A DNA stretch of 64,000 nucleotides from NCBI RefSeq assembly GCF_030270585.1, contig NZ_BSYI01000010.1, positions 1 to 64,000 of the forward strand. Direction: 5' to 3'. How positions within the stretch are numbered: position 1 is the stretch's first letter; every line of letters begins with the position of its first letter. Made by a program: the position numbers and the translations under genes. This DNA is from Paralimibaculum aggregatum. GTDB lineage: Bacteria; Pseudomonadota; Alphaproteobacteria; Rhodobacterales; Rhodobacteraceae. Below the pieces are notes generated by a model that did no database searches, was not told the origin of the DNA, and was given only the letters and a program-made list of their open reading frames with translations. This document shows, piece by piece, positions 1 through 64,000 of this stretch.

Positions 1-75
1 GACCGGAAGGAGCGGTCGCAGACCGCCACCAGCCGGTTGACGGAGATCAACGGCGCCGCGCCACCCGGCTGCTAG
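1..75 (+). CDS. C-terminal fragment of an unidentified protein (5' end outside window)
   Basis: The window opens in frame 1 with 24 sense codons and a TAG stop at 73-75, ending in residues NGAAPPGC. Almost every codon ends in G or C, which fits the coding bias of the neighbouring genes and suggests the tail of a real gene entering from the left. The stop lies 40 bases before the next start codon, so the two could be co-transcribed. The fragment is too short to name a family. Confidence 0.5.
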   Translation, partial: DRKERSQTATSRLTEINGAAPPGC

Positions 76-115
76 GCTGCGCGTTCACAGCTCCGCAACG
101 GAGGAGGAAACGCCC

Positions 116-388
116 ATGCTCACGCTCACCGAATGCATCGAGATGTGCGATCTGACCCGCGAAGAGGTCGACGCCATCGCCGAGCACGAGCACCTGCCCG
201 AGGTCGCCGCCGCGGCGCTGGCCGACTATCTCATGCACCTGCCCGATGGCCCGCATCAGGTGCGCGACATGATCCGCGACGATGTCCGCGCCGCCCTCGC
301 CCGCGGCGATCATGGCCATGCCGCGGAGCTGGTCGCGGCGCTGCGCCATTTCGTCGGCGAGCACCCGGAGCTGCGCGGCATGGCGTGA
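116..388 (+). CDS. small hypothetical acidic protein, 90 aa
   Basis: This is a short soluble protein with no signal peptide or membrane segment. It is rich in Ala, Asp and Glu and looks largely helical (residues EVAAAALADYLMHL, then a second amphipathic helix near the C-terminus). A strong ribosome binding site, GGAGGAGG, sits at about 100-107, eight bases before the ATG, and supports both the gene and the start. It resembles small conserved hypothetical proteins of Rhodobacterales in style, but I cannot name a family. The following 100 bases are very GC-rich with repeated CCCGGTCGCGCCTG-like words and no gene. Confidence 0.75.
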   Translation: MLTLTECIEMCDLTREEVDAIAEHEHLPEVAAAALADYLMHLPDGPHQVRDMIRDDVRAALARGDHGHAAELVAALRHFVGEHPELRGMA

Positions 389-492
389 GGGCGCGCCCGC
401 CCGGTCGCGCCTGTCCGGTCTCGCCTGCCCGGCCTCGCCTGTCCGCCCGCGCCCGCCCGGTCGCGCCTGCCCGCCCGGCCCGCGCCCGCGGC

Positions 493-1104
493 TCAGCCGG
501 TGCTGCGCGCCCGCACCATGGCGTCGAGGGCGAAGAGCTCCGGGTCCTCGATGCCGATCTCGCGCAGATGGTCGACCGTGTTGTGCAGATAGGCGTCGTT
601 GGGCCCGGCCGGCCCGACCGCCCGCGCGATGATCTCGGCCTGGCGCTCGAGGCTGAGCGCACCGGCATATTGCCGGTGCGTGCGGTCGAGCACATAGGCC
701 TGCGCCGGCACCCGGCGGCCGTCGTCGAGCGTCACCTCGCGCACCAGCTCGATATAGCTGCGGGTCACCATCTCGCGGTGGTGGAGATAGTCGCGCACCG
801 CCGCCTCCTCGCTGCGGCAGACCCGGAACGCCACCCCGGCGCAGACCGCCCCCGGCCGCCAATCGAGCCCGAGCACCAGCCCCGGCGCCTCCGGCGTGCC
901 GCGATAGCGGATCGAGCTGAGCGCGAAGGCCCGGGCGTAGCCGTGCAGCCAGGCGCGGTGATGCTCGAGGCACTGGAAGCCCGGGTTCCACATCAGCGAG
1001 CCATAGGCGAAGACCCAGAAGCCCGGCTCCGGGGCCGTCTCCGGGGTCGCCTCCGGGCTGGCATCCGCATCCGCGGCTCCGGGCGCCCGCCCTGCCGGGG
1101 TCAT
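493..1104 (-). CDS. chaC: ChaC-type gamma-glutamylcyclotransferase
   Basis: This 203-residue protein belongs to the ChaC family, which cleaves gamma-glutamyl bonds, chiefly of glutathione, giving 5-oxoproline and Cys-Gly in the cytoplasm. The glycine-loop motif YGSL is at residues 34-37 (FAYGSLMWNPGF), and the expected catalytic glutamate is E111 in YLHHREMVTRSY. The first 28 residues are a low-complexity Ala/Pro/Glu leader. An ATG at 1104 overlaps the stop of the upstream gene as ATGA, which suggests translational coupling; an ATG at 1120 is in frame but less likely. It is the last gene of a minus-strand run after ecm and a secreted protein. Confidence 0.88.
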   Translation of the reverse strand: MTPAGRAPGAADADASPEATPETAPEPGFWVFAYGSLMWNPGFQCLEHHRAWLHGYARAFALSSIRYRGTPEAPGLVLGLDWRPGAVCAGVAFRVCRSEEAAVRDYLHHREMVTRSYIELVREVTLDDGRRVPAQAYVLDRTHRQYAGALSLERQAEIIARAVGPAGPNDAYLHNTVDHLREIGIEDPELFALDAMVRARSTG

Positions 1105-1517
1105 TGCTGTCTGAGGCATTCGAAGGCGCGCGTCCTCGTGTAATGCTTGGTGATGCGGCCGAACTCGTCGGCACCGACGAGGTCGCCGGCCAGCTCGAAG
1201 GGCACCGCGATGCCCTCCTCGAGCCGGTTGCCCTTCAGCGTCACGGTGGTGCCGTTGGCGGCGTTGCGGCCGAAATGCCAGGTGCCGTTGCCCTGGTAGA
1301 CCCGGCCCTCGGGGTCGCGCCCGGTGAGCGCGAAGGCGCCGGTGCGGTAGAGCGCGAGGTTGAAGAGATCGGGCACCTGTCCGGCATCGCCGCTCTCGTA
1401 TTCCTCGACCGAGCAGGCCCAGTTGCCGGTCACGTCGGGCACCTGGGCCGTGGCGGCGGTGGCGGTGGCGGCGAGCGCCAGCGCGCAGGCGGCAGGGGCG
1501 GGCAGCCATCGGGTCAT
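1101..1517 (-). CDS. secreted hypothetical protein, 138 aa
   Basis: The protein begins with a typical Sec signal peptide (positive start MTR, then an Ala/Leu-rich core to about residue 24, ending ATAATAQ). The mature part is about 114 residues with alternating hydrophobic strands. It holds two cysteines, one near the mature N-terminus (NWACSVEE) and one four residues from the C-terminus (FECLRQQ), which could form a disulphide joining both ends of a small periplasmic beta-domain. I do not recognise the family. It overlaps the chaC-type start by four bases and lies 85 bases after ecm, so it is probably in the same transcript. Confidence 0.75.
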   Translation of the reverse strand: MTRWLPAPAACALALAATATAATAQVPDVTGNWACSVEEYESGDAGQVPDLFNLALYRTGAFALTGRDPEGRVYQGNGTWHFGRNAANGTTVTLKGNRLEEGIAVPFELAGDLVGADEFGRITKHYTRTRAFECLRQQ

Positions 1518-1602
1518 GCAGTCCTCCGGTCGCGGGTGTCGGGCGGTGTCCCCACCATTACCGGCGACCGCCGCCCCGCCTCAAGCCCCCTTGGCGCCCG
1601 CC

Positions 1603-3597
1603 TCACTCCGCCGCGACGGCGGTCTGCGCATCGACCAGCGCGACGATGTCGGCCATGATCCGGGTCAGCTCGAAATCCTTCGGCGTGTAGACCCGTGCCA
1701 CCCCGAGCGCGCGCAGCCGTTCGGCGTCCTCCTCGGGGATGATGCCGCCGGCCACCACCGGCACGTCGTCGAGCCCGGCCCTGCGCATCCGCGTCACCAC
1801 CTCGCCGATCAGCTCCATGTGGCTGCCGGAGAGGATCGAGAGCCCGACGACATGCACCCCCTCCTCCAGCGCCGCGTTGACGATCTGCGCCGGGGTCAGG
1901 CGGATGCCCTCATAGACCACCTCCATGCCGCAGTCCCGCGCCCGCACGGCGATCTGCTCGGCGCCGTTGGAGTGCCCGTCGAGCCCCGGCTTGCCGACGA
2001 GGAACTTGATCCGCCGCCCGAGCCGGGCCGAGACCGCCTCGACCGCGGCGCGCACCTCGGCCTCGGCATCGGCGCCGCCGGCCGGCTCCGGCGCGGCGGC
2101 GGCCTGGGCGACGCCGGTCGGCGCGCGGTATTCGCCGAACACCTCGCGCATCACCGCGCCCCATTCGCCGGTGGTGAGCCCCGCCTTCGCCGCCGCGATC
2201 GAGGGCGGCATGATGTTGGTGCCCTCTCGCGCGGCACGCGCGAGCGCGGCGCGCGCGGCCTCGACGGCCGCCGCGTCGCGCGCCCCCCGCCAGGCCTCGA
2301 GGCGCGCGACCTGCTCGGCCTCGACGCTCGGATCGACCACCAGGATGTCGCCCTCGCCGGCGGTCAGCGGGCTCGGCTCGGTGGTGGTGTAGCGGTTGAC
2401 CCCGACCACCACGGTCTCGCCGCGCTCGATGCGGCCGAGCCGGGCGGCATTGCTCTCCACCAGCGCGCCCTTCATGTAGTCGATCGCCGCGACGCAGCCG
2501 CCCATGGCGTCGATCCGCGCCAGCTCCGCGCGCGCGCCGGCCTTCAGCGCCTCGACCTTGCCCTCGACCGCCGGGTTGCCGTCGAAGAGATCGCCGTATT
2601 CCAGCAGGTCGGTCTCCAGCGCCAGCACCTGCTGCATGCGCAGCGACCATTGCTGGTCCCAGGGCCGCGGCAGCCCCAGCGCCTCGTTCCAGGCCGGCAG
2701 CTGCACCGCCCGCGCCCGCGCGTTCCGCGAGAGCGTCACCGCGAGCATCTCGATCAGGATGCGGTAGACGTTGTTCTCCGGCTGCTGCTCGGTCAGCCCC
2801 AGCGAGTTCACCTGCACGCCATAGCGGAAGCGCCGCGCCTTGGGGTCCTCCACCCCGTAGCGCGTCGCGCAGATCTCGTCCCAGAGATCGACGAAGGCGC
2901 GCATCTTGCACATCTCGGTCACGAAGCGGATGCCGGCATTCACGAAGAACGAGATCCGCGCCACCAGGGTCGGGAAATCCGCCTCCGGCACCCGGCCGCG
3001 CACCTCGTCGAGCACCGCGGTCGCGGTCGCCAGCGCATAGGCCAGCTCCTGCTCCGGCGTCGCGCCGGCCTCCTGCAGGTGATAGGAGCAGACATTCATC
3101 GGGTTCCATTTCGGAACCGACCTGTAGGTATAGGTCGCGACATCCCCGATCAGCCTGAGCGACGGCGCCGGCGGGAAGATGTAGGTCCCGCGCGAGAGAT
3201 ATTCCTTGATGATGTCGTTCTGCACCGTGCCCTGGAGCCGCGCGACATCCGCCCCCTGCTCCTCGGCCACCGCGATGTAGAGCGCCAGCAGCCAGGCGGC
3301 GGTGGCGTTGATCGTCATCGAGGTGTTCATCTGCTCGAGCGGGATCTGCTCGAACAGCGTGCGCATGTCGCCGAGATGGCTGATCGGCACGCCGACCTTG
3401 CCGACCTCGCCGCGGGCCAGCGGATGATCGCTGTCATAGCCGGTCTGCGTCGGCAGGTCGAAGGCCACCGAGAGCCCGGTCTGGCCCTTGGCGAGGTTGG
3501 CCCGGTAGAGCGCGTTCGAGGCCGCGGCGGTGGAGTGCCCGGCATAGGTGCGGAACAGCCAGGGGCGGTCGCGCGGCGGCGTGGCGGTGTCGGTCAA
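1603..3597 (-). CDS. ecm: ethylmalonyl-CoA mutase (adenosylcobalamin-dependent)
   Basis: Ecm interconverts (2R)-ethylmalonyl-CoA and methylsuccinyl-CoA in the ethylmalonyl-CoA pathway for acetyl-CoA assimilation. An N-terminal catalytic barrel (WLFRTYAGHSTAAASN, FDLPTQTGYDSD) is followed by a linker and a C-terminal B12-binding domain with the cobalt-ligating DxHxxG motif, GLDGHSNGAEQ, around residue 540, then LSILSGSH and GGIIP. This is the single-chain layout of Ecm/MeaA rather than methylmalonyl-CoA mutase. Start choice: a TTG at 3597 is preceded by AGGAGG five bases upstream and gives 664 residues starting just before the conserved WLFRTYAGHS. A GTG at 3636 would add 13 poorly conserved residues and has only a weak site. 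No other pathway gene is in the window. Confidence 0.95.
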   Translation of the reverse strand: MTDTATPPRDRPWLFRTYAGHSTAAASNALYRANLAKGQTGLSVAFDLPTQTGYDSDHPLARGEVGKVGVPISHLGDMRTLFEQIPLEQMNTSMTINATAAWLLALYIAVAEEQGADVARLQGTVQNDIIKEYLSRGTYIFPPAPSLRLIGDVATYTYRSVPKWNPMNVCSYHLQEAGATPEQELAYALATATAVLDEVRGRVPEADFPTLVARISFFVNAGIRFVTEMCKMRAFVDLWDEICATRYGVEDPKARRFRYGVQVNSLGLTEQQPENNVYRILIEMLAVTLSRNARARAVQLPAWNEALGLPRPWDQQWSLRMQQVLALETDLLEYGDLFDGNPAVEGKVEALKAGARAELARIDAMGGCVAAIDYMKGALVESNAARLGRIERGETVVVGVNRYTTTEPSPLTAGEGDILVVDPSVEAEQVARLEAWRGARDAAAVEAARAALARAAREGTNIMPPSIAAAKAGLTTGEWGAVMREVFGEYRAPTGVAQAAAAPEPAGGADAEAEVRAAVEAVSARLGRRIKFLVGKPGLDGHSNGAEQIAVRARDCGMEVVYEGIRLTPAQIVNAALEEGVHVVGLSILSGSHMELIGEVVTRMRRAGLDDVPVVAGGIIPEEDAERLRALGVARVYTPKDFELTRIMADIVALVDAQTAVAAE

Positions 3598-3769
3598 GGC
3601 GGCCTCCTCGGGCGGGGATTGCGGGTTCTGTTGCACCGCACCCTAATCATATCCGGGGCCCGCGCAAGATGGTTTCGCGAGATTGCGGACCGGCGCAACA
3701 TCCCGAAGTGCCGGCCCCCCGCAGGCCCCCGCCGCCGCCCCTGCAGCGCGGCGCAGGCCGGTTCGGCCG

Positions 3770-4416
3770 CGGCCGGCCGCACGGCGCCGGTCGTGTGGAT
3801 CGCGCCGACGGCCAGCACCGCGTCCGGAGCGATCGCCGCGGCACCGCGGCTGCTCCCGCCGAGCAGCCGGACGCCGCCGCCCCGCGCCCCGGCGCGCCGC
3901 CCCCGGCCGGCCAGCACCGGCACCGGACGGCACCCGCCGTCGTCGACCAGCACCGGAACCGGGCGGCGCCCGCCGTCATCGACCAGCACCGGCACCGGAC
4001 GGCACCCGCCGTCATCGACCAGCACCGGCACCGGGAGGCACCCGCCGTCATCGGCCAGCACCGGCACCGGGAGGCACCCGCCGTCATCGGCCAGCACCGG
4101 CACCGGGAGGCACCCGCCGTCATCGGCCAGCACCGGCACCGGACGGTGCCCGCCGTCATCGGCCGCCATCGCCGATTGCCGCCCGCTGCGCCGCGGCCGC
4201 GACCCGTGATGGGCGATGCGCGAGGATCCCGCAAAGCCCTGCACGGCTTTTCGGGCGCGGCAGCACCTCGGCCCAGCCCGCCGGCGGCCGGGCGAAGGCC
4301 GCATCGGACGGCGCGAACGCGGTGCAGGCCCCTCGCCGAGAACCGATCCACCGGCCCGCCGCCGTCGCCGCGGCAACCGGCGTCCCGTGTCCCTTCGCGG
4401 TCACCGCGGTTCCGGG
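3770..4416 (-). pseudogene. decayed fasciclin (FAS1) domain protein
   Basis: No frame is intact, but pieces of a FAS1 domain are readable. One frame (4159-4416) holds CTAFAPSDAAFARPPAGW followed by a decayed ILxYHVVPG-like stretch (ILAHRPSRVAAA), matching the FAS1 core TVFAPTDAAFAxLPAG. A second frame (about 3773-3842) holds APDAVLAVGAIHTTGAVRP, resembling the FAS1 end ASNGVIHVIDxVLxP. Between them lies a block of 36-bp repeats. A frameshift near 4160-4230 separates the halves, and no signal peptide or start is recognisable. FAS1 proteins are normally exported adhesion-type proteins. The call is made by eye from motif order; a profile search would settle it. Confidence 0.5.
3915..4166. repeat. 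36-bp direct tandem repeat, seven copies
   Basis: Seven nearly identical 36-bp units lie head to tail with no spacers. On the plus strand the unit contains CACCCGCCGTCATCG and CCAGCACCGGCACC. On the minus strand each unit encodes 12 residues of the type LADDGGCLPVPV; three units are LADDGGCLPVPV, three are LVDDGG variants and one is diverged. Because 36 is a multiple of three, all frames stay open through the block. The block lies inside the FAS1 relic where a normal domain has an ADGG-x-VPT segment, so it probably arose by local duplication there. Confidence 0.9.
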
Positions 4417-4678
4417 AATGCTGCGCCGCCCCGCCGAGGGCCGCCGGACCCGGATCGGCCGCCTCGGCTCCGAGGACGAAGGCCATGCGGGCGGCGCCGG
4501 GCAGACGGCCCAGACAAGGCGCGGCTGGCGCCGGCGCATGGCGCTCGGATTGCCACCGGATCGCCTCCTTCCGCGCGCCCCCCCGCGGCGCCATCTGCGG
4601 AAAGCCTCCCGGCGCCCCGAAGGATGCAGGCCCACCCGATCTCTTGATTCCGTCTGCGCCCTGCGCGGCCCCAACCCG

Positions 4679-5263
4679 CGCGCCGCCGCGCCGCGCCCGC
4701 GAGCATCGCCATGCCGAGCAGCAGCCGCCCCGCCGGCAGCGCCACCACCCCGTTCACCGAGTCCCCAACCACGATCCTGCCCACGACCAGGTTGTCCGGA
4801 GTCACCGAAGCGCCTTGCAGCACCTGAACATTCGGCACCTTCGGAGAGCCCAGCATGCCGCCGAGCGCCAGGGGCAGTCGCCCGGCATCGCGCCGAGCGG
4901 GATCGGGACGGTGAAGGTCGCGACCCGCCGATCGGTGGTGCCCACGATCCCGCCAAGCAGGCTGACCGGCAGGGCGAAGGCGACGGCATCGGGAGCCGCG
5001 GCCGCCGCGCTGCCGAAATCCGCCGGGTCGACAGCGCCGCCGAAGCTCATCGTCGTCGGGCCGATCGCCGCGCCGGGCCCGGCAACGACCGGCATCCCGC
5101 CGGACAGGCCCTGCACCGCGCGCGCATGCGGGCCATCCACCCCGACGTCGAGATCGACCCTGCCGCCGGGCAGCGCGCCGCCATCCGACACCCGGAAAAC
5201 CCCCGCCCAGGCGGGAAGTCCGGCGAGCGCAGGCATTCCCGGAAGAGCGGCAGGTCGCCCCAC
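4679..5263 (-). pseudogene. frameshifted secreted protein with VPLPA-CTERM-like sorting tail
   Basis: Two minus-strand frames join to give a protein-like sequence. The first (5263 to about 4875) contains beta-rich stretches such as VGTTDRRVATFTVPIPLG. The second (about 4875 to 4679) continues with VPNVQVLQGASVTPDNLVVG and ends in LPAGRLLLGMAMLAGAARRR. That tail has the three parts of the VPLPA-CTERM signal recognised by exosortases: an LPA motif, a hydrophobic helix and an arginine cluster. Adding one C to the CCCC run near 4875 would restore a single frame. The reading frame also runs on past the arginine cluster without a nearby stop, and no clear N-terminal signal peptide is left, so the gene looks inactivated. 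Family unknown. Confidence 0.45.
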
Positions 5264-5463
5264 GACACACTCCGATACCGCTCGCGATCACTGGCCTCGG
5301 GGAATCTCACCCCGGCTCACCGCAAACGCGAAAATGTCTCAGGCCGTGATCCACCTTCGGGCCCGCCCCCGCCCGCCGCCGCGCCGTCTCCCGGCGCGAC
5401 CTGCCGCTACCGCTGCCGGCAGGGGCGCCGCAGCCGCCGCCTGGCGCAGCGCCCCGCCGCCTC

Positions 5464-5528
5464 CCATGGGTGGGCTCTTGAAACCGCGCTCCGGGGGCGG
5501 AGGGTCGACAGGGTGGGGGAGGCGGCGG
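5464..5528 (+). repeat. 65-bp inverted repeat, left copy
   Basis: This copy starts CCATGGGTGGGCTCTTGAAA and ends GGTGGGGGAGGCGGCGG. Its reverse complement matches 8583-8647 at 59 of 65 positions, with all six differences in a central eight-base block. It lies 33 bases downstream of rmuC. The pair brackets rmuC and mutL, which suggests a dispersed repeat family or the ends of a mobilised segment; it is not a simple hairpin terminator. Confidence 0.85.
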
Positions 5529-5560
5529 CCCCGGCCGAAGCCGGCGCGGGCGCCGCCGTC

Positions 5561-6673
5561 CTACTCCGCCGCCTGCGGCGCGTCGTCCGAGAAATCCACC
5601 GCCTCGAGCCGCGCCGCCCGCCGCCCGGCCCGCTCCGCCGAGAGCCGGACCCCGTCGAGCTCCGCCCCGGCCAGCCGCAGATGCCGCTCCAGCGCCTGCG
5701 CCCGCTCGCCGAGCCGGCCGACATCCCGCGCCAGCAGGCCGAGCTCGCGCCGGATCCGCGCCCCCTCGGCGCGCAGCCGGGCATCCTTCATCACCCCCCG
5801 CATGGTGTTGAGCACCGCCATCAGCGTCGTCGGCGAGACGATCCAGACCCGCGCCTCCAGCCCGGCCCGCACCACGTCGGCGAAATGCGCATGCGCCTCG
5901 GCATAGACCGCCTCCGAGGGCAGGAACATCAGCGCGCTGTCCGCGGTCTCGCCCTCGATGATGTAGCGCTCGGCGATGTCGCGGATATGTTTCATCAGCG
6001 CCGTGCGGAAGGCGCTGCGCGCCGCCTTCTCGGCCCGCTTGTCCGGCGCCGCCGCCAGCGCCTGCCAAGCCTCGAGCGGGAATTTCGCATCCACCGCGAT
6101 CGGCCCCGGCGGATGGCCGAGCCGCACCAGGCAGTCCGCCCGCCGCCCGTTCGACAGCGTCGCCTGCGCCTCCCAGGCATCCGGCGGCAGCGCCCGCCCG
6201 ACGATCTCCATCAGCTGGATCTCGCCGAAGGCGCCGCGCGCCTGCTTGTTGTCGAGGATCTGCCGCAGCCCGAGGATGTCGCCGGAGAGCGCCTCCATCC
6301 GGGCCTGCGCCCGGTCGACCGCCTCGAGCCGCACGCCGAGCCGGCCGAGCGAATGCGCGGTGCGCGCGGCGCTCTCGGCCAGGGTCTCGCCCATCCGCCC
6401 CTCGACATGCGAGAGCCGCGCATCGAGCGCGGTGGCGAGCCGGACCTGCGCCGCCGCCTGCGCCTCGGCGACCTGCCCGAGCGCCCCGGCCAGCCGCTCC
6501 TGCCCGCGGGCCAGCGCCTCCAGCTCGTCTGCCGGGTCGCGGCGCCGGCGCAGCGCGGCCACCAGAAGGGCCAGGAGCAGCCCGCCCAGCATGCCGAGAC
6601 CGCCGAGCACCGCCGGCCCCCAGGGCCCGGCCAGCGCCGCCACCGCCCCGGCGAGCCCGGCGCCCTCGGTCAC
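5561..6673 (-). CDS. rmuC: DNA recombination protein RmuC family
   Basis: The 370-residue protein has an N-terminal membrane anchor (Gly/Leu/Ala-rich stretch followed by ALRRRR), a coiled-coil region, and a C-terminal RmuC nuclease-like domain (NKQARGAFGEIQL, IAVDAKFPLEAW, ALMFLPSEAVYAEA). RmuC proteins limit rearrangements at inverted repeats, and the conserved Asp/Lys of VDAKFPLE are typical of the family. The GTG start at 6673 overlaps the mutL stop as GTGA; longer readings into mutL are rejected because their N-terminus is a shadow of mutL. It ends in AAE after an acidic tail. Confidence 0.92.
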   Translation of the reverse strand: MTEGAGLAGAVAALAGPWGPAVLGGLGMLGGLLLALLVAALRRRRDPADELEALARGQERLAGALGQVAEAQAAAQVRLATALDARLSHVEGRMGETLAESAARTAHSLGRLGVRLEAVDRAQARMEALSGDILGLRQILDNKQARGAFGEIQLMEIVGRALPPDAWEAQATLSNGRRADCLVRLGHPPGPIAVDAKFPLEAWQALAAAPDKRAEKAARSAFRTALMKHIRDIAERYIIEGETADSALMFLPSEAVYAEAHAHFADVVRAGLEARVWIVSPTTLMAVLNTMRGVMKDARLRAEGARIRRELGLLARDVGRLGERAQALERHLRLAGAELDGVRLSAERAGRRAARLEAVDFSDDAPQAAE

Positions 6674-8523
6674 CGCCCGAACAGCCGCTCGATCCGGTCG
6701 AGGCTCAGATGTACCGAGGTCGGCCGGCCATGGTTGCACTGCCCCGAATGCGGCACCCGCTCCATCTCGCGCAGCAGCGCATCCATCTCCGGCACCGTGA
6801 GCCGCCGCCCGGCCCGCACCGAACCGTGGCAGGCGATGGTGGCGAGCAGGTGGTCGAGCCGCGCGCGCAGCCCCTCGGCGGTGCCGAGATCGGCGAGCTC
6901 GTCGGCGAGATCGGCAACCAGCGGCGCCGGGTCGATCGGCCCGAGCGGCGCCGGCGTCGCCCGCACGCAGACCGCCCCGGGGCCGAAGGGTTCGAGCTCC
7001 AGCCCCCATTCCGCCAGCGTCTCCGCGGCGTCGGTCAGGCGCTCCGCGGCCTCGCGGCCGACCTCGAGCACCGCCGGCGCCAGCAGCGGCTGGCGCGGCA
7101 CGCCGCTCTCGGCGCGGGCCGCCTTGAGCCGCTCGTAGACCAGCCGCTCATGCGCGGCATGGCCGTCGATGATGGCGAGCCCGTCGGCGGTCTCGGACAG
7201 GATGTAGAGCCCGTGAAGCTGCGCTTTGGCATGGCCGAGCGGCGGGATCTCCACCGGCGCGGCGGTTTCCGGCCCGGGTTCGGGCGCCGGCTCCGCCCTT
7301 GCCGCCGCCGGGCGGAGCTGGGTCTCGAGCGCCGCCTCGGCAAAGCCCGAAAGCGGCGCCTGGGCGGCCAGCGCCGCCTCCCGCGCCGCCGCGCCGGGCC
7401 GGGCCGGCGCCCAGCCGCCGCCGCCGCCACCGCCGCGCCCGGGCACGAAGGCGCCGAGCGCCGCGCCGCTCATCACCGTGCTGCTGCGATGCCCCGCCGC
7501 CGCCAGCGCGTGGATGATCGCCGAGATCACCAGGCCGCGCACCACGCCGGGGGCGCGGAAGCGCACCTCCGCCTTGGCCGGGTGCACGTTCACGTCCACC
7601 ATCTCGGGCGGGCAGTCGAGATGCAGCGCCAGCGCGGCATGGCGCTCGCGCGGCAGGAAATCGGCATAGGCCGCCCGCAGCGCGCCGGAGAGCAGCCGGT
7701 CGCGCACCGGGCGGCCGTTGACGAAGACATGCTGCGCCACCGCCGAGCCGCGCGCCGCGGTCGGCAGCCCGGCATGGCCGGTGAGGCGCAGCCCCTCGCG
7801 CTCGGCCGCCACCGGCACCGCGTTCTCGGCGAAGCCGCGGCCGATCACCCGTTCGGCGCGGGCGAGCCGGGCGGCATCCTCGGGCCCCGGCTCCGGCTCG
7901 GCGCGGAACAGCAGCCGCGGCTCGGCGGAGACCTCGCTCAGCCGGATGCCGACCCGCGGCACCGCCAGCGCGAGGCGCCTGACGATCTCGGAGATCGCCT
8001 GGGTCTCGGCCCGGTCGGATTTCAGGAATTTCAGCCGCGCCGGGGTGGCGTAGAAGAGATCGCGCACCTCCACCGTGGTGCCGCGGGGATGGGCCGCCGG
8101 GCGCGGCGCCTCGAGCCGCCCCGCGGCAGCGCGGATCTCGCGCGCCTCGGTGCCGTCCGAGGAGGTCAGCCTGAGCCGCGCCACCGAGCCGATCGAGGGC
8201 AGCGCCTCGCCCCGGAAGCCGAAGGAGGTGATGCTGAAGAGGCTCTCGCCGTCGATCTTCGAGGTGGCGTGCCGGGCCAGCGCCAGGGCGATCTGCCCGC
8301 CGGGGATGCCGCTGCCGTCGTCGCGGACCCGGATCAGCTCGCGCCCGCCGCCGGCGATCTCGATCTCGATGCGCGTGGCGCCGGCGTCGAGCGCGTTCTC
8401 GACGAGTTCCTTGACCACCGAGGCCGGCCGCTCCACCACCTCGCCGGCGGCGATGCGGTTGGCGACGGCCTCCGGCAGCTGGCGTATGGCACGCGGCGAT
8501 ATGTTGGGGCTGGCTCCATCCAT
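6670..8523 (-). CDS. mutL: DNA mismatch repair protein MutL
   Basis: MutL couples mismatch recognition by MutS to strand removal. This 617-residue protein has the GHKL ATPase motifs IAAGEVVERPASVVKEL, ENALDAGA, DDGSGI and GFRGEAL at the N-terminus, a proline/alanine linker, and a C-terminal dimerisation/endonuclease domain with DGHAAHERLVYE, ACHGSVRAG and QCNHGRPT. The metal-binding DQHAxxExxxxE motif is kept except Q to G. The ATG at 8523 gives the usual N-terminus; an in-frame ATG at 8598 would extend into the 65-bp repeat and is not preferred. rmuC follows with a four-base overlap. Confidence 0.97.
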   Translation of the reverse strand: MDGASPNISPRAIRQLPEAVANRIAAGEVVERPASVVKELVENALDAGATRIEIEIAGGGRELIRVRDDGSGIPGGQIALALARHATSKIDGESLFSITSFGFRGEALPSIGSVARLRLTSSDGTEAREIRAAAGRLEAPRPAAHPRGTTVEVRDLFYATPARLKFLKSDRAETQAISEIVRRLALAVPRVGIRLSEVSAEPRLLFRAEPEPGPEDAARLARAERVIGRGFAENAVPVAAEREGLRLTGHAGLPTAARGSAVAQHVFVNGRPVRDRLLSGALRAAYADFLPRERHAALALHLDCPPEMVDVNVHPAKAEVRFRAPGVVRGLVISAIIHALAAAGHRSSTVMSGAALGAFVPGRGGGGGGGWAPARPGAAAREAALAAQAPLSGFAEAALETQLRPAAARAEPAPEPGPETAAPVEIPPLGHAKAQLHGLYILSETADGLAIIDGHAAHERLVYERLKAARAESGVPRQPLLAPAVLEVGREAAERLTDAAETLAEWGLELEPFGPGAVCVRATPAPLGPIDPAPLVADLADELADLGTAEGLRARLDHLLATIACHGSVRAGRRLTVPEMDALLREMERVPHSGQCNHGRPTSVHLSLDRIERLFGR

Positions 8524-8582
8524 CCCACCATTGCTAGCATGGGATGCGGCGCTTTCCAAGCCTTGGCAGAGGTCGGAAAGGC

Positions 8583-8647
8583 CCGCCGCCTCCCCCACCC
8601 TGTCACCGTCACGCCCCCGGAGCGCGGTTTCAAGAGCCCACCCATGG
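8583..8647 (-). repeat. 65-bp inverted repeat, right copy
   Basis: Reverse-complement partner of 5464-5528 (59 of 65 bases identical). It lies 59 bases upstream of the mutL start and therefore within or next to its promoter region. The core reads AAGAGCCCACCCATGG at its right end on the plus strand. Confidence 0.85.
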
Positions 8648-9126
8648 TCGGCGGCGGGGGAGCCTCCGGCGCCGCGGCTACGCCGGCCCGGCCGAGGGGC
8701 GAAACGCGGGCGCGGGGAAGTGCTGCGGGTGCCGGGCCAGGCCCCTCTCGGGCCGCTGTTCAGGCGGCGGTTCCGGCGCGCCGCCGCCCGCTTGCCGCCG
8801 GCCGGCTTCGCTCTCTGCGGCTAGGTGACGGCGGCGTTCCGCGGCCCCGGCATCCGCTCCACCGCCTGCGGCGGCGCAATGCCCGGTCAGCGCGCCATCG
8901 GGACCCGGCCGCCGGGCCTCGCTCCAGCGCGGAGCGCGGCCGGCCGATCGGGCGAGGCCCGTGCCGCCGCCCGGCGAATTGCCAATGCCCGGCAGACCGC
9001 CAATGCCCGGCGGATCGTCGCCGCCCGGCAGACCACCGCTGCCCCGCAGACCGCCGCTGCCGCGCATGGGGCGGCCGTCGCCCGGCCTTGCCGGCGCCGC
9101 CGGGGCGGCCCGGTCCGGGCGCCGGC
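8648..9126. other. gene-free stretch with six degenerate 18-bp repeats
   Basis: No convincing gene is seen between the 65-bp repeat and hemH. Positions 8967-9074 consist of six degenerate 18-bp units related to ATGCCCGGCAGACCGCCA. On the minus strand an open frame (8678-9067) reads these as Gly-rich hexads such as GLPGIG, but it has no recognisable start signal, no homology I know and poor codon bias. It may be the relic of a Gly-rich protein or non-coding repeat expansion. Confidence 0.55.
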
Positions 9127-10242
9127 TCAGGCGGGTGCGGTCTCCGGCGCCGCGGCCTCGGCCGGCGCCTCGTCGAGCCAGCCCTGCGCCTCGCTCCGCA
9201 CGATCGCCTCAATCATGTCGAGATGCGCCGCGTCGTCGTTGAGGCAGGGGATGTAGTGGAAGTCCCTGCCGCCGGCATGTTCGAAGGCCTCCCTGATCTC
9301 GCCGTTGATCTCCTCGAGGGTCTCGACGCAGTCCGACGCGAAGCCCGGCGCCATCACCGCGATGCGTTCGTGCCCCTCGCGGGCGAGCTTCGCGACGTAG
9401 TCCACGGTGTAGGGCTGCAGCCATTCCTCCGGCCCGAAGCGGGACTGGAAGGTGGTGTGGATCGCCGCCCGGTCCCAGCCCAGGCGCCCGGCCAGCAGGC
9501 GCGAGGTCTTCTGGCAGTGGCAGTGATAGGGATCGCCCTTGGCGAAATAGCTCTGCGGCAGCCCGTGATAGGAGGCGACGAGCGCCGTCGGGCGGGTCTC
9601 CAGCCCGGCATAGGCGCGCTCCACCGAGGCGGCGAGCGCAGCGACATAGGCCGGATGGTCGTGATAGGCCGGCACGGTGCGCAGCGCCGGCTGCCAGCGC
9701 AGCGTCATCAGCGCGCGGAAGGCCTGGTCGTTGGCGGTCGCGGTGGTGGCGGCGGCGTATTGCGGATAGAGCGGGAAGAACAGGATGCGGTCGCAGCCCG
9801 CGGCCTGCATCCGCCGGATCACGCTCCCGGTCGAGGGATTGCCGTAGCGCATGCAGAACTCCACCATCACCCGGTCGCCGTGGCGCGCCGCCATGCGGGC
9901 CGCCAGCGCCGCGGTCTGGCGGCGGGTGATGGTGAGCAGCGGGCTCTCGTCGCGCTCGGTGTTCCAGATCCCGCGATAGGCGGCGCCGCTGGAGAACGGG
10001 CGCCTGGTGAGCACGATGCCCTGCAGGATCGGCTGCCAGATCCAGGCCGGCCACTCGATCACCCGCCGGTCCGAGAGGAACTCGGCGAGATAGCGCCGCA
10101 TCGACCAGTAGTCGGTGCCGTCGGGCGTGCCGAGATTGGCGAGCAGGATGCCGGTGCGCCGCGCCGGAACCGGGGGATGCTGCTTCGGCGCATGGGCGAG
10201 GCGGCCGCGGCCCGGGCGCTCCGGGGGGATGTGGTCGAGCAT
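9127..10242 (-). CDS. hemH: ferrochelatase
   Basis: HemH inserts ferrous iron into protoporphyrin IX, the last step of haem synthesis, at the cytoplasmic membrane. The 371-residue protein has the family landmarks GILLANLGTPDG, the metal-site histidine in SYHGLPQSYFAKGDPY, and the glutamate-containing CVETLEEINGE. An Ala/Pro/Glu tail of about 20 residues follows the core. Two closely spaced cysteines occur in YHCHCQKTS. An SD-like GGAGGA lies just upstream of the ATG. It is a single-gene unit, with gene-free DNA downstream. Confidence 0.96.
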   Translation of the reverse strand: MLDHIPPERPGRGRLAHAPKQHPPVPARRTGILLANLGTPDGTDYWSMRRYLAEFLSDRRVIEWPAWIWQPILQGIVLTRRPFSSGAAYRGIWNTERDESPLLTITRRQTAALAARMAARHGDRVMVEFCMRYGNPSTGSVIRRMQAAGCDRILFFPLYPQYAAATTATANDQAFRALMTLRWQPALRTVPAYHDHPAYVAALAASVERAYAGLETRPTALVASYHGLPQSYFAKGDPYHCHCQKTSRLLAGRLGWDRAAIHTTFQSRFGPEEWLQPYTVDYVAKLAREGHERIAVMAPGFASDCVETLEEINGEIREAFEHAGGRDFHYIPCLNDDAAHLDMIEAIVRSEAQGWLDEAPAEAAAPETAPA

Positions 10243-10370
10243 GGATGTCCTCCGCTTGAGGTGGGGCGCATGGCGTCTCGGTCCGGAGATAACCCCGCGG
10301 GCCCGGGTTTCAAACGCCCGGGCCCGCGGTCTTGTCGCACCGTGCCGGGGCAGCGGCGCGGTTCAGCGGT

Positions 10371-10838
10371 TCAGGCGAGTTCGGCGATCCGCGCGAGGCT
10401 CTGGCCCCAGCCCTCGCGGAAGGCGTCCGGCGTGAAGCGGATGCGGCGATGATGCACGGTCACCCGGGTGCCGGTGCCGGCGGGCTCGAACAGCACCTCG
10501 GCCTCGGTCTCGTTGCCGCGGGTGCCGTCGCCGTCGACATGCACCCAGCTCTGCACCACGCGGCGGCCGGGCTCGAGCGCCAGGAACACCCCCTCGACAT
10601 GGAACGGCCCCTTCGGCCCGGTGGCGGCGAGCTTCCAGGCGCCGCCCACCTGCGGATCGACCTCGCAGCCGGTGTTGGTGATGCCGTCGATGCCGAACCA
10701 GCGGATCATCGCCTGCGGGTCCAGCCAGAGCGCATAGACCCGCTCGGGGGCTGCGGCGATCTCACGGCTCACCGTGACCTCGGTCGGCGTCTCCGGGGGC
10801 GTCCCGGTCGGCGCGGCGGTCTGCGTCTCGGTCGTCAT
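10371..10838 (-). CDS. SRPBCC (AHSA1-type) domain protein
   Basis: The 155-residue protein has an Ala/Thr/Pro leader of about 20 residues and an AHSA1-like START/SRPBCC domain (VSREIAAAPERVYALW, MIRWFG, VGGAWKL, GRRVVQSWV, HHRRI), ending with REGWGQSLARIAELA. Such proteins bind small hydrophobic ligands and are commonly paired with an ArsR-type regulator, as here. The ATG at 10838 lies 77 bases inside the end of that regulator in another frame, so the pair is probably translationally coupled. The ligand is unknown. Confidence 0.88.
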   Translation of the reverse strand: MTTETQTAAPTGTPPETPTEVTVSREIAAAPERVYALWLDPQAMIRWFGIDGITNTGCEVDPQVGGAWKLAATGPKGPFHVEGVFLALEPGRRVVQSWVHVDGDGTRGNETEAEVLFEPAGTGTRVTVHHRRIRFTPDAFREGWGQSLARIAELA

Positions 10839-11181
10839 GGCGGGTTTCCTCCTCGGCCATTGCTGCCAGACGGTCGAGCGACGCCTCCCAGACCCCGCGA
10901 TAGCTGCCGAGCCAGTCGTCGAGCGTGGCAAAGCCCTGCCCGCTCAGCTCGCAGATCCGCCGCCGCCCCTCGGCCCGGCGCCGGATCAGCCCGGCCCGCT
11001 CGAGGATGCCGAGATGCTTGGTCACCCCCGGCTGGGTCAGCGGCAGGCGCCCGACGAGCTCTCCCACCGCCCGCGGCGCCTCGCGCAGCATCGCGAGGAT
11101 CGCCCGGCGATGCGGGTCCGCCAGCGCGGCAAAGATCAGGTCGTGTCGGCTTGCTCGATCCATGCAAATCATATCGCTCAT
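10762..11181 (-). CDS. ArsR-family transcriptional regulator
   Basis: A winged helix-turn-helix repressor of 139 residues: FAALADPHRRAILAML, then AVGELVGRLPLTQPGVTKHLGIL (recognition helix) and LIRRRAEGRRRICEL. No metal-binding CxC motif is present, so it belongs to the non-metal ArsR group found beside AHSA1 genes. The last 26 residues are charged Asp/Arg repeats caused by reading over the start of the downstream gene. Start candidates are ATG at 11181, 11172 and 11163; none has a strong SD, and the shortest aligns best with relatives. The upstream DNA is AT-rich with a direct repeat, suggesting autoregulation. Confidence 0.9.
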   Translation of the reverse strand: MSDMICMDRASRHDLIFAALADPHRRAILAMLREAPRAVGELVGRLPLTQPGVTKHLGILERAGLIRRRAEGRRRICELSGQGFATLDDWLGSYRGVWEASLDRLAAMAEEETRHDDRDADRRADRDAPGDADRGHGEP

Positions 11182-11182
11182 C

Positions 11183-11206
11183 AGTTATATCAGAGTCAAG
11201 TTATAT
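11183..11206. promoter_or_regulatory. direct repeat AGTTATAT x2, likely operator of the ArsR/SRPBCC pair
   Basis: AGTTATAT occurs at 11183-11190 and again at 11199-11206, 16 bases apart, inside a short AT-rich island immediately upstream of the ArsR start and unlike the surrounding DNA. On the coding strand it reads ATATAACT-N8-ATATAACT. Position and spacing suit a regulator binding the same face of the helix; no binding data exist. Confidence 0.4.
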
Positions 11207-11296
11207 TACCATACAGGTATATGAATCCGGCGCCCGCCGAGGCGCAGGCCCGCCGCCGGCGGGTGGGCGGGCGGGGCCGGCGGCGGGCCTGCGCCG

Positions 11297-12226
11297 TCAC
11301 CGCCCGCCCGCCTCGCCCGGGGGCTTCTCGCCGGAGGGGATCTCCACCGTGCCGAGCACATCGGCGAGCCGGGTCGTCGCGCTGCCCGGGCGCAGCGCCT
11401 CCGGCTGGCCCGGCCCCGGCGCCCAGCCGGTCAGGAAGACCAGCTCGAACACCGCCTCGACGCGCCCCTCCGCGGTCCCCCAATGCGCCGCATAGAGCTC
11501 GGCGGCGCGCGCCAGCACGTCGCGCCGCAGCAGGCCCCGGGCCCGCCCCTTGAGGATGTTGGTCTCGCCCATGGCGCGCAGCTCGCGCATCAGCGCCAGC
11601 GGGTCGGCATAGCTCGCCGTCAGCGTCTCGCGATCCGCCACCGGCATGGCGAAGCCCGCTCGCTGCATCAGCGCGCCGAGATCGCGCAGCTCCGCCATCG
11701 GCGCGACGCGCGGGGTGATGCCGCCGAGGATCTCCGCCTCGGCGCTGGCGAAGGCGGCGCGCAGCCCGGCCAGGCTCTGCCCGCCGAACAGCACCGCGAT
11801 CGCCAGCCCGTCCGGCGCCAGCGCCCGGCGCAGCTGCACGAGATGGCCGACCGGATCGTTCTGCCAGTGCATCAGCAGCACCGAGAGCGCCAGATCCGCC
11901 GCCGCCGGTTCGAGCGGCAGCGTCTCGCAGGGGTCCACCAGCGCCCCCGGCCCGGCCGCCCGCGCCATCGCGGCGGAGGGGTCGAGCTGCAGCAGCCGCT
12001 CGCTCCCCGCCTTCGCCGGCAGCGCCGCGGCCACCGCGCCGGCCCCGGTGCCGAGCAGCACCGCCCGCGGAAAGCCGCGCGGCGTGTCGGCCAGCCGCTC
12101 GGCGATGCCGTCGGCGGCGATGCGCCAGAGGAAATCCGCGCCATCGGCGAAGCCGCAGGCCATCGCCCGGTCGCGCCGCCGGCCGAGCGCCGCGGTCTCG
12201 AAGATTTCCGGTCTCGTGTCGCCCAT
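11297..12226 (-). CDS. SAM-dependent methyltransferase (NDUFAF5/BioC-like)
   Basis: The 309-residue protein starts MGDTRPEIFETAALGRRRDR and carries a Rossmann-type class I methyltransferase core: AVLLGTGAGAVAAAL (motif I variant), LLQLDPS, and LALSVLLMHWQNDPVGHL followed by RRALAPDGL. The arrangement and the LMHWQND-type motif resemble the BioC-like/NDUFAF5 group often found beside comF in alphaproteobacteria. The substrate is unknown. The ATG at 12226 is preceded by an AAGGGGAG-type ribosome site; longer frames upstream are shadows. It is divergent from comF, sharing a 111-base promoter region. Confidence 0.85.
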   Translation of the reverse strand: MGDTRPEIFETAALGRRRDRAMACGFADGADFLWRIAADGIAERLADTPRGFPRAVLLGTGAGAVAAALPAKAGSERLLQLDPSAAMARAAGPGALVDPCETLPLEPAAADLALSVLLMHWQNDPVGHLVQLRRALAPDGLAIAVLFGGQSLAGLRAAFASAEAEILGGITPRVAPMAELRDLGALMQRAGFAMPVADRETLTASYADPLALMRELRAMGETNILKGRARGLLRRDVLARAAELYAAHWGTAEGRVEAVFELVFLTGWAPGPGQPEALRPGSATTRLADVLGTVEIPSGEKPPGEAGGR

Positions 12227-12337
12227 GCTTCTCCCCTTCCGCGCGACGGTATAGGCTGGGCGCGCGCCGGACCCAACCGCCGCACCGCCGAAATCCCGCC
12301 GAAACCGCCGCCAGGGGCGCGACATGCCGACCCGCCG

Positions 12338-13123
12338 ATGCCAGACCCGCTGCTGACCCGCCTGGCCGACACGCTGTTCCCGCCGCTCTGCCCGGTTTCC
12401 GGCGCCGAGCTCGACCGGCTGCACACGCTGAGCCCCGCCGCCTGGAGCGATCTCGCGCTGATCACCTCGGACTCGCGCTGCACCGCCTGCGGGCGCGAGC
12501 TGCCGGGGGCGCGGCCGGCGCCGGACCTGCGCTGCGACCACTGCACGCGCAGCCCGCGGCCCTGGCAGCGGGGCGCCGCGGCGATGCGCTACGAGGGCAG
12601 CGGGCGCCAGCTCGTGCTGGCGCTGAAGCGCGGCGACCGGCTCGACCTCGCGCCGCTGATCGCGCGCTGGATGTGGCGCGCGGCGCCGGCGCTGGTGGCC
12701 GAGGCGGATCTCATCGTCCCGGTGCCGCTGCACTGGCGCCGGCTGCTGGCGCGCCGGGCCAACCAGTCGGCCGAGCTGGCCCGCGCGCTGGCGCGCCAGG
12801 CCGGGCGGCGCGATGCCTATGCCCCGCGGCTCCTGCGCCGCATCCGCCACACCCCGAGCCAGGGCGGGCGCGATGCCGCGGCGCGGGCGGCCAATGTCGC
12901 GGCGGCCTTCGCGCCGGCCGCCGGCGCCGCGGCGCGGCTCGCCGGGCGCCGCGTGCTGCTGGTCGACGACGTGATGACGACGGGCGCGACGCTCGCCGCC
13001 TGCGCCGAGACCTGCCTTGCAGCGGGCGCAAGCCGGATTGACGTGCTTGTGAGCGCTCTGGTCTCCTTCGAGGGGCGCGCCTATCTCTCCGCGACCGGAA
13101 CGGAGGACGACACCAATGGCTAA
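12338..13123 (+). CDS. comF: ComF family phosphoribosyltransferase-like protein
   Basis: A 261-residue ComF/double-zinc-ribbon protein. The N-terminus has paired cysteines for zinc (LFPPLCPVSG, CTACGREL, LRCDHCTRSP), and the C-terminal type I PRTase loop is RRVLLVDDVMTTGATLAAC. ComF proteins take part in DNA uptake or nucleotide-linked processes; the enzyme activity is not established. The ATG at 12338 gives the usual short leader before the zinc site. Its end overlaps the grxC start by eight bases, so comF, grxC and the nitrilase gene form an operon. Confidence 0.92.
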   Translation: MPDPLLTRLADTLFPPLCPVSGAELDRLHTLSPAAWSDLALITSDSRCTACGRELPGARPAPDLRCDHCTRSPRPWQRGAAAMRYEGSGRQLVLALKRGDRLDLAPLIARWMWRAAPALVAEADLIVPVPLHWRRLLARRANQSAELARALARQAGRRDAYAPRLLRRIRHTPSQGGRDAAARAANVAAAFAPAAGAAARLAGRRVLLVDDVMTTGATLAACAETCLAAGASRIDVLVSALVSFEGRAYLSATGTEDDTNG

Positions 13124-13373
13124 TGTCGAGATCTACACCTCGCCGCTCTGCGGCTTCTGCCACCGCGCCAAGCGCCTGCTCGACAGCAAGGGCGTGGCCT
13201 ATACCGAGATCGACGTGCTGATGGACCGCAGCGCCAAGGCCGAGATGATGCAGCGCGCCGAGGGCCGGCGCACGGTGCCGCAGATCTTCATCGACGGGCG
13301 CGGCATCGGCGGCTCCGACGAGCTCGCGGCGCTGGAGCGCGAGGGCAGGCTCGACGCCCTGCTGGCGGCCTGA
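13116..13373 (+). CDS. grxC: glutaredoxin 3
   Basis: An 85-residue monocluster-size glutaredoxin that reduces disulphides with glutathione. It has the thioredoxin-fold start VEIYTSPLCGFCHRAKRLL with active site CGFC (CPYC-type variant with Gly-Phe), the TVPQIFIDG cis-proline loop, and the glutathione-binding GGSDEL. Length matches GrxC. It overlaps comF by eight bases and is followed three bases later by a nitrilase-family gene. Confidence 0.96.
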   Translation: MANVEIYTSPLCGFCHRAKRLLDSKGVAYTEIDVLMDRSAKAEMMQRAEGRRTVPQIFIDGRGIGGSDELAALEREGRLDALLAA

Positions 13374-13376
13374 GCC

Positions 13377-14216
13377 ATGACCCTGCGCGCCGCCCTGGTG
13401 CAGCTCACGAGCTCCGACGACCCGGGCGAGAACCTCGCCCGGCTGCTGCCGGTGCTGCGCGCCGCGGCTGCCGAGGGCGCCAGGCTGGCGCTGACCCCGG
13501 AGGTGACCAACTGCGTCTCGGCGAGCCGCACGCGCCAGCGCGAGGTGCTGCGCACCGAGGCCGCTGACCCGACCCTGGCGGCGGTGCGCGAGGTGGCGGC
13601 GGAGACCGGGCTCTGGGTGCTGATCGGCTCGCTCGCGCTGAAGGCCGCCAACGACCCGCAGGACCGCTTCGTCAACCGCTCCTTCCTGATCGACGGCGCC
13701 GGCGCGATCCGCGCGCGCTACGACAAGATCCACATGTTCGACGTGGAGATCGGCGGCGCCGAGAGCTATCGCGAGAGCGCCGGCTACCGCCCCGGCCAGC
13801 GCGCGGTGCTGGCGGAAACCCCCTGGGGCAGGCTCGGCCTCACGATCTGCTACGACATGCGCTTTCCCGCGCTCTACCGCCGCCTCGCGCAGGCCGGCGC
13901 CGAGATCCTGACCGTGCCGTCGGCCTTCACCGTGCCGACCGGCCGGGCGCATTGGGAGGTGTTGCTGCGCGCCCGCGCGATCGAGACCGGCGCCTTCGTG
14001 CTGGCGCCGGCGCAGACCGGGCGCCATGCCGCCGCCCGCGGCCGCATCCGCGAGACCTGGGGGCACTCGCTCGCCATCGGCCCCTGGGGCGAGCTGCTGG
14101 CCGATGCCGGCACCGATCCGGGCATGACGCTGGTGGAGCTCGACACCGCGCAGGTGGCCGAGGCGCGCGGGCGCATTCCCTCGCTCTCGGGCGACCGCGC
14201 CTTCGCCGGGCCCTGA
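13377..14216 (+). CDS. nitrilase-superfamily amidohydrolase (Nit1/deaminated-glutathione-amidase-like)
   Basis: The 279-residue protein has the Glu-Lys-Cys triad of the superfamily: E in ALTPEVTN, K in [12 protein letters not shown] and C in [15 protein letters not shown]. The HMFDVE and YDMRFP signatures place it with the Nit1 group, which hydrolyses deaminated glutathione in metabolite repair. Its place right after a glutaredoxin gene fits thiol metabolism. The ATG at 13377 follows the grxC stop by three bases. Confidence 0.9.
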
Positions 14217-14284
14217 TCGGCCCACGCCCCCTCTGGCCCTGCGCCGCGCGGCGCGCTAATGAAGCGCAAAACTCGGAGGGCAGG

Positions 14285-15190
14285 ATGGAGAGGCGCACCA
14301 CAATGCATCGCGACTGGCTGGCCACGGCACGCACGCTGTCGGAGGCCCTGCCCTATCTGCAGCGCTACGACGGCAAGACCGTCGTGGTGAAGTTCGGCGG
14401 CCACGCCATGGGCGACGAGACCGCGATGGCCCGCTTCGCCCGCGACATCGTGCTGATGAAGCAGTGCGGCGTGAACCCGGTCGTGGTTCATGGCGGCGGG
14501 CCGCAGATCAACGAGATGCTGACCCGGCTCGGCGTGAAGTCGGAGTTTGCCAGCGGGCTGAGGATCACCACGGCGGAGATGGTCGAGGTGGTCGAGATGG
14601 TGCTCGCGGGCGTCATCAACAAGCGCATCGTCGCGGCGATCAACGGCCAGGGCGGGCGCGCGGTCGGGCTCTCGGGCAAGGACGCGCATCTGATGGTCTG
14701 CCGCAAGGCGACCGCCACCACGCGCGACCCGGACAGCCATATCGAGCAGGTGCTCGATCTCGGCTTCGTCGGCGAGCCGGTGCGGATCGACCCCTCGGTG
14801 CTGCACACCGTGCTGCAGAGCGAGCTGATCCCGGTGGTGGCGCCGATCGGCGCGGGCGAGACCCCGACCGAGACCTTCAACGTCAACGGCGACACCGCGG
14901 CCGGCGCGCTGGCGGCGGCGCTGAAGGCCGAGCGGCTGCTGCTGCTGACCGACACCGAGGGCGTCAAGGACAAGGCCGGCACCGTGCTCACCCGGCTGAC
15001 CGCGGAGGACATCGCCCGGCTGATGGATGACGGCACCATCGCCGGCGGCATGATCCCCAAGGTGCGCACCGCGCTCGCGGCGGTGGAGGGCGGCGTCGGC
15101 GCGGCGGTGATCCTCGACGGCCGCGCGGCCCATGCGGTGCTGCTCGAGCTCTTCACCGAGCACGGCGCCGGCACGCTGATCGTCGACTGA
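14285..15190 (+). CDS. argB: acetylglutamate kinase
   Basis: ArgB phosphorylates N-acetylglutamate in arginine synthesis. The 301-residue protein shows [14 protein letters not shown] (phosphate-binding), [29 protein letters not shown], the ATP-site [13 protein letters not shown], and [12 protein letters not shown]. An SD-like GGAGGG lies just before ATG 14285; ATG 14303 is also in frame. The leader is 68 bases from the nitrilase gene, so it may share the comF-grxC transcript. The N-terminal extension (about 25 residues before the kinase core) is typical of alphaproteobacterial ArgB. Confidence 0.96.
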
Positions 15191-15193
15191 CCC

Positions 15194-15217
15194 GGCGGCG
15201 CCCGACCCGGCGCCGCC
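15194..15217 (+). terminator. GC hairpin after argB
   Basis: Three bases after the argB stop, GGCGGCGCC pairs perfectly with GGCGCCGCC around a six-base loop (CGACCC). There is no T-run, only a C-rich stretch and four GGCCC units, so it may act as a GC-type or Rho-assisted terminator or simply stabilise the 3' end. Confidence 0.4.
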
Positions 15218-15363
15218 CGCCCCCCCGGCCCGGCCCGGCCCGGCCCGGCGTGCAGCCGGCCCGGCTGGGCGGCGAGCGCACGCGAGCGTGACCGGCCGGC
15301 GAGGCCCCGGGGCTTGACCCGGGCCAGCCGGTCCGCACCTCTGGCCACAGGAGGTGCCTGCCC

Positions 15364-16149
15364 ATGTCCGAGACCGCGATCCGCCTCGGCGTCTTCTTCG
15401 GCCTGTTCGCGCTGCTGGCGGCCTGGGAGCTCGCCCGCCCCCGGCGCCGCGCCGCGATGCCGCGGGCCGGGCGCTGGCTGACCAACTGGGCGGTCTCGGC
15501 GCTCGACGCGGTGATGGTGCGCCTCGTCTTCGGCGCCGCCGCGGTGGGGGCCGCGCTCGATGCCGCGGCGACCGGCACCGGCCTCTTCCACGCGCTCGCC
15601 TGGCCCGGCTGGCTCGAGGGCCTCATGGCCTTCGTGCTGTTCGATCTCGCGATCTGGGCACAGCATGTCGCAAGCCACCACATCGGCTTGCTTTGGCGGC
15701 TGCATCGGGTACACCATTCCGACCGCGACATGGACGTGACCACGGCGATCCGCTTCCACCCGCTCGAGATCGCCCTCTCCATGGCGCTGAAGATCGGGCT
15801 GGTCTATGCGCTCGGCGCGCCGGCCATTGCAGTCGTGGCATTCGAGATTGTCCTGAACGGGGCGGCTATGTTCAATCACGGAAACATCCGGCTCCCCGCA
15901 CGGGTCGACCGCCTCCTCCGCCTCGCGATCGTCACGCCGGACATGCACCGGGTGCACCACTCCACGATCCGGGCCGAGCATGACAGCAATTTCGGCTTCA
16001 ACCTCAGCCTCTGGGACCGGCTCTTCGGCACCTATCGCGCGGCCCCCGCGGCCGGGCACGAGGGCATGACCATCGGCCTGCCGGAGTATCAGAGCGCGGC
16101 GCCGACGCGGCTGCTCTGGACCCTCGCCCTGCCCTTCCGGCGGCGCTGA
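15364..16149 (+). CDS. membrane fatty-acid/sterol hydroxylase superfamily protein
   Basis: A 261-residue integral membrane di-iron protein. It has the eight-histidine pattern of the superfamily: HVASHH, LHRVHHSD, an intermediate FNHGN and MHRVHHST, placed between hydrophobic helices (N-terminal helix residues 5-22, then two or three more). Members hydroxylate or desaturate lipids, sterols or carotenoids; the substrate here cannot be told from sequence. A near-perfect ribosome site AGGAGGTG lies at 15349-15356. The gene after it starts four bases beyond the stop. Confidence 0.88.
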   Translation: MSETAIRLGVFFGLFALLAAWELARPRRRAAMPRAGRWLTNWAVSALDAVMVRLVFGAAAVGAALDAAATGTGLFHALAWPGWLEGLMAFVLFDLAIWAQHVASHHIGLLWRLHRVHHSDRDMDVTTAIRFHPLEIALSMALKIGLVYALGAPAIAVVAFEIVLNGAAMFNHGNIRLPARVDRLLRLAIVTPDMHRVHHSTIRAEHDSNFGFNLSLWDRLFGTYRAAPAAGHEGMTIGLPEYQSAAPTRLLWTLALPFRRR

Positions 16150-16153
16150 GCCG

Positions 16154-18256
16154 ATGCGCCGCGCCCTCCTCCCCCTCGCCGTCCTCGCCCTCTTCGCCGC
16201 CGCGGCGCCGCCCGGCGGGGCCATCGCCCAGAGCCGGGCCGGCGCCGCCACCCCGGCGCCGGCGCCGGCGCCGGACCGGGCGACCAGCGTCTTCGACCTG
16301 CCACGGCTCCAGCAGGGGCTCGTCACCGCCGGGCGCTTTCGCGCGCGCGGCCGCCTGCAGCAGGCCCTCGCGGTGCTCGACAGCCTCGCCCGCCAGTTCC
16401 CCGACCAGCCCGACCCGCTGACCGCGATCGCGGTGCTGCGCGCCGAGGCGGGCGACACCGCCGGTGCCATCCGGGCGCTGTCCGACGCCGTCGATCTCGG
16501 CTTCGACGGGCTCGACCGGATCGCCGCGCGCGGCGCCGGCTCGCTCGCCGAGGCGCCGGGCTTCGCCGAGATCCGGGACAGGGTCGCCGCGCGCGGCGGC
16601 GAGGCCCCGGCGGTGCCGGCCTTCGCCGAGGCGCAGCCGGCCCTGATCACGGTGGAGGGGCTGAGCGCCCCGGTGCGCGAGGACAACACCGAGTGGGACC
16701 CGACCGCCGGGGTCTTCCGCAGCCTCTTCGAGATCCCGCCGGTGCTGGCGCGGCGCCCGGTGCTCGGCCGCTCCGAGCTGCTCGGCCGGATCGCGCCGTT
16801 CCTCAACCGCTGGTACGCCGCCGGGCGCGCCGCCGGCAATGTCGGCGATCTCTACGACAACCGCGACCGCAGCCACTCGCCGCTCGCCCGCGGCGAGTTC
16901 CAGCAGCTGCTGCATGTGGATTACGGGCCGGAGGTCGCCGCCCGCGGCTTCGACTACGGCCCGCAGCGGCTCTTCGAGTTCGGCCGCATCACCTTCGGCA
17001 ACTCCTCCACCGCGCTGGTCGACAGCCCGGCCTGGCGCAGCCAGACCCGGCGCTTCCTCACCGAGCCCGGCGGCGCCGATGCGCTGTTCCGCCAGTACAG
17101 CCGCAACCAGCTCTACATCTATCCCTCCAAGGACGATTACGGCCCCGAGCATGGCGACCTGATGCCGGCGAACACGCCCTACGGGATCACCAGCCACGGC
17201 GCCTCGCTCTCCGACCAACCCTTCCTGCGCGCGGTGGCGGTGGCGCTGGCGGCGCTGCAGCCCGGCGTCAAGCGGCGCCTGCGCGAGGAAGGGCTGATCG
17301 CGCCGACGCTGCAGCGCCTGATCCGGCGCAGCCTGAAGCCGGTGCAGTCGGAGACGGACTATCTGAGCCACAAGGCGCATCCGAGCGTGTTCGACGCCGA
17401 GGAGATCGATTTCATCCGCCTGGTGCGCGCGGCCAATGCGCTGTCCATCGAGCAGATCCCGCCGATGGTGCGGCTCACGGTGCTGCGCGACAGCCCGGCG
17501 CGCGACGGGCGCGAGCATTTCTCCGCCGGCCTGGGCGAAGAGCTCTTCGACACGCCCTCCGCCATCGCCCGGATCCACCGGAGCAGCGCCGGCCGGCGCC
17601 GGATGACGGTGAGCGCCCGGGCCACCCGCGACCCGGCGGGCAAGCCGCTGCGCTTCGTCTGGCGGGTGCTGCAGGGCGATGCCGACCGGATCGAGATCCG
17701 CCCGCAGACCGAGGACGGCAGCGTGGTCGAGCTGGAGATCCCCTGGCATGACCGCTTCGCGGTGCCCGGCCGGCCGGGGCTGACCACCACGCGGGTCGAC
17801 ATCGCGGCCTTTGCCGTGACCCCCGGCGGGCATTCCGCGCCGGCCTTCGTCAGCGTCACCTTCCCGCCGCAGCAGAAGCGCGTCTATGACGCGGAGGGGC
17901 GGCCGCTGCTGATCGACTATGCCGACAAGGCGCTGACCGCGTCCTATGCCGACCCGAAGCTGTTCCCGCTCCGGCCCTGGCGCGACAGCTACCGCTACGA
18001 CGATGCCGGGCGCCTGCTCGGCTGGGTCCGCGAGGGCGACGGCGCGCCGGCGGAGTTCGATGCCGAGGGCCGGCAGATCCTCAGCCGCGACGCCGAGGGC
18101 CGGCCGCTCGAGGTCGTCGAGATGCGCTACGAGGCGACGCTCGACCGCAAGCTGAAGCGCCAGGTCATCGGCCAGGAACCGGGCGGCCAGCGCTGGCGCT
18201 ATGCCTATGCCGGCCCCGAAGACCGCAGCGGCCGCGCCGAGCCGCTGGCCGACTGA
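16154..18256 (+). CDS. exported protein of unknown function, 700 aa
   Basis: A Sec signal peptide (MRRALLPLAVLALFAAAA to about residue 25) is followed by an Ala/Pro spacer, a TPR-like helical pair at about 55-110 (QQALAVLDSLARQF, AGDTAGAIRALSDAVDLG), a large central domain with Trp/Tyr/His-rich blocks (NRDRSHSPL, GITSHGASLSDQPFL, DYLSHKAHPSVF), a beta-rich part, and a C-terminus with four loose YD-like repeats (YDAEGRPLLIDY, YDDAGRLLGW, FDAEGRQILS, RDAEGRPLEVVE). I do not recognise the family. It has no lipobox and no membrane anchor, so it is probably periplasmic or outer-membrane facing. It is adjacent to the hydroxylase gene and likely co-transcribed. Confidence 0.85.
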   Translation: MRRALLPLAVLALFAAAAPPGGAIAQSRAGAATPAPAPAPDRATSVFDLPRLQQGLVTAGRFRARGRLQQALAVLDSLARQFPDQPDPLTAIAVLRAEAGDTAGAIRALSDAVDLGFDGLDRIAARGAGSLAEAPGFAEIRDRVAARGGEAPAVPAFAEAQPALITVEGLSAPVREDNTEWDPTAGVFRSLFEIPPVLARRPVLGRSELLGRIAPFLNRWYAAGRAAGNVGDLYDNRDRSHSPLARGEFQQLLHVDYGPEVAARGFDYGPQRLFEFGRITFGNSSTALVDSPAWRSQTRRFLTEPGGADALFRQYSRNQLYIYPSKDDYGPEHGDLMPANTPYGITSHGASLSDQPFLRAVAVALAALQPGVKRRLREEGLIAPTLQRLIRRSLKPVQSETDYLSHKAHPSVFDAEEIDFIRLVRAANALSIEQIPPMVRLTVLRDSPARDGREHFSAGLGEELFDTPSAIARIHRSSAGRRRMTVSARATRDPAGKPLRFVWRVLQGDADRIEIRPQTEDGSVVELEIPWHDRFAVPGRPGLTTTRVDIAAFAVTPGGHSAPAFVSVTFPPQQKRVYDAEGRPLLIDYADKALTASYADPKLFPLRPWRDSYRYDDAGRLLGWVREGDGAPAEFDAEGRQILSRDAEGRPLEVVEMRYEATLDRKLKRQVIGQEPGGQRWRYAYAGPEDRSGRAEPLAD

Positions 18257-18280
18257 GGCTCTCGCCGCGCTGCAGGAAGA

Positions 18281-18357
18281 TGGTCGGGGCGCCCAGATTC
18301 GAACTGGGGGCCTTCGGTACCCAAAACCGACGCGCTACCAGGCTGCGCTACGCCCCG
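18281..18357 (-). tRNA. tRNA-Pro (anticodon UGG)
   Basis: On the minus strand the sequence folds as a 77-base cloverleaf: acceptor CGGGGCG paired with CGCCCCG, D-arm GCGC..GCGC with AGCCTGGTA loop, anticodon stem TCGGT/ACCGA with loop TTTGGGT (anticodon TGG), T-arm CCCAG-TTCGAAT-CTGGG, discriminator A and encoded CCA. It reads proline codons CCA and related ones. Confidence 0.97.
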
Positions 18358-18540
18358 ACCTGCCATGAGGGCCGCCGAAGCGGGCGCGCGCCGCCTGCGG
18401 CGCGGTCCGGCTCCCCCGACCCGTGATGCCGGCGCCCCGAGGGGCCGCACGACAGACACGGTGATAGAGGCGCCGCCCCCCCACTTCAAGAGCGGCAGGC
18501 GCAGATTGGCGCGCTTTCCCGGCGCGCGCCGGCCGGGCGC

Positions 18541-19620
18541 TCAGAGCGCGACGAGATGGTTGTCCCAGTTGCGGTCGCCGTGGCGCGCCAGCGGCGCCGC
18601 ATCCGCGCCCGAGAGCCGCGAGACGCCGCCGAGGCCGTCGGTGGCGAGGAAGCCGGCCGGGCCGGCGGCGATGCCGCAGATGTCGCCGCGCAGGATCTCC
18701 GCGGCCAGGCTGCCGCTCTCCGCTGCGAAGACATGCGCCCGCCCGCCGCGCGGCGCGGTGATCGCGATGCCGGTGCCGTCGCCCGAGAAGGCGACGCTGC
18801 CGGCATAGCCGCGGAGCCTGAGCTGGCGCGCCGGCTCGAGGCCGAGAAGCCGCGGCGCCTCGCCCCGCCGGTGCAGCCCGAGCAGCGGCACCGGCTCGCC
18901 GAGCGCGCCCTGCCACTGCATCGCGAAGCCGATCAGCCCGTCGCCGCGCGCCGCGAGATGGCGGATCGAGTTGCGCGCGAGGCCAGGCGGCAGCTCGACC
19001 TGCTCCAGCAGGTCGCCGTCGCCCGAGAGATAGGCGAGGCTCGGCCGCATGCTGGCGAGGTTGAGCTTGGCCCGGCCGCTGTCCGGATGCGTGAGGATGC
19101 CGCCATTGGCCACTGCCAGCACATCGCTTCCCGGCAGCCGCAGCAGCTCGTGCGGGCCGATCCCGCCCGAGGGCACCTCGCCGAGCCGCCGATAGCCGCC
19201 GGCCGCATCCCAGATGCCGATCCGCCCGGTGCCGAGGTCATAGGCGTTCTCGCTGGTGTAGAGGCGGCTGCCATCGCGCGAGAAGGCGCCGTGCCCCTGG
19301 AAATGCCGGCCGCGCGGAGCGGTGAGCCGGGCCGCGACGCGCCCGCTGCGGCAATCCAGCACCAGCGCATAGGTGCCCGGGCGGCGGGCAAGCGCCACCG
19401 CCTCGGGGCGCAGCGGATGCGCCGCCGCCGCATGGCCCCGGCCCGGAAGCGGCACGCGGAACACGTCGCGCCCCGCCGCGTCGATGCCGAAGAGCGCATG
19501 GGCCTCCGGCCCCACCCGCGCCGCGGCGAGATAGGCCGGGTTGCCGGCCTCGGCCCAGCCGGTGGCGGGCGCGGCGGCAAGCGCGAGGCCGCCGAGCAGG
19601 ACATGGCGCCGGTCGGGCAT
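18541..19620 (-). CDS. DUF1513-family exported protein
   Basis: The 359-residue protein starts with a twin-arginine-type leader (DRRHVLLGGLALAAAPATGWA) and then has the repeating beta-propeller style of DUF1513 (GRHFQGHGAFSRDGSRLYTSEN, GIGPHELLRLPGSDVLAVANGG, GYAGSVAFSGDGTGIAIT). Proteins of this family sit at the end of imelysin operons and have no assigned activity. It starts three bases after the upstream imelysin-like gene and is the last gene of a four-gene minus-strand operon. The tRNA-Pro gene lies downstream on the same strand. Confidence 0.88.
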   Translation of the reverse strand: MPDRRHVLLGGLALAAAPATGWAEAGNPAYLAAARVGPEAHALFGIDAAGRDVFRVPLPGRGHAAAAHPLRPEAVALARRPGTYALVLDCRSGRVAARLTAPRGRHFQGHGAFSRDGSRLYTSENAYDLGTGRIGIWDAAGGYRRLGEVPSGGIGPHELLRLPGSDVLAVANGGILTHPDSGRAKLNLASMRPSLAYLSGDGDLLEQVELPPGLARNSIRHLAARGDGLIGFAMQWQGALGEPVPLLGLHRRGEAPRLLGLEPARQLRLRGYAGSVAFSGDGTGIAITAPRGGRAHVFAAESGSLAAEILRGDICGIAAGPAGFLATDGLGGVSRLSGADAAPLARHGDRNWDNHLVAL

Positions 19621-19623
19621 CGC

Positions 19624-20619
19624 TCAGTCCCCGTCCAGCGCGTTGAACCCGGCGGAGACGCCGAGCGCCGGGCCGAGCCGCGCGGTCACCTCGGCCCTGG
19701 CGTCGCGGATGCGCTGCTGCAGCGCCTCGACGCGAAACCGGCCCTGCGGCGTCGCGACCCCGGCGAAGACCGGGTCGTCGAGCGCCGCGGCGGCGCCGCG
19801 CGCGCCATCGAGGGCGGCGGCGATGGCCGCCCGGTCCGGCGCCGGCGCGGTGACGGCGAGCGCCAGCGCCAGCTCCTCGATCGCCGCCAGCGAGAGCCGC
19901 ACGATGCGCAGCGACCGGCCCGACCGGTGCGCCTCGGCGCGCAGCGGCCGCGGCCGCTCGAAACTGCCCATCGGCCGGCCGAGCCGCACATCGGCGTTGA
20001 ACTCGAGACCGGTCGCCACCGCGGTGAAGAGCGTGCGCAGCACCTCCATCTCGCTGGCGTAGAGCGCGTTCTCCGGCCCCGGCGCGCGCATCAGCGGAGC
20101 ATGCAGCGCCCAGGCATCGGCGAGCCCGGCGGCGGTGCCGGCAATGTCGCGGGACACGGCGCGGATGACCCCGCAGGCCGCCGGCGCGGCGCCGGGCGCG
20201 TCGTAGAGCAGCCGCTCGAGCGCCAGCAGCCCGCGCGCCGCGACCGAGACGGTGGCGAAGGCCGCGGGGTCGGCGAGCAGGGCCGGGTCCTCGCCGAGCA
20301 GGCGGGCGAGGCTGCGCGCGGTGGCGCCGCGGGTGTCGGGCCAGAAGGCGAGCGCATAGCCCCGGTCCGCCTCCTCCATCGGGCCGAAGCGCAGATGCGA
20401 GACCCCGGCCCAGGCATCATAGGCGGCGTGGTAGGCGGCGCGCAGCGCCTCCCCCTCGGGCGCGCAGCGCGCCTCCGCTGCCGCCGAGAGCGCCGCCCCG
20501 GCCTCGGCGAGGCGCGCGACGCGCGGCAGCACGTGCCCGTCCAGCGCGGCATCCACCGAGGGGCCGGCCGCGGCGGCGGCGGGCCAGAGCAGGGCGAGGC
20601 AAAGGGCGAGGACACGCAT
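19624..20619 (-). CDS. imelysin-family periplasmic protein
   Basis: A 331-residue exported protein (leader MRVLALCLALLWPAAAAAG) of the imelysin/IrpA family. It has the helical bundle pattern of two related halves (AALRAAYHAAYDAWAGVSHLRFGPME and, further on, SVAARGLLALERLLYD), where many imelysins have a GxHxxE motif; here the equivalent is GLLALERLLYD, without His. It overlaps the stop of the di-haem gene (TGATG), and the DUF1513 gene follows. It is probably an accessory iron- or haem-related factor. Confidence 0.85.
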   Translation of the reverse strand: MRVLALCLALLWPAAAAAGPSVDAALDGHVLPRVARLAEAGAALSAAAEARCAPEGEALRAAYHAAYDAWAGVSHLRFGPMEEADRGYALAFWPDTRGATARSLARLLGEDPALLADPAAFATVSVAARGLLALERLLYDAPGAAPAACGVIRAVSRDIAGTAAGLADAWALHAPLMRAPGPENALYASEMEVLRTLFTAVATGLEFNADVRLGRPMGSFERPRPLRAEAHRSGRSLRIVRLSLAAIEELALALAVTAPAPDRAAIAAALDGARGAAAALDDPVFAGVATPQGRFRVEALQQRIRDARAEVTARLGPALGVSAGFNALDGD

Positions 20620-22199
20620 CAGAGGCTCTCCAGGAAGCGGATCAGGGCGTCGCGGTCGGGCTTCGGCATGGCGACCACGGCATCCCGTGCCGCCTGCGCC
20701 TCGCCGCCATGCCAGAGCACCGCCTCGAGGAGCGAGCGCGCCCGGCCGTCATGCAGGAACTGGGTGTGGCCGTTCACCACCCCGGTGAGGCCGATCCCCC
20801 AGAGCGGCGCGGTGCGCCATTCGCGCCCCGTGGCGCGCGCCTCCGGGCGGTGGTCGGCAAGCCCCTCGCCCATGTCGTGCAGCAGGAGATCGGTATAGGG
20901 CCAGATTAGCTGGAAGCTCTGCTCGGGGCGGTCCGCCAGCCGGTGGGTGACGAATTTCGGCCGGTGGCAGGCGATGCAGCCGGTCTCGTGGAACACCCGC
21001 TTGCCGCGCAGCACCGCCGGGTCGCCCATGTCGCGCCGCGCCGGCACCGCGAGGTTGCGGCTGTAGAAGGTGACGAGCGCGAGCATCTCGGCATCCACCT
21101 CGAGCCCGCCGCGGATCGCGGCGCCGCCATCGGGGGCGGCGCGGCAGGCGGCCTGCGCCGGGGTGCACTCGCCCCAGCCGGCGGGATGCAGCGGTGTCGA
21201 GAGGCCGATATCGCCGGAGAAGGCGGCGGCGGACTGTTCCCTGACCGTGGGCGCGCCGGCCTTCAGCCCGAAGCGGCCGAGCATCGGCCGGGCGAACTCG
21301 GCCGACCAGACGATCTGCGCCCGGCCCGAGATGCCGTCGCCATCGGCGTCGTCCGGGTCGGCCAGGGCGAGGATATCCGCCGCCGGGATCGCCTCGAGCA
21401 GCCCGAGCCCGATCATCTGCGGCGCGACGCGGGGGGAGAGCATGGCCTCGGGGTGCAGCGGGCCATAGCCGGGATCCGCCGCGCGCCAGGCCGGCTTGCG
21501 CAGCGTCGCGGTCTCGCCGCCGGAGAGCGGCACCGCGATCTCCTCCCAGTCCACCGCGAGGCGGTATTCGGCGGGCAGGCCGAGCAGCGCGTGATCCTGC
21601 AGCTGGCTGCCATAGACCGGCTCCGGCCGGGTCGCGAGATAGCCCTCGATGGCCCGCAGCTCCGGCGCCAGATCGCCGGGTTCCGCCGGCACCGAGACGC
21701 GCAGGAACATCGACACCGCGCTGTCCTCCGGCCCGGCCGGCGGGTGGCCGCGCCCGTCCTTCAGATGGCAGCGCTGGCAGGAGCGGGCGTTGTAGAGCGG
21801 CCCGAGCCCGTCCGACGCCTCGGTCGAGGCGGGCGCGCTGACCCAGAGCTTGCGGAACAGCCCGTTGCCGACCTTGAAGTCGAGCTCGCGGGCGAAGGAG
21901 ATGTTGGCCGAGGGGTGCGAGAAGGCGTTGCCGTCCGCCCGCTTCTGCGCGGTCGCGGCGCCGGCGGGGCGCGCCTCGAAACGCTCGGGCGCGGAGAAAT
22001 CGGTTGCCGGGCGGGTGATGGCGGCGATGCGGGCAGCCTCCTCCGGGGTGCGGGGCAGCACCGCGAGATGCGGGTCCGCGGCCACGTCGCCGGGGCCGAT
22101 CCGGGGCAGATCCCCGGCCAGCGCCGCCGGCGCCAGGAGAAGCGCCGCGAGCCAGCGGAGAATGCGGAGGGGGCGGCGCGAGCGGAGGCGGGAAGCCAT
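20619..22199 (-). CDS. di-haem oxidoreductase family protein (DUF1111-type)
   Basis: The 526-residue exported protein carries two haem-attachment motifs, CQRCH in the N-terminal third (YNARSCQRCHLKDG) and CIACH in the C-terminal third (FHETGCIACHRPKF), plus conserved blocks such as DPDDADGDGISGRAQIVW and FGLKAGAPTVREQSAAAF. This is the DUF1111/di-haem thiol-oxidoreductase-like family. The signal peptide is at residues 1-28 (RILRWLAALLLAPAALA). The start ATG at 22199 is chosen because upstream residues look non-coding. It lies between two imelysin-type genes, an order also known from Pseudomonas imelysin clusters. Confidence 0.92.
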   Translation of the reverse strand: MASRLRSRRPLRILRWLAALLLAPAALAGDLPRIGPGDVAADPHLAVLPRTPEEAARIAAITRPATDFSAPERFEARPAGAATAQKRADGNAFSHPSANISFARELDFKVGNGLFRKLWVSAPASTEASDGLGPLYNARSCQRCHLKDGRGHPPAGPEDSAVSMFLRVSVPAEPGDLAPELRAIEGYLATRPEPVYGSQLQDHALLGLPAEYRLAVDWEEIAVPLSGGETATLRKPAWRAADPGYGPLHPEAMLSPRVAPQMIGLGLLEAIPAADILALADPDDADGDGISGRAQIVWSAEFARPMLGRFGLKAGAPTVREQSAAAFSGDIGLSTPLHPAGWGECTPAQAACRAAPDGGAAIRGGLEVDAEMLALVTFYSRNLAVPARRDMGDPAVLRGKRVFHETGCIACHRPKFVTHRLADRPEQSFQLIWPYTDLLLHDMGEGLADHRPEARATGREWRTAPLWGIGLTGVVNGHTQFLHDGRARSLLEAVLWHGGEAQAARDAVVAMPKPDRDALIRFLESL

Positions 22200-22332
22200 G
22201 GCGATATCCGTTGATCTTGCCGGGCAGGACCTAGCGGGCGCCCTCCCCGCCCGTCCAGCCCTGCCGGGCATCGAGCGACCATCTGGCGCGGCCGCAAAGG
22301 CGCGCGGGCGGCGGCCGCCCGCGCCGGGGGCG

Positions 22333-23598
22333 TCACTGGAAGACGGCGTCCGGGTCGTCGAGGCTGTCCGAGCCCTCGAAGGCGATCGGCTGCAGCGCGA
22401 GCGCCGCCACCGCGCGTTCGATCTCGCGGGTCTGCGCCACCAGGCCGTCGACCGCGTGCTGGATCAGCGCACCGCCCTCGGCATTGCCGCGGGCCAGCAT
22501 CTGGTCATAGGACATGCCCGCCTCGGCCACCCGCTTGATCTCCGACAGCGCCGCCACCGACCGGTCGAGCGCCGCGCGCAGCGCCGCATCGGTCTCCGGC
22601 GAGGCCGCGGCCACCAGCTCGGACAGCGACGGCCCCTCGACCACGCGCCCGTCGATCCGGACATAGCGGCCGAGATAGACGTTCCGCACGCCGATGCCGT
22701 CGTAGTAGTGGCTGTTGTGGGTGTTGTCGGAGAAGCAGTCGTGCTCCTCCTCCGGGTCGTTGAGCATCAGGCCGAGCTTCATGCGCTCGCCGGCCTGCTC
22801 GCCATAGGAGAGCGAGCCCATGCCGGTCAGCATCGCGGCGATGCCGGCATCCGGGTCGGCGGTGACCGCGGCACGCGCCGCGCCGCCCTCGGCCCACTGC
22901 GCGGTGATCCATTCGAGATCGGAGACCAGCAGGTCGGTCGCCGCCTCGAGATAGGCCGCGCGGCGCTCGCAGTTGCCGTTGGTGCAGGCCTCGTGCCTGG
23001 CATAATCGGTCCAGGGCCGGTCGCCGGCGCCGGGCCCGGTGCCGTTGAGGTCCTGCCCCCAGAGCAGGAATTCGATGGCATGGTAGCCGGTGGCGACATT
23101 GGCCTCGATCTCGTCGGCCTCGTGCAGCGCCTCGGCGAGCAGCGCCGGCGTGATCTCGGTGGCGTCGATCTCCGTGCCCGAGAGCGTGAAGCGCGCGTTC
23201 GCCACCACGTTGATCGCGGCATGGGGGTTCTCGTCGGTGGCGCCGGGATAGCTCGAGGCGGTGTAGTCGATCAGCCCCTCGTCGAGCGGCCAGGCGTTTA
23301 CCTTGCCCTCCCATTCGTCGACGATCGGGTTGCCGAAGCGGAACACCTCGGTCTGCTGATAGGGCACCCGCGCCGCCAGCCAGGCCGCGCGCGCCGCCTG
23401 CAGGGTGGCGGCGGAGGGCTGGGCGATCAGCGCATCGACCGCGATCCCGAGGCTGCGCGCGGCGATCAGGCTGTCCTCGTAGCCGGCATGGGCGATATCG
23501 GCATAGGTCTCGAGCACCGCGGCCTTCCCGGCGGCGAGGCCCTGCCCGGCAATGCCGGCGAGAATGGCGCCCGCAACGAGCGGATAGGTCAGTTTCAT
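22333..23598 (-). CDS. imelysin-family iron-regulated periplasmic protein
   Basis: The first gene of the operon: 421 residues, exported (MKLTYPLVAGAILAGIAG). It contains the conserved GYHAIEFLLWGQD motif (the GxHxxE signature of imelysin/EfeO-like proteins) and a cysteine-containing loop (HEACTNGNCERRAAY). Family members bind iron or act in iron-linked peptide processing. ATG 23598 is preceded by AGGAGG nine bases upstream. The upstream DNA (23640-23690) is AT-richer, with a TTGACA at 23684-23679 on the coding strand, the likely promoter; an iron box was not clearly identified. Confidence 0.93.
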   Translation of the reverse strand: MKLTYPLVAGAILAGIAGQGLAAGKAAVLETYADIAHAGYEDSLIAARSLGIAVDALIAQPSAATLQAARAAWLAARVPYQQTEVFRFGNPIVDEWEGKVNAWPLDEGLIDYTASSYPGATDENPHAAINVVANARFTLSGTEIDATEITPALLAEALHEADEIEANVATGYHAIEFLLWGQDLNGTGPGAGDRPWTDYARHEACTNGNCERRAAYLEAATDLLVSDLEWITAQWAEGGAARAAVTADPDAGIAAMLTGMGSLSYGEQAGERMKLGLMLNDPEEEHDCFSDNTHNSHYYDGIGVRNVYLGRYVRIDGRVVEGPSLSELVAAASPETDAALRAALDRSVAALSEIKRVAEAGMSYDQMLARGNAEGGALIQHAVDGLVAQTREIERAVAALALQPIAFEGSDSLDDPDAVFQ

Positions 23599-23798
23599 TG
23601 GCTGGAACCTCCTGGAATTCGGATGGCTGTGTGACGGCATGACCGCTCCGGGCTATTCCTGACTTTAACCATCGGATATGTCAATCGGGCGGTGCGCGGG
23701 CGCGACCGCTGGCCGCCCCCTCTGGCCTTGCCCCGCCCGGATGCGCCATTCTGGCAGGATGCGGGCGGGCGGGCGCCGCGCCGCACGGGAGGACGGGA

Positions 23799-25346
23799 AT
23801 GGATGCGACAGGCGGCGACGGCGCCGGCCCGATGACGGGCGACGACTGGCTCAGGGCGATTCTGCGCGCGCCGGTCTATGACGTGGCGCGGCAGACCGCG
23901 CTCGACCCGGCGCCGCGGCTCTCGGCCCGGCTCGGCAACACGGTCTGGCTGAAGCGCGAGGACCTGCAGCCGATCTTCAGCTTCAAGATCCGCGGGGCCT
24001 ATGCGAAGCTGGCGGCGCTGGCGCCGGAGGAGCGTGCGCGCGGTGTGGTCGCGGTCTCGGCCGGCAACCATGCGCAGGGCGTGGCGCTCGGCGCGCGCCA
24101 GCTCGGCCTCGATGCGGTGATCGTCATGCCGGTGACCACGCCGGCGATCAAGATCGCGGCGGTGCAGGCGCTCGGCGCGCGGATCGAGCTCGCCGGCGAC
24201 AGCTATGCCGATGCGGCGCGGCGCGGCGCCGAGATCGTGCGCGCCGAGGGGCGGGTGATGGTGCATCCCTTCGACGACCCGGCCACCATCGCCGGCCAGG
24301 GCACCGTGGCGATGGAGCTGCTGGCGCAGCACCGCGGGCGGATCGACGCGGTCTTCGTCCCGGTCGGCGGCGGCGGGCTCTGCGCCGGCATGGCGGCCTA
24401 TCTGAAGGCGCTCGACCCGGCGATCCGCATCGTCGCGGTGGAGCCCGAGGATGCCGCCTGCCTCGCCGCGGCGCTGGAGGCGGGCCGCCCGGTGCCGCTC
24501 GATCAGGTCGGGCTGTTCGTCGACGGCTGCGCGGTCCGCCAGATCGGCGACGTCACCTTCGAGGTGCTGCGCGAGCGGGTCGACGAGGTGGTCACCGTCG
24601 GCGTCGACCGGATCTGCGCCGCGATCCGCGACATCTTCGAGGAGACCCGCACCGTGGTCGAGCCCGCCGGCGCCCTGGCGCTCGCCGGCATGAAGGCATG
24701 GGTCGCGCGCACCGGCACCAGCGGGGCCGATCTGGTCAGCATCCTCTCCGGGGCCAACATGAACTTCGACCGCCTCGGGCACATCACCGAGCGCGCCGAG
24801 ATCGGCGAGAATGCCGAGGCGATCTTCGGCGTCACCATCCCCGAGGAGCGCGGCAGCTTCCTGCGCTTCTGCCGCAGCATCGGCAAGCGCGCGGTCACCG
24901 AGTTCAACTATCGCCACCGCGACGATGCCCGGGCGCAGATCTTCGTCGGCATCCAGCTCAAGGGCGGGCTGGCGGAGCGGCGCGAGATCTCCGCGGGCCT
25001 CCGGGCCGCCGGCTATGCGATGGAGGACTACACCGAGAACGAGGTGGCGCGGCTCCATGTCCGACACCTGGTCGGCGGCGGCGGCGGCGCCCGGGCGGAG
25101 CGGCTGTTCCGCTTCGAGTTCCCCGAGCGCCCCGGCGCGCTGCTCGATTTCCTCGAGACCCTCGGCACGCGCTGGGACATCACGCTGTTCCACTACCGCA
25201 ACCGCGCCGCCGCCTATGGCCGGGTGCTGGCGGGCTTTGCGGCCGGGCCGGAGGACGAGGCGGCGCTGCTGGCGGATATCGACCGCCTCGGCTTCTGGTA
25301 CCGGCAGGAGAGCGACAACCCGGCGCTGCGCCAGTTCCTCGGCTGA
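23799..25346 (+). CDS. ilvA: threonine ammonia-lyase (biosynthetic)
   Basis: IlvA deaminates threonine to 2-oxobutanoate, the first step of isoleucine synthesis. The 515-residue length with two C-terminal ACT-like domains (starting near GVTIPEERGSFLRFC and FRFEFPERPGALLDFL) matches the allosterically regulated biosynthetic form, rather than the short catabolic form. The PLP lysine is in PIFSFKIRGAY, and the phosphate cradle is VPVGGGGLCAG. An SD GGGAGGA lies before ATG 23799. It stands alone, with azoR converging from the other strand six bases away. Confidence 0.96.
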   Translation: MDATGGDGAGPMTGDDWLRAILRAPVYDVARQTALDPAPRLSARLGNTVWLKREDLQPIFSFKIRGAYAKLAALAPEERARGVVAVSAGNHAQGVALGARQLGLDAVIVMPVTTPAIKIAAVQALGARIELAGDSYADAARRGAEIVRAEGRVMVHPFDDPATIAGQGTVAMELLAQHRGRIDAVFVPVGGGGLCAGMAAYLKALDPAIRIVAVEPEDAACLAAALEAGRPVPLDQVGLFVDGCAVRQIGDVTFEVLRERVDEVVTVGVDRICAAIRDIFEETRTVVEPAGALALAGMKAWVARTGTSGADLVSILSGANMNFDRLGHITERAEIGENAEAIFGVTIPEERGSFLRFCRSIGKRAVTEFNYRHRDDARAQIFVGIQLKGGLAERREISAGLRAAGYAMEDYTENEVARLHVRHLVGGGGGARAERLFRFEFPERPGALLDFLETLGTRWDITLFHYRNRAAAYGRVLAGFAAGPEDEAALLADIDRLGFWYRQESDNPALRQFLG

Positions 25347-25352
25347 CCGCGC

Positions 25353-26015
25353 TCAGGCGGCGCTGCGGGCCCGGCGCCCGGCCAGCGCCGCGGCGAGCCG
25401 CTCGACCTCCGCCTCGGCGGCCGCCACCGAGCCGCGGTGCCGGGCATCGCCGAACTCCTGGTACTCGATGCCCACCCGGTGGATCTCCGCCGCGCCGAGA
25501 TAGCGCGACACCGTCCGGAGATGCGGCGTCAGATGGTCCATGCCCGCGCGGCTCCCGCCGGGAGCAAAGCCGAACTCGCCGGCGCTGGTCAGCAGCACCA
25601 GCGTCTTGCCCGAGAGCACCGGATCGAGCGGGTGGTCGCCGCGGGCGAGGTCGAAGGTGAAGGTCGCGTTCACCCGCACCACCTGGTCCAGCCAGGCCTT
25701 CAGCGCCGCCGGCATGGCGTAGTTGTACATCGGCGTCGCGATCACCACGGTCTGCGCCGCCGCGAGCTCGCCGATCAGGGTGTCGGAGAGCGCCAGCACC
25801 GCGCGCTGCGCTCGGGAGCGCTCGGTCTCGGCGGTGAAGGCGGCGGCGATCCAGTCCTGCGAGATCGCCGGCGGCGGGTTGGCACCGACATCGCGGGCGA
25901 TCACGCGGTCCTCCGGGCGCCTCGCCCGCCAGGCCTCGAGAAAGCGCGCGCCGAGGCCGCGCGAGAGCGAGCGGTCCTGCCGCGCGCTGGCGGTGATATA
26001 GAGAATATCCGTCAT
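25353..26015 (-). CDS. azoR: FMN-dependent NADH-azoreductase
   Basis: A 220-residue flavodoxin-fold quinone/azo reductase. It starts MTDILYITASARQDRS (FMN-phosphate loop) and contains VVIATPMYNYAMPAALKAWLDQVV, the AzoR signature, and LLTSAGEFGF. It likely protects against quinones or electrophiles. AAGGAGA precedes the ATG at 26015. A divergent LysR gene 122 bases away is the probable regulator. Confidence 0.95.
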   Translation of the reverse strand: MTDILYITASARQDRSLSRGLGARFLEAWRARRPEDRVIARDVGANPPPAISQDWIAAAFTAETERSRAQRAVLALSDTLIGELAAAQTVVIATPMYNYAMPAALKAWLDQVVRVNATFTFDLARGDHPLDPVLSGKTLVLLTSAGEFGFAPGGSRAGMDHLTPHLRTVSRYLGAAEIHRVGIEYQEFGDARHRGSVAAAEAEVERLAAALAGRRARSAA

Positions 26016-26114
26016 CCGTCGTCTCCTTGTGGCTGTGCCGGTGGATGGCCCCATGCGCCTCGGAGATGGCGAAACCCGCGCAGGCGGACAAACGGATAAT
26101 GCTTGCCAACGGAC

Positions 26115-26125
26115 GAGATATTCTC
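26115..26125. promoter_or_regulatory. short palindrome between azoR and its LysR neighbour
   Basis: GAGATATTCTC is an imperfect inverted repeat (GAGA-TAT-TCTC) 13 bases before the LysR start, in an AT-richer divergent intergenic region. A related word, GAGAATATCC, occurs at the azoR N-terminus. It is a candidate LysR-type operator. Confidence 0.3.
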
Positions 26126-26137
26126 ATCTATGTCTGC

Positions 26138-27031
26138 ATGTTCGCCCGCCTGCCATCGCTCTCCGCCCTGCGCAGCTTCGAGGCCGCGGCCCGGCTCCGC
26201 AGCTTCAAGGCGGCGGCGGCGGAGCTCTCGGTCACGCCCACCGCCGTCTCGCACCAGATCCGCGGGCTCGAGGCGCAGATGGGGCTTGCCCTCTTCACCC
26301 GCGGCACGCGCAGCGTGGAGCCGACGCCGGCGGGCCTGCGCCTCGCCGGCGCGGTGCACAGGGGGCTTGCCGAGCTTCTCGCCGGTGTCGAGGAGGCCGC
26401 CGAGGCGGAGACGGTGCTGACCGTCACCACCACCCCGGCCTTCGCCGCGCTCTGGCTGGTGCCGCGGCTCGCGGGCTTCCGGCAGGCCTGCCCGCGCATC
26501 CGCCTGCGGCTGGAGACCGATACCGATCCGGTCGATCTCCGGCGCGACCGGCGGGTCGATCTCGCGATCCGCTACGGTGCGGCGCCGGCAGCGGGGCTGG
26601 AGGCGACCGCCCTGCCGCCGGAACGCATCGGCGCCCATGCCGCGCCCGGCCTTGCCGGGGCGCTGGAGGCATCCGCCCCGGTCCTGCTCGAGACCGCATG
26701 GGCCCGCCCCGGCCTGCCGGAGGCCGGCTGGCCCGCCTGGCTCGCCGCGGCCGGCCTCGGCGGCCTCGCGGCACGGGCCGAGATCCGCCGTTTCGACCAG
26801 GAGCACCACGCGGTGCACTGCGCCCTCGCCGGACAGGGGCCGGTGCTGGCCAGCGGCTATCTCGTCTCCGATCTCGCGGCGCAGGGGCTGCTGCGCCCGC
26901 TGCGCCCGGAGATCCACCTGCCCGGGCCGGGCTACACCCTGCTGGCGCGGCCCGATGCCGCGGCCTCGCGCAAGGTCCGGGCGTTTCGCGACTGGCTGCT
27001 GGGCGCCTGCGCCGGCGCTCAGCCGGGGTAG
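26138..27031 (+). CDS. LysR-family transcriptional regulator (GcvA-like)
   Basis: The 297-residue protein begins [20 protein letters not shown], with the winged HTH continuing [20 protein letters not shown] and [15 protein letters not shown], then an effector domain. The [21 protein letters not shown] start resembles the GcvA subgroup. Start 26138 is preferred although no SD is visible; upstream in-frame ATGs would add residues unlike the family. It is divergent from azoR and likely controls it. It overlaps the end of the convergent aldo/keto reductase gene by 13 bases. Confidence 0.92.
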
Positions 27032-27975
27032 CGCGCACCGACAGCGGCGCCGACCGGCAGGCGGGCGTCGAGAAAGGCCCGGTCCGCCTCCGTCAGCGGC
27101 ACCGCCAGCGCAGCGAGATTCTCCTCGAGCCGCGCCACGCGCTTGGTGCCCGGGATCGGCACGATGTCGGCGCCCTGCCCCAGCACCCAGGCAAGCGCGA
27201 GCTGCGCCGGCGTGCAGCGCTTCGCGCGCGCCAGTTCCGCCACCGCATCGGCGAGACGCAGGTTGGCATCGAGGTTCTCGCCGCTGAACCGGGGCGCGGC
27301 GCGGCGCCAGTCGTCCCCGGCGAGGTCCTCCACGCGCCGGATCGCCCCGGTCAGCATGCCCCGGCCGAGCGGGCTGTAGGGCACGAAGCCGATGCCGAGC
27401 CGCCGGCAGGCCGCGAGGACGCCCGCCTCCACGTCGCGGGTCCAGAGCGAGTATTCCGTCTGCAGCGCGGCGATCGGGTGCACCGCCGCCGCCCGCTCGA
27501 GGATTTCCGGGCCGACCTCGGAGAGCCCGACATGCCGGATCTTGCCGGCGCGGACGAGCTCCGCCATCGCGCCCACGGTCTCCTCGATCGGGGTGTCCGG
27601 GTCGATCCGGTGGAGATAGTAGAGGTCGATCGTCTCCACGCCGAGGCGGCGCAGGCTCGCCTCGCAGGCCTCGCGCACATAGGCCGGCCGGCCGTCGAAG
27701 CTCCGCGCCTCGCCGTCGCGCCGGATGCCGAACTTGGTGGCCAGCACCACCGCGTCGCGCCGGCCCCGGATCGCGCGGCCCACGAGCTCCTCGTTGCGGC
27801 CGCGGCCATACATGTCGGCGGTGTCGAGGAAATCCAGCCCCAGCTCCAGCGCCCGGTGGATCACGCGGATCGCCTCCGCCGCGTCGGTGGCGCCGTAGAA
27901 CTCCGACATCCCCATGCAGCCGAGCCCGAGCGCCGAGACGCGCAGGCCAGAGGTTCCGAGGTTTCGCTTGTCCAT
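27019..27975 (-). CDS. aldo/keto reductase
   Basis: A 318-residue NADPH-dependent TIM-barrel reductase. It shows the AKR tetrad in order: D of [10 protein letters not shown] of the same motif, K in [11 protein letters not shown] and H in [10 protein letters not shown]; the cofactor end is [16 protein letters not shown]. The starting block [22 protein letters not shown] is typical of the AKR11/YajO-like group. GGAGAA lies upstream of ATG 27975. The substrate is unknown. Confidence 0.93.
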
Positions 27976-28481
27976 TCCGGTTCTCCTTCTCCGGTGTGGG
28001 CGCGCCGGCGAGGGCGGGCGCGCCATCGGCCCGCCGCGCCGCGGGCGCCGCGGGTGTCGTTCAGGCGAGCCGCGCGCGGGCATCGCGCAGCGGCCGGTGT
28101 GGTTGCCCGGCAGCCCGAGCCCTTTGCCGAGGGGCGCCTCCAGGAACCGCCGCCCGGAGACCGGGAGGCCGGATCTCTTGGAGACGCCCCCAAGCCTGCC
28201 CGGCGCCTCCGCCTGCACCGGACGGAGATCGGGGACGGAGCGGCTCCTCTCCCCGGCATCGGCCGGGTGTGTCCCCGCCACCTCCGCAGCGGCGTCCGGC
28301 GCAGGGGCGGTGAACCCTGCCGGGTTCGGTCTCCCCGATCGCATGGCAGGATCTCCCCCGGACATCCGCGCGGGCCGCGGCGCCCCGGTGACCGCCCGGA
28401 TCTATCATTCCAAGAACGGGTGTTTAAGAGACAGCTTCGGCAGCCTATTTTCCAGAAACGGAAAGCATCGCGGGGGCTCGC
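27976..28481. other. 500-base gene-free stretch between reductase and LysR genes
   Basis: No gene is supported. Several frames stay open because of the high GC content, but none has a start signal or recognised family; a minus-strand frame contains the protein-like words [17 protein letters not shown], possibly a relic. The last 100 bases are AT-richer and contain the LysR promoter region and a Tn5-like end sequence (28421-28434). Confidence 0.5.
28421..28434 (-). repeat. solitary sequence resembling a Tn5/IS50-type end
   Basis: On the minus strand the 14 bases CTGTCTCTTAAACA match the start of the Tn5 mosaic end (CTGTCTCTTATACA) in 13 positions. No second end or transposase is seen near it. 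It may be an IS4-type scar, chance, or a library artefact. Confidence 0.25.
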
Positions 28482-29396
28482 ATGGACTGGGACGATCTGC
28501 GCTTCTTTCTCGCCACCGCCCGCGCCGGTGGGCTCACCGAGGCGGCGCGGGGGCTGCGCACCAGCGCCTCCACCGTGTCGCGCCGGATCACCTCACTCGA
28601 GACGGCACTCGGCGCGCGCCTCTTCACCCGCCATGCCCGCGGCTATCTGCTCACCGACGAGGGCCGGCGGATGCTCGACCGGCTGGAGGCGGTGGAGGGC
28701 GAGATAACGGCGCTCGAGGCGCATCTGCTCGGCAGCGATGCGGCGCTTTCGGGCCCGGTGCGGCTGGCCGCCCCGGTCACCGTGGCGAACCTGCTGGTGA
28801 TGCCGGAACTGCCGAGGCTGCGCGCGCGCCATCCCGGCATCGAGCTCGAGATCGCCACCGCCATCGGCAACGTGAACCTCACCCGCCGCGAGGCCGATCT
28901 GGCGCTGCGCCTCGCGCGGCCGGCGCGCGGGCGGCTCCGGGTGCGCCGGGTCGGCACGGTGGCCCACGGGCTCTTCGGCGCGCGCGACTACGTGGCGGCA
29001 CACTGCCCCGGCCGGAGCATGGACGAGATCCGGGGCTGCGACTTCGTCCTGTGGGACGAGGCGCTGCGCAACCTGCCGATGGCGCGCTGGCTCGAGGCGC
29101 ATGTCCGCCAGCCCCGCACCGGCCTCGTCACCAACGATCTGACCACGCAGATCGCCGCCGTGCGCGCCGGGCTGGGGCTCGCCGTGCTCCCCTGCTTCTG
29201 CGCCCTGCCGGAGGACGGGCTGGTCTGCCTGATCCCGCCCGGGGCGGCGCTGCGGCGCGCGCTCTACCTGGTGATGCACGAGGAGGTGCGCAGCTCCGCC
29301 CGGGTGCGCGCCGTCGCGGATTTCCTGGCCGATGCCATGCGCCTGGCCGCACCGCGCCTCGAGGGGGCCGGTTTCGCGGCCATGGAACAGTCCTGA
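28482..29396 (+). CDS. LysR-family transcriptional regulator
   Basis: A 304-residue LysR regulator: MDWDDLRFFLATARAGGLTEAARGL, recognition helix ASTVSRRITSLE, and LFTRHARGYLLTDEGRRM, followed by a substrate-binding domain (GPVRLAAPVTVANLLVMPEL; GLAVLPCFCAL). The start MDWDDLRFFL is typical of one LysR clade. Upstream, TTTCC-N6-GGAAA at about 28450 could be an operator. No divergently transcribed partner is close; the aldo/keto reductase ends 500 bases away and the metacaspase gene follows 188 bases downstream. Confidence 0.92.
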   Translation: MDWDDLRFFLATARAGGLTEAARGLRTSASTVSRRITSLETALGARLFTRHARGYLLTDEGRRMLDRLEAVEGEITALEAHLLGSDAALSGPVRLAAPVTVANLLVMPELPRLRARHPGIELEIATAIGNVNLTRREADLALRLARPARGRLRVRRVGTVAHGLFGARDYVAAHCPGRSMDEIRGCDFVLWDEALRNLPMARWLEAHVRQPRTGLVTNDLTTQIAAVRAGLGLAVLPCFCALPEDGLVCLIPPGAALRRALYLVMHEEVRSSARVRAVADFLADAMRLAAPRLEGAGFAAMEQS

Positions 29397-29421
29397 TCGG
29401 AGATCATAAAATACAGTCGAA

Positions 29422-29449
29422 TTGACAACACACTGATTTCATTCATAAT
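29422..29449 (+). promoter_or_regulatory. strong sigma-70-like promoter for the metacaspase-SGNH gene
   Basis: TTGACA at 29422-29427 and CATAAT at 29444-29449 are separated by 16 bases, a near-consensus pair in a conspicuously AT-rich island (29397-29480). Transcription would start about 130 bases before the ATG at 29585. No other gene follows in that orientation. Confidence 0.6.
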
Positions 29450-29584
29450 ACTTTATTTAAATACAGTAATAATACCGATTCCGCCAATCGGGAATCGAAC
29501 AGCGCAATTTCGCGCCGCGCCCGGAGATGGCGACGATTTGCACCCTCCGGGCCCCCGGCCTGTCAACGAGAGGGAGTGGCCGCC

Positions 29585-31318
29585 ATGGCCCGCAAGCATG
29601 CACTCTGCATCGGCATCAACGACTATCCCGGCACCGGCAGCGATCTCTACGGCTGCGTCAACGACGCCAACGACTGGGCCGATGCGCTCGAGCGCCGCGG
29701 CTTCGCCTGCGAGCGCCTGCTCGACGCCGCGGCCACCGGCGACGCGATCCGCAGCGGGATGGCAGCGCTCGCCCGCACCGGCACCCGCGGCGACATCGTG
29801 GTGATCGTCTTCGCCGGCCATGGCTCGGTGGTGCCCGATCTCGACGGCGACGAGGCGGACGGCAACGACGAGTGCTGGTGCCCGCACGATGTCGCGAGCA
29901 ACGGCGTGATCACCGACGACGAGCTCAACGCCGTCTATGCCCGGCGGCAGGATGGCGTGCGCTGGGTGCTGATCTCGGATTCCTGCAATTCCGGCACCAT
30001 GTCGCGCCGCTCGCGGCTCGACATCGCCACCGCCGATCTCGCCGCCGCAATGCCGCGCTCGCGCTTCCTGCCGCCCAACTGCTTCCTGTCCGCCGACCGC
30101 GTTGCCACCGCCAGCATGGCCGCCGTCGCAAGGGGGCATGTCGCCCGCATCAATGCGAGCCCGCCGGGCCGGCGCGGCGCGCTGCTGCTCGCCGGCTGCC
30201 AGGAGGATCAGGAGAGCATGGACGCCTGGTTCGGCGGCCGGCCCAACGGCGCCTTCACCTGGGCGGCGCTGCGCACGCTGGAAGAGCTGCCACCGGAGGC
30301 CGATTACGAGGCCTGGTTCGCCGCCATCGGGGACTACCTGCCCTCGTCCCGCTACCCGCAGGAGCCCAATCTCTACGACATCGCCAACCGCCGGAAGAAG
30401 TGGCGCGTTCTGGCCGCCGAGAACGAGAACCCCGCCCGGCCCAAGGCGCCGCGCCCGGCGCCGCAGAGCCGCGAGGACGCGCTCTCGGTCGGCCGCGCGC
30501 TCGGCGCCGAGGCGCTCGGCCAGGCCAGCCGCAAGCGCGACCGGGCCCGCGCCCGCCGCCGCCCGGTGATCGCCGAGGGCGATTCCTGGTTCAGCATCCC
30601 GATCTTCGCCGATCTGCTCGACGAGCTCGAGGACAGCCACGGCTTCGACATCACCAGCGTCGCGCATCACGGCGACACGCTGGAGAGCATGGCCTTCGCC
30701 TTCGCCCAGCGAAACGGCTTCACCCGGCAGTTCCTGAAGATGCTCGACCGCGACACGCCCCCCGAGGCGGTGCTGCTCTCCGGCGGCGGCAACGACATCG
30801 CCGGCGAGCAGTTCCGCCTGCTGATCAACCCGGCGCGGGGGCTGCATCGCGGGCTGAACGCGGCGATCCTCGACGAGCTGGTGCATGTCCGCCTGCGCGA
30901 GGCCTATGCCACGCTGATCGGCGCCATCGGCTTCCTCGCGCGGGAGCGGATCGGCCACGAGATCCCGATCTTCCTGCACGGCTATGCCCATGCGGTGCCG
31001 GACGGGCGCGGCTTCGGCTGGATCAACATCGCCGGGCCCTGGCTGCAGCCGGCCTTCCGCGCCCAGGGCTACGAGGAGCTCGACGAGACCCGCGAGATGG
31101 TCGCCGCGATCATCGACGCCTTCAACGCCATGCTCGCGAGCCTCGCCGGCAGCCCCGGCATGGCGCATGTGCACTACATGAACTTCGTCGACGTGATGCC
31201 GACAGAGGGCGACCACCGCCGCTGGTGGAACGACGAGCTGCACCCGACCGACCGCGGCTTCCGCCTGCTCGCGGAGCGGCTGGCAGCGCGCGTCGAGGCG
31301 GTGCTCGGCGGCGGCTGA
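29585..31318 (+). CDS. metacaspase-like peptidase (C14) fused to SGNH/GDSL hydrolase
   Basis: This 577-residue protein has two enzyme domains and no signal peptide. Residues 4-270 form a caspase-fold p20 domain (HALCIGINDYPG, LYGCVNDANDW) with catalytic His79 in VIVFAGHGS and Cys134 in ISDSCNSGT, as in bacterial metacaspases. After an Arg/Ala-rich linker (about 280-328) comes an SGNH hydrolase: EGDSWFSIP with Ser334 (block I), SGGGNDI with Asn403 (block III) and NDELHPTDRGF with Asp550/His553 (block V). All catalytic residues are present. AGAGGGAG lies nine bases before ATG 29585. The gene is flanked by an AT-rich promoter and 1 kb of gene-free DNA, with no obvious operon partner. Substrates are unknown; a Lys/Arg-specific peptidase and an esterase or acyl-hydrolase are expected from the families. 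Confidence 0.88.
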   Translation: MARKHALCIGINDYPGTGSDLYGCVNDANDWADALERRGFACERLLDAAATGDAIRSGMAALARTGTRGDIVVIVFAGHGSVVPDLDGDEADGNDECWCPHDVASNGVITDDELNAVYARRQDGVRWVLISDSCNSGTMSRRSRLDIATADLAAAMPRSRFLPPNCFLSADRVATASMAAVARGHVARINASPPGRRGALLLAGCQEDQESMDAWFGGRPNGAFTWAALRTLEELPPEADYEAWFAAIGDYLPSSRYPQEPNLYDIANRRKKWRVLAAENENPARPKAPRPAPQSREDALSVGRALGAEALGQASRKRDRARARRRPVIAEGDSWFSIPIFADLLDELEDSHGFDITSVAHHGDTLESMAFAFAQRNGFTRQFLKMLDRDTPPEAVLLSGGGNDIAGEQFRLLINPARGLHRGLNAAILDELVHVRLREAYATLIGAIGFLARERIGHEIPIFLHGYAHAVPDGRGFGWINIAGPWLQPAFRAQGYEELDETREMVAAIIDAFNAMLASLAGSPGMAHVHYMNFVDVMPTEGDHRRWWNDELHPTDRGFRLLAERLAARVEAVLGGG

Positions 31319-32385
31319 GCGCCCCCGGGCCGGGTCCCCGGTTCGGCGCCGCCACCAAGCGGGGGCCGCGCGGAACGGGTCGGCCCAGTGGAGGGCGGCG
31401 GGCGCGTGCTCCCCCGCCCAGCACCGCCCGGAGCAGGTCACGCGCCTGTCCCCGGCGCCCTGAGGTGCCGCATCGGCATGGCCTGCCGCAGGCCGCCGGG
31501 TCACCGTTTCGACCCGCCGAGCCGCCGATCCGCATCGAGAACCGGGGTCTGCCGGACGACCGGCCTCCGCCTGCCATCGATGCGCGGGACGAAACGGGAA
31601 ATCAGGCGGGAGAGGCGGCAATGGCTCACAGGCATCGGTGTGGCCCGCGGCAACCCTGCGCCCGGCTCTCGCTCGGCCCATCCGGGCACCCGACAAGCGC
31701 GCTGGCGAGATGGAATTGGGCAAACGGTAGCCCGAACGGTCCGCCTTACCCACCTCGAGCCAAGTTTCTCAACAATAGCGATCTTTAACCAAATCTTAGA
31801 CGTATGGGGATAAATCCATATTCATCATTTCAAGTACCTCCACCGCTCCGGCTTCCTTCGTCGCCGCGAAAAGCGGGACGGGCGGACCATGTGAGCCCCG
31901 GCTGCGGAAACGGGCACGACGCGCACCCCGGCACCCGCCGCGCGCGGCCGGCTCATACACTACGTCCAGGGACACAAGCCTCGAACGACACCCGCGTCAC
32001 GGTTATCGAACCGGACCCGCTGGCCCGCCGCGGGGCCACCGGCCGGGCGCGCCGGCTCCACGTCGTGGCGGCCGTACCGTGGAGGACCCGTATCAGGTGA
32101 TCGCTGTTGAAAGGCCAGCCCGTGCCGCCGGCGGGTCGCCCTAGCTCACGCCTTCCTATGCGGCGTGCGGGTCAGGCCTTCGAGCACCCACGGGCGCCCG
32201 GCCCTCACGCCACGCCGCTTGCCGGCCTGTTCGGCACCCCGCTCGGGCGGCGCCTGCGCTGGTCGAAACGGCTCGCCCGCTACGGGCCGCCGCTGCACCG
32301 CGGTCTCCCGACCAGCGGACAACGCGGTTCGCCCGTTCGCCGCTCCGGCCGCCGCGAGGGCCGGGGTCGTGCCGACAGGTCGGCC
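31319..32385. other. 1-kb gene-free region after the metacaspase-SGNH gene
   Basis: No gene is supported by start signals, codon bias or family recognition. Open frames on both strands are short or Arg/Pro-rich. An AT-rich patch lies at about 31765-31840 (with TTTAACCAAATCTTAGACG), possibly promoter-like, but what follows is a 98-residue frame without family resemblance. The remaining sequence looks like decayed or non-coding DNA. Confidence 0.5.
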
Positions 32386-34116
32386 TCAGAGATCGGTCAG
32401 CGTGCCGGCATGGGCCTCCGCCGCGAAGGCCAGGGTCTCGGAGAGCGTCGGATGCGGGTGGATGGTGCGCCCGATATCCTCGGCATCCGCCCCCATTTCC
32501 ACCGCCAGCGCGGCCTCGGCGATCAGCTCGCCCGCCCCGGGGCCGACGATCCCGGCACCGAGCAGCTTGCCGGTCTCCGGGTCGAAGACCAGCTTCGTCA
32601 GCCCCTCGCTGCGGCCGAGCGAGAGCGAGCGCCCGGATGCGGCCCAGGGGAAGACGCCCTTCTGCACCGCGATGCCGCGCTCCCTCGCCAGCGTCTCGGT
32701 GAGGCCGACCCAGGCGACCTCGGGATCGGTATAGGCGACCGAGGGGATGCCCGCAGGCTCGAAGGCCACGCGGTGCCCGCAGGCCGCCTCCGCCGCCACC
32801 TTGGCCTCGTGCACCGCCTTGTGCGCGAGCATCGGCTGGCCGACCACGTCGCCGATCGCGAAGACATGCGGCTGCGCCGTGCGCATCTGCGCATCGACCG
32901 GGATGAACCCGGCCCCGTCGAGCGCGATGCCGGCCGCCTCCGGCGCCACCCTGGCGCCATTCGGCACCCGGCCGACGGCGACCAGGATGCGGTCATACGC
33001 CCCGGTCCCGGCGCCCTCCGGTCCCTCGAAGCTGGCGGTGAGCCGGGGGCCGGCCGTCACCGCGGTGAGCCTGGTCCGCGTGCGCACGGCGCCATAGAGG
33101 CTCGCGATGCGCTTCGCCAGCGGCGCCACGAGATCGCGATCCGCCCCCGGGATGATCTGATCGGCCAGCTCGACGATCTCGATCCGGCTGCCGAGGGCGT
33201 GATAGACCTGCGCCATCTCGAGCCCGATGATGCCGCCGCCGACCACCAGCAGGCGCTCCGGAATGTCCGGCAGCGCCAGCGCCCCGGTGCTGTCGACGAT
33301 TCGCGGGTCCTCCGGCAGGAAGGGCAGCCGCACCGGCTCCGAGCCCACCGCGACGATCGCCTGCTCGAAGCCGAGCGCCTGCGGCTCGGGGCCCTCGATG
33401 GCGAGGCTGTTCGGGCCGGTGAAGCGCGCCGTGCCGCGGATCACCCGGACCTTGCGCCGCCTCGCGAGCCCGGCGAGGCCCCCGGTGAGCCGCGCCACCA
33501 CGCCGTCCTTGAAGCCGCGGAGCGCGTCGAGGTCGATCGCCGGCGCGCCGAAGCCCATGCCGTGGCCTGCGGCCTCCTCGACATCGCCGCGGAGTTTCGC
33601 CATGTGCAGCAGCGCCTTGGAGGGGATGCAGCCGACATTGAGGCAGACCCTGCCGAGGCTCTCCCGCGGGTCGATCAGCACCACCTCCCGGCCGAGATCG
33701 GCGGCGCGGAAGGCGGCGGTGTACCCGCCCGGCCCGGCCCCGATCACCACCAGCGAGGCGCGGCTTCCGGCCTGCCCGGAGACAGCGGCGGCGGGCGCGG
33801 TGACTGCGGGCGCGGCGGCGGGTGCGGCGGCATCGGGCGCAGTTGCAGCGGGCGCGGCGGCGGCGGGCGCGGCGGCGGCGCTCTCGGTCTCGATCCGCAT
33901 CACGAGGCTCCCGGCGCTCACCCGGTCGCCGATGGCGACCAGCAGTTCCGCCACCACGCCCGCAACCGGCGCGGGGATGTCGAGCGTCGCCTTGTCCGAC
34001 TCGAGCATCAGGATCGGCGTGTCCACCGCCACCCGGTCGCCCGGCGCCACCGCGATCTCGATCACCGGCACATCCGAGAAATCGCCGATATCGGGGATCG
34101 TCACATCGGTCAGCAT
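32386..34116 (-). CDS. lpd: dihydrolipoyl dehydrogenase with N-terminal lipoyl domain (PDH E3)
   Basis: E3 reoxidises dihydrolipoamide with NAD+ in the pyruvate dehydrogenase complex. The 576-residue protein has its own lipoyl domain (ESDKATLDIPAPVAG, lipoyl lysine in SDKAT) at residues 1-80, a 35-residue Ala/Pro linker, then the FAD domain (LVVIGAGPGGYTAAFRA), the redox disulphide CLNVGC, NAD domain GGGIIGLEMA, and catalytic His in HPHPTLSETL. The residue before the disulphide motif is Arg-Val (GRVCLNVGC) where relatives have Gly-Val or Gly-Thr. It is the last gene of aceE-aceF-lpd; the aceF stop lies 11 bases upstream. Confidence 0.95.
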   Translation of the reverse strand: MLTDVTIPDIGDFSDVPVIEIAVAPGDRVAVDTPILMLESDKATLDIPAPVAGVVAELLVAIGDRVSAGSLVMRIETESAAAAPAAAAPAATAPDAAAPAAAPAVTAPAAAVSGQAGSRASLVVIGAGPGGYTAAFRAADLGREVVLIDPRESLGRVCLNVGCIPSKALLHMAKLRGDVEEAAGHGMGFGAPAIDLDALRGFKDGVVARLTGGLAGLARRRKVRVIRGTARFTGPNSLAIEGPEPQALGFEQAIVAVGSEPVRLPFLPEDPRIVDSTGALALPDIPERLLVVGGGIIGLEMAQVYHALGSRIEIVELADQIIPGADRDLVAPLAKRIASLYGAVRTRTRLTAVTAGPRLTASFEGPEGAGTGAYDRILVAVGRVPNGARVAPEAAGIALDGAGFIPVDAQMRTAQPHVFAIGDVVGQPMLAHKAVHEAKVAAEAACGHRVAFEPAGIPSVAYTDPEVAWVGLTETLARERGIAVQKGVFPWAASGRSLSLGRSEGLTKLVFDPETGKLLGAGIVGPGAGELIAEAALAVEMGADAEDIGRTIHPHPTLSETLAFAAEAHAGTLTDL

Positions 34117-34127
34117 GGCACCCTCCC

Positions 34128-35459
34128 TCAGACCGCGATGCGGCGGAAATCGCCGAGCGTGCGGGCGACATGGGCGAGGAAGCGGGCCGCGGCGACGCCG
34201 TCCACCACCCGGTGATCCCAGCTCAGGCTCAGCGGCTGCACCAGGCGGGGCTGGAAGGCGGCGCCGTCCCAGAGCGGCTGGGTCTCGGCCCGCGTCATGC
34301 CGAGGATCGCGACCTCGGGCGCGTTGATGATCGGCGTGAAGCCGGTGCCGCCGATGCCGCCGAGCGAGGAGATGGTGAAGGTCGCGCCCTGCATTTCGGC
34401 GGGTTTCAGCCGTCCGGCGCGGGCGGCGGCGGCGAGGCCGGCCATCTCCGCGGCGATCTCGCGGATGCCCTTGCTGTCGGCGGCCCTGACCACCGGCACC
34501 ACGAGGCCCTCCGGCGTGTCGGCCGCGACGCCGATGTTCCAGTAGCGCTTCAGCACCACCTCGCCGCCATCGAGCGAGGCGTTGAACATCGGATAGGCCT
34601 TGAGCGCGGCGACCACCGCCTTCACCGCGAAGGCGAGCATGGTGATCCTGGCGTCATCGGGCCCGGCCTCGGCGTTCAGCGTCCTGCGGAAGCTCTCGAG
34701 CTCGGTGACGTCGGCCTTGTCGAAGTTGCAGACATGCGGGATGACCAGCGCGTTGCGCGCGAGCGCCGGGCCGGAGATCCGGGCGATGCGGCCGAGCGGC
34801 TGGCGCTCGACCGGGCCGAACTTCGCGAAATCCACCTCCGGCCAGTCCGGCAGGCCGGCGAGCGCGGGGCCCGCCTGGGGCTGCGCCGCGGGTACCCGGG
34901 CGGTCATGCGGGCCTTCACATGGGCCTCGATATCGGCCCGGGTGATGCGGCCCTTGGGGCCGGTGCCGCCGACTTCCGCCACCGCGACGCCGAGGGCGCG
35001 GGCATAGGCGCGCACCGAGGGCGAGGCATAGACCGGCCGGCCCGGCTCGGTCGCGGGCGGCGGCGTGGCCGGCTCCGCCGGCGCTGCCGGAGTGGGAGCG
35101 GGAACGGGGGCGGGCGGGACTGCCGCGGCCGGCCTTGCCCGCTCGCCGCCCTGTGCGGGGGCCGGTGCGGGAGCTGGTGCGGGAGCTGGTGCGGGGGCCG
35201 GTGCGGGCGCCGCTGCCTCGGCGGGCTCCAGCGTCAGCACCGGGGTGCCCTCGCTCACCCGGTCGCCCTCGGCCACCAGCACGGCGACCACGCGGCCGGC
35301 GCGGGGCGTCGGGACATCGAGCGTCGCCTTGTCGGATTCGAGCACGATCACCGTGTCGTCGGCGGCCAGCACATCGCCCGGCTGCACCGCGATCTCGACG
35401 ACGGGCACGTCGCGGAAATCGCCGATATCGGGCACGCGGATCTCGATCGCTGCGGACAT
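34128..35459 (-). CDS. aceF: dihydrolipoyllysine acetyltransferase (PDH E2)
   Basis: The 443-residue E2 transfers acetyl groups to CoA. One lipoyl domain (VLESDKATLDVPTPRAG), a long Pro/Ala hinge encoded by repeated 12-base units, an E1/E3-binding domain (ASPSVRAYARALGVAV, GTGPKGRITRADIE), and the catalytic domain with LSLSWDHRVVDGVAAARF (His and Asp of the active site). Only one lipoyl domain is present where E. coli has three. Start ATG 35459 is used (MSAAIEIRVPDIGDF); an in-frame ATG at 35483 is less like the family. Its start lies 11 bases after the aceE stop. Confidence 0.95.
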   Translation of the reverse strand: MSAAIEIRVPDIGDFRDVPVVEIAVQPGDVLAADDTVIVLESDKATLDVPTPRAGRVVAVLVAEGDRVSEGTPVLTLEPAEAAAPAPAPAPAPAPAPAPAPAQGGERARPAAAVPPAPVPAPTPAAPAEPATPPPATEPGRPVYASPSVRAYARALGVAVAEVGGTGPKGRITRADIEAHVKARMTARVPAAQPQAGPALAGLPDWPEVDFAKFGPVERQPLGRIARISGPALARNALVIPHVCNFDKADVTELESFRRTLNAEAGPDDARITMLAFAVKAVVAALKAYPMFNASLDGGEVVLKRYWNIGVAADTPEGLVVPVVRAADSKGIREIAAEMAGLAAAARAGRLKPAEMQGATFTISSLGGIGGTGFTPIINAPEVAILGMTRAETQPLWDGAAFQPRLVQPLSLSWDHRVVDGVAAARFLAHVARTLGDFRRIAV

Positions 35460-35470
35460 CGCTGCCTCCC

Positions 35471-38152
35471 TCACGCCTGCCACGGCGCCGCGGCCGCCGG
35501 GTCGATGCCGAGATCGGCGATGGCGCGGGCCAGCACCTCGCGGCCGAGGCTGCCCTCACGGACCAGCGCGTCGATGGCGGCGAGCGCCACGTGCTGGCGG
35601 TCCACCTCGAAGAAGCGGCGCAGCGCCACGCGGCTGGCCGATCGGCCGAAGCCGTCAGTGCCGAGGATGGTCATGCGCGCATCGAGATAGGGCGCGATCT
35701 GCCCCGGCACGGCGCGGATGTAGTCCGAGGCCGCGACCACCGGCGCGGTGCCCGCCAGCAGGGTCTCGACATGGGAGCGGGCCGGCGCCTCCGCCGGCAT
35801 CAGCCGGTTGCGCCGCTCGACCTCGGCGGCCTCGCGGGCAAGCTCGCTGAAGGAGGTCGCCGAGAAGACCTCGGAGGCGATGCCGAAATCGCGCTCGAGG
35901 ATCTCGGCGGCCGCGATGACCTCGCGCAGGATCGTGCCGGCGCCGAGCAGCCGCACCCTCGGCGCTCCCTCCGCGCCGCGCGCGGCGAAGCGGTAGAGCC
36001 CGCGCAGGATGCCCTCCGCCGCGCCCTCCGGCAGCGAGGGCTGGGCATAGTTCTCGTTCATCACGGTGATGTAGAAGAACTCGTCGCGCTTCTCGTCGAG
36101 CATCCGGGTCATGCCATGCTCCATGATCACCGCGAGCTCGCAGGCGAAGCAGGGGTCATAGGCGCGGCAGTTGGGGATCGCGGCGGCCCAGAGATGGGAG
36201 GACCCGTCCTGGTGCTGCAGCCCCTCGCCGGAGAGCGTGGTGCGCCCTGCCGTGGCGCCCAGCAGGAAGCCGCGGGCGCGCTGGTCGGCGGCGGCCCAGA
36301 TCAGGTCTCCGACCCGCTGGAAGCCGAACATCGAGTAGTAGATATAGACCGGCAGCAGCTCGGTATCGTGCACCGAATAGGCCGTGGCGGCGGCGGTCCA
36401 GGAGCTGATCGCGCCGGCCTCGGTGATGCCCTCCTCGAGGAGCTGCCCGTCGGTCGCCTCCTTGTAGTAGAGCATCGAGCCGGCATCCTCCGGCTCGTAG
36501 AGCTGGCCCTTGGGCGCATAGATCCCGACCTGGCGGAACAGGTTGTCCATGCCGAAGGTGCGCGCCTCGTCGGCGACGATCGGCACGAGGCGCGGCCCGA
36601 AGCCCTTGTCCTTGAGCAGCGCCCCCATCATGCGCACCGCGGCCATGGTGGTGGACATCTCCTTGCCGCCGGCCTCGAGCGCGAACCTGGCATAGCTCTC
36701 CGGCGCCGGGCGCTTCGGCGCGTCGCTGGAGGCGTTGAGCGCGCGCCGCGGCAGAAAGCCCCCGAGCGCCGCGCGGCGGTCCTTGAGATAGGCGATCTCG
36801 GGGCTGTTGTCGGAGGGCCGGTAGAACTCCAGCGCCTCCACCGCCCGGTCGCTCAGCGGCAGGTCGAAGCGGTCGCGGAAGGCGCGCAGCGCCTCGACGT
36901 CGAGCTTCTTGGCCTGGTGCGCGGTCATGCGCGATTCGCCGGCGCCGCCCATGCCATAGCCCTTCTTGGTCTTGGTCAGGATCACCGTCGGCTGGCCCTC
37001 ATGCGCCCTGGCGGCGGCGAAGGCGGCGTTGAGCTTCTTGAGATCGTGCCCGCCGCGCTTCAGCGCGTGGATCTCGGCATCCGACATATGCGCCACCAGC
37101 GCGGCGCTCGCCGGATCGGCCTCGAAGAACTTGTGGCGGTTGTAGTCGCCATCCTTCGAGCCGAGGTTCTGGTATTCGCCGTCCACCGTCTCGGCGAAGC
37201 GGCGCAGCAGCACGTGGTCGGCGTCGCGGGCGAAGAGGTTGTCCCACTCCGAGCCCCAGAGCACCTTGATGACGTTCCAGCCGGCACCGACGAAGAGCGC
37301 CTCGAGCTCCTGGATGATCTGGCCGTTGCCGCGCACCGGGCCGTCGAGCCGCTGCAGGTTGCAGTTGACGATGAAGGTCAGGTTGTCGAGCCCCTCCCGC
37401 GCCGCCAGCGTCAGCGCGCCGACGCTCTCCGGCTCGTCCATCTCGCCATCGCCGAACACGCCCCAGACATGGCGGCCCGCGGTGTCGGCCAGCCCGCGCG
37501 CCGCGAGATAGCGCATGAACCGCGCCTGGTAGATCGCCGACATCGGCCCGATCCCCATCGAGCCGGTCGGGAGCTGCCAGAACTCCTTCATCAGCCAGGG
37601 ATGCGGATAGGAGCAGAGCCCCTGCCCCGGCACCTCCTGGCGGTAGTTGGCGATGTCGGCCTCCGAGAGCCGGCCCTCGAGGAAGGCGCGGGCATAGACG
37701 CCGGGCGCCGAATGCGGCTGGAAATACACCAGATCGCCGCCGAAATCCGGCGTGCGGGCCCGGAAGTAATGGTTGAAGCCGACCTCGAAGATCTCCGCCG
37801 CCGAGGCATAGGAGGCGATGTGCCCGCCGAGCTCGCCATAGGCCCGGTTGGCGCGCACCACCATCGCCAGCGCGTTCCAGCGGATCAGCGAGGTGATGCG
37901 CTCCTCGAGCGCGAGATCGCCGGGATAGGCCGGCTGCTGGGCCAGCGGGATGGTGTTGCGATAGGCCGAGAACGGCAGCCCCGCCGTGGTCACCCCGAGC
38001 CGTCGCGCGCGCTCCCAGACCTGGCCGAGCACGAACTGCGCGCGGTCGCGCCCCATCTCGCGGGTCAGCGACTCGAGTGCGTCGAGCCATTCCGCCGTCT
38101 CGGTCGGATCGGGGTCGTGCATGACATTGGGCAGGCGGTGGGTGGCCGTCAT
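35471..38152 (-). CDS. aceE: pyruvate dehydrogenase E1, homodimeric type
   Basis: AceE decarboxylates pyruvate with thiamine diphosphate and acetylates the E2 lipoyl group. At 893 residues it matches the single-chain AceE, not the alpha/beta type common in alphaproteobacteria. Landmarks: FQPHSAPGVYARAFLEGRL, the ThDP motif GDGEMDEPES to NCNLQRLDGP, KTKKGYG, and EGLQHQDGSSH. The final residues are DPAAAAPWQA. It heads the aceE-aceF-lpd operon. The divergent Lrp-type gene and a 23-bp palindrome in the 130-base spacer suggest control by amino-acid or pyruvate status, as with PdhR-like local regulators in other bacteria. Confidence 0.96.
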   Translation of the reverse strand: MTATHRLPNVMHDPDPTETAEWLDALESLTREMGRDRAQFVLGQVWERARRLGVTTAGLPFSAYRNTIPLAQQPAYPGDLALEERITSLIRWNALAMVVRANRAYGELGGHIASYASAAEIFEVGFNHYFRARTPDFGGDLVYFQPHSAPGVYARAFLEGRLSEADIANYRQEVPGQGLCSYPHPWLMKEFWQLPTGSMGIGPMSAIYQARFMRYLAARGLADTAGRHVWGVFGDGEMDEPESVGALTLAAREGLDNLTFIVNCNLQRLDGPVRGNGQIIQELEALFVGAGWNVIKVLWGSEWDNLFARDADHVLLRRFAETVDGEYQNLGSKDGDYNRHKFFEADPASAALVAHMSDAEIHALKRGGHDLKKLNAAFAAARAHEGQPTVILTKTKKGYGMGGAGESRMTAHQAKKLDVEALRAFRDRFDLPLSDRAVEALEFYRPSDNSPEIAYLKDRRAALGGFLPRRALNASSDAPKRPAPESYARFALEAGGKEMSTTMAAVRMMGALLKDKGFGPRLVPIVADEARTFGMDNLFRQVGIYAPKGQLYEPEDAGSMLYYKEATDGQLLEEGITEAGAISSWTAAATAYSVHDTELLPVYIYYSMFGFQRVGDLIWAAADQRARGFLLGATAGRTTLSGEGLQHQDGSSHLWAAAIPNCRAYDPCFACELAVIMEHGMTRMLDEKRDEFFYITVMNENYAQPSLPEGAAEGILRGLYRFAARGAEGAPRVRLLGAGTILREVIAAAEILERDFGIASEVFSATSFSELAREAAEVERRNRLMPAEAPARSHVETLLAGTAPVVAASDYIRAVPGQIAPYLDARMTILGTDGFGRSASRVALRRFFEVDRQHVALAAIDALVREGSLGREVLARAIADLGIDPAAAAPWQA

Positions 38153-38197
38153 TCTTTCCTCCTGGGCTTGCGCGAGGATAGACCGCAGCGCGCGCGC

Positions 38198-38220
38198 GGT
38201 GTCGGCAAATTATCGGCACC
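38198..38220. promoter_or_regulatory. palindrome between aceE and lrp-type gene, probable operator
   Basis: A 23-bp near-palindrome has arms GGTGTCGG and TCGGCACC around an AAATT centre. Length and AT centre fit Lrp/AsnC operators. It lies 45 bases before the aceE start (minus) and 62 bases before the regulator start (plus). Confidence 0.5.
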
Positions 38221-38282
38221 GGATGATGTCTTGCGCTAGGATCTTGCGCGATCGGGCGGAACAACGCAGGGAACGGGCACGG

Positions 38283-38747
38283 ATGGCGCATGAACTGGAC
38301 GATATCGACCGGCGGATTCTCCGCGAGCTGCAGGCCGACGGGCGCCTCACCCATCAGGAGCTGAGCGACCGGATCGGGCTCTCTCCGTCCCCCTGCGCAC
38401 GGCGCATCCGCAAGCTCGAGACCGAGGGCTACATCACCGGCTATGCCGCGCGCATCGACGAAGCCTCGATGGGCTTCGGCTTCAGCGTCTTCGTTTCGGT
38501 GCGGCTCGACCGGCAGGTGGACGACCGGCTCGGCAGCTTCGAGCGCGAGATCGCCCGCTGCGACGAGGTGGTGGACTGCTGGCTGATGACCGGCAGCTTC
38601 GACTACCTGCTGCGCGTCGCGGTGCGCGACCTGCACGAGTTCGAGCGTTTCCTGACCGGGCGGCTGACGCGGTTTCCCGGCGTCGCCTCGATCGAATCCT
38701 CGATCCCGATCCGCCGGGTCAAGGGCGGCACGACGCGGCTCGGCTGA
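38283..38747 (+). CDS. Lrp/AsnC-family transcriptional regulator
   Basis: A 154-residue regulator: MAHELDDIDRRILRELQADGRLTHQELSDRIGLSPSPCARR (HTH) followed by an ACT-like RAM domain (VDCWLMTGSFDYLLRVAVRD). Length and layout are standard Lrp. The LSPSPCARRIRKLE helix resembles regulators of branched-chain or keto-acid metabolism. It is divergent from aceE, so control of the PDH operon is the natural hypothesis. It converges with a CoA-transferase gene eight bases downstream. Confidence 0.94.
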   Translation: MAHELDDIDRRILRELQADGRLTHQELSDRIGLSPSPCARRIRKLETEGYITGYAARIDEASMGFGFSVFVSVRLDRQVDDRLGSFEREIARCDEVVDCWLMTGSFDYLLRVAVRDLHEFERFLTGRLTRFPGVASIESSIPIRRVKGGTTRLG

Positions 38748-38755
38748 GCCCCGCC

Positions 38756-39892
38756 TCAGCCGGCGAACTCGGCCCGGATCGCCGCGCTGTGCTCGCCGAG
38801 CCGCGGCACGGGCCGCATCTCCGGCGCCGCGCCCGCCACCAGCGCCGGCGGGGCAATCACGTCGAGCGGCCCGGCCTCGGTCGGCACCGAGACGGTGCGC
38901 AGGGCAGGATGCGCGATCAGCGCGTCGATGTCGTTGAGCCGGCCACAGGCGAGCCCGACCCGCTCGAGCAGTTCCATCGCCTCCGCCCCGGTCAGCGCGG
39001 CGAAGCGCGCCGCCACCAGCCGCTCCAGCGCTTCGCGATTGGCCAGCCGCGCCATGTTGTCGGCGAATTCCGGCGCCCGCGTGATCGTCTCGTCGCCCAG
39101 CACGCCGGCGCAGAAGGCGACCCATTCCCGGTCGTTCTGCACCGAGAAGATCACCGACAGACCGTCGGCGCAGCGATAGGCGCCATAAGGCGCCAGCGAG
39201 GGGTGCTGCACGCCGGCGCGCCGGGTCTCGCGGCCGCCGAGGCTGCGCTGCAGGAAGGGCACGTTCATCCAGTCCGCCACCGCGTCGAAGAGCGAGACCT
39301 CGATCTGCCGGCCGAGGCCGGTGCGGCCGCGCGCGATCAGCGCCTCGAGGATCGCCGCATGTGCCGACATCCCGGCCGCGATGTCGCAGACCGAGACGCC
39401 GACCCGGGCCGGCCCGTCCGCCGTGCCCGTGATCGCGCAGAGCCCGGTCTCGGCCTGCACGATCAGGTCATAGGCCTTGAGCGAGGCATAGGGTCCCGCC
39501 TCGCCGAAGCCGCTGATCGAGCAGGTGATCAGCCCCGGCGCCTCGGCCCGGAGCGCCGCCGGCGCCAGCCCCATGCGGCCGAGGGCGCCGGGCTTGAGGT
39601 TCTGGATCAGCACGTCGGCCGAGAGGATCATGCGGCGCAGCAGCGCGATGTCGGCGCCGTCGCGCAGGTCGAGGCAGACCGACTCCTTGCCCCGGTTGAG
39701 CCAGACGAAATAGGCGCTCTGCCCCCTGGCGAGGGTGTCGTAGGCGCGGGCGAAATCGCCGGTCTCGCGCTCGATCTTGATCACCCGGGCGCCGGCATCG
39801 GCCAGCCGCGAGGAGGCATAGGGCGCCGCCACCGCCTGCTCCACCGCCACCACCGTGAGCCCTGCAAGCGGGCCTTCCGCCGTTTCCGTCAT
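38756..39892 (-). CDS. CaiB/BaiF family (class III) CoA-transferase
   Basis: A 378-residue class III CoA-transferase, which moves CoA between carboxylic acids through an aspartyl thioester. The catalytic Asp is in SLKAYDLIVQAETGL; the N-terminal VIKIERETGDFAR and NRGKESVCLDLR are family blocks. The donor and acceptor are unknown; the family includes formyl-CoA:oxalate and succinyl-CoA-dependent enzymes. Its start overlaps the stop of the upstream GntR gene as ATGA. It is divergent from a second GntR and a CoA-ligase/ThDP-lyase pair, which suggests a shared pathway. Confidence 0.92.
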   Translation of the reverse strand: MTETAEGPLAGLTVVAVEQAVAAPYASSRLADAGARVIKIERETGDFARAYDTLARGQSAYFVWLNRGKESVCLDLRDGADIALLRRMILSADVLIQNLKPGALGRMGLAPAALRAEAPGLITCSISGFGEAGPYASLKAYDLIVQAETGLCAITGTADGPARVGVSVCDIAAGMSAHAAILEALIARGRTGLGRQIEVSLFDAVADWMNVPFLQRSLGGRETRRAGVQHPSLAPYGAYRCADGLSVIFSVQNDREWVAFCAGVLGDETITRAPEFADNMARLANREALERLVAARFAALTGAEAMELLERVGLACGRLNDIDALIAHPALRTVSVPTEAGPLDVIAPPALVAGAAPEMRPVPRLGEHSAAIRAEFAG

Positions 39893-40572
39893 GCGCTGTG
39901 CCCCCTGTCCTGCGGCGCCTCGATCTCGGCCAGGCTGTCGAGGATCGGCGCGCCGCCCTTGATGATGTCCTCCTCCATCGCGGTGGCCAGCCGATCGGCA
40001 TCGCCCGCCGCCAGCGCGTCGAGGATGTGCTCGTGCGGATGGCGGCCATCCAGGCTCACCGGCCTGCCACGATAGAGAAAGTTGAGGAACGGCCCGGTCT
40101 GCACCCAGAGCTGTTCGATGAGCGAGATCAGCGTCTCCTGCCCGCAGGCGCGGTAGATCTCGAAATGGAAGGCCCGGTTGAGCGCCATCGTGTCCTTGTA
40201 GCGCCCTTCCTGCTTGGCCCGGATCATCCGGTCATGCACCGCCCCGAGCTCGTCCAGCAATGCCTGCGGGGCCACCGCCATCGCGTTGCGCGCCGCGAGC
40301 CGCTCCAGCGCCACGCGGATGTCGCAGAGCTCGGAGAACCGCGCGCGGGTGAGCTGCGGCACCCGCGGCGAGCGCCCGGGCTCCACCGTCAGCGCATGTT
40401 CGGCGACGAGCTGCATCAGTGCCTCGCGTATCGGGGTCTGGCTGGTGCCGAGCTGCTCGGAGAGGGTGCGCAGCTTGAGCGCCTCGCCGGGTTCGAATTC
40501 CCCGGCCATGAGCCCCTTGCGGATCTCGTGATAGGCGCGCGAGGCGAGGTTTGTCCGCGGAAACTCCTTCAT
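39889..40572 (-). CDS. GntR-family transcriptional regulator (FadR/FCD subfamily)
   Basis: A 227-residue regulator with a winged HTH (LASRAYHEIRKGLMAGEFEPG, LGTSQTPIREALMQLVAEHAL) and a helical FCD ligand domain (FSELCDIRVALERLAARNA, NRAFHFEIYRACGQ). It is co-transcribed with and translationally coupled to the CoA-transferase. The 233-base region to the next, divergent GntR gene contains an AT-rich stretch (TTATAAAATATC) as likely promoter. Confidence 0.92.
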   Translation of the reverse strand: MKEFPRTNLASRAYHEIRKGLMAGEFEPGEALKLRTLSEQLGTSQTPIREALMQLVAEHALTVEPGRSPRVPQLTRARFSELCDIRVALERLAARNAMAVAPQALLDELGAVHDRMIRAKQEGRYKDTMALNRAFHFEIYRACGQETLISLIEQLWVQTGPFLNFLYRGRPVSLDGRHPHEHILDALAAGDADRLATAMEEDIIKGGAPILDSLAEIEAPQDRGHSA

Positions 40573-40747
40573 GCATCTCCAATCCGCCCTGGGCCCTCGG
40601 GCCTTCCCAGCATTTCAGATCGCAGGCTGTCAATCACCTTCGCCATGATTTTTATAAAATATCCCAACAATGTACAGGGTGTCGCCGACACGCCTGCCGC
40701 CGGCCGGTGCACGACCGTGGCGGGCCGGCGCCGCGTGGAAAACCCGC

Positions 40748-40776
40748 TTGACCAATACCCGGCACCGATGTATCGA
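40748..40776 (+). promoter_or_regulatory. promoter of the second GntR gene
   Basis: TTGACC (40748-40753) and TATCGA (40771-40776) are spaced by exactly 17 bases upstream of the GntR start at 40806, giving a short 5' leader. The -10 box overlaps a strong palindrome, suggesting repression. Confidence 0.5.
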
Positions 40777-40795
40777 ATTCTGAATTCAGAGTTCG
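40774..40795. promoter_or_regulatory. 22-bp palindrome at the GntR promoter, probable operator
   Basis: Arms CGAATTCTGAA and TTCAGAGTTCG form a palindrome with one mismatched pair. It covers the -10 and expected start site and ends 10 bases before the GntR ATG, an ideal position for autoregulation. It may also control the divergent GntR-CoA-transferase genes. Confidence 0.5.
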
Positions 40796-40805
40796 GAATG
40801 CGCTC

Positions 40806-41504
40806 ATGCTCCAACCCGCCCCCAGCCTGAGCGATCAGGTCTATGACGCCATCGTCGACGAGGTCTGCAACGGCCGCCTCGCCCCCGGCACGCATCTGGT
40901 GCAGGAGCGGCTGGCGGAGCGCTTCGGGGTCTCGCGCCAGCCGGTGCAGCAGGCGATGAGCCGGCTCAAGGCCGATGGCATCGTCGAGGAGATCGGCCGG
41001 CGCGGGCTCTTCGTCTCGCGGCTCGATCCGGGCCGGATGCGCGACCATTACGGCATCCGCGGCGCGCTCGACGGCTGGGCGGCGCGGACCGCCGCGGTGC
41101 GCGCCGGGGCCGACCGCGCGTTCCGGCAAGCGCTCGGCGACGACGGGCGCAGCTTGCTCGCGGCGGGCCGGGCGGCAGCGGCGGCGGGCGATGTCGCGGC
41201 ACTGGTGCGCCACGACCTCGACTTCCACTTCCTGCTCTACGGCGCCTCCGGCAATGCCCTGCTGGCGCCGACGGCCGAGCCGCACTGGCGGTTCCTGCGC
41301 CGCGCCATGGGCGATGTCCACCGCATCGCCGAGGCGCCCGAGGCGATCTGGGCACAGCACGCCGCGATCCTCGAGGCGGTGCTGGAGGGCGACGGCGCGG
41401 CGGCCGAGCGGGCCGCCATCCTGCATGTGGAGAACGCCGCGCGGCTGCTCGCCCGGGTGCTCTCCGAAACCGAGACCCCCGCCGGAGAGGGAGGCACCGC
41501 ATGA
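40806..41504 (+). CDS. GntR-family transcriptional regulator (FCD subfamily), first gene of ligase operon
   Basis: A 232-residue regulator: LSDQVYDAIVDEVCNGRLAPG, HTH FGVSRQPVQQAMSRLKADGI and FCD domain (RDHYGIRGALDGWAAR, HDLDFHFLLYGASG). No strong SD is visible. Its stop overlaps the start of the acyl-CoA ligase (ATGA), so regulator, ligase and ThDP enzyme are one operon. It is not identical to its divergent GntR neighbour; the two may respond to related ligands. Confidence 0.92.
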   Translation: MLQPAPSLSDQVYDAIVDEVCNGRLAPGTHLVQERLAERFGVSRQPVQQAMSRLKADGIVEEIGRRGLFVSRLDPGRMRDHYGIRGALDGWAARTAAVRAGADRAFRQALGDDGRSLLAAGRAAAAAGDVAALVRHDLDFHFLLYGASGNALLAPTAEPHWRFLRRAMGDVHRIAEAPEAIWAQHAAILEAVLEGDGAAAERAAILHVENAARLLARVLSETETPAGEGGTA

Positions 41505-43060
41505 CCCCGATCCCCACCGTCGGCCAGATGCTGAGCGCACAGGCCCGGCTGCAGCCCGACCGCATCGGCGCGCGCGACCTCTCCCGCGCGATGTCGTTCC
41601 GGCTCTGGAACGCCCGCGCCTGTCGGCTGGCCAATGCGCTGACCGGGCTCGGCCTCGCCCAAGGCGACCGCATCGGCGTGCTCGCCTGGAACCGGGTGGA
41701 ATGGCTCGAGATCTATGCCGCGGTGGCCAAGGCGGGCCTTGTCGCGGTGCCGGTGAACTTCCGCCTGGTGGCCGGGGAGATCCGCTTCATCCTGCAGGAT
41801 TGCGGCGTCGCGGCGGTGATCGCGGAGGACGGGCTGGCCGGCGCCATCGAGGAGATCCGCGGCGATCTCGGGCTGCCGGACAGCCGCTACATCCGCCTCG
41901 GCGCCGCCTCCGCCCCGGCCGGCTGGCACGACTACGAGGGGCTGATCGCCCGCGCCGCCGAGACCGAGCCGGACGCCCGCGTGACGCCGGAAAGCCCCTG
42001 GTGCCTGATGTATACCTCGGGCACCACCGGTAACCCCAAGGGCGCCATCCGCGGCCATGGCGGCGCCGGGCTGCTGGCGCTGATGACGCAGGTCGAGCTC
42101 GGCCTCGCGCGGCGCGACGAGGCGCTGCTGGTGATGCCGCTCTGCCATGCCAACTCGCTCTACTTCTTCGTCTCGTTCCTCTATTGCGGCGCGGCGACGG
42201 CGGTGTTCTCGCGCCCCAGCTTCGATGCCGAGCTCTGCCTCCGCGCCTTTGCCGAGACCGGCGCCAGCTTCACCTCGCTGGTGCCGACGCAATACGAGAT
42301 GCTGCTGGAGGCACCCCGCCCCGCCGGCGATTTCGCGCGGGTCGAGAAGCTGATGATCTCCTCGGCCCCGGCGCGGGTGGAGACCAAGCGGCGGGTGATG
42401 GAGATGTTCCCCAATTCCGGGCTGTTCGAGCTCTACGGCTCCACCGAGGCGGGCTGGGTGACCATGCTGCACCCGGACGAGCAGTTCGACCATCTCGGCA
42501 CGGTCGGCCGCGAGGTGACCGGCTCGCGCCCGGTCAGGCTGCTCGGCGACGACGGCACCGAGGTGCCGGATGGCGAGCCGGGGGAGCTGTTCTCCTGCGG
42601 GCCCTATGCCTTCGACGGCTACTGGAACCTGCCCGAGAAGACCGCGGAGGCGTTCCGCGGCGACCATCTCAGCGTCGGCGATGTCGCCCTGCGCGATGCC
42701 GACGGCTTCATCCGCCTGATCGACCGCAAGAAGAACATGATCATCACCGGCGGCGAGAACGTCTATCCCACCGAGGTCGAGGCCGTGCTGGCGCAGCACC
42801 CCGCGGTGCGCGACGTCGCCGTGGTCGGCCGGCCGGACGAGCGCTGGGGCGAGCGCGTCGAGGCGGCCATCGTGCTCCGCGCCGGTGCCGCCGCCTCCGC
42901 CGAGGAGCTGATCGACTGGGCCCGCCCCCGCCTCGCCGGCTTCAAGCGGCCCCGCGCCATCACCTTCCTCGCCCCCGACGAGATGCCCCGCACCGCCACC
43001 GGCAAGATCCAGCACGGGGTGCTGCGCGACCTGATCGCCCGCCGCGGCGCCGCCGGATGA
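41501..43060 (+). CDS. AMP-forming acyl-CoA synthetase
   Basis: A 519-residue ANL-family ligase that activates a carboxylic acid with ATP and CoA. Motifs: [18 protein letters not shown] (phosphate loop), [40 protein letters not shown] (hinge) and ATGKIQHG with the catalytic Lys. The acid is unknown; the small binding-pocket region ([12 protein letters not shown]) suggests a short or medium chain acid. Its place between a regulator and a ThDP-dependent lyase points to an activated acid that is then cleaved. Confidence 0.94.
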
Positions 43061-43083
43061 GCCCTTCCCCAAAGGAGACCAGA

Positions 43084-44817
43084 ATGACCGAAACGCAGGA
43101 CCTCAACGCCGACGAGCGCAGCGTCGCCGCCTGGATCGCCAGGGCGCTGGCAATGCGCGGCATAGACCGGATCTTCGGCCTGCAGGGCGGGCATATCCAG
43201 CCGATCTGGGACCATGCCGCCCGCCAGGGGCTGCGCATCGTCGATGTCCGCCACGAATGCGCGGCGCTGCACATGGCCCATGCCCATGCCGAGCTGACCG
43301 GCGGCCTCGGCGTCGCCATGGTGACCGCGGGCCCCGGCGTCACCAACTGCGTGACCGGCATGGCCAACGCCGCGCTGGCCCGCGCGCCGGTGCTGCTGAT
43401 CGGCGGCTGCACCTCGCGCCCGCAGGCCAACATGGGCCCGCTGCAGGACATTCCCCACACCGACATCATGCGCCCGGTCAGCCGCTTCTCGCGCACCGCG
43501 CGGGTGCCGGACCAGGTGCTGCGCGAGCTCGACGAGGCGATCGCGCGCGCCATGGGCGACGGCGGCGAGCCCGGGCCGGTCTATCTCGAGATCCCGACCG
43601 ACGTGCTCCGCGCCCATCTGCCCGAGACGCTGGTGCCGGCCGACTGGCTCGCGCCCAAGCCGGCGCGCCGGCCGGTGCCGGTGCCCGAGCGCGTCGCCGA
43701 GGCGGTGGCGGCGATCCGCGCGGCGCGGCGCCCGCTGGTGATCTCGGGCCGCGGCGCGCGCGGCGCCGGGGCCGAGCTGCAGCGCTTCCTCGAGGCCGCG
43801 GATGCGCTCTATCTCGACACCCAGGAGAGCCGCGGGCTGCTGCCGCCCGGCCATCCCGCGAATGTCGGCGCGGTGCGCGCCGCGGCGATGGGCCAGGCGG
43901 ATCTGGTGATCACCCTCGGCCGCAAGCTCGACTACCAGGTCGCCTTCGGCTCGCCGGCGGTGTTCCCGGATGCACGGTTCGTCCGCATTGCCGACACCGC
44001 CGGAGAGCTGATCGACAACCGCCGCGGCGAGCCGGAGATCCTCGCCGATGTCGCCCTCGCCCTCGAGGCGCTGAGCGATGCGCTCGGCAACGCGGCCGGG
44101 GAGCGCGACACCGGCTGGCTCGAGGGCCTGCGCGCCAAGCACCGCGAGCGGATCGAGCGCGGCGCCGCCACCCCGGCACCGCGCACCGGCGGCGACGGGC
44201 ACATCCACCCGATGGCGATCTTCGAGGCGATCCGCGGCGTGGCGGATCCGGACTATCTCGCGGTGGCCGATGGCGGCGATCTGCTCAGCTTCGCCCGCGT
44301 CGGCCTCGCGGCCCGGACCTACATGGATGCCGGTGCCTTCGGCTGCCTCGGGGTCGGCGTGCCCTTCGCGATCGCCGCGGCGCTGGCCGAGCCCGGCCGG
44401 CAGGTGATCTCGGTGAACGGCGACGGCGCCTATGGCATCAACGCCATGGAGATCGACACCGCGGTGCGCCACGGCGCCCGGGCGGTGTTCATCGTCTCCA
44501 ACAACGCCGCCTGGAACATCGAGCGCTACGACCAGGAGGCGAACTATGGCGGCCGGGTGGTCGGCACCACGCTGCAGCACGGCGACTATGCCGCGATGGC
44601 GCGGGCCTTCGGCGCCCATGGCGAGCGGGTGGAGGACCCGACCGAGCTGGCCGGCGCGATCCGCCGCGCGCTGGAGAACGCGCCCGCCGTGGTCGATGTG
44701 GTGACCTCGCAGGACGCGGTGTCCTCCGACGCGCAGAAGGGCCTCGGCTTCGTGCCCGACTACCAGGCCCTCACCGCCTGGGACGAGGCCGAACGCCGCC
44801 GCCGCGGCGAGCTCTAG
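43084..44817 (+). CDS. thiamine diphosphate-dependent enzyme (oxalyl-CoA decarboxylase / 2-hydroxyacyl-CoA lyase-like)
   Basis: The 577-residue protein has the three domains of the acetolactate-synthase/oxalyl-CoA-decarboxylase group: N-terminal catalytic Glu in [17 protein letters not shown], a central domain, and the ThDP motif [16 protein letters not shown] to NNAAWN. Following a CoA ligase, with a CoA-transferase nearby, a CoA-substrate role is plausible, but the tyrosine-glutamate pair typical of oxalyl-CoA decarboxylase is not evident (the equivalent reads [12 protein letters not shown]), so the exact reaction is open; acetolactate-synthase-like carboligation is the alternative. AAAGGAG precedes ATG 43084. 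It is the last gene of the operon. Confidence 0.85.
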
Positions 44818-47014
44818 CGCCTTCCGGCCGGCCGTCGCCCGGTCCCTGCACCGACGCGCGCAAGCCCTCGTGCCCCCGCGGGGGCATCGGCTCATCAATG
44901 CCGGTGCGGATACGCGCGAGCGCCCCTCGCGCCCGCGCCCGGGGCATCGGAGACCATGCCGATGCCCCCCGAAGCGCGCCGCGGTTTCCCTGTCACCAGC
45001 CGCCGGCGCCCAGGCCAAGCGGCTAGCGCCCCTGCCCGCCCGCGCCAGCGGCGGATGACGGAACCGGCCATCACCCGCCCGATATGGCTCTCCGGCCGGT
45101 CGAACCGGCCGGCGCGGCACGGTACACCGCTTCGTCCCGCCGACGGCCGCGGCACTGGCCCGGCGGATCGAACCGATACCGAACCGGCCACTCCCGGCCC
45201 TGACGGATCCCGCATCGATCCGGCCGGGGTCGCCAGGGGTCCCGCCCACCATGCCGTGCCGACCAATCTGCGCGAGCGCCGCCCCGCGCCCCTGCCCGCG
45301 GCCAAGACCGTCGCCAACGCGATCATCGGACGACTAGTCCCCCCGGCGCGCGTTGAGGCAGGTTCTCATCGCTCACGGTGACCGGCGCCGGCAATCCGAC
45401 AACGCCCCGCTCGCCATGGACGCCTCCCCGACCACCACCACCGCGGCAACGGCTCCCTCGCCATGCGCTTGCAGCAGGAGGTTGCGGATGCCGGCGATCG
45501 GCCGCGCCCTCTCTGCCCCCGAGGCAAGGATGCTGGCCGGGCTGCCCATGCGCTCCCCTGATACAGGCGCAAGGCAGCCGATCTCCGCGCCCCAGCCATG
45601 CATTTCGGAGAGACAAGCGAAGATCATGCCCACGACGCACCAGCACGCGCCCTCGCGAACCGGCACCACGATATCCGGATGGTGCCGCCCCATCACCCGC
45701 ATCCGCGCCATGACGCGGACCGGCCAGCCGCTCCCGAAACCGGCTTTGCGCTCCCGCCCGACGGGCAACCCGCCACCGGTGGCCCGCGCCTCACGCATTG
45801 ATCCGGGCCGTGCGGTTCCCGGAACCGAGGAAGGGCGCACCTCCGACCTGCCCCAGACACAGGCAAGCCACAGATGCCAGACCGCCCGGAGCCGCATGGC
45901 CGCCGTGCAATGGGCCCCACCGAACCCGGCCCCCAGCAGCGCACCGTTCCCGGCATGACCAGCGGAAGAGCGCTAAAAAGACCTCCGCGCACAACCTGGC
46001 GTCGCCACGCGCCCAAGGGAGGCGCCAAGCTACAGCCACCGGACGAGGTCGACCTCCACAGTTCCGGTCCGGTTCACCATGAAGAAGCCGACAACAGCCA
46101 CGGTAAACCTGCCACCAACAGGCGCTGCCGATCGGCCCGGAAGGTCGAAACCTGCGGTGTTCACGCGATCCGGCTGCTCGATCAGGATCCGGGCATCCCC
46201 CTCACGAACCATACCGCCGTTGGCCCGGCCCTGACGCTGGAGGCCGCACTCTGCCACCACCCGGCGATGCATCGGCGGCGCGGGGTCGGCACCACGGCAG
46301 CGCGACTGCAACCACTGGGAAGGGAGAGTTCCACCGCGCCGTCATCGCGGCGCTGTCACCCAAGCCGCTGCCGAGGGTGCACGCGGCGATCGGACAAGCC
46401 GATCCGGCGAGCCATCTCCGACTCGCCACCGCGGTCACGAACGGCCCGCCCGGATAGTCGGTGGCGGGCGGGGCGGAGATGGCGGTCGGCACGATCCAAG
46501 AAATGCCATCGAGGCGGCGCAGGTACAGCCGTCTCCGATGGTCGCGCCCCGCCCGGTGGCGGCGGCGCCCTTGTTCCAAACTTGGGATCGGCGTGGCGCG
46601 AGAGCCTCCTCGCCTGCGATCGGCGACCGGTCGCGGTCGCCTCTTTGCCGGGAAAGACGGTGCTAGCGAGGGCCGGGATCGGGATGCCGGCCGTGGTGCC
46701 ATGCCCTGTCGCGCCATCGATCCGGAAAACAATGACGGCGGGCACGGATCTGCCTGCGCCGCAGGTGTCGCGCAAGCCGTTGTGCGCCGCTCCGCCCGGA
46801 GCAGACGGCGCTCGCTTGCGAGAGAGCGTCGCAGCCCGGCCGGAGAATGGACCCGAACAGGAGGAACCAAAGCGGCCGCTGACCGCCAGCACAGAGGCTC
46901 CGGCGCACTAGCGGCTGACGCCGGGCCGGAGGACCGCCGCATGCCCCGCGCGACGGCGCTCTGCCAGAGGGAGAGGTCCGGCCCTACGGGCCGGGACGTG
47001 TTTGCCCCACGCGG

Positions 47015-47520
47015 ATGTGCCTCGAGGCCTATCGCCGCGCTGTCGACAGGTTCGCTGCGCTGCCGGCCGCGGCCTCGAAAACCCGCCTCGTGCGCATCGA
47101 CCACAACGCCTTCTCGATCCCTGCCTCGGCGATGGGCACCCCGCCGAGTTTCGGGCGAGTGCCGCGCGGATCGAGGCTTGCCGGAACGGAAGGGAGCGAA
47201 GCGAGCACCGGTGCGCCTTGTGGCGTGGCATGGCGGTCCACGTCGCCTAGCCCCGCGGGCCGGTGCTCGATCGGTGGCTAGGGCAGTGGGAAACGGCGCC
47301 TCCATCAAGGATCGGGCACTGCCGGATGCGCTCGGCAAGCCGGTCTCCCCCTCCGGCATGCGGCGACCGGCAGATGGTCGAGACCCCCGGTGCCGGACCG
47401 ACCGCCGGGCTCCGCGACGGGCTCCCAGCCATCGTGGTGGTCTGGGCCGTGGCCCTCGCAGTTTCCGCAGCCCCCTGCCTCCGGCCGGAGAGCCCCGCTC
47501 CACCGGCGCGGCCCTGAACG
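47015..47520 (+). pseudogene. IS21-family transposase (istA) remnant
   Basis: The C-terminal part of IstA is readable in three frames in the right order: ALPAAASKTRLVRIDHNAFS (frame A, IstA has SKTxLVRFDxNxYS), then FRASAARIEACRNGRE with EHRCALWRGM (frame B; IstA EIRAYADRIxxxxDGRxVxEHxRxFGRG), then NGASIKDRALPDALGK (IstA NGAPFKDWxLPxAL) and PACGDRQMVE to RDGLPA (IstA DGDRQMVxIL, DGLPAVE). At least three frameshifts and stops make it inactive. The N-terminal half and istB were not convincingly found. Confidence 0.6.
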
Positions 47521-48269
47521 GACACACTCGCCTGCGTGAGCCAACGCCAACTGGCCCGCCGGCGCGTACCTGCATCAGCCGCGGCGATCACGACGTCCGA
47601 GCGTCGCGGCCCACCTCTGCGCCGGCGCCCGATGATGCAGCGCACCCCTTCGCCATGCCCCTCGAAACGATGGCGAAAAGAGGCTCGACCCTTGCCACCA
47701 TGAATGCCCTGACGCCCTCCGGCATGACGGCCGACTCTTGCGGACCACGGGGGGATCGCCGCCGCAGCGGCCAGGCGCCGATACATGCCGGATCGCGTCA
47801 GCGGCGCGCCGTTGGCCACCGAACTGGGCGGCGAGGAGCGACGCACGATCGGGTGAGCTTTGCCTAGGCCGATCCTTCTCGCGCCAATCGTCCGGGAGTG
47901 ATTGGCGAAGGGATGCATCGGCCATCGACGATGCGCCGACCGGCGAGGCCCCGGCCCGCGAGCCCGCCGGCAGAACCTTCGCCGAGCAGCAGCAGCGCCC
48001 GGAGCCAATCCGCGGCACAGGCACAGGCACCGGCAGGGGGCATCCCGCCGCCGGCATCGTGACCGCTGCATCGACACCGATGCCGGTGCCGGGAGACGCG
48101 TCTTCAACGCCGCCGACCACACGCAGAAGCGCGACACCGCGGCCCGCGCTGGCCGCCTGGGCCGCATTGCCGGTGGCCATTGCCGGACCAACCTTGCTCT
48201 GCCCGGCGGACGCGATGACCAGCTCTTCGCCACGACCGGCGACGAGTTCCCGTTCCGCCCGATCGCCTT

Positions 48270-49214
48270 GAGCGGTTTCCGAACATTCGGGTTCATGTCC
48301 AGTGGGGGTAAGGAAGGCGCGGGCTTCGGATGCAATGATGCGGCCCCTGCCGGTGGCGATGGCCGTGCCGCGGGTCTGTCTGGCTTGCGCGGCTTGTTTG
48401 CGGGGCCCGACCCTGAGCATTGGGAAGGCCGGCTCGATCGGGGTGAAGTCGGGGTTGCAGGGCGGCAGGGGGCGAAGATGCGCGCCGGCGGCCTCGATGG
48501 CCTCGGCCACGGCGGCAGGCTTGTGCGCCGGCAGGGCGCCGAAGACGGCAATGCTGCCGGGCCGCAATGTCGCGGCATTGAGGCCGGCCCCGGGCGAGGA
48601 ACGTCTCGCCATCGATCGCCCGGGGCCCATCGCGCCCGAGAGCCGGAGCGCGCCGTCGAAAGCGTGGTCGTCCAGTGCCCGTGCGGCACCGGCCCTCGAC
48701 ATCGCTCTCCCTGCAGAGCGTGGCCATGGGTGCGGGCCATCAAGCGCAAGGCGCTGCATTCGTCGATGAACACCAGCTACAAGGGCCAAGGTCGGGCCGG
48801 GCGTCGAACCGGGCCGGGCGCGGGTTCTCACATCCGTCCGCTCCCGCACGCAGGCATGCGCAGTCCTTCCTTCCGCGTGAACTCGTGGTGCTGGAAGACG
48901 CGGCAGATCCTCCTCGGCCGCGGGCGCTGGCTGACGGTCTGTGCCAGGCGCTCCGCGACCTCTGCCAGGGCCAGGTCCGGCTCCTCGGCGACCCGGCCGA
49001 GGATCAGGCCCCGGTGCCAACCGATGCGGTGCGATCGGCGGCTCTCGCCTCACCTGTCCGGCTCAGGATGCCCGCCTGTGCGGGCCCCGCCGATCCACCG
49101 GAGGGCCGAGGATACACCGACGCCGAACCGCGCTGCCGCCCGTCGGCAGGAGAGCTCGGCCTCGAGAGCATCCGCAACACGCCGGCGCGGATCGACGGAA
49201 AGGGCTGTGGCCAT
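48270..49214 (-). pseudogene. IS630-family transposase remnant
   Basis: A transposase gene broken across frames. Start: MATALSVDPRRRVADALEAE to FGVGVSSALRWI (49214-49053), the IS630 helix-turn-helix. Middle (another frame): EEPDLALAEVAERLA. Then VFIDECSALRLMARTHGHAL and GPVPHGHWTTT (about 48770-48660), where IS630 has FIDET...GRAPRG...HWKT, the first catalytic Asp. Then AVFGALPAHKPAAVAEAIEA and PPCNPDFTPIEPAF (about 48560-48400), equal to MDNLPxHK...YSPDxNPIE with the last acidic residue. It ends near 48270 (FLTPTGHEPE). At least three frameshifts. Terminal repeats were not identified. Confidence 0.7.
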
Positions 49215-49985
49215 GCGGGCTGGCCCCATCGGCCCTCGGCGGGAACCGTACCTGGAACCGCTCGCCCCCCAGATGCACATGCAACTCGATCCGCACTGGA
49301 GCGACGGCTCCGGTCCCGTGGTGATCCCGGTCATTGGCACCGGCCTCGCTCTGGGGAATGGCCGCGCATCCTCGGCAGTGCAGGATGAGCGCGGCGCCCA
49401 TCGGGCGACTGCATGCCGTCGCAGGATCGTCGAGGCCAGTGGCGGGACCATGCGCAAAGTGCCGCGCCCGACCCGCTCAAGACCATGCCGGGGCAGGCCC
49501 CCTTCGCTCACGGCTCCGCGGCGGCCAGGCTCGGGCAAGAACCGGGGTGCCGAGGGAGGCCTTCGACGCCGGTCCGCGGCGCCGGGCCGATGCGGTTTGA
49601 CAGGCAGGATGTCGGGATGCGCGCCTTCCGGTGTCGGGCGCAGGGCCTCCTGGAGAGGGTGGTGGCTGGCTGTGGCGGACCGGAGCGGACACAGAGCCGG
49701 ACCCTCCCTGCTGGATCGCGATGGACCGTCTCCGCCTGCATCGCAAGGCAGATGGCGATCCTCGTCGGCCCCGGCTGGGGTGCCCGTCGGGCCACATGGC
49801 TGCCGACGGACACCGTTGCGGGCGGCTGTTCCCGCGCGCCGTTGCGCGCCTCCCGCCGCGAGGTTAGCCGACCCATGCGCAGCGTCGGCCCGCCCGGGCG
49901 TCGGGAGGCGGTGCCGTCAGCACGCGGTGGGAGCCCGGCGGGGGCTTGGCGGGCCCGGCCGGGCCACCGAGCACCCGAAAGGGAC

Positions 49986-52754
49986 TCAGCCGGTGCTGCC
50001 GAGGCCCGAGGCGACGGCGTTGACCGAGAGCAGGATCTCCGGCAGCAGGGCCTCTGCCTCGCCCGTCCGGCCGCCGTCGCGCAAGCCGCGCCAGCGGCGC
50101 AGAAGGTCGATCTGCCGGCCATGCAGCGGGGTCAGCGCCTGGTTGCGCCGGTCGATCATCTGCTGGATCGCGGGGCGGGTCTCCGCCACCGGCCCGCCAT
50201 AGAGCGCGGCCAGCATCGCGCCGGTGCGGGCATGCTCCTCGAGGACCACGCCGAGAAAGCGGGCACGGATCGCCTCGTCCTCCACGAGCGCCGCATAGCG
50301 CGCCATGATCTCCGGCGAGGCCCCGGCCCAGGCGGTGGCGGCGTTCGACACCAGGTAATGCAGCGGCGGCCAGCGATGCGCCTCGGTCTTGGCGCGCACC
50401 AAGGCGGCGAAGATCTCCGGCTCGCGTGCCTGCAGGTCGGCGAAGGCGGTGCCGAGGCCGAACCAGCCCGGCAGCCCGAAGCGCGACTGGTTCCAGGCGA
50501 AGACCCAGGGGATCGCGCGCAGGTCGCCGAGGCTGCGCTTGCCGCTGCGGCGCGAGGGCCGCGAGCCGATGCGGTTCTGCTCGATCGCGTCGATCGGCGT
50601 GGCGCGGTCGAAGAAGGCGAGGAAGCCCTCCGCCTGCACCAGCCCCTCATAGGCGCGCCGGCCGGCCGCGGCGAGCCCGTCCATCGCGCGCACGAGGCGC
50701 TCGGGGTCCTTCCGCTCCTCGAGCGTCGCGCCGAGCACCCCGGCCAGCAGCAGCTCGAGCTGATGCGCCGCGGTCACCCGGTTGGCGAATTTCTGGCTGA
50801 TCGTCTCGCCCTGCTCGGTGGTGCGCAGCCCGCCGCGCACGGTGCCGGGCGGCAGCGCCCGCAGGAACCGGTGGGTCGGCCCGGCGCCGCGCCCGATGGT
50901 GCCGCCGCGGCCGTGGAAGAAGCGGATGCGCACGCCCTTCCGCCGCCCGAGTTCCGCCATCGCGGACTGTGCGCGATACAGCGTCCAGATGCTGGCGAGG
51001 AAGCCGCCGTCCTTGCCGCTGTCGGAATAGCCGATCATCACCTGCTGCACCGGCTCCTCGTGGCCCGCCGCCACGGCCTGGAGGCGCAGCGAGCGGCGCA
51101 CGATGGGCTCGTCGAGGAACCGGTCGAGGATCGCCGTGCCGTTCTCGAGATCCTCGATGGTCTCGAGCAGCGGCACCACCGGCAGCGGGCACCAGGGCGC
51201 GCCGGCACCCTCGGCGCTGTCGTCATAGCCCAGCAGCCCGGCCTCGCGCGCCAGCAGGAACACGGCGAAGAGATCCTCCGCGGTGCGCGTCATGCTGACG
51301 ATCAGCGCGCCGAGGCCGTCGGTGCCGCGGTCGCGGATGTGTTCGGCGAAGACGCGGAGCACGCCGACCGTGCGGTCGGCCTCCTCGCCGATCGGCCGGC
51401 CCGGGGTGACGCAGGGGCGCGGGGTGCCGAGCTCGCGGGCCATCACCGCATGGCGGCGCGCCGGGCTCCAGCCGGGATAGTCGTGCCCGTCGGGCTCGCC
51501 CACCGCGGCCAGCATCTGCCCGAGCGCACGGTCGTGGAAGGCGCTGTTCTGGCGGATGTCGAGCGCCGCGAGGTGGAAGCCGAAGACCTGCACGCGCCGC
51601 GCCGCCGGGTCGAGCACCTGTTCGGCCAGCCGCCGGGCGCCGACATCGAGCAGCGACGCGCGCAGCAGCGCCAGATCGGCCCCGAGCTCCGCCGCACGGC
51701 GATAGGCGCCGGGCGGCGGCGGCCCCTCCGCCGGCGGCAGCGCCGCGATCATCAGGTTGACCGCCTGGCGCCACGGCTCCACCGGGTTGCGCCGCAGCGC
51801 CGCCGCGCCGGCCTCGCCCAGCGCCGCAACACGGGCCGCCAGCCAGTCTGCGAGGCGCGCGGGCGTCGGCTGCAGCCGCCCGGAGAGGCTGAGCGCACCG
51901 GCCATCTCGACCAGCCCGCGCCGCTGCAGCTCCAGCGCGCGGGCGCGGAACACCGTGAGCGTCTCGCGCGTGGTCGCGACATCGACGAAGGGATGCCCGT
52001 CGCGGTCGCCGCCCACCCAGTCGCCGAACGAGAGCCGCGGCAGCGCATCGCCGATCAGCGCCGGCTCGAAGCCGGCCCGCCGCCAGGCCGCGCGCAGGCG
52101 GTTGTCGATCCAGGGCAGCGTGTCCGGGAAGACCTCGGTGAGGTAGTGCAGGATGTTGCGCCGCTCGTCGGCCACCGTGGGCTTCTCGATGAAGATCTCG
52201 CCGGTGCGCCAGAGCTTCTCGATGCAGGCCCGGGCGCCGGCCTCGAAGGCGCCGCGCTCGGCCTCGGTCCACATGTCGTTCTCGAGCTCGACGATGATGC
52301 GGTAGAGCGCGCGGTGATGCTCGAGCACGGTCTGGCGCTTGGCCTCGGTGGGATGCGCGGTGAGCACCGGCTCGACGCTGAGCCGGCCGAGCGCGCGGGC
52401 GATCTCGGCAGGGCTGCGCCCGGCCTCGGCGAGGCGCGCGAAATGCTGGTCCCAGGAGCCGGCATCGGCGGCCAGCATGCCCTGCGCCTCGGCGCGGCGG
52501 CGGCGCTGGGCGACGGCGTTCTCCTCCGCCTGGTTGAGGAACTGGAAGGCGATGGAGCAGGCCTGCAGCAGCCGCTGCGAGGGCTCCGCCGGCCAGTCCG
52601 GCTCGGTGGCGCCCGGCCCGCCCCAGAGCGAGCGCCAGGGCAGGAGCGCGGCGACATCCGCCTCCCCGAGCTCGATGAGCACGGTCTCGAAGCTGCGCAT
52701 GAGAAAGCTCAGCGTCCGCTCGAAGCGGCTTTCCTGAGACATGGCGTCGAGCAT
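49986..52754 (-). CDS. ppc: phosphoenolpyruvate carboxylase
   Basis: Ppc makes oxaloacetate from PEP and bicarbonate, feeding the TCA cycle. The 922-residue protein has both active-site signatures, VLTAHPTEAKRQT (catalytic His) near residue 130 and GYSDSGKDGGFLA with FFHGRGGTIGRGAGP near 580-610, plus LRAIPWVFAWNQSRFGLPGW. The extreme C-terminus is GLGSTG, where most PEPC have a QNTG or RNTG ending that reaches the active site; this is an unusual variant. GGGAGG precedes ATG 52754. The gene stands alone next to decayed DNA. Confidence 0.96.
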   Translation of the reverse strand: MLDAMSQESRFERTLSFLMRSFETVLIELGEADVAALLPWRSLWGGPGATEPDWPAEPSQRLLQACSIAFQFLNQAEENAVAQRRRRAEAQGMLAADAGSWDQHFARLAEAGRSPAEIARALGRLSVEPVLTAHPTEAKRQTVLEHHRALYRIIVELENDMWTEAERGAFEAGARACIEKLWRTGEIFIEKPTVADERRNILHYLTEVFPDTLPWIDNRLRAAWRRAGFEPALIGDALPRLSFGDWVGGDRDGHPFVDVATTRETLTVFRARALELQRRGLVEMAGALSLSGRLQPTPARLADWLAARVAALGEAGAAALRRNPVEPWRQAVNLMIAALPPAEGPPPPGAYRRAAELGADLALLRASLLDVGARRLAEQVLDPAARRVQVFGFHLAALDIRQNSAFHDRALGQMLAAVGEPDGHDYPGWSPARRHAVMARELGTPRPCVTPGRPIGEEADRTVGVLRVFAEHIRDRGTDGLGALIVSMTRTAEDLFAVFLLAREAGLLGYDDSAEGAGAPWCPLPVVPLLETIEDLENGTAILDRFLDEPIVRRSLRLQAVAAGHEEPVQQVMIGYSDSGKDGGFLASIWTLYRAQSAMAELGRRKGVRIRFFHGRGGTIGRGAGPTHRFLRALPPGTVRGGLRTTEQGETISQKFANRVTAAHQLELLLAGVLGATLEERKDPERLVRAMDGLAAAGRRAYEGLVQAEGFLAFFDRATPIDAIEQNRIGSRPSRRSGKRSLGDLRAIPWVFAWNQSRFGLPGWFGLGTAFADLQAREPEIFAALVRAKTEAHRWPPLHYLVSNAATAWAGASPEIMARYAALVEDEAIRARFLGVVLEEHARTGAMLAALYGGPVAETRPAIQQMIDRRNQALTPLHGRQIDLLRRWRGLRDGGRTGEAEALLPEILLSVNAVASGLGSTG

Positions 52755-52865
52755 GGCATCGCCTCCCGAATCACGATCCGAGAGCTGACACTGCGGTGTG
52801 CCGGACCCGCGCGGAATTCAAAAATTGTGCACGGTGCGAAAGGCTGCCCCGGGGCCGGGCGCGCC

Positions 52866-53705
52866 TCAGCCCAGGCGCGCGAGGAACGCCCGCAGGCTCA
52901 TCGGCGGGTGCCCCGCGAACCGCTCCACCGTGTCGCTCAGCACCGCGAACTCTCCGGCCGCAATGCCGGCATAGCTGGTCACCCAGCCGTCGAGCTCGAA
53001 TTTCGGCGCGTCGAAACCGGCCCGCGACGCATAGGCCTCCTCGATGGTCTCCTTGACATAGGCGACCGGGCGGCCGGTCGCCTCGCCGAGCAGCGCCGCC
53101 GCATCCGCCATGGTCAGCAGCTCCGGCCCGGTCACGTCGAAGGCCCCGGTGGGCGCGGCCGGGTCGATCAGCAGCGCGGCGGCCACATCGGCCACGTCGT
53201 CGCGCGCCACCGGGGCGAAGCGCCCGTTGCCCGCCGGGCCGCGGATCGCCCCGTCGACCGGCAGGCGCGGCACCATGTCGGCATAGAAATTGTTGCGCAG
53301 CGCCGCGAAGGCGAGGCCGCGGACCGTCATGTACTGCTCGGTGTAGTAGTGGTCGTGCGCGAAGGTGAAGACCGCATCCGGCCGGCAGTTGACGAAGGAG
53401 GTGTAGACCACCCGCTCGCCCCCGGCGCCGACGAAGCTGTCGATGGCCGCCTTGTGCTGGGCGAGCCGGTCGGCGGCCTCGAAGCCGGAGACCAGGAACA
53501 AGGTCCCGATGCCGGTCGTGGCGGCGATCATCGCCTCGCGATCGGCATAGCTGGCCACGGCGATCTCGGCATCCGGCAGCTTCGGCGCCCGCGCGGGATC
53601 GCGCACGATGAGCCGCAGCGGCACCCCGCGTTCCGCAAGCTGGCGCGCGACGCGCCCCCCGATCCCGCCGGTTGCGCCCGTAATCCCGATCCGCGGCTGC
53701 GGCAT
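52866..53705 (-). CDS. NmrA-like NAD(P)-binding protein (quinone oxidoreductase/SDR-a type)
   Basis: A 279-residue atypical SDR with the NAD(P) loop GITGATGGIGGRVARQL, YTSFVNCRPDAVFTFAHDHYYTE (lineage-specific TSF motif), RNNFYADM and PVARDDVADVAAALL. This resembles the QorB/NmrA group of NADPH-dependent quinone reductases or redox sensors. The substrate is unknown. It is transcribed towards ppc with a 110-base gap; co-transcription is possible but not evident. Confidence 0.88.
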   Translation of the reverse strand: MPQPRIGITGATGGIGGRVARQLAERGVPLRLIVRDPARAPKLPDAEIAVASYADREAMIAATTGIGTLFLVSGFEAADRLAQHKAAIDSFVGAGGERVVYTSFVNCRPDAVFTFAHDHYYTEQYMTVRGLAFAALRNNFYADMVPRLPVDGAIRGPAGNGRFAPVARDDVADVAAALLIDPAAPTGAFDVTGPELLTMADAAALLGEATGRPVAYVKETIEEAYASRAGFDAPKFELDGWVTSYAGIAAGEFAVLSDTVERFAGHPPMSLRAFLARLG

Positions 53706-54107
53706 TGCTCAAATCTCCCTCCGGCCGCGCCGGGGCGGCGTTCCAATCTCTCGGGGCGGCCGGCCCGGCGCCCTGCAATCGCGCCCGCCGGCGCCCTGCC
53801 AGGATCTCCGCCGGGAGCCGCCGGAACAATATGGCCCGGCGCTGCAGACCCGCTTCGGCAGGTGCCGGCCGGCCGACGCAGCGAGATAGCTGGTTGCATC
53901 CCTTTTAGGCAAGCCAACGGCCCCGTCGAGGGCCCGGAGGCCGATACCTTGCATGGGTGCCGTATCGATACTGCGGCAGGCGTCGCCGCCCTGCCCCCGC
54001 CGGACGGCGGGCGGCCAGCCCGGCCAGAGCACGGGCCGGCGCGCCGCCAGCGATACCGGGCCGGCCTTCGGCCGCTCTCCTGCCGGCCGGGCGGGAGGCG
54101 GCCGGCC
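53706..54107. other. 400-base intergenic stretch without gene
   Basis: No supported gene. The region contains an AT-richer patch (TTGCATCCCTTTTAGGCAAG near 53900) that may hold the promoter of the NmrA-like gene. Open frames are shadows. Confidence 0.5.
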
Positions 54108-56531
54108 TCAGCCCGCGCGCAGGCGCGTGTTTCCGGGGTCGTAGCGGCAGGGGGCGACCACCCGCACCGGCACCAGGCGGCCGAGGATCAGCGCCTCGAA
54201 GACCGTGCCCTCCGCCGCCAGCGCCGGCTCGACGAAGCCCATGCCGATGTTCTCGCCCACCCGGTGCCCCCAGCCGCCGCTGCTGGCGGTGCCGACCACG
54301 CGGTCTCCCTGCATCAGGCTGTCGCCGGCATGGATCGGCGCGGCGCCGTCCTCCACGACGAAGCTCACGAAGCGCCGCCGCGGCCCCTGCGCCTGCCGCG
54401 CGAGCAGCGCCGCCTTGCCTGGGAAATCCGGCTTGCCGAGATCGACGAAGCGCTCGAGCGCGCTCTCGAAGGGGTCGAACTCGGTGATCAGGTCGGCCTT
54501 CCAGTGGCGATATCCCTTCTCGAGCCGCATCGACTCCACCGCGAGGTTGCCGAAGCGCCCGAGCCCGAGCGGCGCGCCGGCCTCGACCAGCAGGTCATGC
54601 ACCCGCAGCAGCCCGGCATTCGGCACGTGCAACTCCCAGGCCAGCTCGCCGGAGAAGCTGACCGCCAGCGCGATCACCTCCACCGGGCCGACGAAGACCC
54701 GCCGCGCCGCGAGCCAGGGGAAGGCCTCCGCCGACCAGTCGGTGCGGGGCGAGACGCTGGCCATCAGCGCCCGCGCCTTCGGCCCGGCGACGACGAGAAT
54801 GGTCATCTCGTCGACCAGCGGGCGCAGGGTGATCGAGCCGTCCGCCGGGAGCCGCTCGGTCAGCCAGTCGAGATCGTGCAACTCGGCCGCCGCCGCCGAG
54901 CCCCAGAGCAGCCGGTCCTCCGCCATCAGCGCGACGGTGGCCTCGATCTTCACGCAGCCGGTCTCGGCCAGCGCATAGCAGAGCCCGACCCGGCCGGTGC
55001 GTTTCGGCAGGCGGCCGCAGACCAGCCCGTCGAGCCAGTCGCGCGCACCGGGGCCGGCGATCTCGATCCGATTGAAGCCGTTGACCTCCGCGAGGCCGAC
55101 CCGGTCGCGCACCGTCTCGACCTCGCGCGCCACCACGTCATGGGTCTCGGTGAAGCCGAAGCCGTGGGTCTCGGTGAAATCGGGCGCCGGCTTGTAGTAG
55201 AGCGCCCGCTCCCAGCCATTGACCACGCCGAACTCGGCCCCCGCCGCGGCCAGCACCGGGGTGAGCGGCGTCGTGCGCATCCGCCGCCCCGCCGGGCGGT
55301 GCTCGTGCGGGCGGTGGAAGCGGAACTCGTTCTGGTAGTCCTCGACCGCCTTCAGCGCGGTGAACTCCACCGTCGCCCAGGGGCCGAAGCGGCGCGGGTC
55401 GAGGCACCAGGTGTCATAGACCGCCTCGCCATGCACCATCATCTGCGCCAGCAGCCAGCCGTGGCCGCCGCCCTCGCCGAGCCCGGCGCGCAGCCCGGTG
55501 ATGCACCAGGCGTTGCGCCTGCGGGGGATCCGCCCGACCAGCGGCAACCCGTCCGGCGTGTAGGTGATCGGGCCGTTGATGATGGTGTGGATGCCGGTCT
55601 CGGTGAGGCAGGGCATGCGCTCGAACACGTTCTCCAGCACCGGCAGCACGCGGTCCGGGTCGTCCGGCGAGAGCGCCATGGTGAAGCCGGGGTCGATGCC
55701 GTCGAGCCCCCAGGTCCGGCAGTCCTGCTCGTAGAAGCCGACCAGCAGCCCCTGCTTCTCCTGCCGGGCATAGAAATCGTCGGTCGGGCAGCGGATCAGC
55801 GGCACGCGGCGGCCGAAGGCCTCGATCCCGGCCAGCGGCTCGGTGAGGAAATACTGGTGCTCCATCGAGGCGACCGGGAGCTGCACCCCCATCATCGCGC
55901 CCACCTCGTTGCAGCGATAGCCGCCCGCGTTGATCACGTGCTCGGCATGGATGTCGCCCTTCGGGGTGTGCACGATCCATCCGTCGGCGGTCTCGGTCAG
56001 GCCGGTGACGGGGGTGTGGCGGTGCACCTCCGCGCCGGCCTTGCGGGCGCGCCGGGCCAGCGCCTGGCAGAGCTGCGCCGGGTCGATATCGCCGTCCAGC
56101 GGGTCCCAGAGCGCGCCGAGCAGCCCGCCCGGCACGATCAGCGGATGGCGGCGGGCGCATTCCTCGGCATCGATCAGCTCGAACTCCACCCCCATGCCCC
56201 TGGCCACCGACATGAAGTGCCGGTAGCCCTCGATGTGCCAGGGCTCGGAGGCAAGCCGGAGGCCGCCATCGGCGTGGTGGTAGTTGATCGGGTAGTCCGG
56301 GTCCTCGGCCAGTTCCTTGTAGAGCGCGATGGAATGGCTCTTGAGGCCGACCATGGTCTGCACCGCGCCGAAATTGGTGACCTGCGCGGCGGAATGCCAG
56401 GTGGTGCCGGAGGTCAGCTCGTCACGCTCCAGCAGCATGACATCCGTCCAGCCCTCCTGCGTGAGATGATAGAGGGCCGAGCAGCCCCCGATCCCGCCGC
56501 CGATCACCACTGCCCGTGCCGTAGTCCGCAT
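54108..56531 (-). CDS. dimethylglycine/sarcosine dehydrogenase-like flavoprotein
   Basis: The 807-residue protein joins an N-terminal FAD-dependent amine dehydrogenase (VVIGGGIGGCSALYHL; TTWHSAAQV, with the His that usually carries covalent FAD) to a C-terminal GcvT-like folate-binding domain (GFNRIEIAGPGARDWLDGL, ESMRLEKGYRHWKADL), the architecture of DMGDH. It likely oxidises N-methyl groups and passes formaldehyde equivalents to tetrahydrofolate. ATG 56531 (with ATG 56534 adjacent) is preceded by TGGAGG, so the longer start at 56546 is less likely. It is divergent from an MttB-family gene. Confidence 0.92.
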   Translation of the reverse strand: MRTTARAVVIGGGIGGCSALYHLTQEGWTDVMLLERDELTSGTTWHSAAQVTNFGAVQTMVGLKSHSIALYKELAEDPDYPINYHHADGGLRLASEPWHIEGYRHFMSVARGMGVEFELIDAEECARRHPLIVPGGLLGALWDPLDGDIDPAQLCQALARRARKAGAEVHRHTPVTGLTETADGWIVHTPKGDIHAEHVINAGGYRCNEVGAMMGVQLPVASMEHQYFLTEPLAGIEAFGRRVPLIRCPTDDFYARQEKQGLLVGFYEQDCRTWGLDGIDPGFTMALSPDDPDRVLPVLENVFERMPCLTETGIHTIINGPITYTPDGLPLVGRIPRRRNAWCITGLRAGLGEGGGHGWLLAQMMVHGEAVYDTWCLDPRRFGPWATVEFTALKAVEDYQNEFRFHRPHEHRPAGRRMRTTPLTPVLAAAGAEFGVVNGWERALYYKPAPDFTETHGFGFTETHDVVAREVETVRDRVGLAEVNGFNRIEIAGPGARDWLDGLVCGRLPKRTGRVGLCYALAETGCVKIEATVALMAEDRLLWGSAAAAELHDLDWLTERLPADGSITLRPLVDEMTILVVAGPKARALMASVSPRTDWSAEAFPWLAARRVFVGPVEVIALAVSFSGELAWELHVPNAGLLRVHDLLVEAGAPLGLGRFGNLAVESMRLEKGYRHWKADLITEFDPFESALERFVDLGKPDFPGKAALLARQAQGPRRRFVSFVVEDGAAPIHAGDSLMQGDRVVGTASSGGWGHRVGENIGMGFVEPALAAEGTVFEALILGRLVPVRVVAPCRYDPGNTRLRAG

Positions 56532-56687
56532 CATCGCCTCCACCATGCATCGGCGGCGATCCTTCCGCCGCGCGGGGCGGGCAGGCAAGGGCGCAGCGAT
56601 CCCCTGCGGGAAATCCGCAGGCGGCCTTCGGATTTTCCGCCGAGGCAGACGCGTGCTGGACCGCGGGACCGGCCCGGCGCCATGCTC

Positions 56688-56719
56688 CGGGGAAACAGGG
56701 CGACGGGGAAACAGGGCGG
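56688..56719. repeat. 16-bp tandem direct repeat upstream of mttB-like gene
   Basis: CGGGGAAACAGGGCGA at 56688-56703 is followed directly by CGGGGAAACAGGGCGG at 56704-56719, in the 197-base divergent space between the DMGDH-like and MttB-like genes. It ends in the ribosome site of the latter (GGAGGTG, 56718-56724). It may be an operator or a duplication. Confidence 0.6.
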
Positions 56720-56728
56720 AGGTGCGGC

Positions 56729-58261
56729 ATGGAACGACGGGAGAGCACGGCGCGGCGGCGGGGGCGGGCAACCCGGGTGGCATCCCGCAGGGGGCCCGAG
56801 CCCGAGGCCAATCCTGCGCCGCCGGGCCAGAGCGGCGGGCGCTATGCCCCGCTCACCGAGCCCGAGCTCGTGCAGATCACCGAGGCCGCGTTCACGCTGC
56901 TGGCGGAGCTCGGCATCGGCGAGGTGCCCGCGGTGGTGCGCGAGGCCGCCCATGCCCGCGGCGCCAGCACCGACGAACGCGGCCGCCTGCGCCTGCCCCG
57001 CGCGCTGGTCGAGGAGATGGTCGCCGGTGCCGCGAAGGAGTTCACCTTCCACGGCCGCGACCCGCGCCACGACATCTCCATCGGCGCCGAGCGCGTGCAT
57101 TTCGGCACCGGCGGCGCGGCGGTGCAGGTGCTCGAGCCGGAGACCGGGCGCTACCGCCCCTCGACGCTGGCCGACCTGCGCGCCTTTGCCCGGCTCGCCG
57201 ATGCGCTGCCCAACATTTCCTGGTTCACCCGCTGCTGCATCGCCACCGATATCGAGGACAGCTTCGCGCTCGACGTGAACACCGCCCATGCCCTGCTCTG
57301 CGGCACCGCGAAGCCGGTCGGCACCGCCTTCACCCTGGCCAGCCATGTCGGCCCGATCATCGAGATGTTCGACATCGCCCTCGGCGGGCCGGGGCGTTTC
57401 CGCGAGCGGCCCTTCTGCAAGGCGCACATCTCGCCGGTGATCTCGCCGATGCGCTTCGGCGAGGATGCCGTGGAGGTGACGCTGGAATGCATCCGCCTCG
57501 GCGTGCCGATCAACTGCATCATCGCCGCGCAGTCCGGCGCCACCGCCCCGGCGACGCTGGCGGGCTTCCTCGCGCAGTCCCTCGCCGAGACGCTGAGCGG
57601 GCTGGTGCTGGTCAACCTCTTCGCCCCCGGCCATCCGATGATCTTCTCCAACTGGCCGCTGGTGATCGACCTGCGCACCGGCGCCTTCTGCGGCGGCGGC
57701 GGCGAGATCAGCGTGATGAACGCCGCCGCGGCACAGCTCGCCAACCGGCTCGGGCTGCCCTCGGGGGTGGCCTGCTCGATGGCGGATGCCAAGGCGGTGG
57801 ATGCGCAGATGGGGGCCGAGAAGGCGCTCTCCGCCGCGCTCACCGGCATGGCCGGCGCCAACATGGTCTACGAGGCCGCCGGCATGACCGCCTCGCTGCT
57901 CGGCGCCAGCTTCGAGGCGATGGTGCTCGACGACGAGATGCTCGGCCATGTGCACCGCGCGATCCGCGGCATCGAGGTCAATGACGAGACGCTCGGCCTC
58001 GGCGCGATCCGCGAGGCGGTGCTGGGCGAGGGGCATTTCCTCGGCGCGGCGCACACCATGGCGGCGATGCAGCGGGACTATCTCTACCCGAAGCTCGCCG
58101 ACCGCGACGCGCCCGCGGTCTGGGCCGAGAAGGGCGCGCGCGATGCCGCCGCCCGCGCGCGGGAGCGGGTGCGCGAGATCCTCGCGGCGCCGGATGCCGG
58201 GCACCTCGCGCCGGAGGCCGATGCGGCGATCCGGGCGCGGTTCCCGATCCGGCCGGGCTGA
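56729..58261 (+). CDS. MttB-family (trimethylamine methyltransferase superfamily) methyltransferase, non-pyrrolysine
   Basis: A 510-residue COG5598/MttB-type protein. Family members transfer methyl groups from quaternary or tertiary amines such as glycine betaine to a corrinoid protein. Landmarks: LTEPELVQITEAAFTLLAELG, VHFGTGGAAVQVL, KPVGTAFTLASHVGPIIEMF, and NDETLGLGAIREAVLGEGHF near the C-terminus. There is no in-frame TAG, so no pyrrolysine. A 40-residue Arg/Pro leader precedes the domain. GGAGGTG precedes ATG 56729. No corrinoid-protein gene is nearby. Confidence 0.9.
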   Translation: MERRESTARRRGRATRVASRRGPEPEANPAPPGQSGGRYAPLTEPELVQITEAAFTLLAELGIGEVPAVVREAAHARGASTDERGRLRLPRALVEEMVAGAAKEFTFHGRDPRHDISIGAERVHFGTGGAAVQVLEPETGRYRPSTLADLRAFARLADALPNISWFTRCCIATDIEDSFALDVNTAHALLCGTAKPVGTAFTLASHVGPIIEMFDIALGGPGRFRERPFCKAHISPVISPMRFGEDAVEVTLECIRLGVPINCIIAAQSGATAPATLAGFLAQSLAETLSGLVLVNLFAPGHPMIFSNWPLVIDLRTGAFCGGGGEISVMNAAAAQLANRLGLPSGVACSMADAKAVDAQMGAEKALSAALTGMAGANMVYEAAGMTASLLGASFEAMVLDDEMLGHVHRAIRGIEVNDETLGLGAIREAVLGEGHFLGAAHTMAAMQRDYLYPKLADRDAPAVWAEKGARDAAARARERVREILAAPDAGHLAPEADAAIRARFPIRPG

Positions 58262-58267
58262 GACGCG

Positions 58268-59893
58268 CTACCCCGCCGCGGTGAGCTTCTCGAAGAGCCG
58301 CGCCACCGCCTCGGCGCCGGGATCGTTGTGCCCGGCAAGGCTCGCCGCCGCGACATAGCTCGCCCGGCCGGCGCGCGCCCGGGTGATCGCGGCCGTTGCA
58401 TCGGCCCCGCCCCGCGCCGCCCCGGCCGCCGCCGCGAGCCCGTCCGGCAGCGCCTCGAGCGCCGGCTGCAGCGCGTCGATCATCGTCCGGTCGCCCGGCC
58501 GCGCGCCGCCGACCTGCTGCACCCGGTCGAGCCCGGCCTTCAGCGCGCCGATGCCGTCCTTGCCGCTGGCCGAGGCATCCCCCGCCGCGGCGAAGAAGAT
58601 CGCCAGCAGCACGCCCGAGGAGCCGCCCATGGTCTGGCTGAGCTCGAGCCCGATGGCGCGGTAGAGCTGCGTGCGGTCCGCCAGCGGCAGCCGGTCCATC
58701 GCGCCGATCAGCGCCCGCGCCGCGGTGGCCAGGGTGCTGCCGGTGTCGCCGTCGCCGGATTTCGCGTCGAGCGCGTTCAGATCCGCCTCCGCATCGATCA
58801 GGATGCCGCAGCAGCGCTCGATGAAGGCCCGCGCCTCGGGGTTGGCCGAGGGGATCGGCTGGATCGGCGTCAGCCCGTCCGGCAGCGCCGCCACCGCCAC
58901 CTCGCCGAGCGCGAGGCAACCCGGCCAGGCCGCCGGCGCCACCGGGGCGAGCAGCGCCGCCTCGTCGGCCTTGGTCACCGGCAGCAGCGAGACCGAGAAG
59001 CCCTGCATGTCGAGCGAGGTCATCAGCGGCGCCGGGCCGATCAGCCAGTGTAGCTGCCCGCCGATGCGCGAGCGGCTGAGCTCCTCGGCCAGCACCCCCA
59101 TCTCGAGCGGCGTCGCCCCGCCGAGATTGTTGAGCAGCGCCGCATGCGGCCCCGGCCCGATGGCCGGCGCGAGCCGGTCCACCACCATCTCCATCGCGTC
59201 GAGCGCGGTCGAGAACTCCACCTGCTCGATGCCCGGCTCGCCATGGATGCCGAGGCCGAGCTCCGCCTTGCCGGCGCCGATCCGGTCCTCCTTGGGCGAG
59301 CCCGGGATGGTGCAGGTGTCGAGCGACATGCCGATCGAGACGACGCCCTTCACCACCCGCTGCGCGGCCTCGGCCACGGTGTCGAGATCGGCCCCCTGCT
59401 CGGCCAGCGCGCCGGCGATCTTGTGCACGAAGAGCGTGCCCGCCACGCCGCGCGCCTGCGGCAGGTCGGGCAGCGCCACGTCGTCGTCGACGATCACCAT
59501 CGCGACCTTCAGCCCCTGCGCCCGCGCGCGCTCCGCCGCGAGGCCGAAATTCAGCCGGTCGCCGGTGTAGTTCTTGACGATCAGCAGGCAGCCCGCCTTG
59601 CCGGTGACGGCGAGGATGCCGGCCAGCACCGCATCCACCGACGGCGAGGCGAAGATGTCGCCGCAGACCGCCGCCGTCAGCATCCCCTGGCCGACGAAGC
59701 CGGCATGGCTCGGCTCGTGCCCGGAGCCGCCGCCGGAGACCAGCGCCACCTTCGAGCGGTCCCAGTCGGAGCGCACCACCACCTTGATGTGCGGATAGCC
59801 GTCGAGCCGGGCGAGCCGCCCGCCGCCGGTACGCAGCGTGCCGTCGATCGCTTCGGTGACCAGCGTCTCCTTCGCGTTGATGAACTGCTTCAT
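58268..59893 (-). CDS. dak: dihydroxyacetone kinase, fused DhaK-DhaL (ATP-dependent type)
   Basis: The 541-residue enzyme phosphorylates dihydroxyacetone (or a related ketotriose) with ATP. The DhaK part (residues 1-330) has ALVSGGGSGHEPSHAGFVG and GLGIHGEPGIE, with the His that binds substrate covalently; the DhaL part has AKSGDGDTGSTLATAA and MGGSSGVLLAIFF for Mg-ATP. The single-chain form lacks the PTS-dependent DhaM, so it is ATP-dependent. ATG 59893 follows the ABC ATPase gene by 16 bases, so it is the last gene of the transporter operon. Confidence 0.94.
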   Translation of the reverse strand: MKQFINAKETLVTEAIDGTLRTGGGRLARLDGYPHIKVVVRSDWDRSKVALVSGGGSGHEPSHAGFVGQGMLTAAVCGDIFASPSVDAVLAGILAVTGKAGCLLIVKNYTGDRLNFGLAAERARAQGLKVAMVIVDDDVALPDLPQARGVAGTLFVHKIAGALAEQGADLDTVAEAAQRVVKGVVSIGMSLDTCTIPGSPKEDRIGAGKAELGLGIHGEPGIEQVEFSTALDAMEMVVDRLAPAIGPGPHAALLNNLGGATPLEMGVLAEELSRSRIGGQLHWLIGPAPLMTSLDMQGFSVSLLPVTKADEAALLAPVAPAAWPGCLALGEVAVAALPDGLTPIQPIPSANPEARAFIERCCGILIDAEADLNALDAKSGDGDTGSTLATAARALIGAMDRLPLADRTQLYRAIGLELSQTMGGSSGVLLAIFFAAAGDASASGKDGIGALKAGLDRVQQVGGARPGDRTMIDALQPALEALPDGLAAAAGAARGGADATAAITRARAGRASYVAAASLAGHNDPGAEAVARLFEKLTAAG

Positions 59894-59909
59894 GGGTCGG
59901 GTCCTCTCC

Positions 59910-60902
59910 TCAGATCCGGTCGCCGGAGACATCGAAATAGAGCGCGTTGCGGGGCTGGATGGCGAGCGCGTCGCCCGGCTCCAGCGGGGTGTGGGCATCG
60001 GCCAGCGTGACGATCTCGTGGCCGTCCAGGGTCAGGTGCAGCCGGGTCTGGTCGCCGAGATGCTCGATGCGCGCGACGCGGGCCTCGCGGCCCTCGCCTT
60101 GGGCGATGTGCTCGGGGCGGAGCCCGATGGTCGCCGCCCCCGCCGGCGCCCCGGCGAAGAGATCCGCCGGCAGCGCGTTGATCCGCGGCAGGCCGAGCCG
60201 CCCGGCGACATAGAGGCTCACCGGGTTCTCGTAGATCTCCCGCGGGCTGCCGAGCTGCACCAGCCGGCCGGCATCGAGCACGCCGACATGGGTCGCCATG
60301 GTCATCGCCTCGATCTGGTCGTGGGTGACGTAGAGCATGGTCGCCCCGAGCCCGGCCTGGATGCGCTTGAGCTCGACCCGCAGATCGGCGCGCAGCTTGG
60401 CGTCGAGCGAGCTCAGCGGCTCGTCCATCAGGTGGATCTCCGGCTCGCGCACCAGCGCCCGGCCGATCGAGACGCGCTGCATCTCGCCGCCCGAGAGCGC
60501 GGTGGCCCGGTTGTCGAGCTTGTGGGCGATGCGCAGCACCTCCGCCACCTCCGCCACCTTGCGCCGGATCTCGTCCTCGGGCGTGCGCAGGATCGGCGAG
60601 CGCAGCGGGAAGGCCAGGTTCTCCCGCACCGTCATGTGCGGATAGAGCGAGTATTGCTGGAACACCATCGCGACATTGCGCGCGGCCGGGCTCTCGCCCG
60701 CCACCGAGCGCCCGCCGATCAGGATGTCGCCGGCATCCGGCGCCTCGAGCCCGGCGATCAGGCGCAGCGTCGTGGTCTTGCCGGCGCCGGTCGGACCGAG
60801 CAGCACCACGAAGGCGCCATCCGGCACGACCATCGAGATCGCGTCGACCGCCTGCGTCGGTCCGAAGGCCTTGGAGACCTCGCTGAGCACAACCTCAGCC
60901 AT
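59910..60902 (-). CDS. ABC transporter ATPase (MalK-like, glycerol/polyol type)
   Basis: A 330-residue MalK/UgpC-type ATPase with Walker A GPTGAGKT, Q-loop VFQQYSLYPHMTV, signature ALSGGEMQRVSIGRAL, Walker B IHLMDEP, and a C-terminal OB-like regulatory domain. It overlaps the upstream ATPase by eight bases. Two ATPases in one operon is the layout of the rhizobial glycerol transporter (GlpS/GlpT), and the downstream kinase supports a triose or polyol substrate. Confidence 0.92.
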   Translation of the reverse strand: MAEVVLSEVSKAFGPTQAVDAISMVVPDGAFVVLLGPTGAGKTTTLRLIAGLEAPDAGDILIGGRSVAGESPAARNVAMVFQQYSLYPHMTVRENLAFPLRSPILRTPEDEIRRKVAEVAEVLRIAHKLDNRATALSGGEMQRVSIGRALVREPEIHLMDEPLSSLDAKLRADLRVELKRIQAGLGATMLYVTHDQIEAMTMATHVGVLDAGRLVQLGSPREIYENPVSLYVAGRLGLPRINALPADLFAGAPAGAATIGLRPEHIAQGEGREARVARIEHLGDQTRLHLTLDGHEIVTLADAHTPLEPGDALAIQPRNALYFDVSGDRI

Positions 60903-61992
60903 GGGAGAGCACCCCCTCGTTCAGGTCCGAGCGGATCGCGCGGCCGGTCTGGTTGTCGAAGAGCGTCGCCGTGGCGCCGTTGAAGGCGAGCCCCACGGTC
61001 TCGCCCACCCGGGCCGGCTGGTCGGAGGCGATGCGCGCCTTCACCTCGCCGTTCGGCGTCGCCAGCGTGACGATCTGCGTGGTGCCGAGATACTCCGCCG
61101 CGACGATCTCGCCGCGATAGCCGGCGCTGTCGGAGAGCCGCACATGCTCCGGCCGCACGCCATAGACCATGTCGCCGTCGAACGGCTCGCGCAGCGCCGG
61201 GATGCCGAGCGGCTGATGCGAGAGCACCGCCTCGGTCGCCCCCGCCTCGAGGCTGCCATGGAAGCGCAGGAAGTTCATCGAGGGCGAGCCGATGAAATCC
61301 GCCACGAACAGGCTCGCCGGCTTGTCGTAGATGTCCTGCGGCGTGCCGAACTGCTCGATCACCCCGTGGTTCATCACCACGATCTTGTCGCCCATCTGCA
61401 TCGCCTCGAGCTGGTCATGGGTGACATAGACGGTTGTCGCGCCCATCCTGTCGTGCAGTTTCCGCAGCTCTTCGGACATATGTTCGCGGAACTCGGCATC
61501 GAGCGCGCCGAGCGGCTCGTCCATCAGGAAGCATTTCGGCTCGCGCACGATGGCCCGGCCGAGCGCGACGCGCTGGCGGTCGCCGCCCGAGAGCCCGCCC
61601 ACCGGCCGGTCGAGGATCTCCTCGATGCCGAGGATCTTCGCCACCTCCGCCACCTTCTCGCGGACCTGCGCACGCGGCATGCCCTGGCTCACCAGCGGAT
61701 AGCTGATGTTCCTGCGAACGTTCATGTGGGGATAGAGTGCGAACATCTGGAACACGAAGGCGATGTCGCGCTCCGAGGCCGGGCGCTGGCCGACCTCCTC
61801 GCCGCCGATGTAGATCTCGCCCGAGGTCGGCAGCTCGAGCCCGGCGATCATGCGCAGCGTCGTCGTCTTGCCGCAGCCCGAGGGGCCGAGCAGCATGAAG
61901 AACTCGCCGTCCTCCACCTTGAAGGAGGACGACTGCACGGCGGTGAACTCGCCGAACTCCTTGCGCAGGTTGCGGATCACGATCTCAGCCAT
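60895..61992 (-). CDS. ABC transporter ATPase (MalK-like), second subunit
   Basis: A 365-residue paralogue of the next ATPase with Walker A GPSGCGKT, Q-loop VFQMFALYPHMNV, signature GLSGGDRQRVALGRAI (LSGGD rather than LSGGQ), Walker B CFLMDEP and a TOBE-type C-terminus. Transporters of this type use two different ATPases as a heterodimer. It starts three bases after the small membrane protein gene. Confidence 0.92.
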   Translation of the reverse strand: MAEIVIRNLRKEFGEFTAVQSSSFKVEDGEFFMLLGPSGCGKTTTLRMIAGLELPTSGEIYIGGEEVGQRPASERDIAFVFQMFALYPHMNVRRNISYPLVSQGMPRAQVREKVAEVAKILGIEEILDRPVGGLSGGDRQRVALGRAIVREPKCFLMDEPLGALDAEFREHMSEELRKLHDRMGATTVYVTHDQLEAMQMGDKIVVMNHGVIEQFGTPQDIYDKPASLFVADFIGSPSMNFLRFHGSLEAGATEAVLSHQPLGIPALREPFDGDMVYGVRPEHVRLSDSAGYRGEIVAAEYLGTTQIVTLATPNGEVKARIASDQPARVGETVGLAFNGATATLFDNQTGRAIRSDLNEGVLSHG

Positions 61993-61995
61993 GAC

Positions 61996-62184
61996 TCACT
62001 CCGGGAAATGGCTGACGACGATGAACATCACCGTGCCGGTCAGCGTGACGATGAACGACCAGGTGAAGGCCCAGAGCACGAAGGGCTGCATCAGCATGAA
62101 GACGCCGAGCGCGATCAGCACCGAGGCGACAATCTCCCAGGGCCCGCGCCGGAGCCGCAGGAGGCCGGAAAGGAAACCCGTCAT
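61996..62184 (-). CDS. small two-helix membrane protein (DUF2160-like) of the transporter operon
   Basis: A 62-residue protein with two hydrophobic helices (VASVLIALGVFMLMQPFVLWAF and FIVTLTGTVMFIVV) joined by a short turn; the N-terminus is positive (LLRLRRG). Proteins of the DUF2160 type sit at this position in glycerol-type ABC operons (GlpU in rhizobia). Its start overlaps the stop of the permease gene (ATGA). The role is unknown, perhaps stabilising the permease. Confidence 0.8.
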   Translation of the reverse strand: MTGFLSGLLRLRRGPWEIVASVLIALGVFMLMQPFVLWAFTWSFIVTLTGTVMFIVVSHFPE

Positions 62185-63119
62185 TTGCGCACCGCTCCGA
62201 AGGTGATCCCGCGCAGCAGATGCTTGCGCAGCAGGATGGTGAAGACCATCACCGGCAGCAGGAACAGCGTGGCACCCGCCGCCACCGCCGGCCAGTCCTG
62301 CCCGCCGACGCCGATGATCGTGGGGATGAAGGGCGGCGCGGTCTGCGCCGTGCCCGAGGTCAGCAGCACCGCGAAGGCGTATTCGTTCCAGGCGAAGATC
62401 AGGCAGAAGATCGCCGTCGCCGCGATGCCGGTGGCCGCCTGCGGCAGCACCACCTTCCGGAACGCCTGGAAGCGGGTATAGCCGTCGATCAGCGCCGCCT
62501 CCTCGTATTCGCGCGGGATCTCGTCCATGAAGCCCTTGAGCAGCCAGACCGAGAGCGAGAGGTTGACCGCCGTGTAGAGCAGGATCATCCCGGCATGGGT
62601 GTCGGAAAGCCCGAGCGAGCGGAACATCAGGAAGATCGGGATCGCCACGGCGATCGGCGGCATCATCCGGGTCGAGAGGATGAAGAACAGCAGGTCGTCC
62701 TTCAGCGGCACCCGGTAGCGCGAGAAGGCATAGGCCGCCAGCGTGCCGAGGAACACCGAGAGGAAGGTCGAGCCGAAGCCGATGATGACAGAGTTGAGGA
62801 ACCGCTCGCCGAAGCGCGAGGGCCCGGCGATCACCATGCCCTTGGCATGCACCATCTCCTCGTACCAGCTCTCCGGCGGGTTCTCGGCCAGATAGGCCTC
62901 GGTCTGCCGGGTCTGCGTGGTGAAGAGGTTCACATAGCCCTCCAGCGTCGGCTCGAAGGCGAGCTTCGGGGGATAGGCGATGGCGTCCGAGGGCGACTTG
63001 AACCCGGTGGTGAAGATCCAGAGCAGCGGCAGCAGCGTGATCACGGCATAGAGGGCGACCAGCACCCCGGCGATCCATTGCTGCCGGCGGCTCGGCGCGG
63101 TCACGGAATAGGCGCTCAT
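62181..63119 (-). CDS. ABC transporter permease (MalG-like)
   Basis: A 312-residue inner-membrane permease with six predicted helices, a long periplasmic loop (residues about 55-110) and the EAA loop EYEEAALIDGYTRFQAFRKVVLP that contacts the ATPases. The start at 63119 overlaps the first permease's stop (ATGA). GlpQ-type is likely from operon context. Confidence 0.93.
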   Translation of the reverse strand: MSAYSVTAPSRRQQWIAGVLVALYAVITLLPLLWIFTTGFKSPSDAIAYPPKLAFEPTLEGYVNLFTTQTRQTEAYLAENPPESWYEEMVHAKGMVIAGPSRFGERFLNSVIIGFGSTFLSVFLGTLAAYAFSRYRVPLKDDLLFFILSTRMMPPIAVAIPIFLMFRSLGLSDTHAGMILLYTAVNLSLSVWLLKGFMDEIPREYEEAALIDGYTRFQAFRKVVLPQAATGIAATAIFCLIFAWNEYAFAVLLTSGTAQTAPPFIPTIIGVGGQDWPAVAAGATLFLLPVMVFTILLRKHLLRGITFGAVRK

Positions 63120-64000
63120 CGTTCCTTCACCCTGTTGAGGGCCTTCACATAGATCGAGGCGAGGCCGAAGACCGTGACGAAGAGGATGATCGCATAGGCC
63201 GAGGAATAGCCCGTGCGCCACTTCTCGAAGGCCTCGCGCTTCAGGTCGATCGAGGTCAGCGTGGTGATGTTGCCGGGCCCGCCGCCGGTGAGCTGCACCA
63301 CCAGGTCGAACATCTTGAAGTTCTCGATGCCGCGGAACAGCACCGCCAGCATCAGGAAGGGCAGCACCATCGGCACCGTGATGGTCCAGAACTGCCGCCA
63401 TTTCGAGGCCCGGTCACACTCTGCCGCCTCGTAGATGGAATCGGGGATCGAGCGCAGCCCGGCGAGGCAGATCAGCATCACGAAGGGCGTCCACATCCAG
63501 GTATCGACGATCACGATGGCCCAGGGCGCGAGGCCGGTATCGCCGATCATGCTGAAGCTGGTCGGGTCGGCCCCGGTCAGGAACGCCACCGAATAGTTGA
63601 ACAGCCCGATCTGCGGCTGGTAGAGGAAGGTCCAGAAGTTTCCCACCACCGCCGGCGAGAGCATCATCGGCAGCACGATCACCGTCGTCCAGAAATTGCT
63701 GCCGCGGAACTTCTGGTTGATGAACCAGGCCAGCGCGAAGCCGAGCAGCACCTGCAGCACGATGGTCCAGAACAGGAAATGCGCCGTCGCCTGCATGGTC
63801 AGCCAGATGTCGCTGTCGGTCAGGATGCGCTCGTAGTTGCGCAGGCCGATCCACTTGACCTCGGCATTCGGCCGGTTGGCGCGGAAATTGGTGAAGCTCA
63901 GCCGGATCGTCCAGATCAGCGGGAAGATGTTCACCGCCAGCAGCAGGAAGATCGTCGGCGCCACGAAGATCCAGGCGATGGCGCGGTCGGAAAGGCCGCG
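63116..64000 (-). CDS. ABC transporter permease (MalF-like), 5' end outside window
   Basis: A partial permease with at least five hydrophobic helices and the EAA-type loop SIYEAAECDRASKWRQFWTI. The frame stays open to the window edge (RGLSDRAIAWIFVAPTIF at the start), so the GTG at 63964 is internal, and the true start lies beyond 64000. It precedes the MalG-like permease in one operon; a periplasmic binding-protein gene is expected upstream. Confidence 0.92.
   Translation of the reverse strand, partial: RGLSDRAIAWIFVAPTIFLLLAVNIFPLIWTIRLSFTNFRANRPNAEVKWIGLRNYERILTDSDIWLTMQATAHFLFWTIVLQVLLGFALAWFINQKFRGSNFWTTVIVLPMMLSPAVVGNFWTFLYQPQIGLFNYSVAFLTGADPTSFSMIGDTGLAPWAIVIVDTWMWTPFVMLICLAGLRSIPDSIYEAAECDRASKWRQFWTITVPMVLPFLMLAVLFRGIENFKMFDLVVQLTGGGPGNITTLTSIDLKREAFEKWRTGYSSAYAIILFVTVFGLASIYVKALNRVKER

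What the first reader, a model, noticed from the sequence alone, without database searches (positions are those of the whole stretch)
29585..31318. Metacaspase-like peptidase fused to an SGNH/GDSL hydrolase
Both domains keep their full catalytic sets (His79/Cys134 and Ser334/Asn403/Asp550-His553) in one 577-residue cytosolic-looking protein. Metacaspases are known in bacteria, and SGNH hydrolases are common, but I know of no well-described fusion of the two. The gene has its own strong promoter, no operon partner and gene-free flanks, consistent with a horizontally acquired defence, cell-death or polymer-processing unit. Self-processing by the peptidase to release the hydrolase is a testable idea: the linker (280-328) is rich in Arg/Lys, which metacaspases prefer.
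Basis: partly seen in the sequence, partly recalled or inferred. Interest (0 to 1): 0.72.

Follow-up and report, generated by a model that had tools for sequence, protein, structure and literature searches.

The report
Protease fused to an SGNH esterase
A bacterial gene joins a caspase-like protein cutter to an ester-cleaving enzyme in one protein; related esterases in many bacteria are repeatedly fused to or encoded beside unrelated protein cutters, which hints at an undescribed kind of bacterial self-destruct or attack device.

Summary
Window 29585-31318 (+) encodes 577 aa: a caspase-family peptidase (PF00656, 2.9e-25), then an SGNH hydrolase (PF13472, 2.7e-8), with His79/Cys134 and Ser334/Asn403/His553 in place. 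Correction: Asp550 is Asn in 53 of 63 aligned rows; Glu551 is invariant. The fusion is part of a recurrent pattern: 13 caspase-SGNH ORFs in both domain orders, in three places on the SGNH tree, one clade rejected. Trypsin-SGNH fusions also occur in both orders. Of 80 SGNH relatives, 26 have an endopeptidase of one of seven classes fused or within 600 bp, on the same strand (profiles mostly built from these neighbours); 54 do not. By a crude hydrophobicity test, 0 of 80 hydrolases and 0 of 24 partner peptidases have a signal-peptide-like start. Best reading: an intracellular protease-plus-esterase executioner, like gasdermin-protease or caspase-nuclease systems but with an SGNH effector. No function was tested. 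The Arg/Lys-rich 'linker' resembles the tail of unfused relatives, so it is weak evidence for self-cleavage. One caspase-amidase-GDSL protein was noted in print in 2012.

The parts
29585..31318 (+). caspase-SGNH fusion gene, 577 aa plus stop
29591..30379 (+). Peptidase_C14 (caspase/metacaspase) domain, aa 3-265
   Evidence: fold match
29819..29821 (+). catalytic His79
   Evidence: invariant in 9 of 9
29978..29986 (+). Asp132-Ser133-Cys134; Cys134 catalytic, Asp132 the expected S1-pocket acid (role recalled)
   Evidence: Asp132 and Cys134 invariant in 9 of 9
30380..30469 (+). low-confidence linker, aa 266-295
   Evidence: pLDDT under 50 for 253-287
30470..30556 (+). basic helix aa 296-324, corresponding to the N-terminal tail of unfused SGNH relatives
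30557..31315 (+). SGNH hydrolase domain, aa 325-577
30584..30586 (+). nucleophile Ser334 in GDSWF
   Evidence: 63 of 63
30791..30793 (+). oxyanion Asn403
   Evidence: 63 of 63
31232..31243 (+). block V: Asp550 (Asn in 53 of 63), Glu551, Leu552, His553
29422..29449 (+). sigma-70-like promoter TTGACA-16-CATAAT
   Evidence: a consensus match only
29409..29417 (+). first copy of direct repeat AAATACAGT, just before the -35
   Evidence: 2 copies in the window, 0.02 expected; only pair with 30-55 bp between copies in the genome
29459..29467 (+). second copy of AAATACAGT, after the -10; the pair brackets the promoter (possible operator, inference)

Best explanation
A single-gene intracellular executioner. 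A caspase-family protease, kept quiet until an internal signal arrives, is tethered to an SGNH esterase that is its partner effector. On activation the protease acts together with the esterase, or cuts it loose, and the two damage the cell's own protein and ester-containing envelope components, giving cell death or growth arrest. It is one form of a wider partnership in which one SGNH subfamily is paired with exchangeable peptidases. Shown here by sequence: both domains and their active sites, repeated pairing and fusion in both orders, and lack of evident export signals. Inferred: that the protease controls the esterase, that the target is self, and that the trigger is phage or stress. Not known: the ester substrate.
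For: Catalytic residues conserved. 13 fusion ORFs in two orders. On the SGNH tree of 93 rows the fusions fall in three places; one clade is rejected for all 11 in the tree (p-AU 5.9e-29) and for the four caspase-first ones (p-AU 0.0051). Trypsin fusions in both orders: SGNH first in L033, trypsin first in L224 and L123 (the trypsin match in L123 is partial). 26 of 80 loci have an endopeptidase (C14, C25, C11, CHAT, S8, trypsin or astacin profile) fused or within 600 bp, every hit on the SGNH strand; farther away only 6 ORFs in 4 loci. Among 54 immediate same-strand neighbours every Pfam family matched at least twice is a peptidase or the nuclease fused to one; of 55 control genes four to five places away none of these families is among the 25 of 85 shown. 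Signal-peptide-like starts, by a crude hydrophobicity test: 0 of 80 SGNH ORFs and 0 of 24 partner peptidases.
Against: 54 of 80 SGNH relatives have no detected peptidase nearby, so the partnership is not obligatory in cis. The window gene has no sensor domain and no partner gene, and no complete defence system was recognised beside it. The basic linker is not special to the fusion. The profiles were built mainly from the neighbours. No assay exists. A T6SS gene is present in the genome, so delivery to a rival is not excluded.
Confidence: 0.45

Rival explanations
1. An antibacterial effector without a Sec signal, delivered by a contractile system or released on lysis, in which protease, esterase and wall hydrolases attack a rival's envelope.
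For: SGNH relatives are fused to, or sit beside, predicted wall enzymes: M15 peptidase (L100), L,D-transpeptidase plus SLT (L096) and GH46 (chitosanase family) and L,D-transpeptidase in Rhizobium, GH19, amidase and murein endopeptidase in Geminocystis (annotation). The window genome has TssB of a T6SS.
Against: No delivery or immunity-like gene beside the window gene: it is monocistronic, between a LysR regulator and lpdA (names by eye). C14 and CHAT partners are typically intracellular (recalled). No contractile sheath match PF04984 in the genome, though other sheath families were not tried.
Confidence: 0.25
2. An intracellular housekeeping enzyme pair, for instance turnover of acylated proteins or a storage polymer, in which protease and esterase process the same substrate.
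For: Metabolic-looking neighbourhood (by eye), ordinary codon use (GC3 0.94), single gene with its own promoter-like site. Most relatives lack a cis peptidase (54 of 80).
Against: Patchy: SGNH profile matched 8 of 385 genomes of the class at E 1e-15; no match in 4 congeners. Partner proteases change class while the SGNH stays.
Confidence: 0.2
3. A chance fusion of two common domains with no joint function.
For: Both superfamilies are large; a close ortholog with the same order was seen only once (L050).
Against: L050 keeps both active sites at 54% identity over the SGNH match and 64% over the caspase; three separate places on the tree and two orders.
Confidence: 0.05

Closest known systems
Bacterial gasdermin-protease operons (PMC9612521, passages seen)
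   Same: An executor gene paired with caspase-like and other proteases; lysozyme- and phospholipase-type genes sometimes nearby.
   Different: The executor here would be an SGNH hydrolase, not a pore-forming gasdermin, and is sometimes fused to the protease; no defence has been shown.
Canu caspase-nuclease and trypsin-MBL nuclease pairs (PMC12799240, passages seen)
   Same: One hydrolase family repeatedly acquired with unrelated proteases, caspase among them.
   Different: MBL-type nuclease proenzyme there, SGNH hydrolase here. Proenzyme gating is not shown here. SGNH does not occur in that main text.
Caspase with alpha/beta-hydrolase pairs in vWA-MoxR conflict systems (PMC7159879, passages seen)
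   Same: Caspase beside a hydrolase of a lipase/esterase type of fold.
   Different: Different hydrolase superfamily; part of multi-gene NTPase systems. SGNH and GDSL do not occur in that main text.
Chitinophaga pinensis metacaspase-Amidase_2-Lipase_GDSL protein (PMC3501461, passages seen)
   Same: Caspase and GDSL domains in one bacterial protein, called a seemingly destructive weapon there.
   Different: A single remark, with an amidase; whether its GDSL domain belongs to this SGNH subfamily was not tested.
GSU0716 / 3bij and metacaspases
   Same: Nearest solved relative of the protease half (E 1.5e-27 over 12-258).
   Different: A chain of 285 residues matched only by the protease half.

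Membership tests
Peptidase C14 (caspase/metacaspase) | profile match above the curated cut-off | tested here: met
   89.8 against 21.4 bits
Peptidase C14 (caspase/metacaspase) | His-Cys dyad | tested here: met
   His79, Cys134, 9 of 9
Peptidase C14 (caspase/metacaspase) | caspase fold | tested here: met
   3bij_B Z 17.1 over residues 2-265, although 135-168 and 178-221 are modelled with pLDDT under 50
Peptidase C14 (caspase/metacaspase) | cleavage after Arg or Lys (metacaspase type) | not testable with these tools
   Asp132 present; no assay
SGNH/GDSL hydrolase | profile match above the curated cut-off | tested here: met
   34.9 against 32.9 bits
SGNH/GDSL hydrolase | Ser, Asn and His of the catalytic blocks | tested here: met
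   Ser334, Asn403, His553 in 63 of 63
SGNH/GDSL hydrolase | block V Asp | tested here: inconclusive
   Asp550 in the window, Asn in 53 of 63; Glu551 invariant
SGNH/GDSL hydrolase | SGNH fold | tested here: met
   8ik1_B Z 21.1, 323-575
EACC1-associated caspase (NF047832) | score above the NCBI cut-off | tested here: not met
   22.6 against 140 bits
Gasdermin-protease system | gasdermin executor | tested here: not met
   only C14 and GDSL families match the protein at E up to 1
Gasdermin-protease system | protease paired with an executor | tested here: inconclusive
   pairing seen in 26 of 80 loci; that the SGNH is an executor is not tested
Canu caspase-nuclease | MBL-type nuclease gene beside the caspase | tested here: not met
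   no operon partner
T6SS effector | immunity or delivery gene beside the effector | tested here: not met
   monocistronic, no gene called downstream on its strand
T6SS effector | T6SS in the genome | tested here: met
   TssB match, C4:191370-191819, 202.7 bits
Anti-phage defence system | protects against phage | not testable with these tools
   no assay; PADLOC 'caspase' model matches at 3.3e-13

The most novel reading that the evidence does not exclude
This SGNH subfamily is a new class of cell-death effector in bacteria: an intracellular pro-esterase switched on by exchangeable proteases (caspase, CHAT, C25, clostripain, subtilase, trypsin, astacin), in parallel to gasdermins, with the caspase-SGNH fusion as the all-in-one form.
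Probability: 0.25. Interest if true: 0.85.

Novelty: new variant of a known kind. Interest (0 to 1): 0.58.

Why it matters
If the pairing means control, it would add an esterase effector to the known protease-switched bacterial death systems described with pores or nucleases, and it would give a clean testable pair: two active-site mutants in one protein. It also shows protease partners changing around one hydrolase family, so the SGNH sequence can serve as bait to find further systems.

Tried and rejected
Full-length model with caspase-only and SGNH-only rows together (A5): MAFFT laid the SGNH rows over the caspase half, so A5 was discarded and A6 used; the caspase half of the model rests on 4 rows and is weak at 135-168 and 178-221.

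Empty-site test for horizontal gain: the 7 kb around the gene gives only short weak matches in the 4 congeners, so no test was possible.

Lysozyme identity of the domain shared by L093, L100 and L103: model pLDDT 56.6; best PDB match a g-type lysozyme at E 2.0, best viral match a peptidoglycan-binding-like phage protein at E 0.24. Suggestive only, not claimed. No PDB sequence below E 0.29 and no PHROG family matched the L100 copy.

PADLOC on the window: 33 of the 46 called genes were scanned (13 doubtful calls left out). Besides the caspase it gave mad3 (2 members, best 4.6e-28) and mad8 (2 members, best 3.3e-9).

Literature: ten searches, seen as listings. 'SGNH' with 'metacaspase' and 'bacterial' gave one plant paper; 'GDSWF' gave three structure papers on other proteins; 'GDSL hydrolase' with 'caspase family protein' gave one genome report, not opened. 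PMC8195603 holds none of SGNH, GDSL, lipase, esterase, peptidoglycan; the SGNH review PMC9487903 does not hold 'caspase' (passages seen). The library holds open-licence papers only, so absence is weak.

VIA-align rows that ran across the low-confidence region (for example 2hsj_B, 137-571) were not used.

Limits on counts. First neighbours: 155 called, 55 kept by strand, gap of at most 200 bp and length of at least 150 aa, 54 scanned because one 3,204-aa protein was left out. Control: 55 drawn at random from 160; 25 of its 85 families are shown, among them M1 and M20 once each. The profiles were built mainly from the neighbours themselves, which favours finding them. The signal-peptide test is a Kyte-Doolittle window on the first 40 (SGNH) or 60 (peptidase) residues of ORFs taken from their first start codon, so late true starts can hide a signal; the open-ended L068 peptidase was not in the 24. 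Rows dropped before the SGNH tree: L044, L045, L048, L049, L092, L119 (near-copies, a split ORF, a duplicate, truncated). The caspase tree is a quick one with 40 viral rows. A6, on which 63 of 63 rests, holds 63 rows chosen from the loci at hand.

Full report
The reported gene is real. Window 29585-31318 on the + strand encodes 577 residues. Pfam finds a caspase domain at 3-265 and a GDSL/SGNH domain within 344-566, all above curated cut-offs. The nearest solved relative of the first half by sequence is GSU0716 (3bij, E 1.5e-27). An AlphaFold2 model made with 63 rows has a well-predicted SGNH half (most ten-residue means above 90 from residue 331 on) and a weaker caspase half, under 50 at 135-168 and 178-221. 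Structural alignment gives Z 21.1 (rmsd 2.5, 194 aligned) to the GDSL esterase EstL5 over 323-575 and Z 17.1 (rmsd 3.7, 209 aligned) to 3bij over 2-265. His79 and Cys134 are invariant in 9 of 9 caspases; Ser334, Asn403, Glu551 and His553 are identical in 63 of 63 rows, while position 550 is Asp in 10 and Asn in 53.

The gene stands alone. A promoter-like site with 11 of 12 matches lies at 29422-29449, bracketed by two copies of AAATACAGT, the only pair with 30-55 bp between copies in the genome. The nearest gene on the same strand ends 188 bp upstream; downstream there are 1,067 bp in which no gene was called, then lpdA on the other strand. The neighbourhood looks metabolic by eye (translations); PADLOC on 33 of 46 called genes gave the caspase plus unresolved mad3 and mad8 matches. 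GC3 is 0.94, within the neighbours' range. The protein was not found in four congeners, and no match in the other 60 genomes of that search covers both domains; the SGNH profile matched 8 of 385 genomes of the class. The two best lpdA matches on plasmids are from roseobacter-type genera, so the host is probably an alphaproteobacterium near them; this is inference.

Related proteins change the picture. On rhizobial and Palleronia plasmids the same two domains occur in the opposite order, SGNH first. A scan of the GTDB species genomes with the SGNH alignment gave at least 519 confirmed relatives, of which the best 80 were kept. Over all loci then held, 13 ORFs carry both domains: the window, nine plasmid ORFs, a Rhodobacter MAG (L050, same order, 54% identity over the SGNH match), Lamprocystis purpurea (L100, with a further M15 peptidase) and a Verrucomicrobiaceae MAG (L112). 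On the SGNH tree of 93 rows, window plus L050, L100 plus L112 (with L103, not fused to a caspase, among them), and the rhizobial group lie in three places. Holding the 11 fusions of the tree together is rejected at p-AU 5.9e-29, and the four caspase-first ones at 0.0051. The quick caspase tree also separates window plus L050, which sit in a clade of 25 rows with 23 caspases of IMG/VR contigs (SH-aLRT 99), from L100 plus L112, which lie in a clade with the rhizobial group.

The partner is not always a caspase. Trypsin is fused behind the SGNH in L033 and before it in Geminocystis L224 and Desmonostoc L123, the latter with a partial trypsin match. Among 54 immediate same-strand neighbours, CHAT matched 6, C25 6, astacin 5, S8 4, Trypsin_2 2 and C14 2; some proteins match more than one. 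Of the 55 control genes none of these is among the 25 of 85 families shown. With profiles built here, 26 of 80 loci have an endopeptidase fused or within 600 bp, and every hit lies on the SGNH strand; 6 ORFs in 4 loci lie farther away. These profiles were built mainly from the neighbours, which is a bias, and 54 of 80 have no such partner. By a crude hydrophobicity test 0 of 80 SGNH ORFs and 0 of 24 partner peptidases show a signal-peptide-like start, though S8, C25 and astacin enzymes are commonly exported (recalled). One locus (L112) adds CHAT with an AAA/STAND-type ATPase and TPR repeats, 2.8 kb away; in L122 the TPR match beside CHAT is below cut-off. Others add predicted wall enzymes: GH46 and L,D-transpeptidase, GH19, amidase and murein endopeptidase (annotation).

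How it most likely works. Shown by sequence: two intact active sites, cytosolic make-up, and a repeated, order-free partnership of one SGNH subfamily with several unrelated peptidase classes. Inferred: the peptidase switches or assists the SGNH enzyme, and the pair harms the cell or a rival. The closest working models are gasdermins cut by neighbouring proteases (PMC9612521) and pronucleases cut by caspase or trypsin (PMC12799240); I saw passages of both. The ester target is open: the fold matches acetylesterases and lipases, and by profile the best solved relative is distant (6nkd, E 1e-5).

On the linker. The Arg/Lys-rich stretch corresponds to the tail that precedes the SGNH core in unfused relatives. 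Over 55 residues it is 24% Arg/Lys in the window, 22-27% in several unfused relatives, 16% in the ortholog L050 and 9-15% in the other fusions; the median of 98 proteins is 16% against 11% in the core. It is predicted as a helix at 296-324. Self-cleavage remains possible but is not favoured by composition alone.

Known or new. PMC3501461 remarks on one Chitinophaga protein with caspase, amidase and GDSL domains (passage). In the ten searches listed under Tried and rejected I found no description of the SGNH-peptidase partnership. I therefore call it a new variant of a known kind: protease-paired effectors, with an SGNH enzyme as the likely effector.

Noticed in passing
29409-29417 and 29459-29467: Direct repeat AAATACAGT bracketing the promoter-like site, the only pair so spaced in the genome; possible operator.
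   Followed up: partly
L130-L209: 80 caspase-family matches on IMG/VR contigs, several 40-49% identical to the window's caspase; no SGNH domain was found in ORFs of 150 aa or more on the match strand of these stretches.
   Followed up: partly
L210-L215: Six IMG/VR contigs encode relatives of the SGNH domain.
   Followed up: no
L224:1468-8402: Geminocystis plasmid gene run: trypsin-SGNH fusion, GH19, TPR, amidase, murein endopeptidase, hypothetical, di-haem peroxidase; the wall enzymes have no evident signal peptide by eye.
   Followed up: partly
L093:3104-3751, L100:11150-11782, L103:5099-5746: Shared domain of about 180 aa after the SGNH with an invariant Glu; only weak hints of a lysozyme fold.
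   Followed up: partly
L037:5732-7777: Caspase fused to a formylglycine-generating-enzyme domain in the same rhizobial locus as an SGNH-caspase fusion.
   Followed up: no
L052:5285-5539 and homologues: Small conserved gene of about 84 aa in 7 loci that also carry a C25 peptidase near the SGNH.
   Followed up: no
L048:9105-11037: In Rhizobium RCAM0626 the SGNH and caspase parts lie in two overlapping frames.
   Followed up: no
L105:10802-13285, L107:9564-11681: Trypsin fused to a DNA/RNA non-specific endonuclease directly after the SGNH gene.
   Followed up: no
L117:6200-10768, L099:5667-9848: SGNH fused to (L117) or beside (L099) a Dyp-type peroxidase domain.
   Followed up: no
window, 33 of 46 called genes: PADLOC mad3 and mad8 matches, two members each, bearers not identified.
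   Followed up: no
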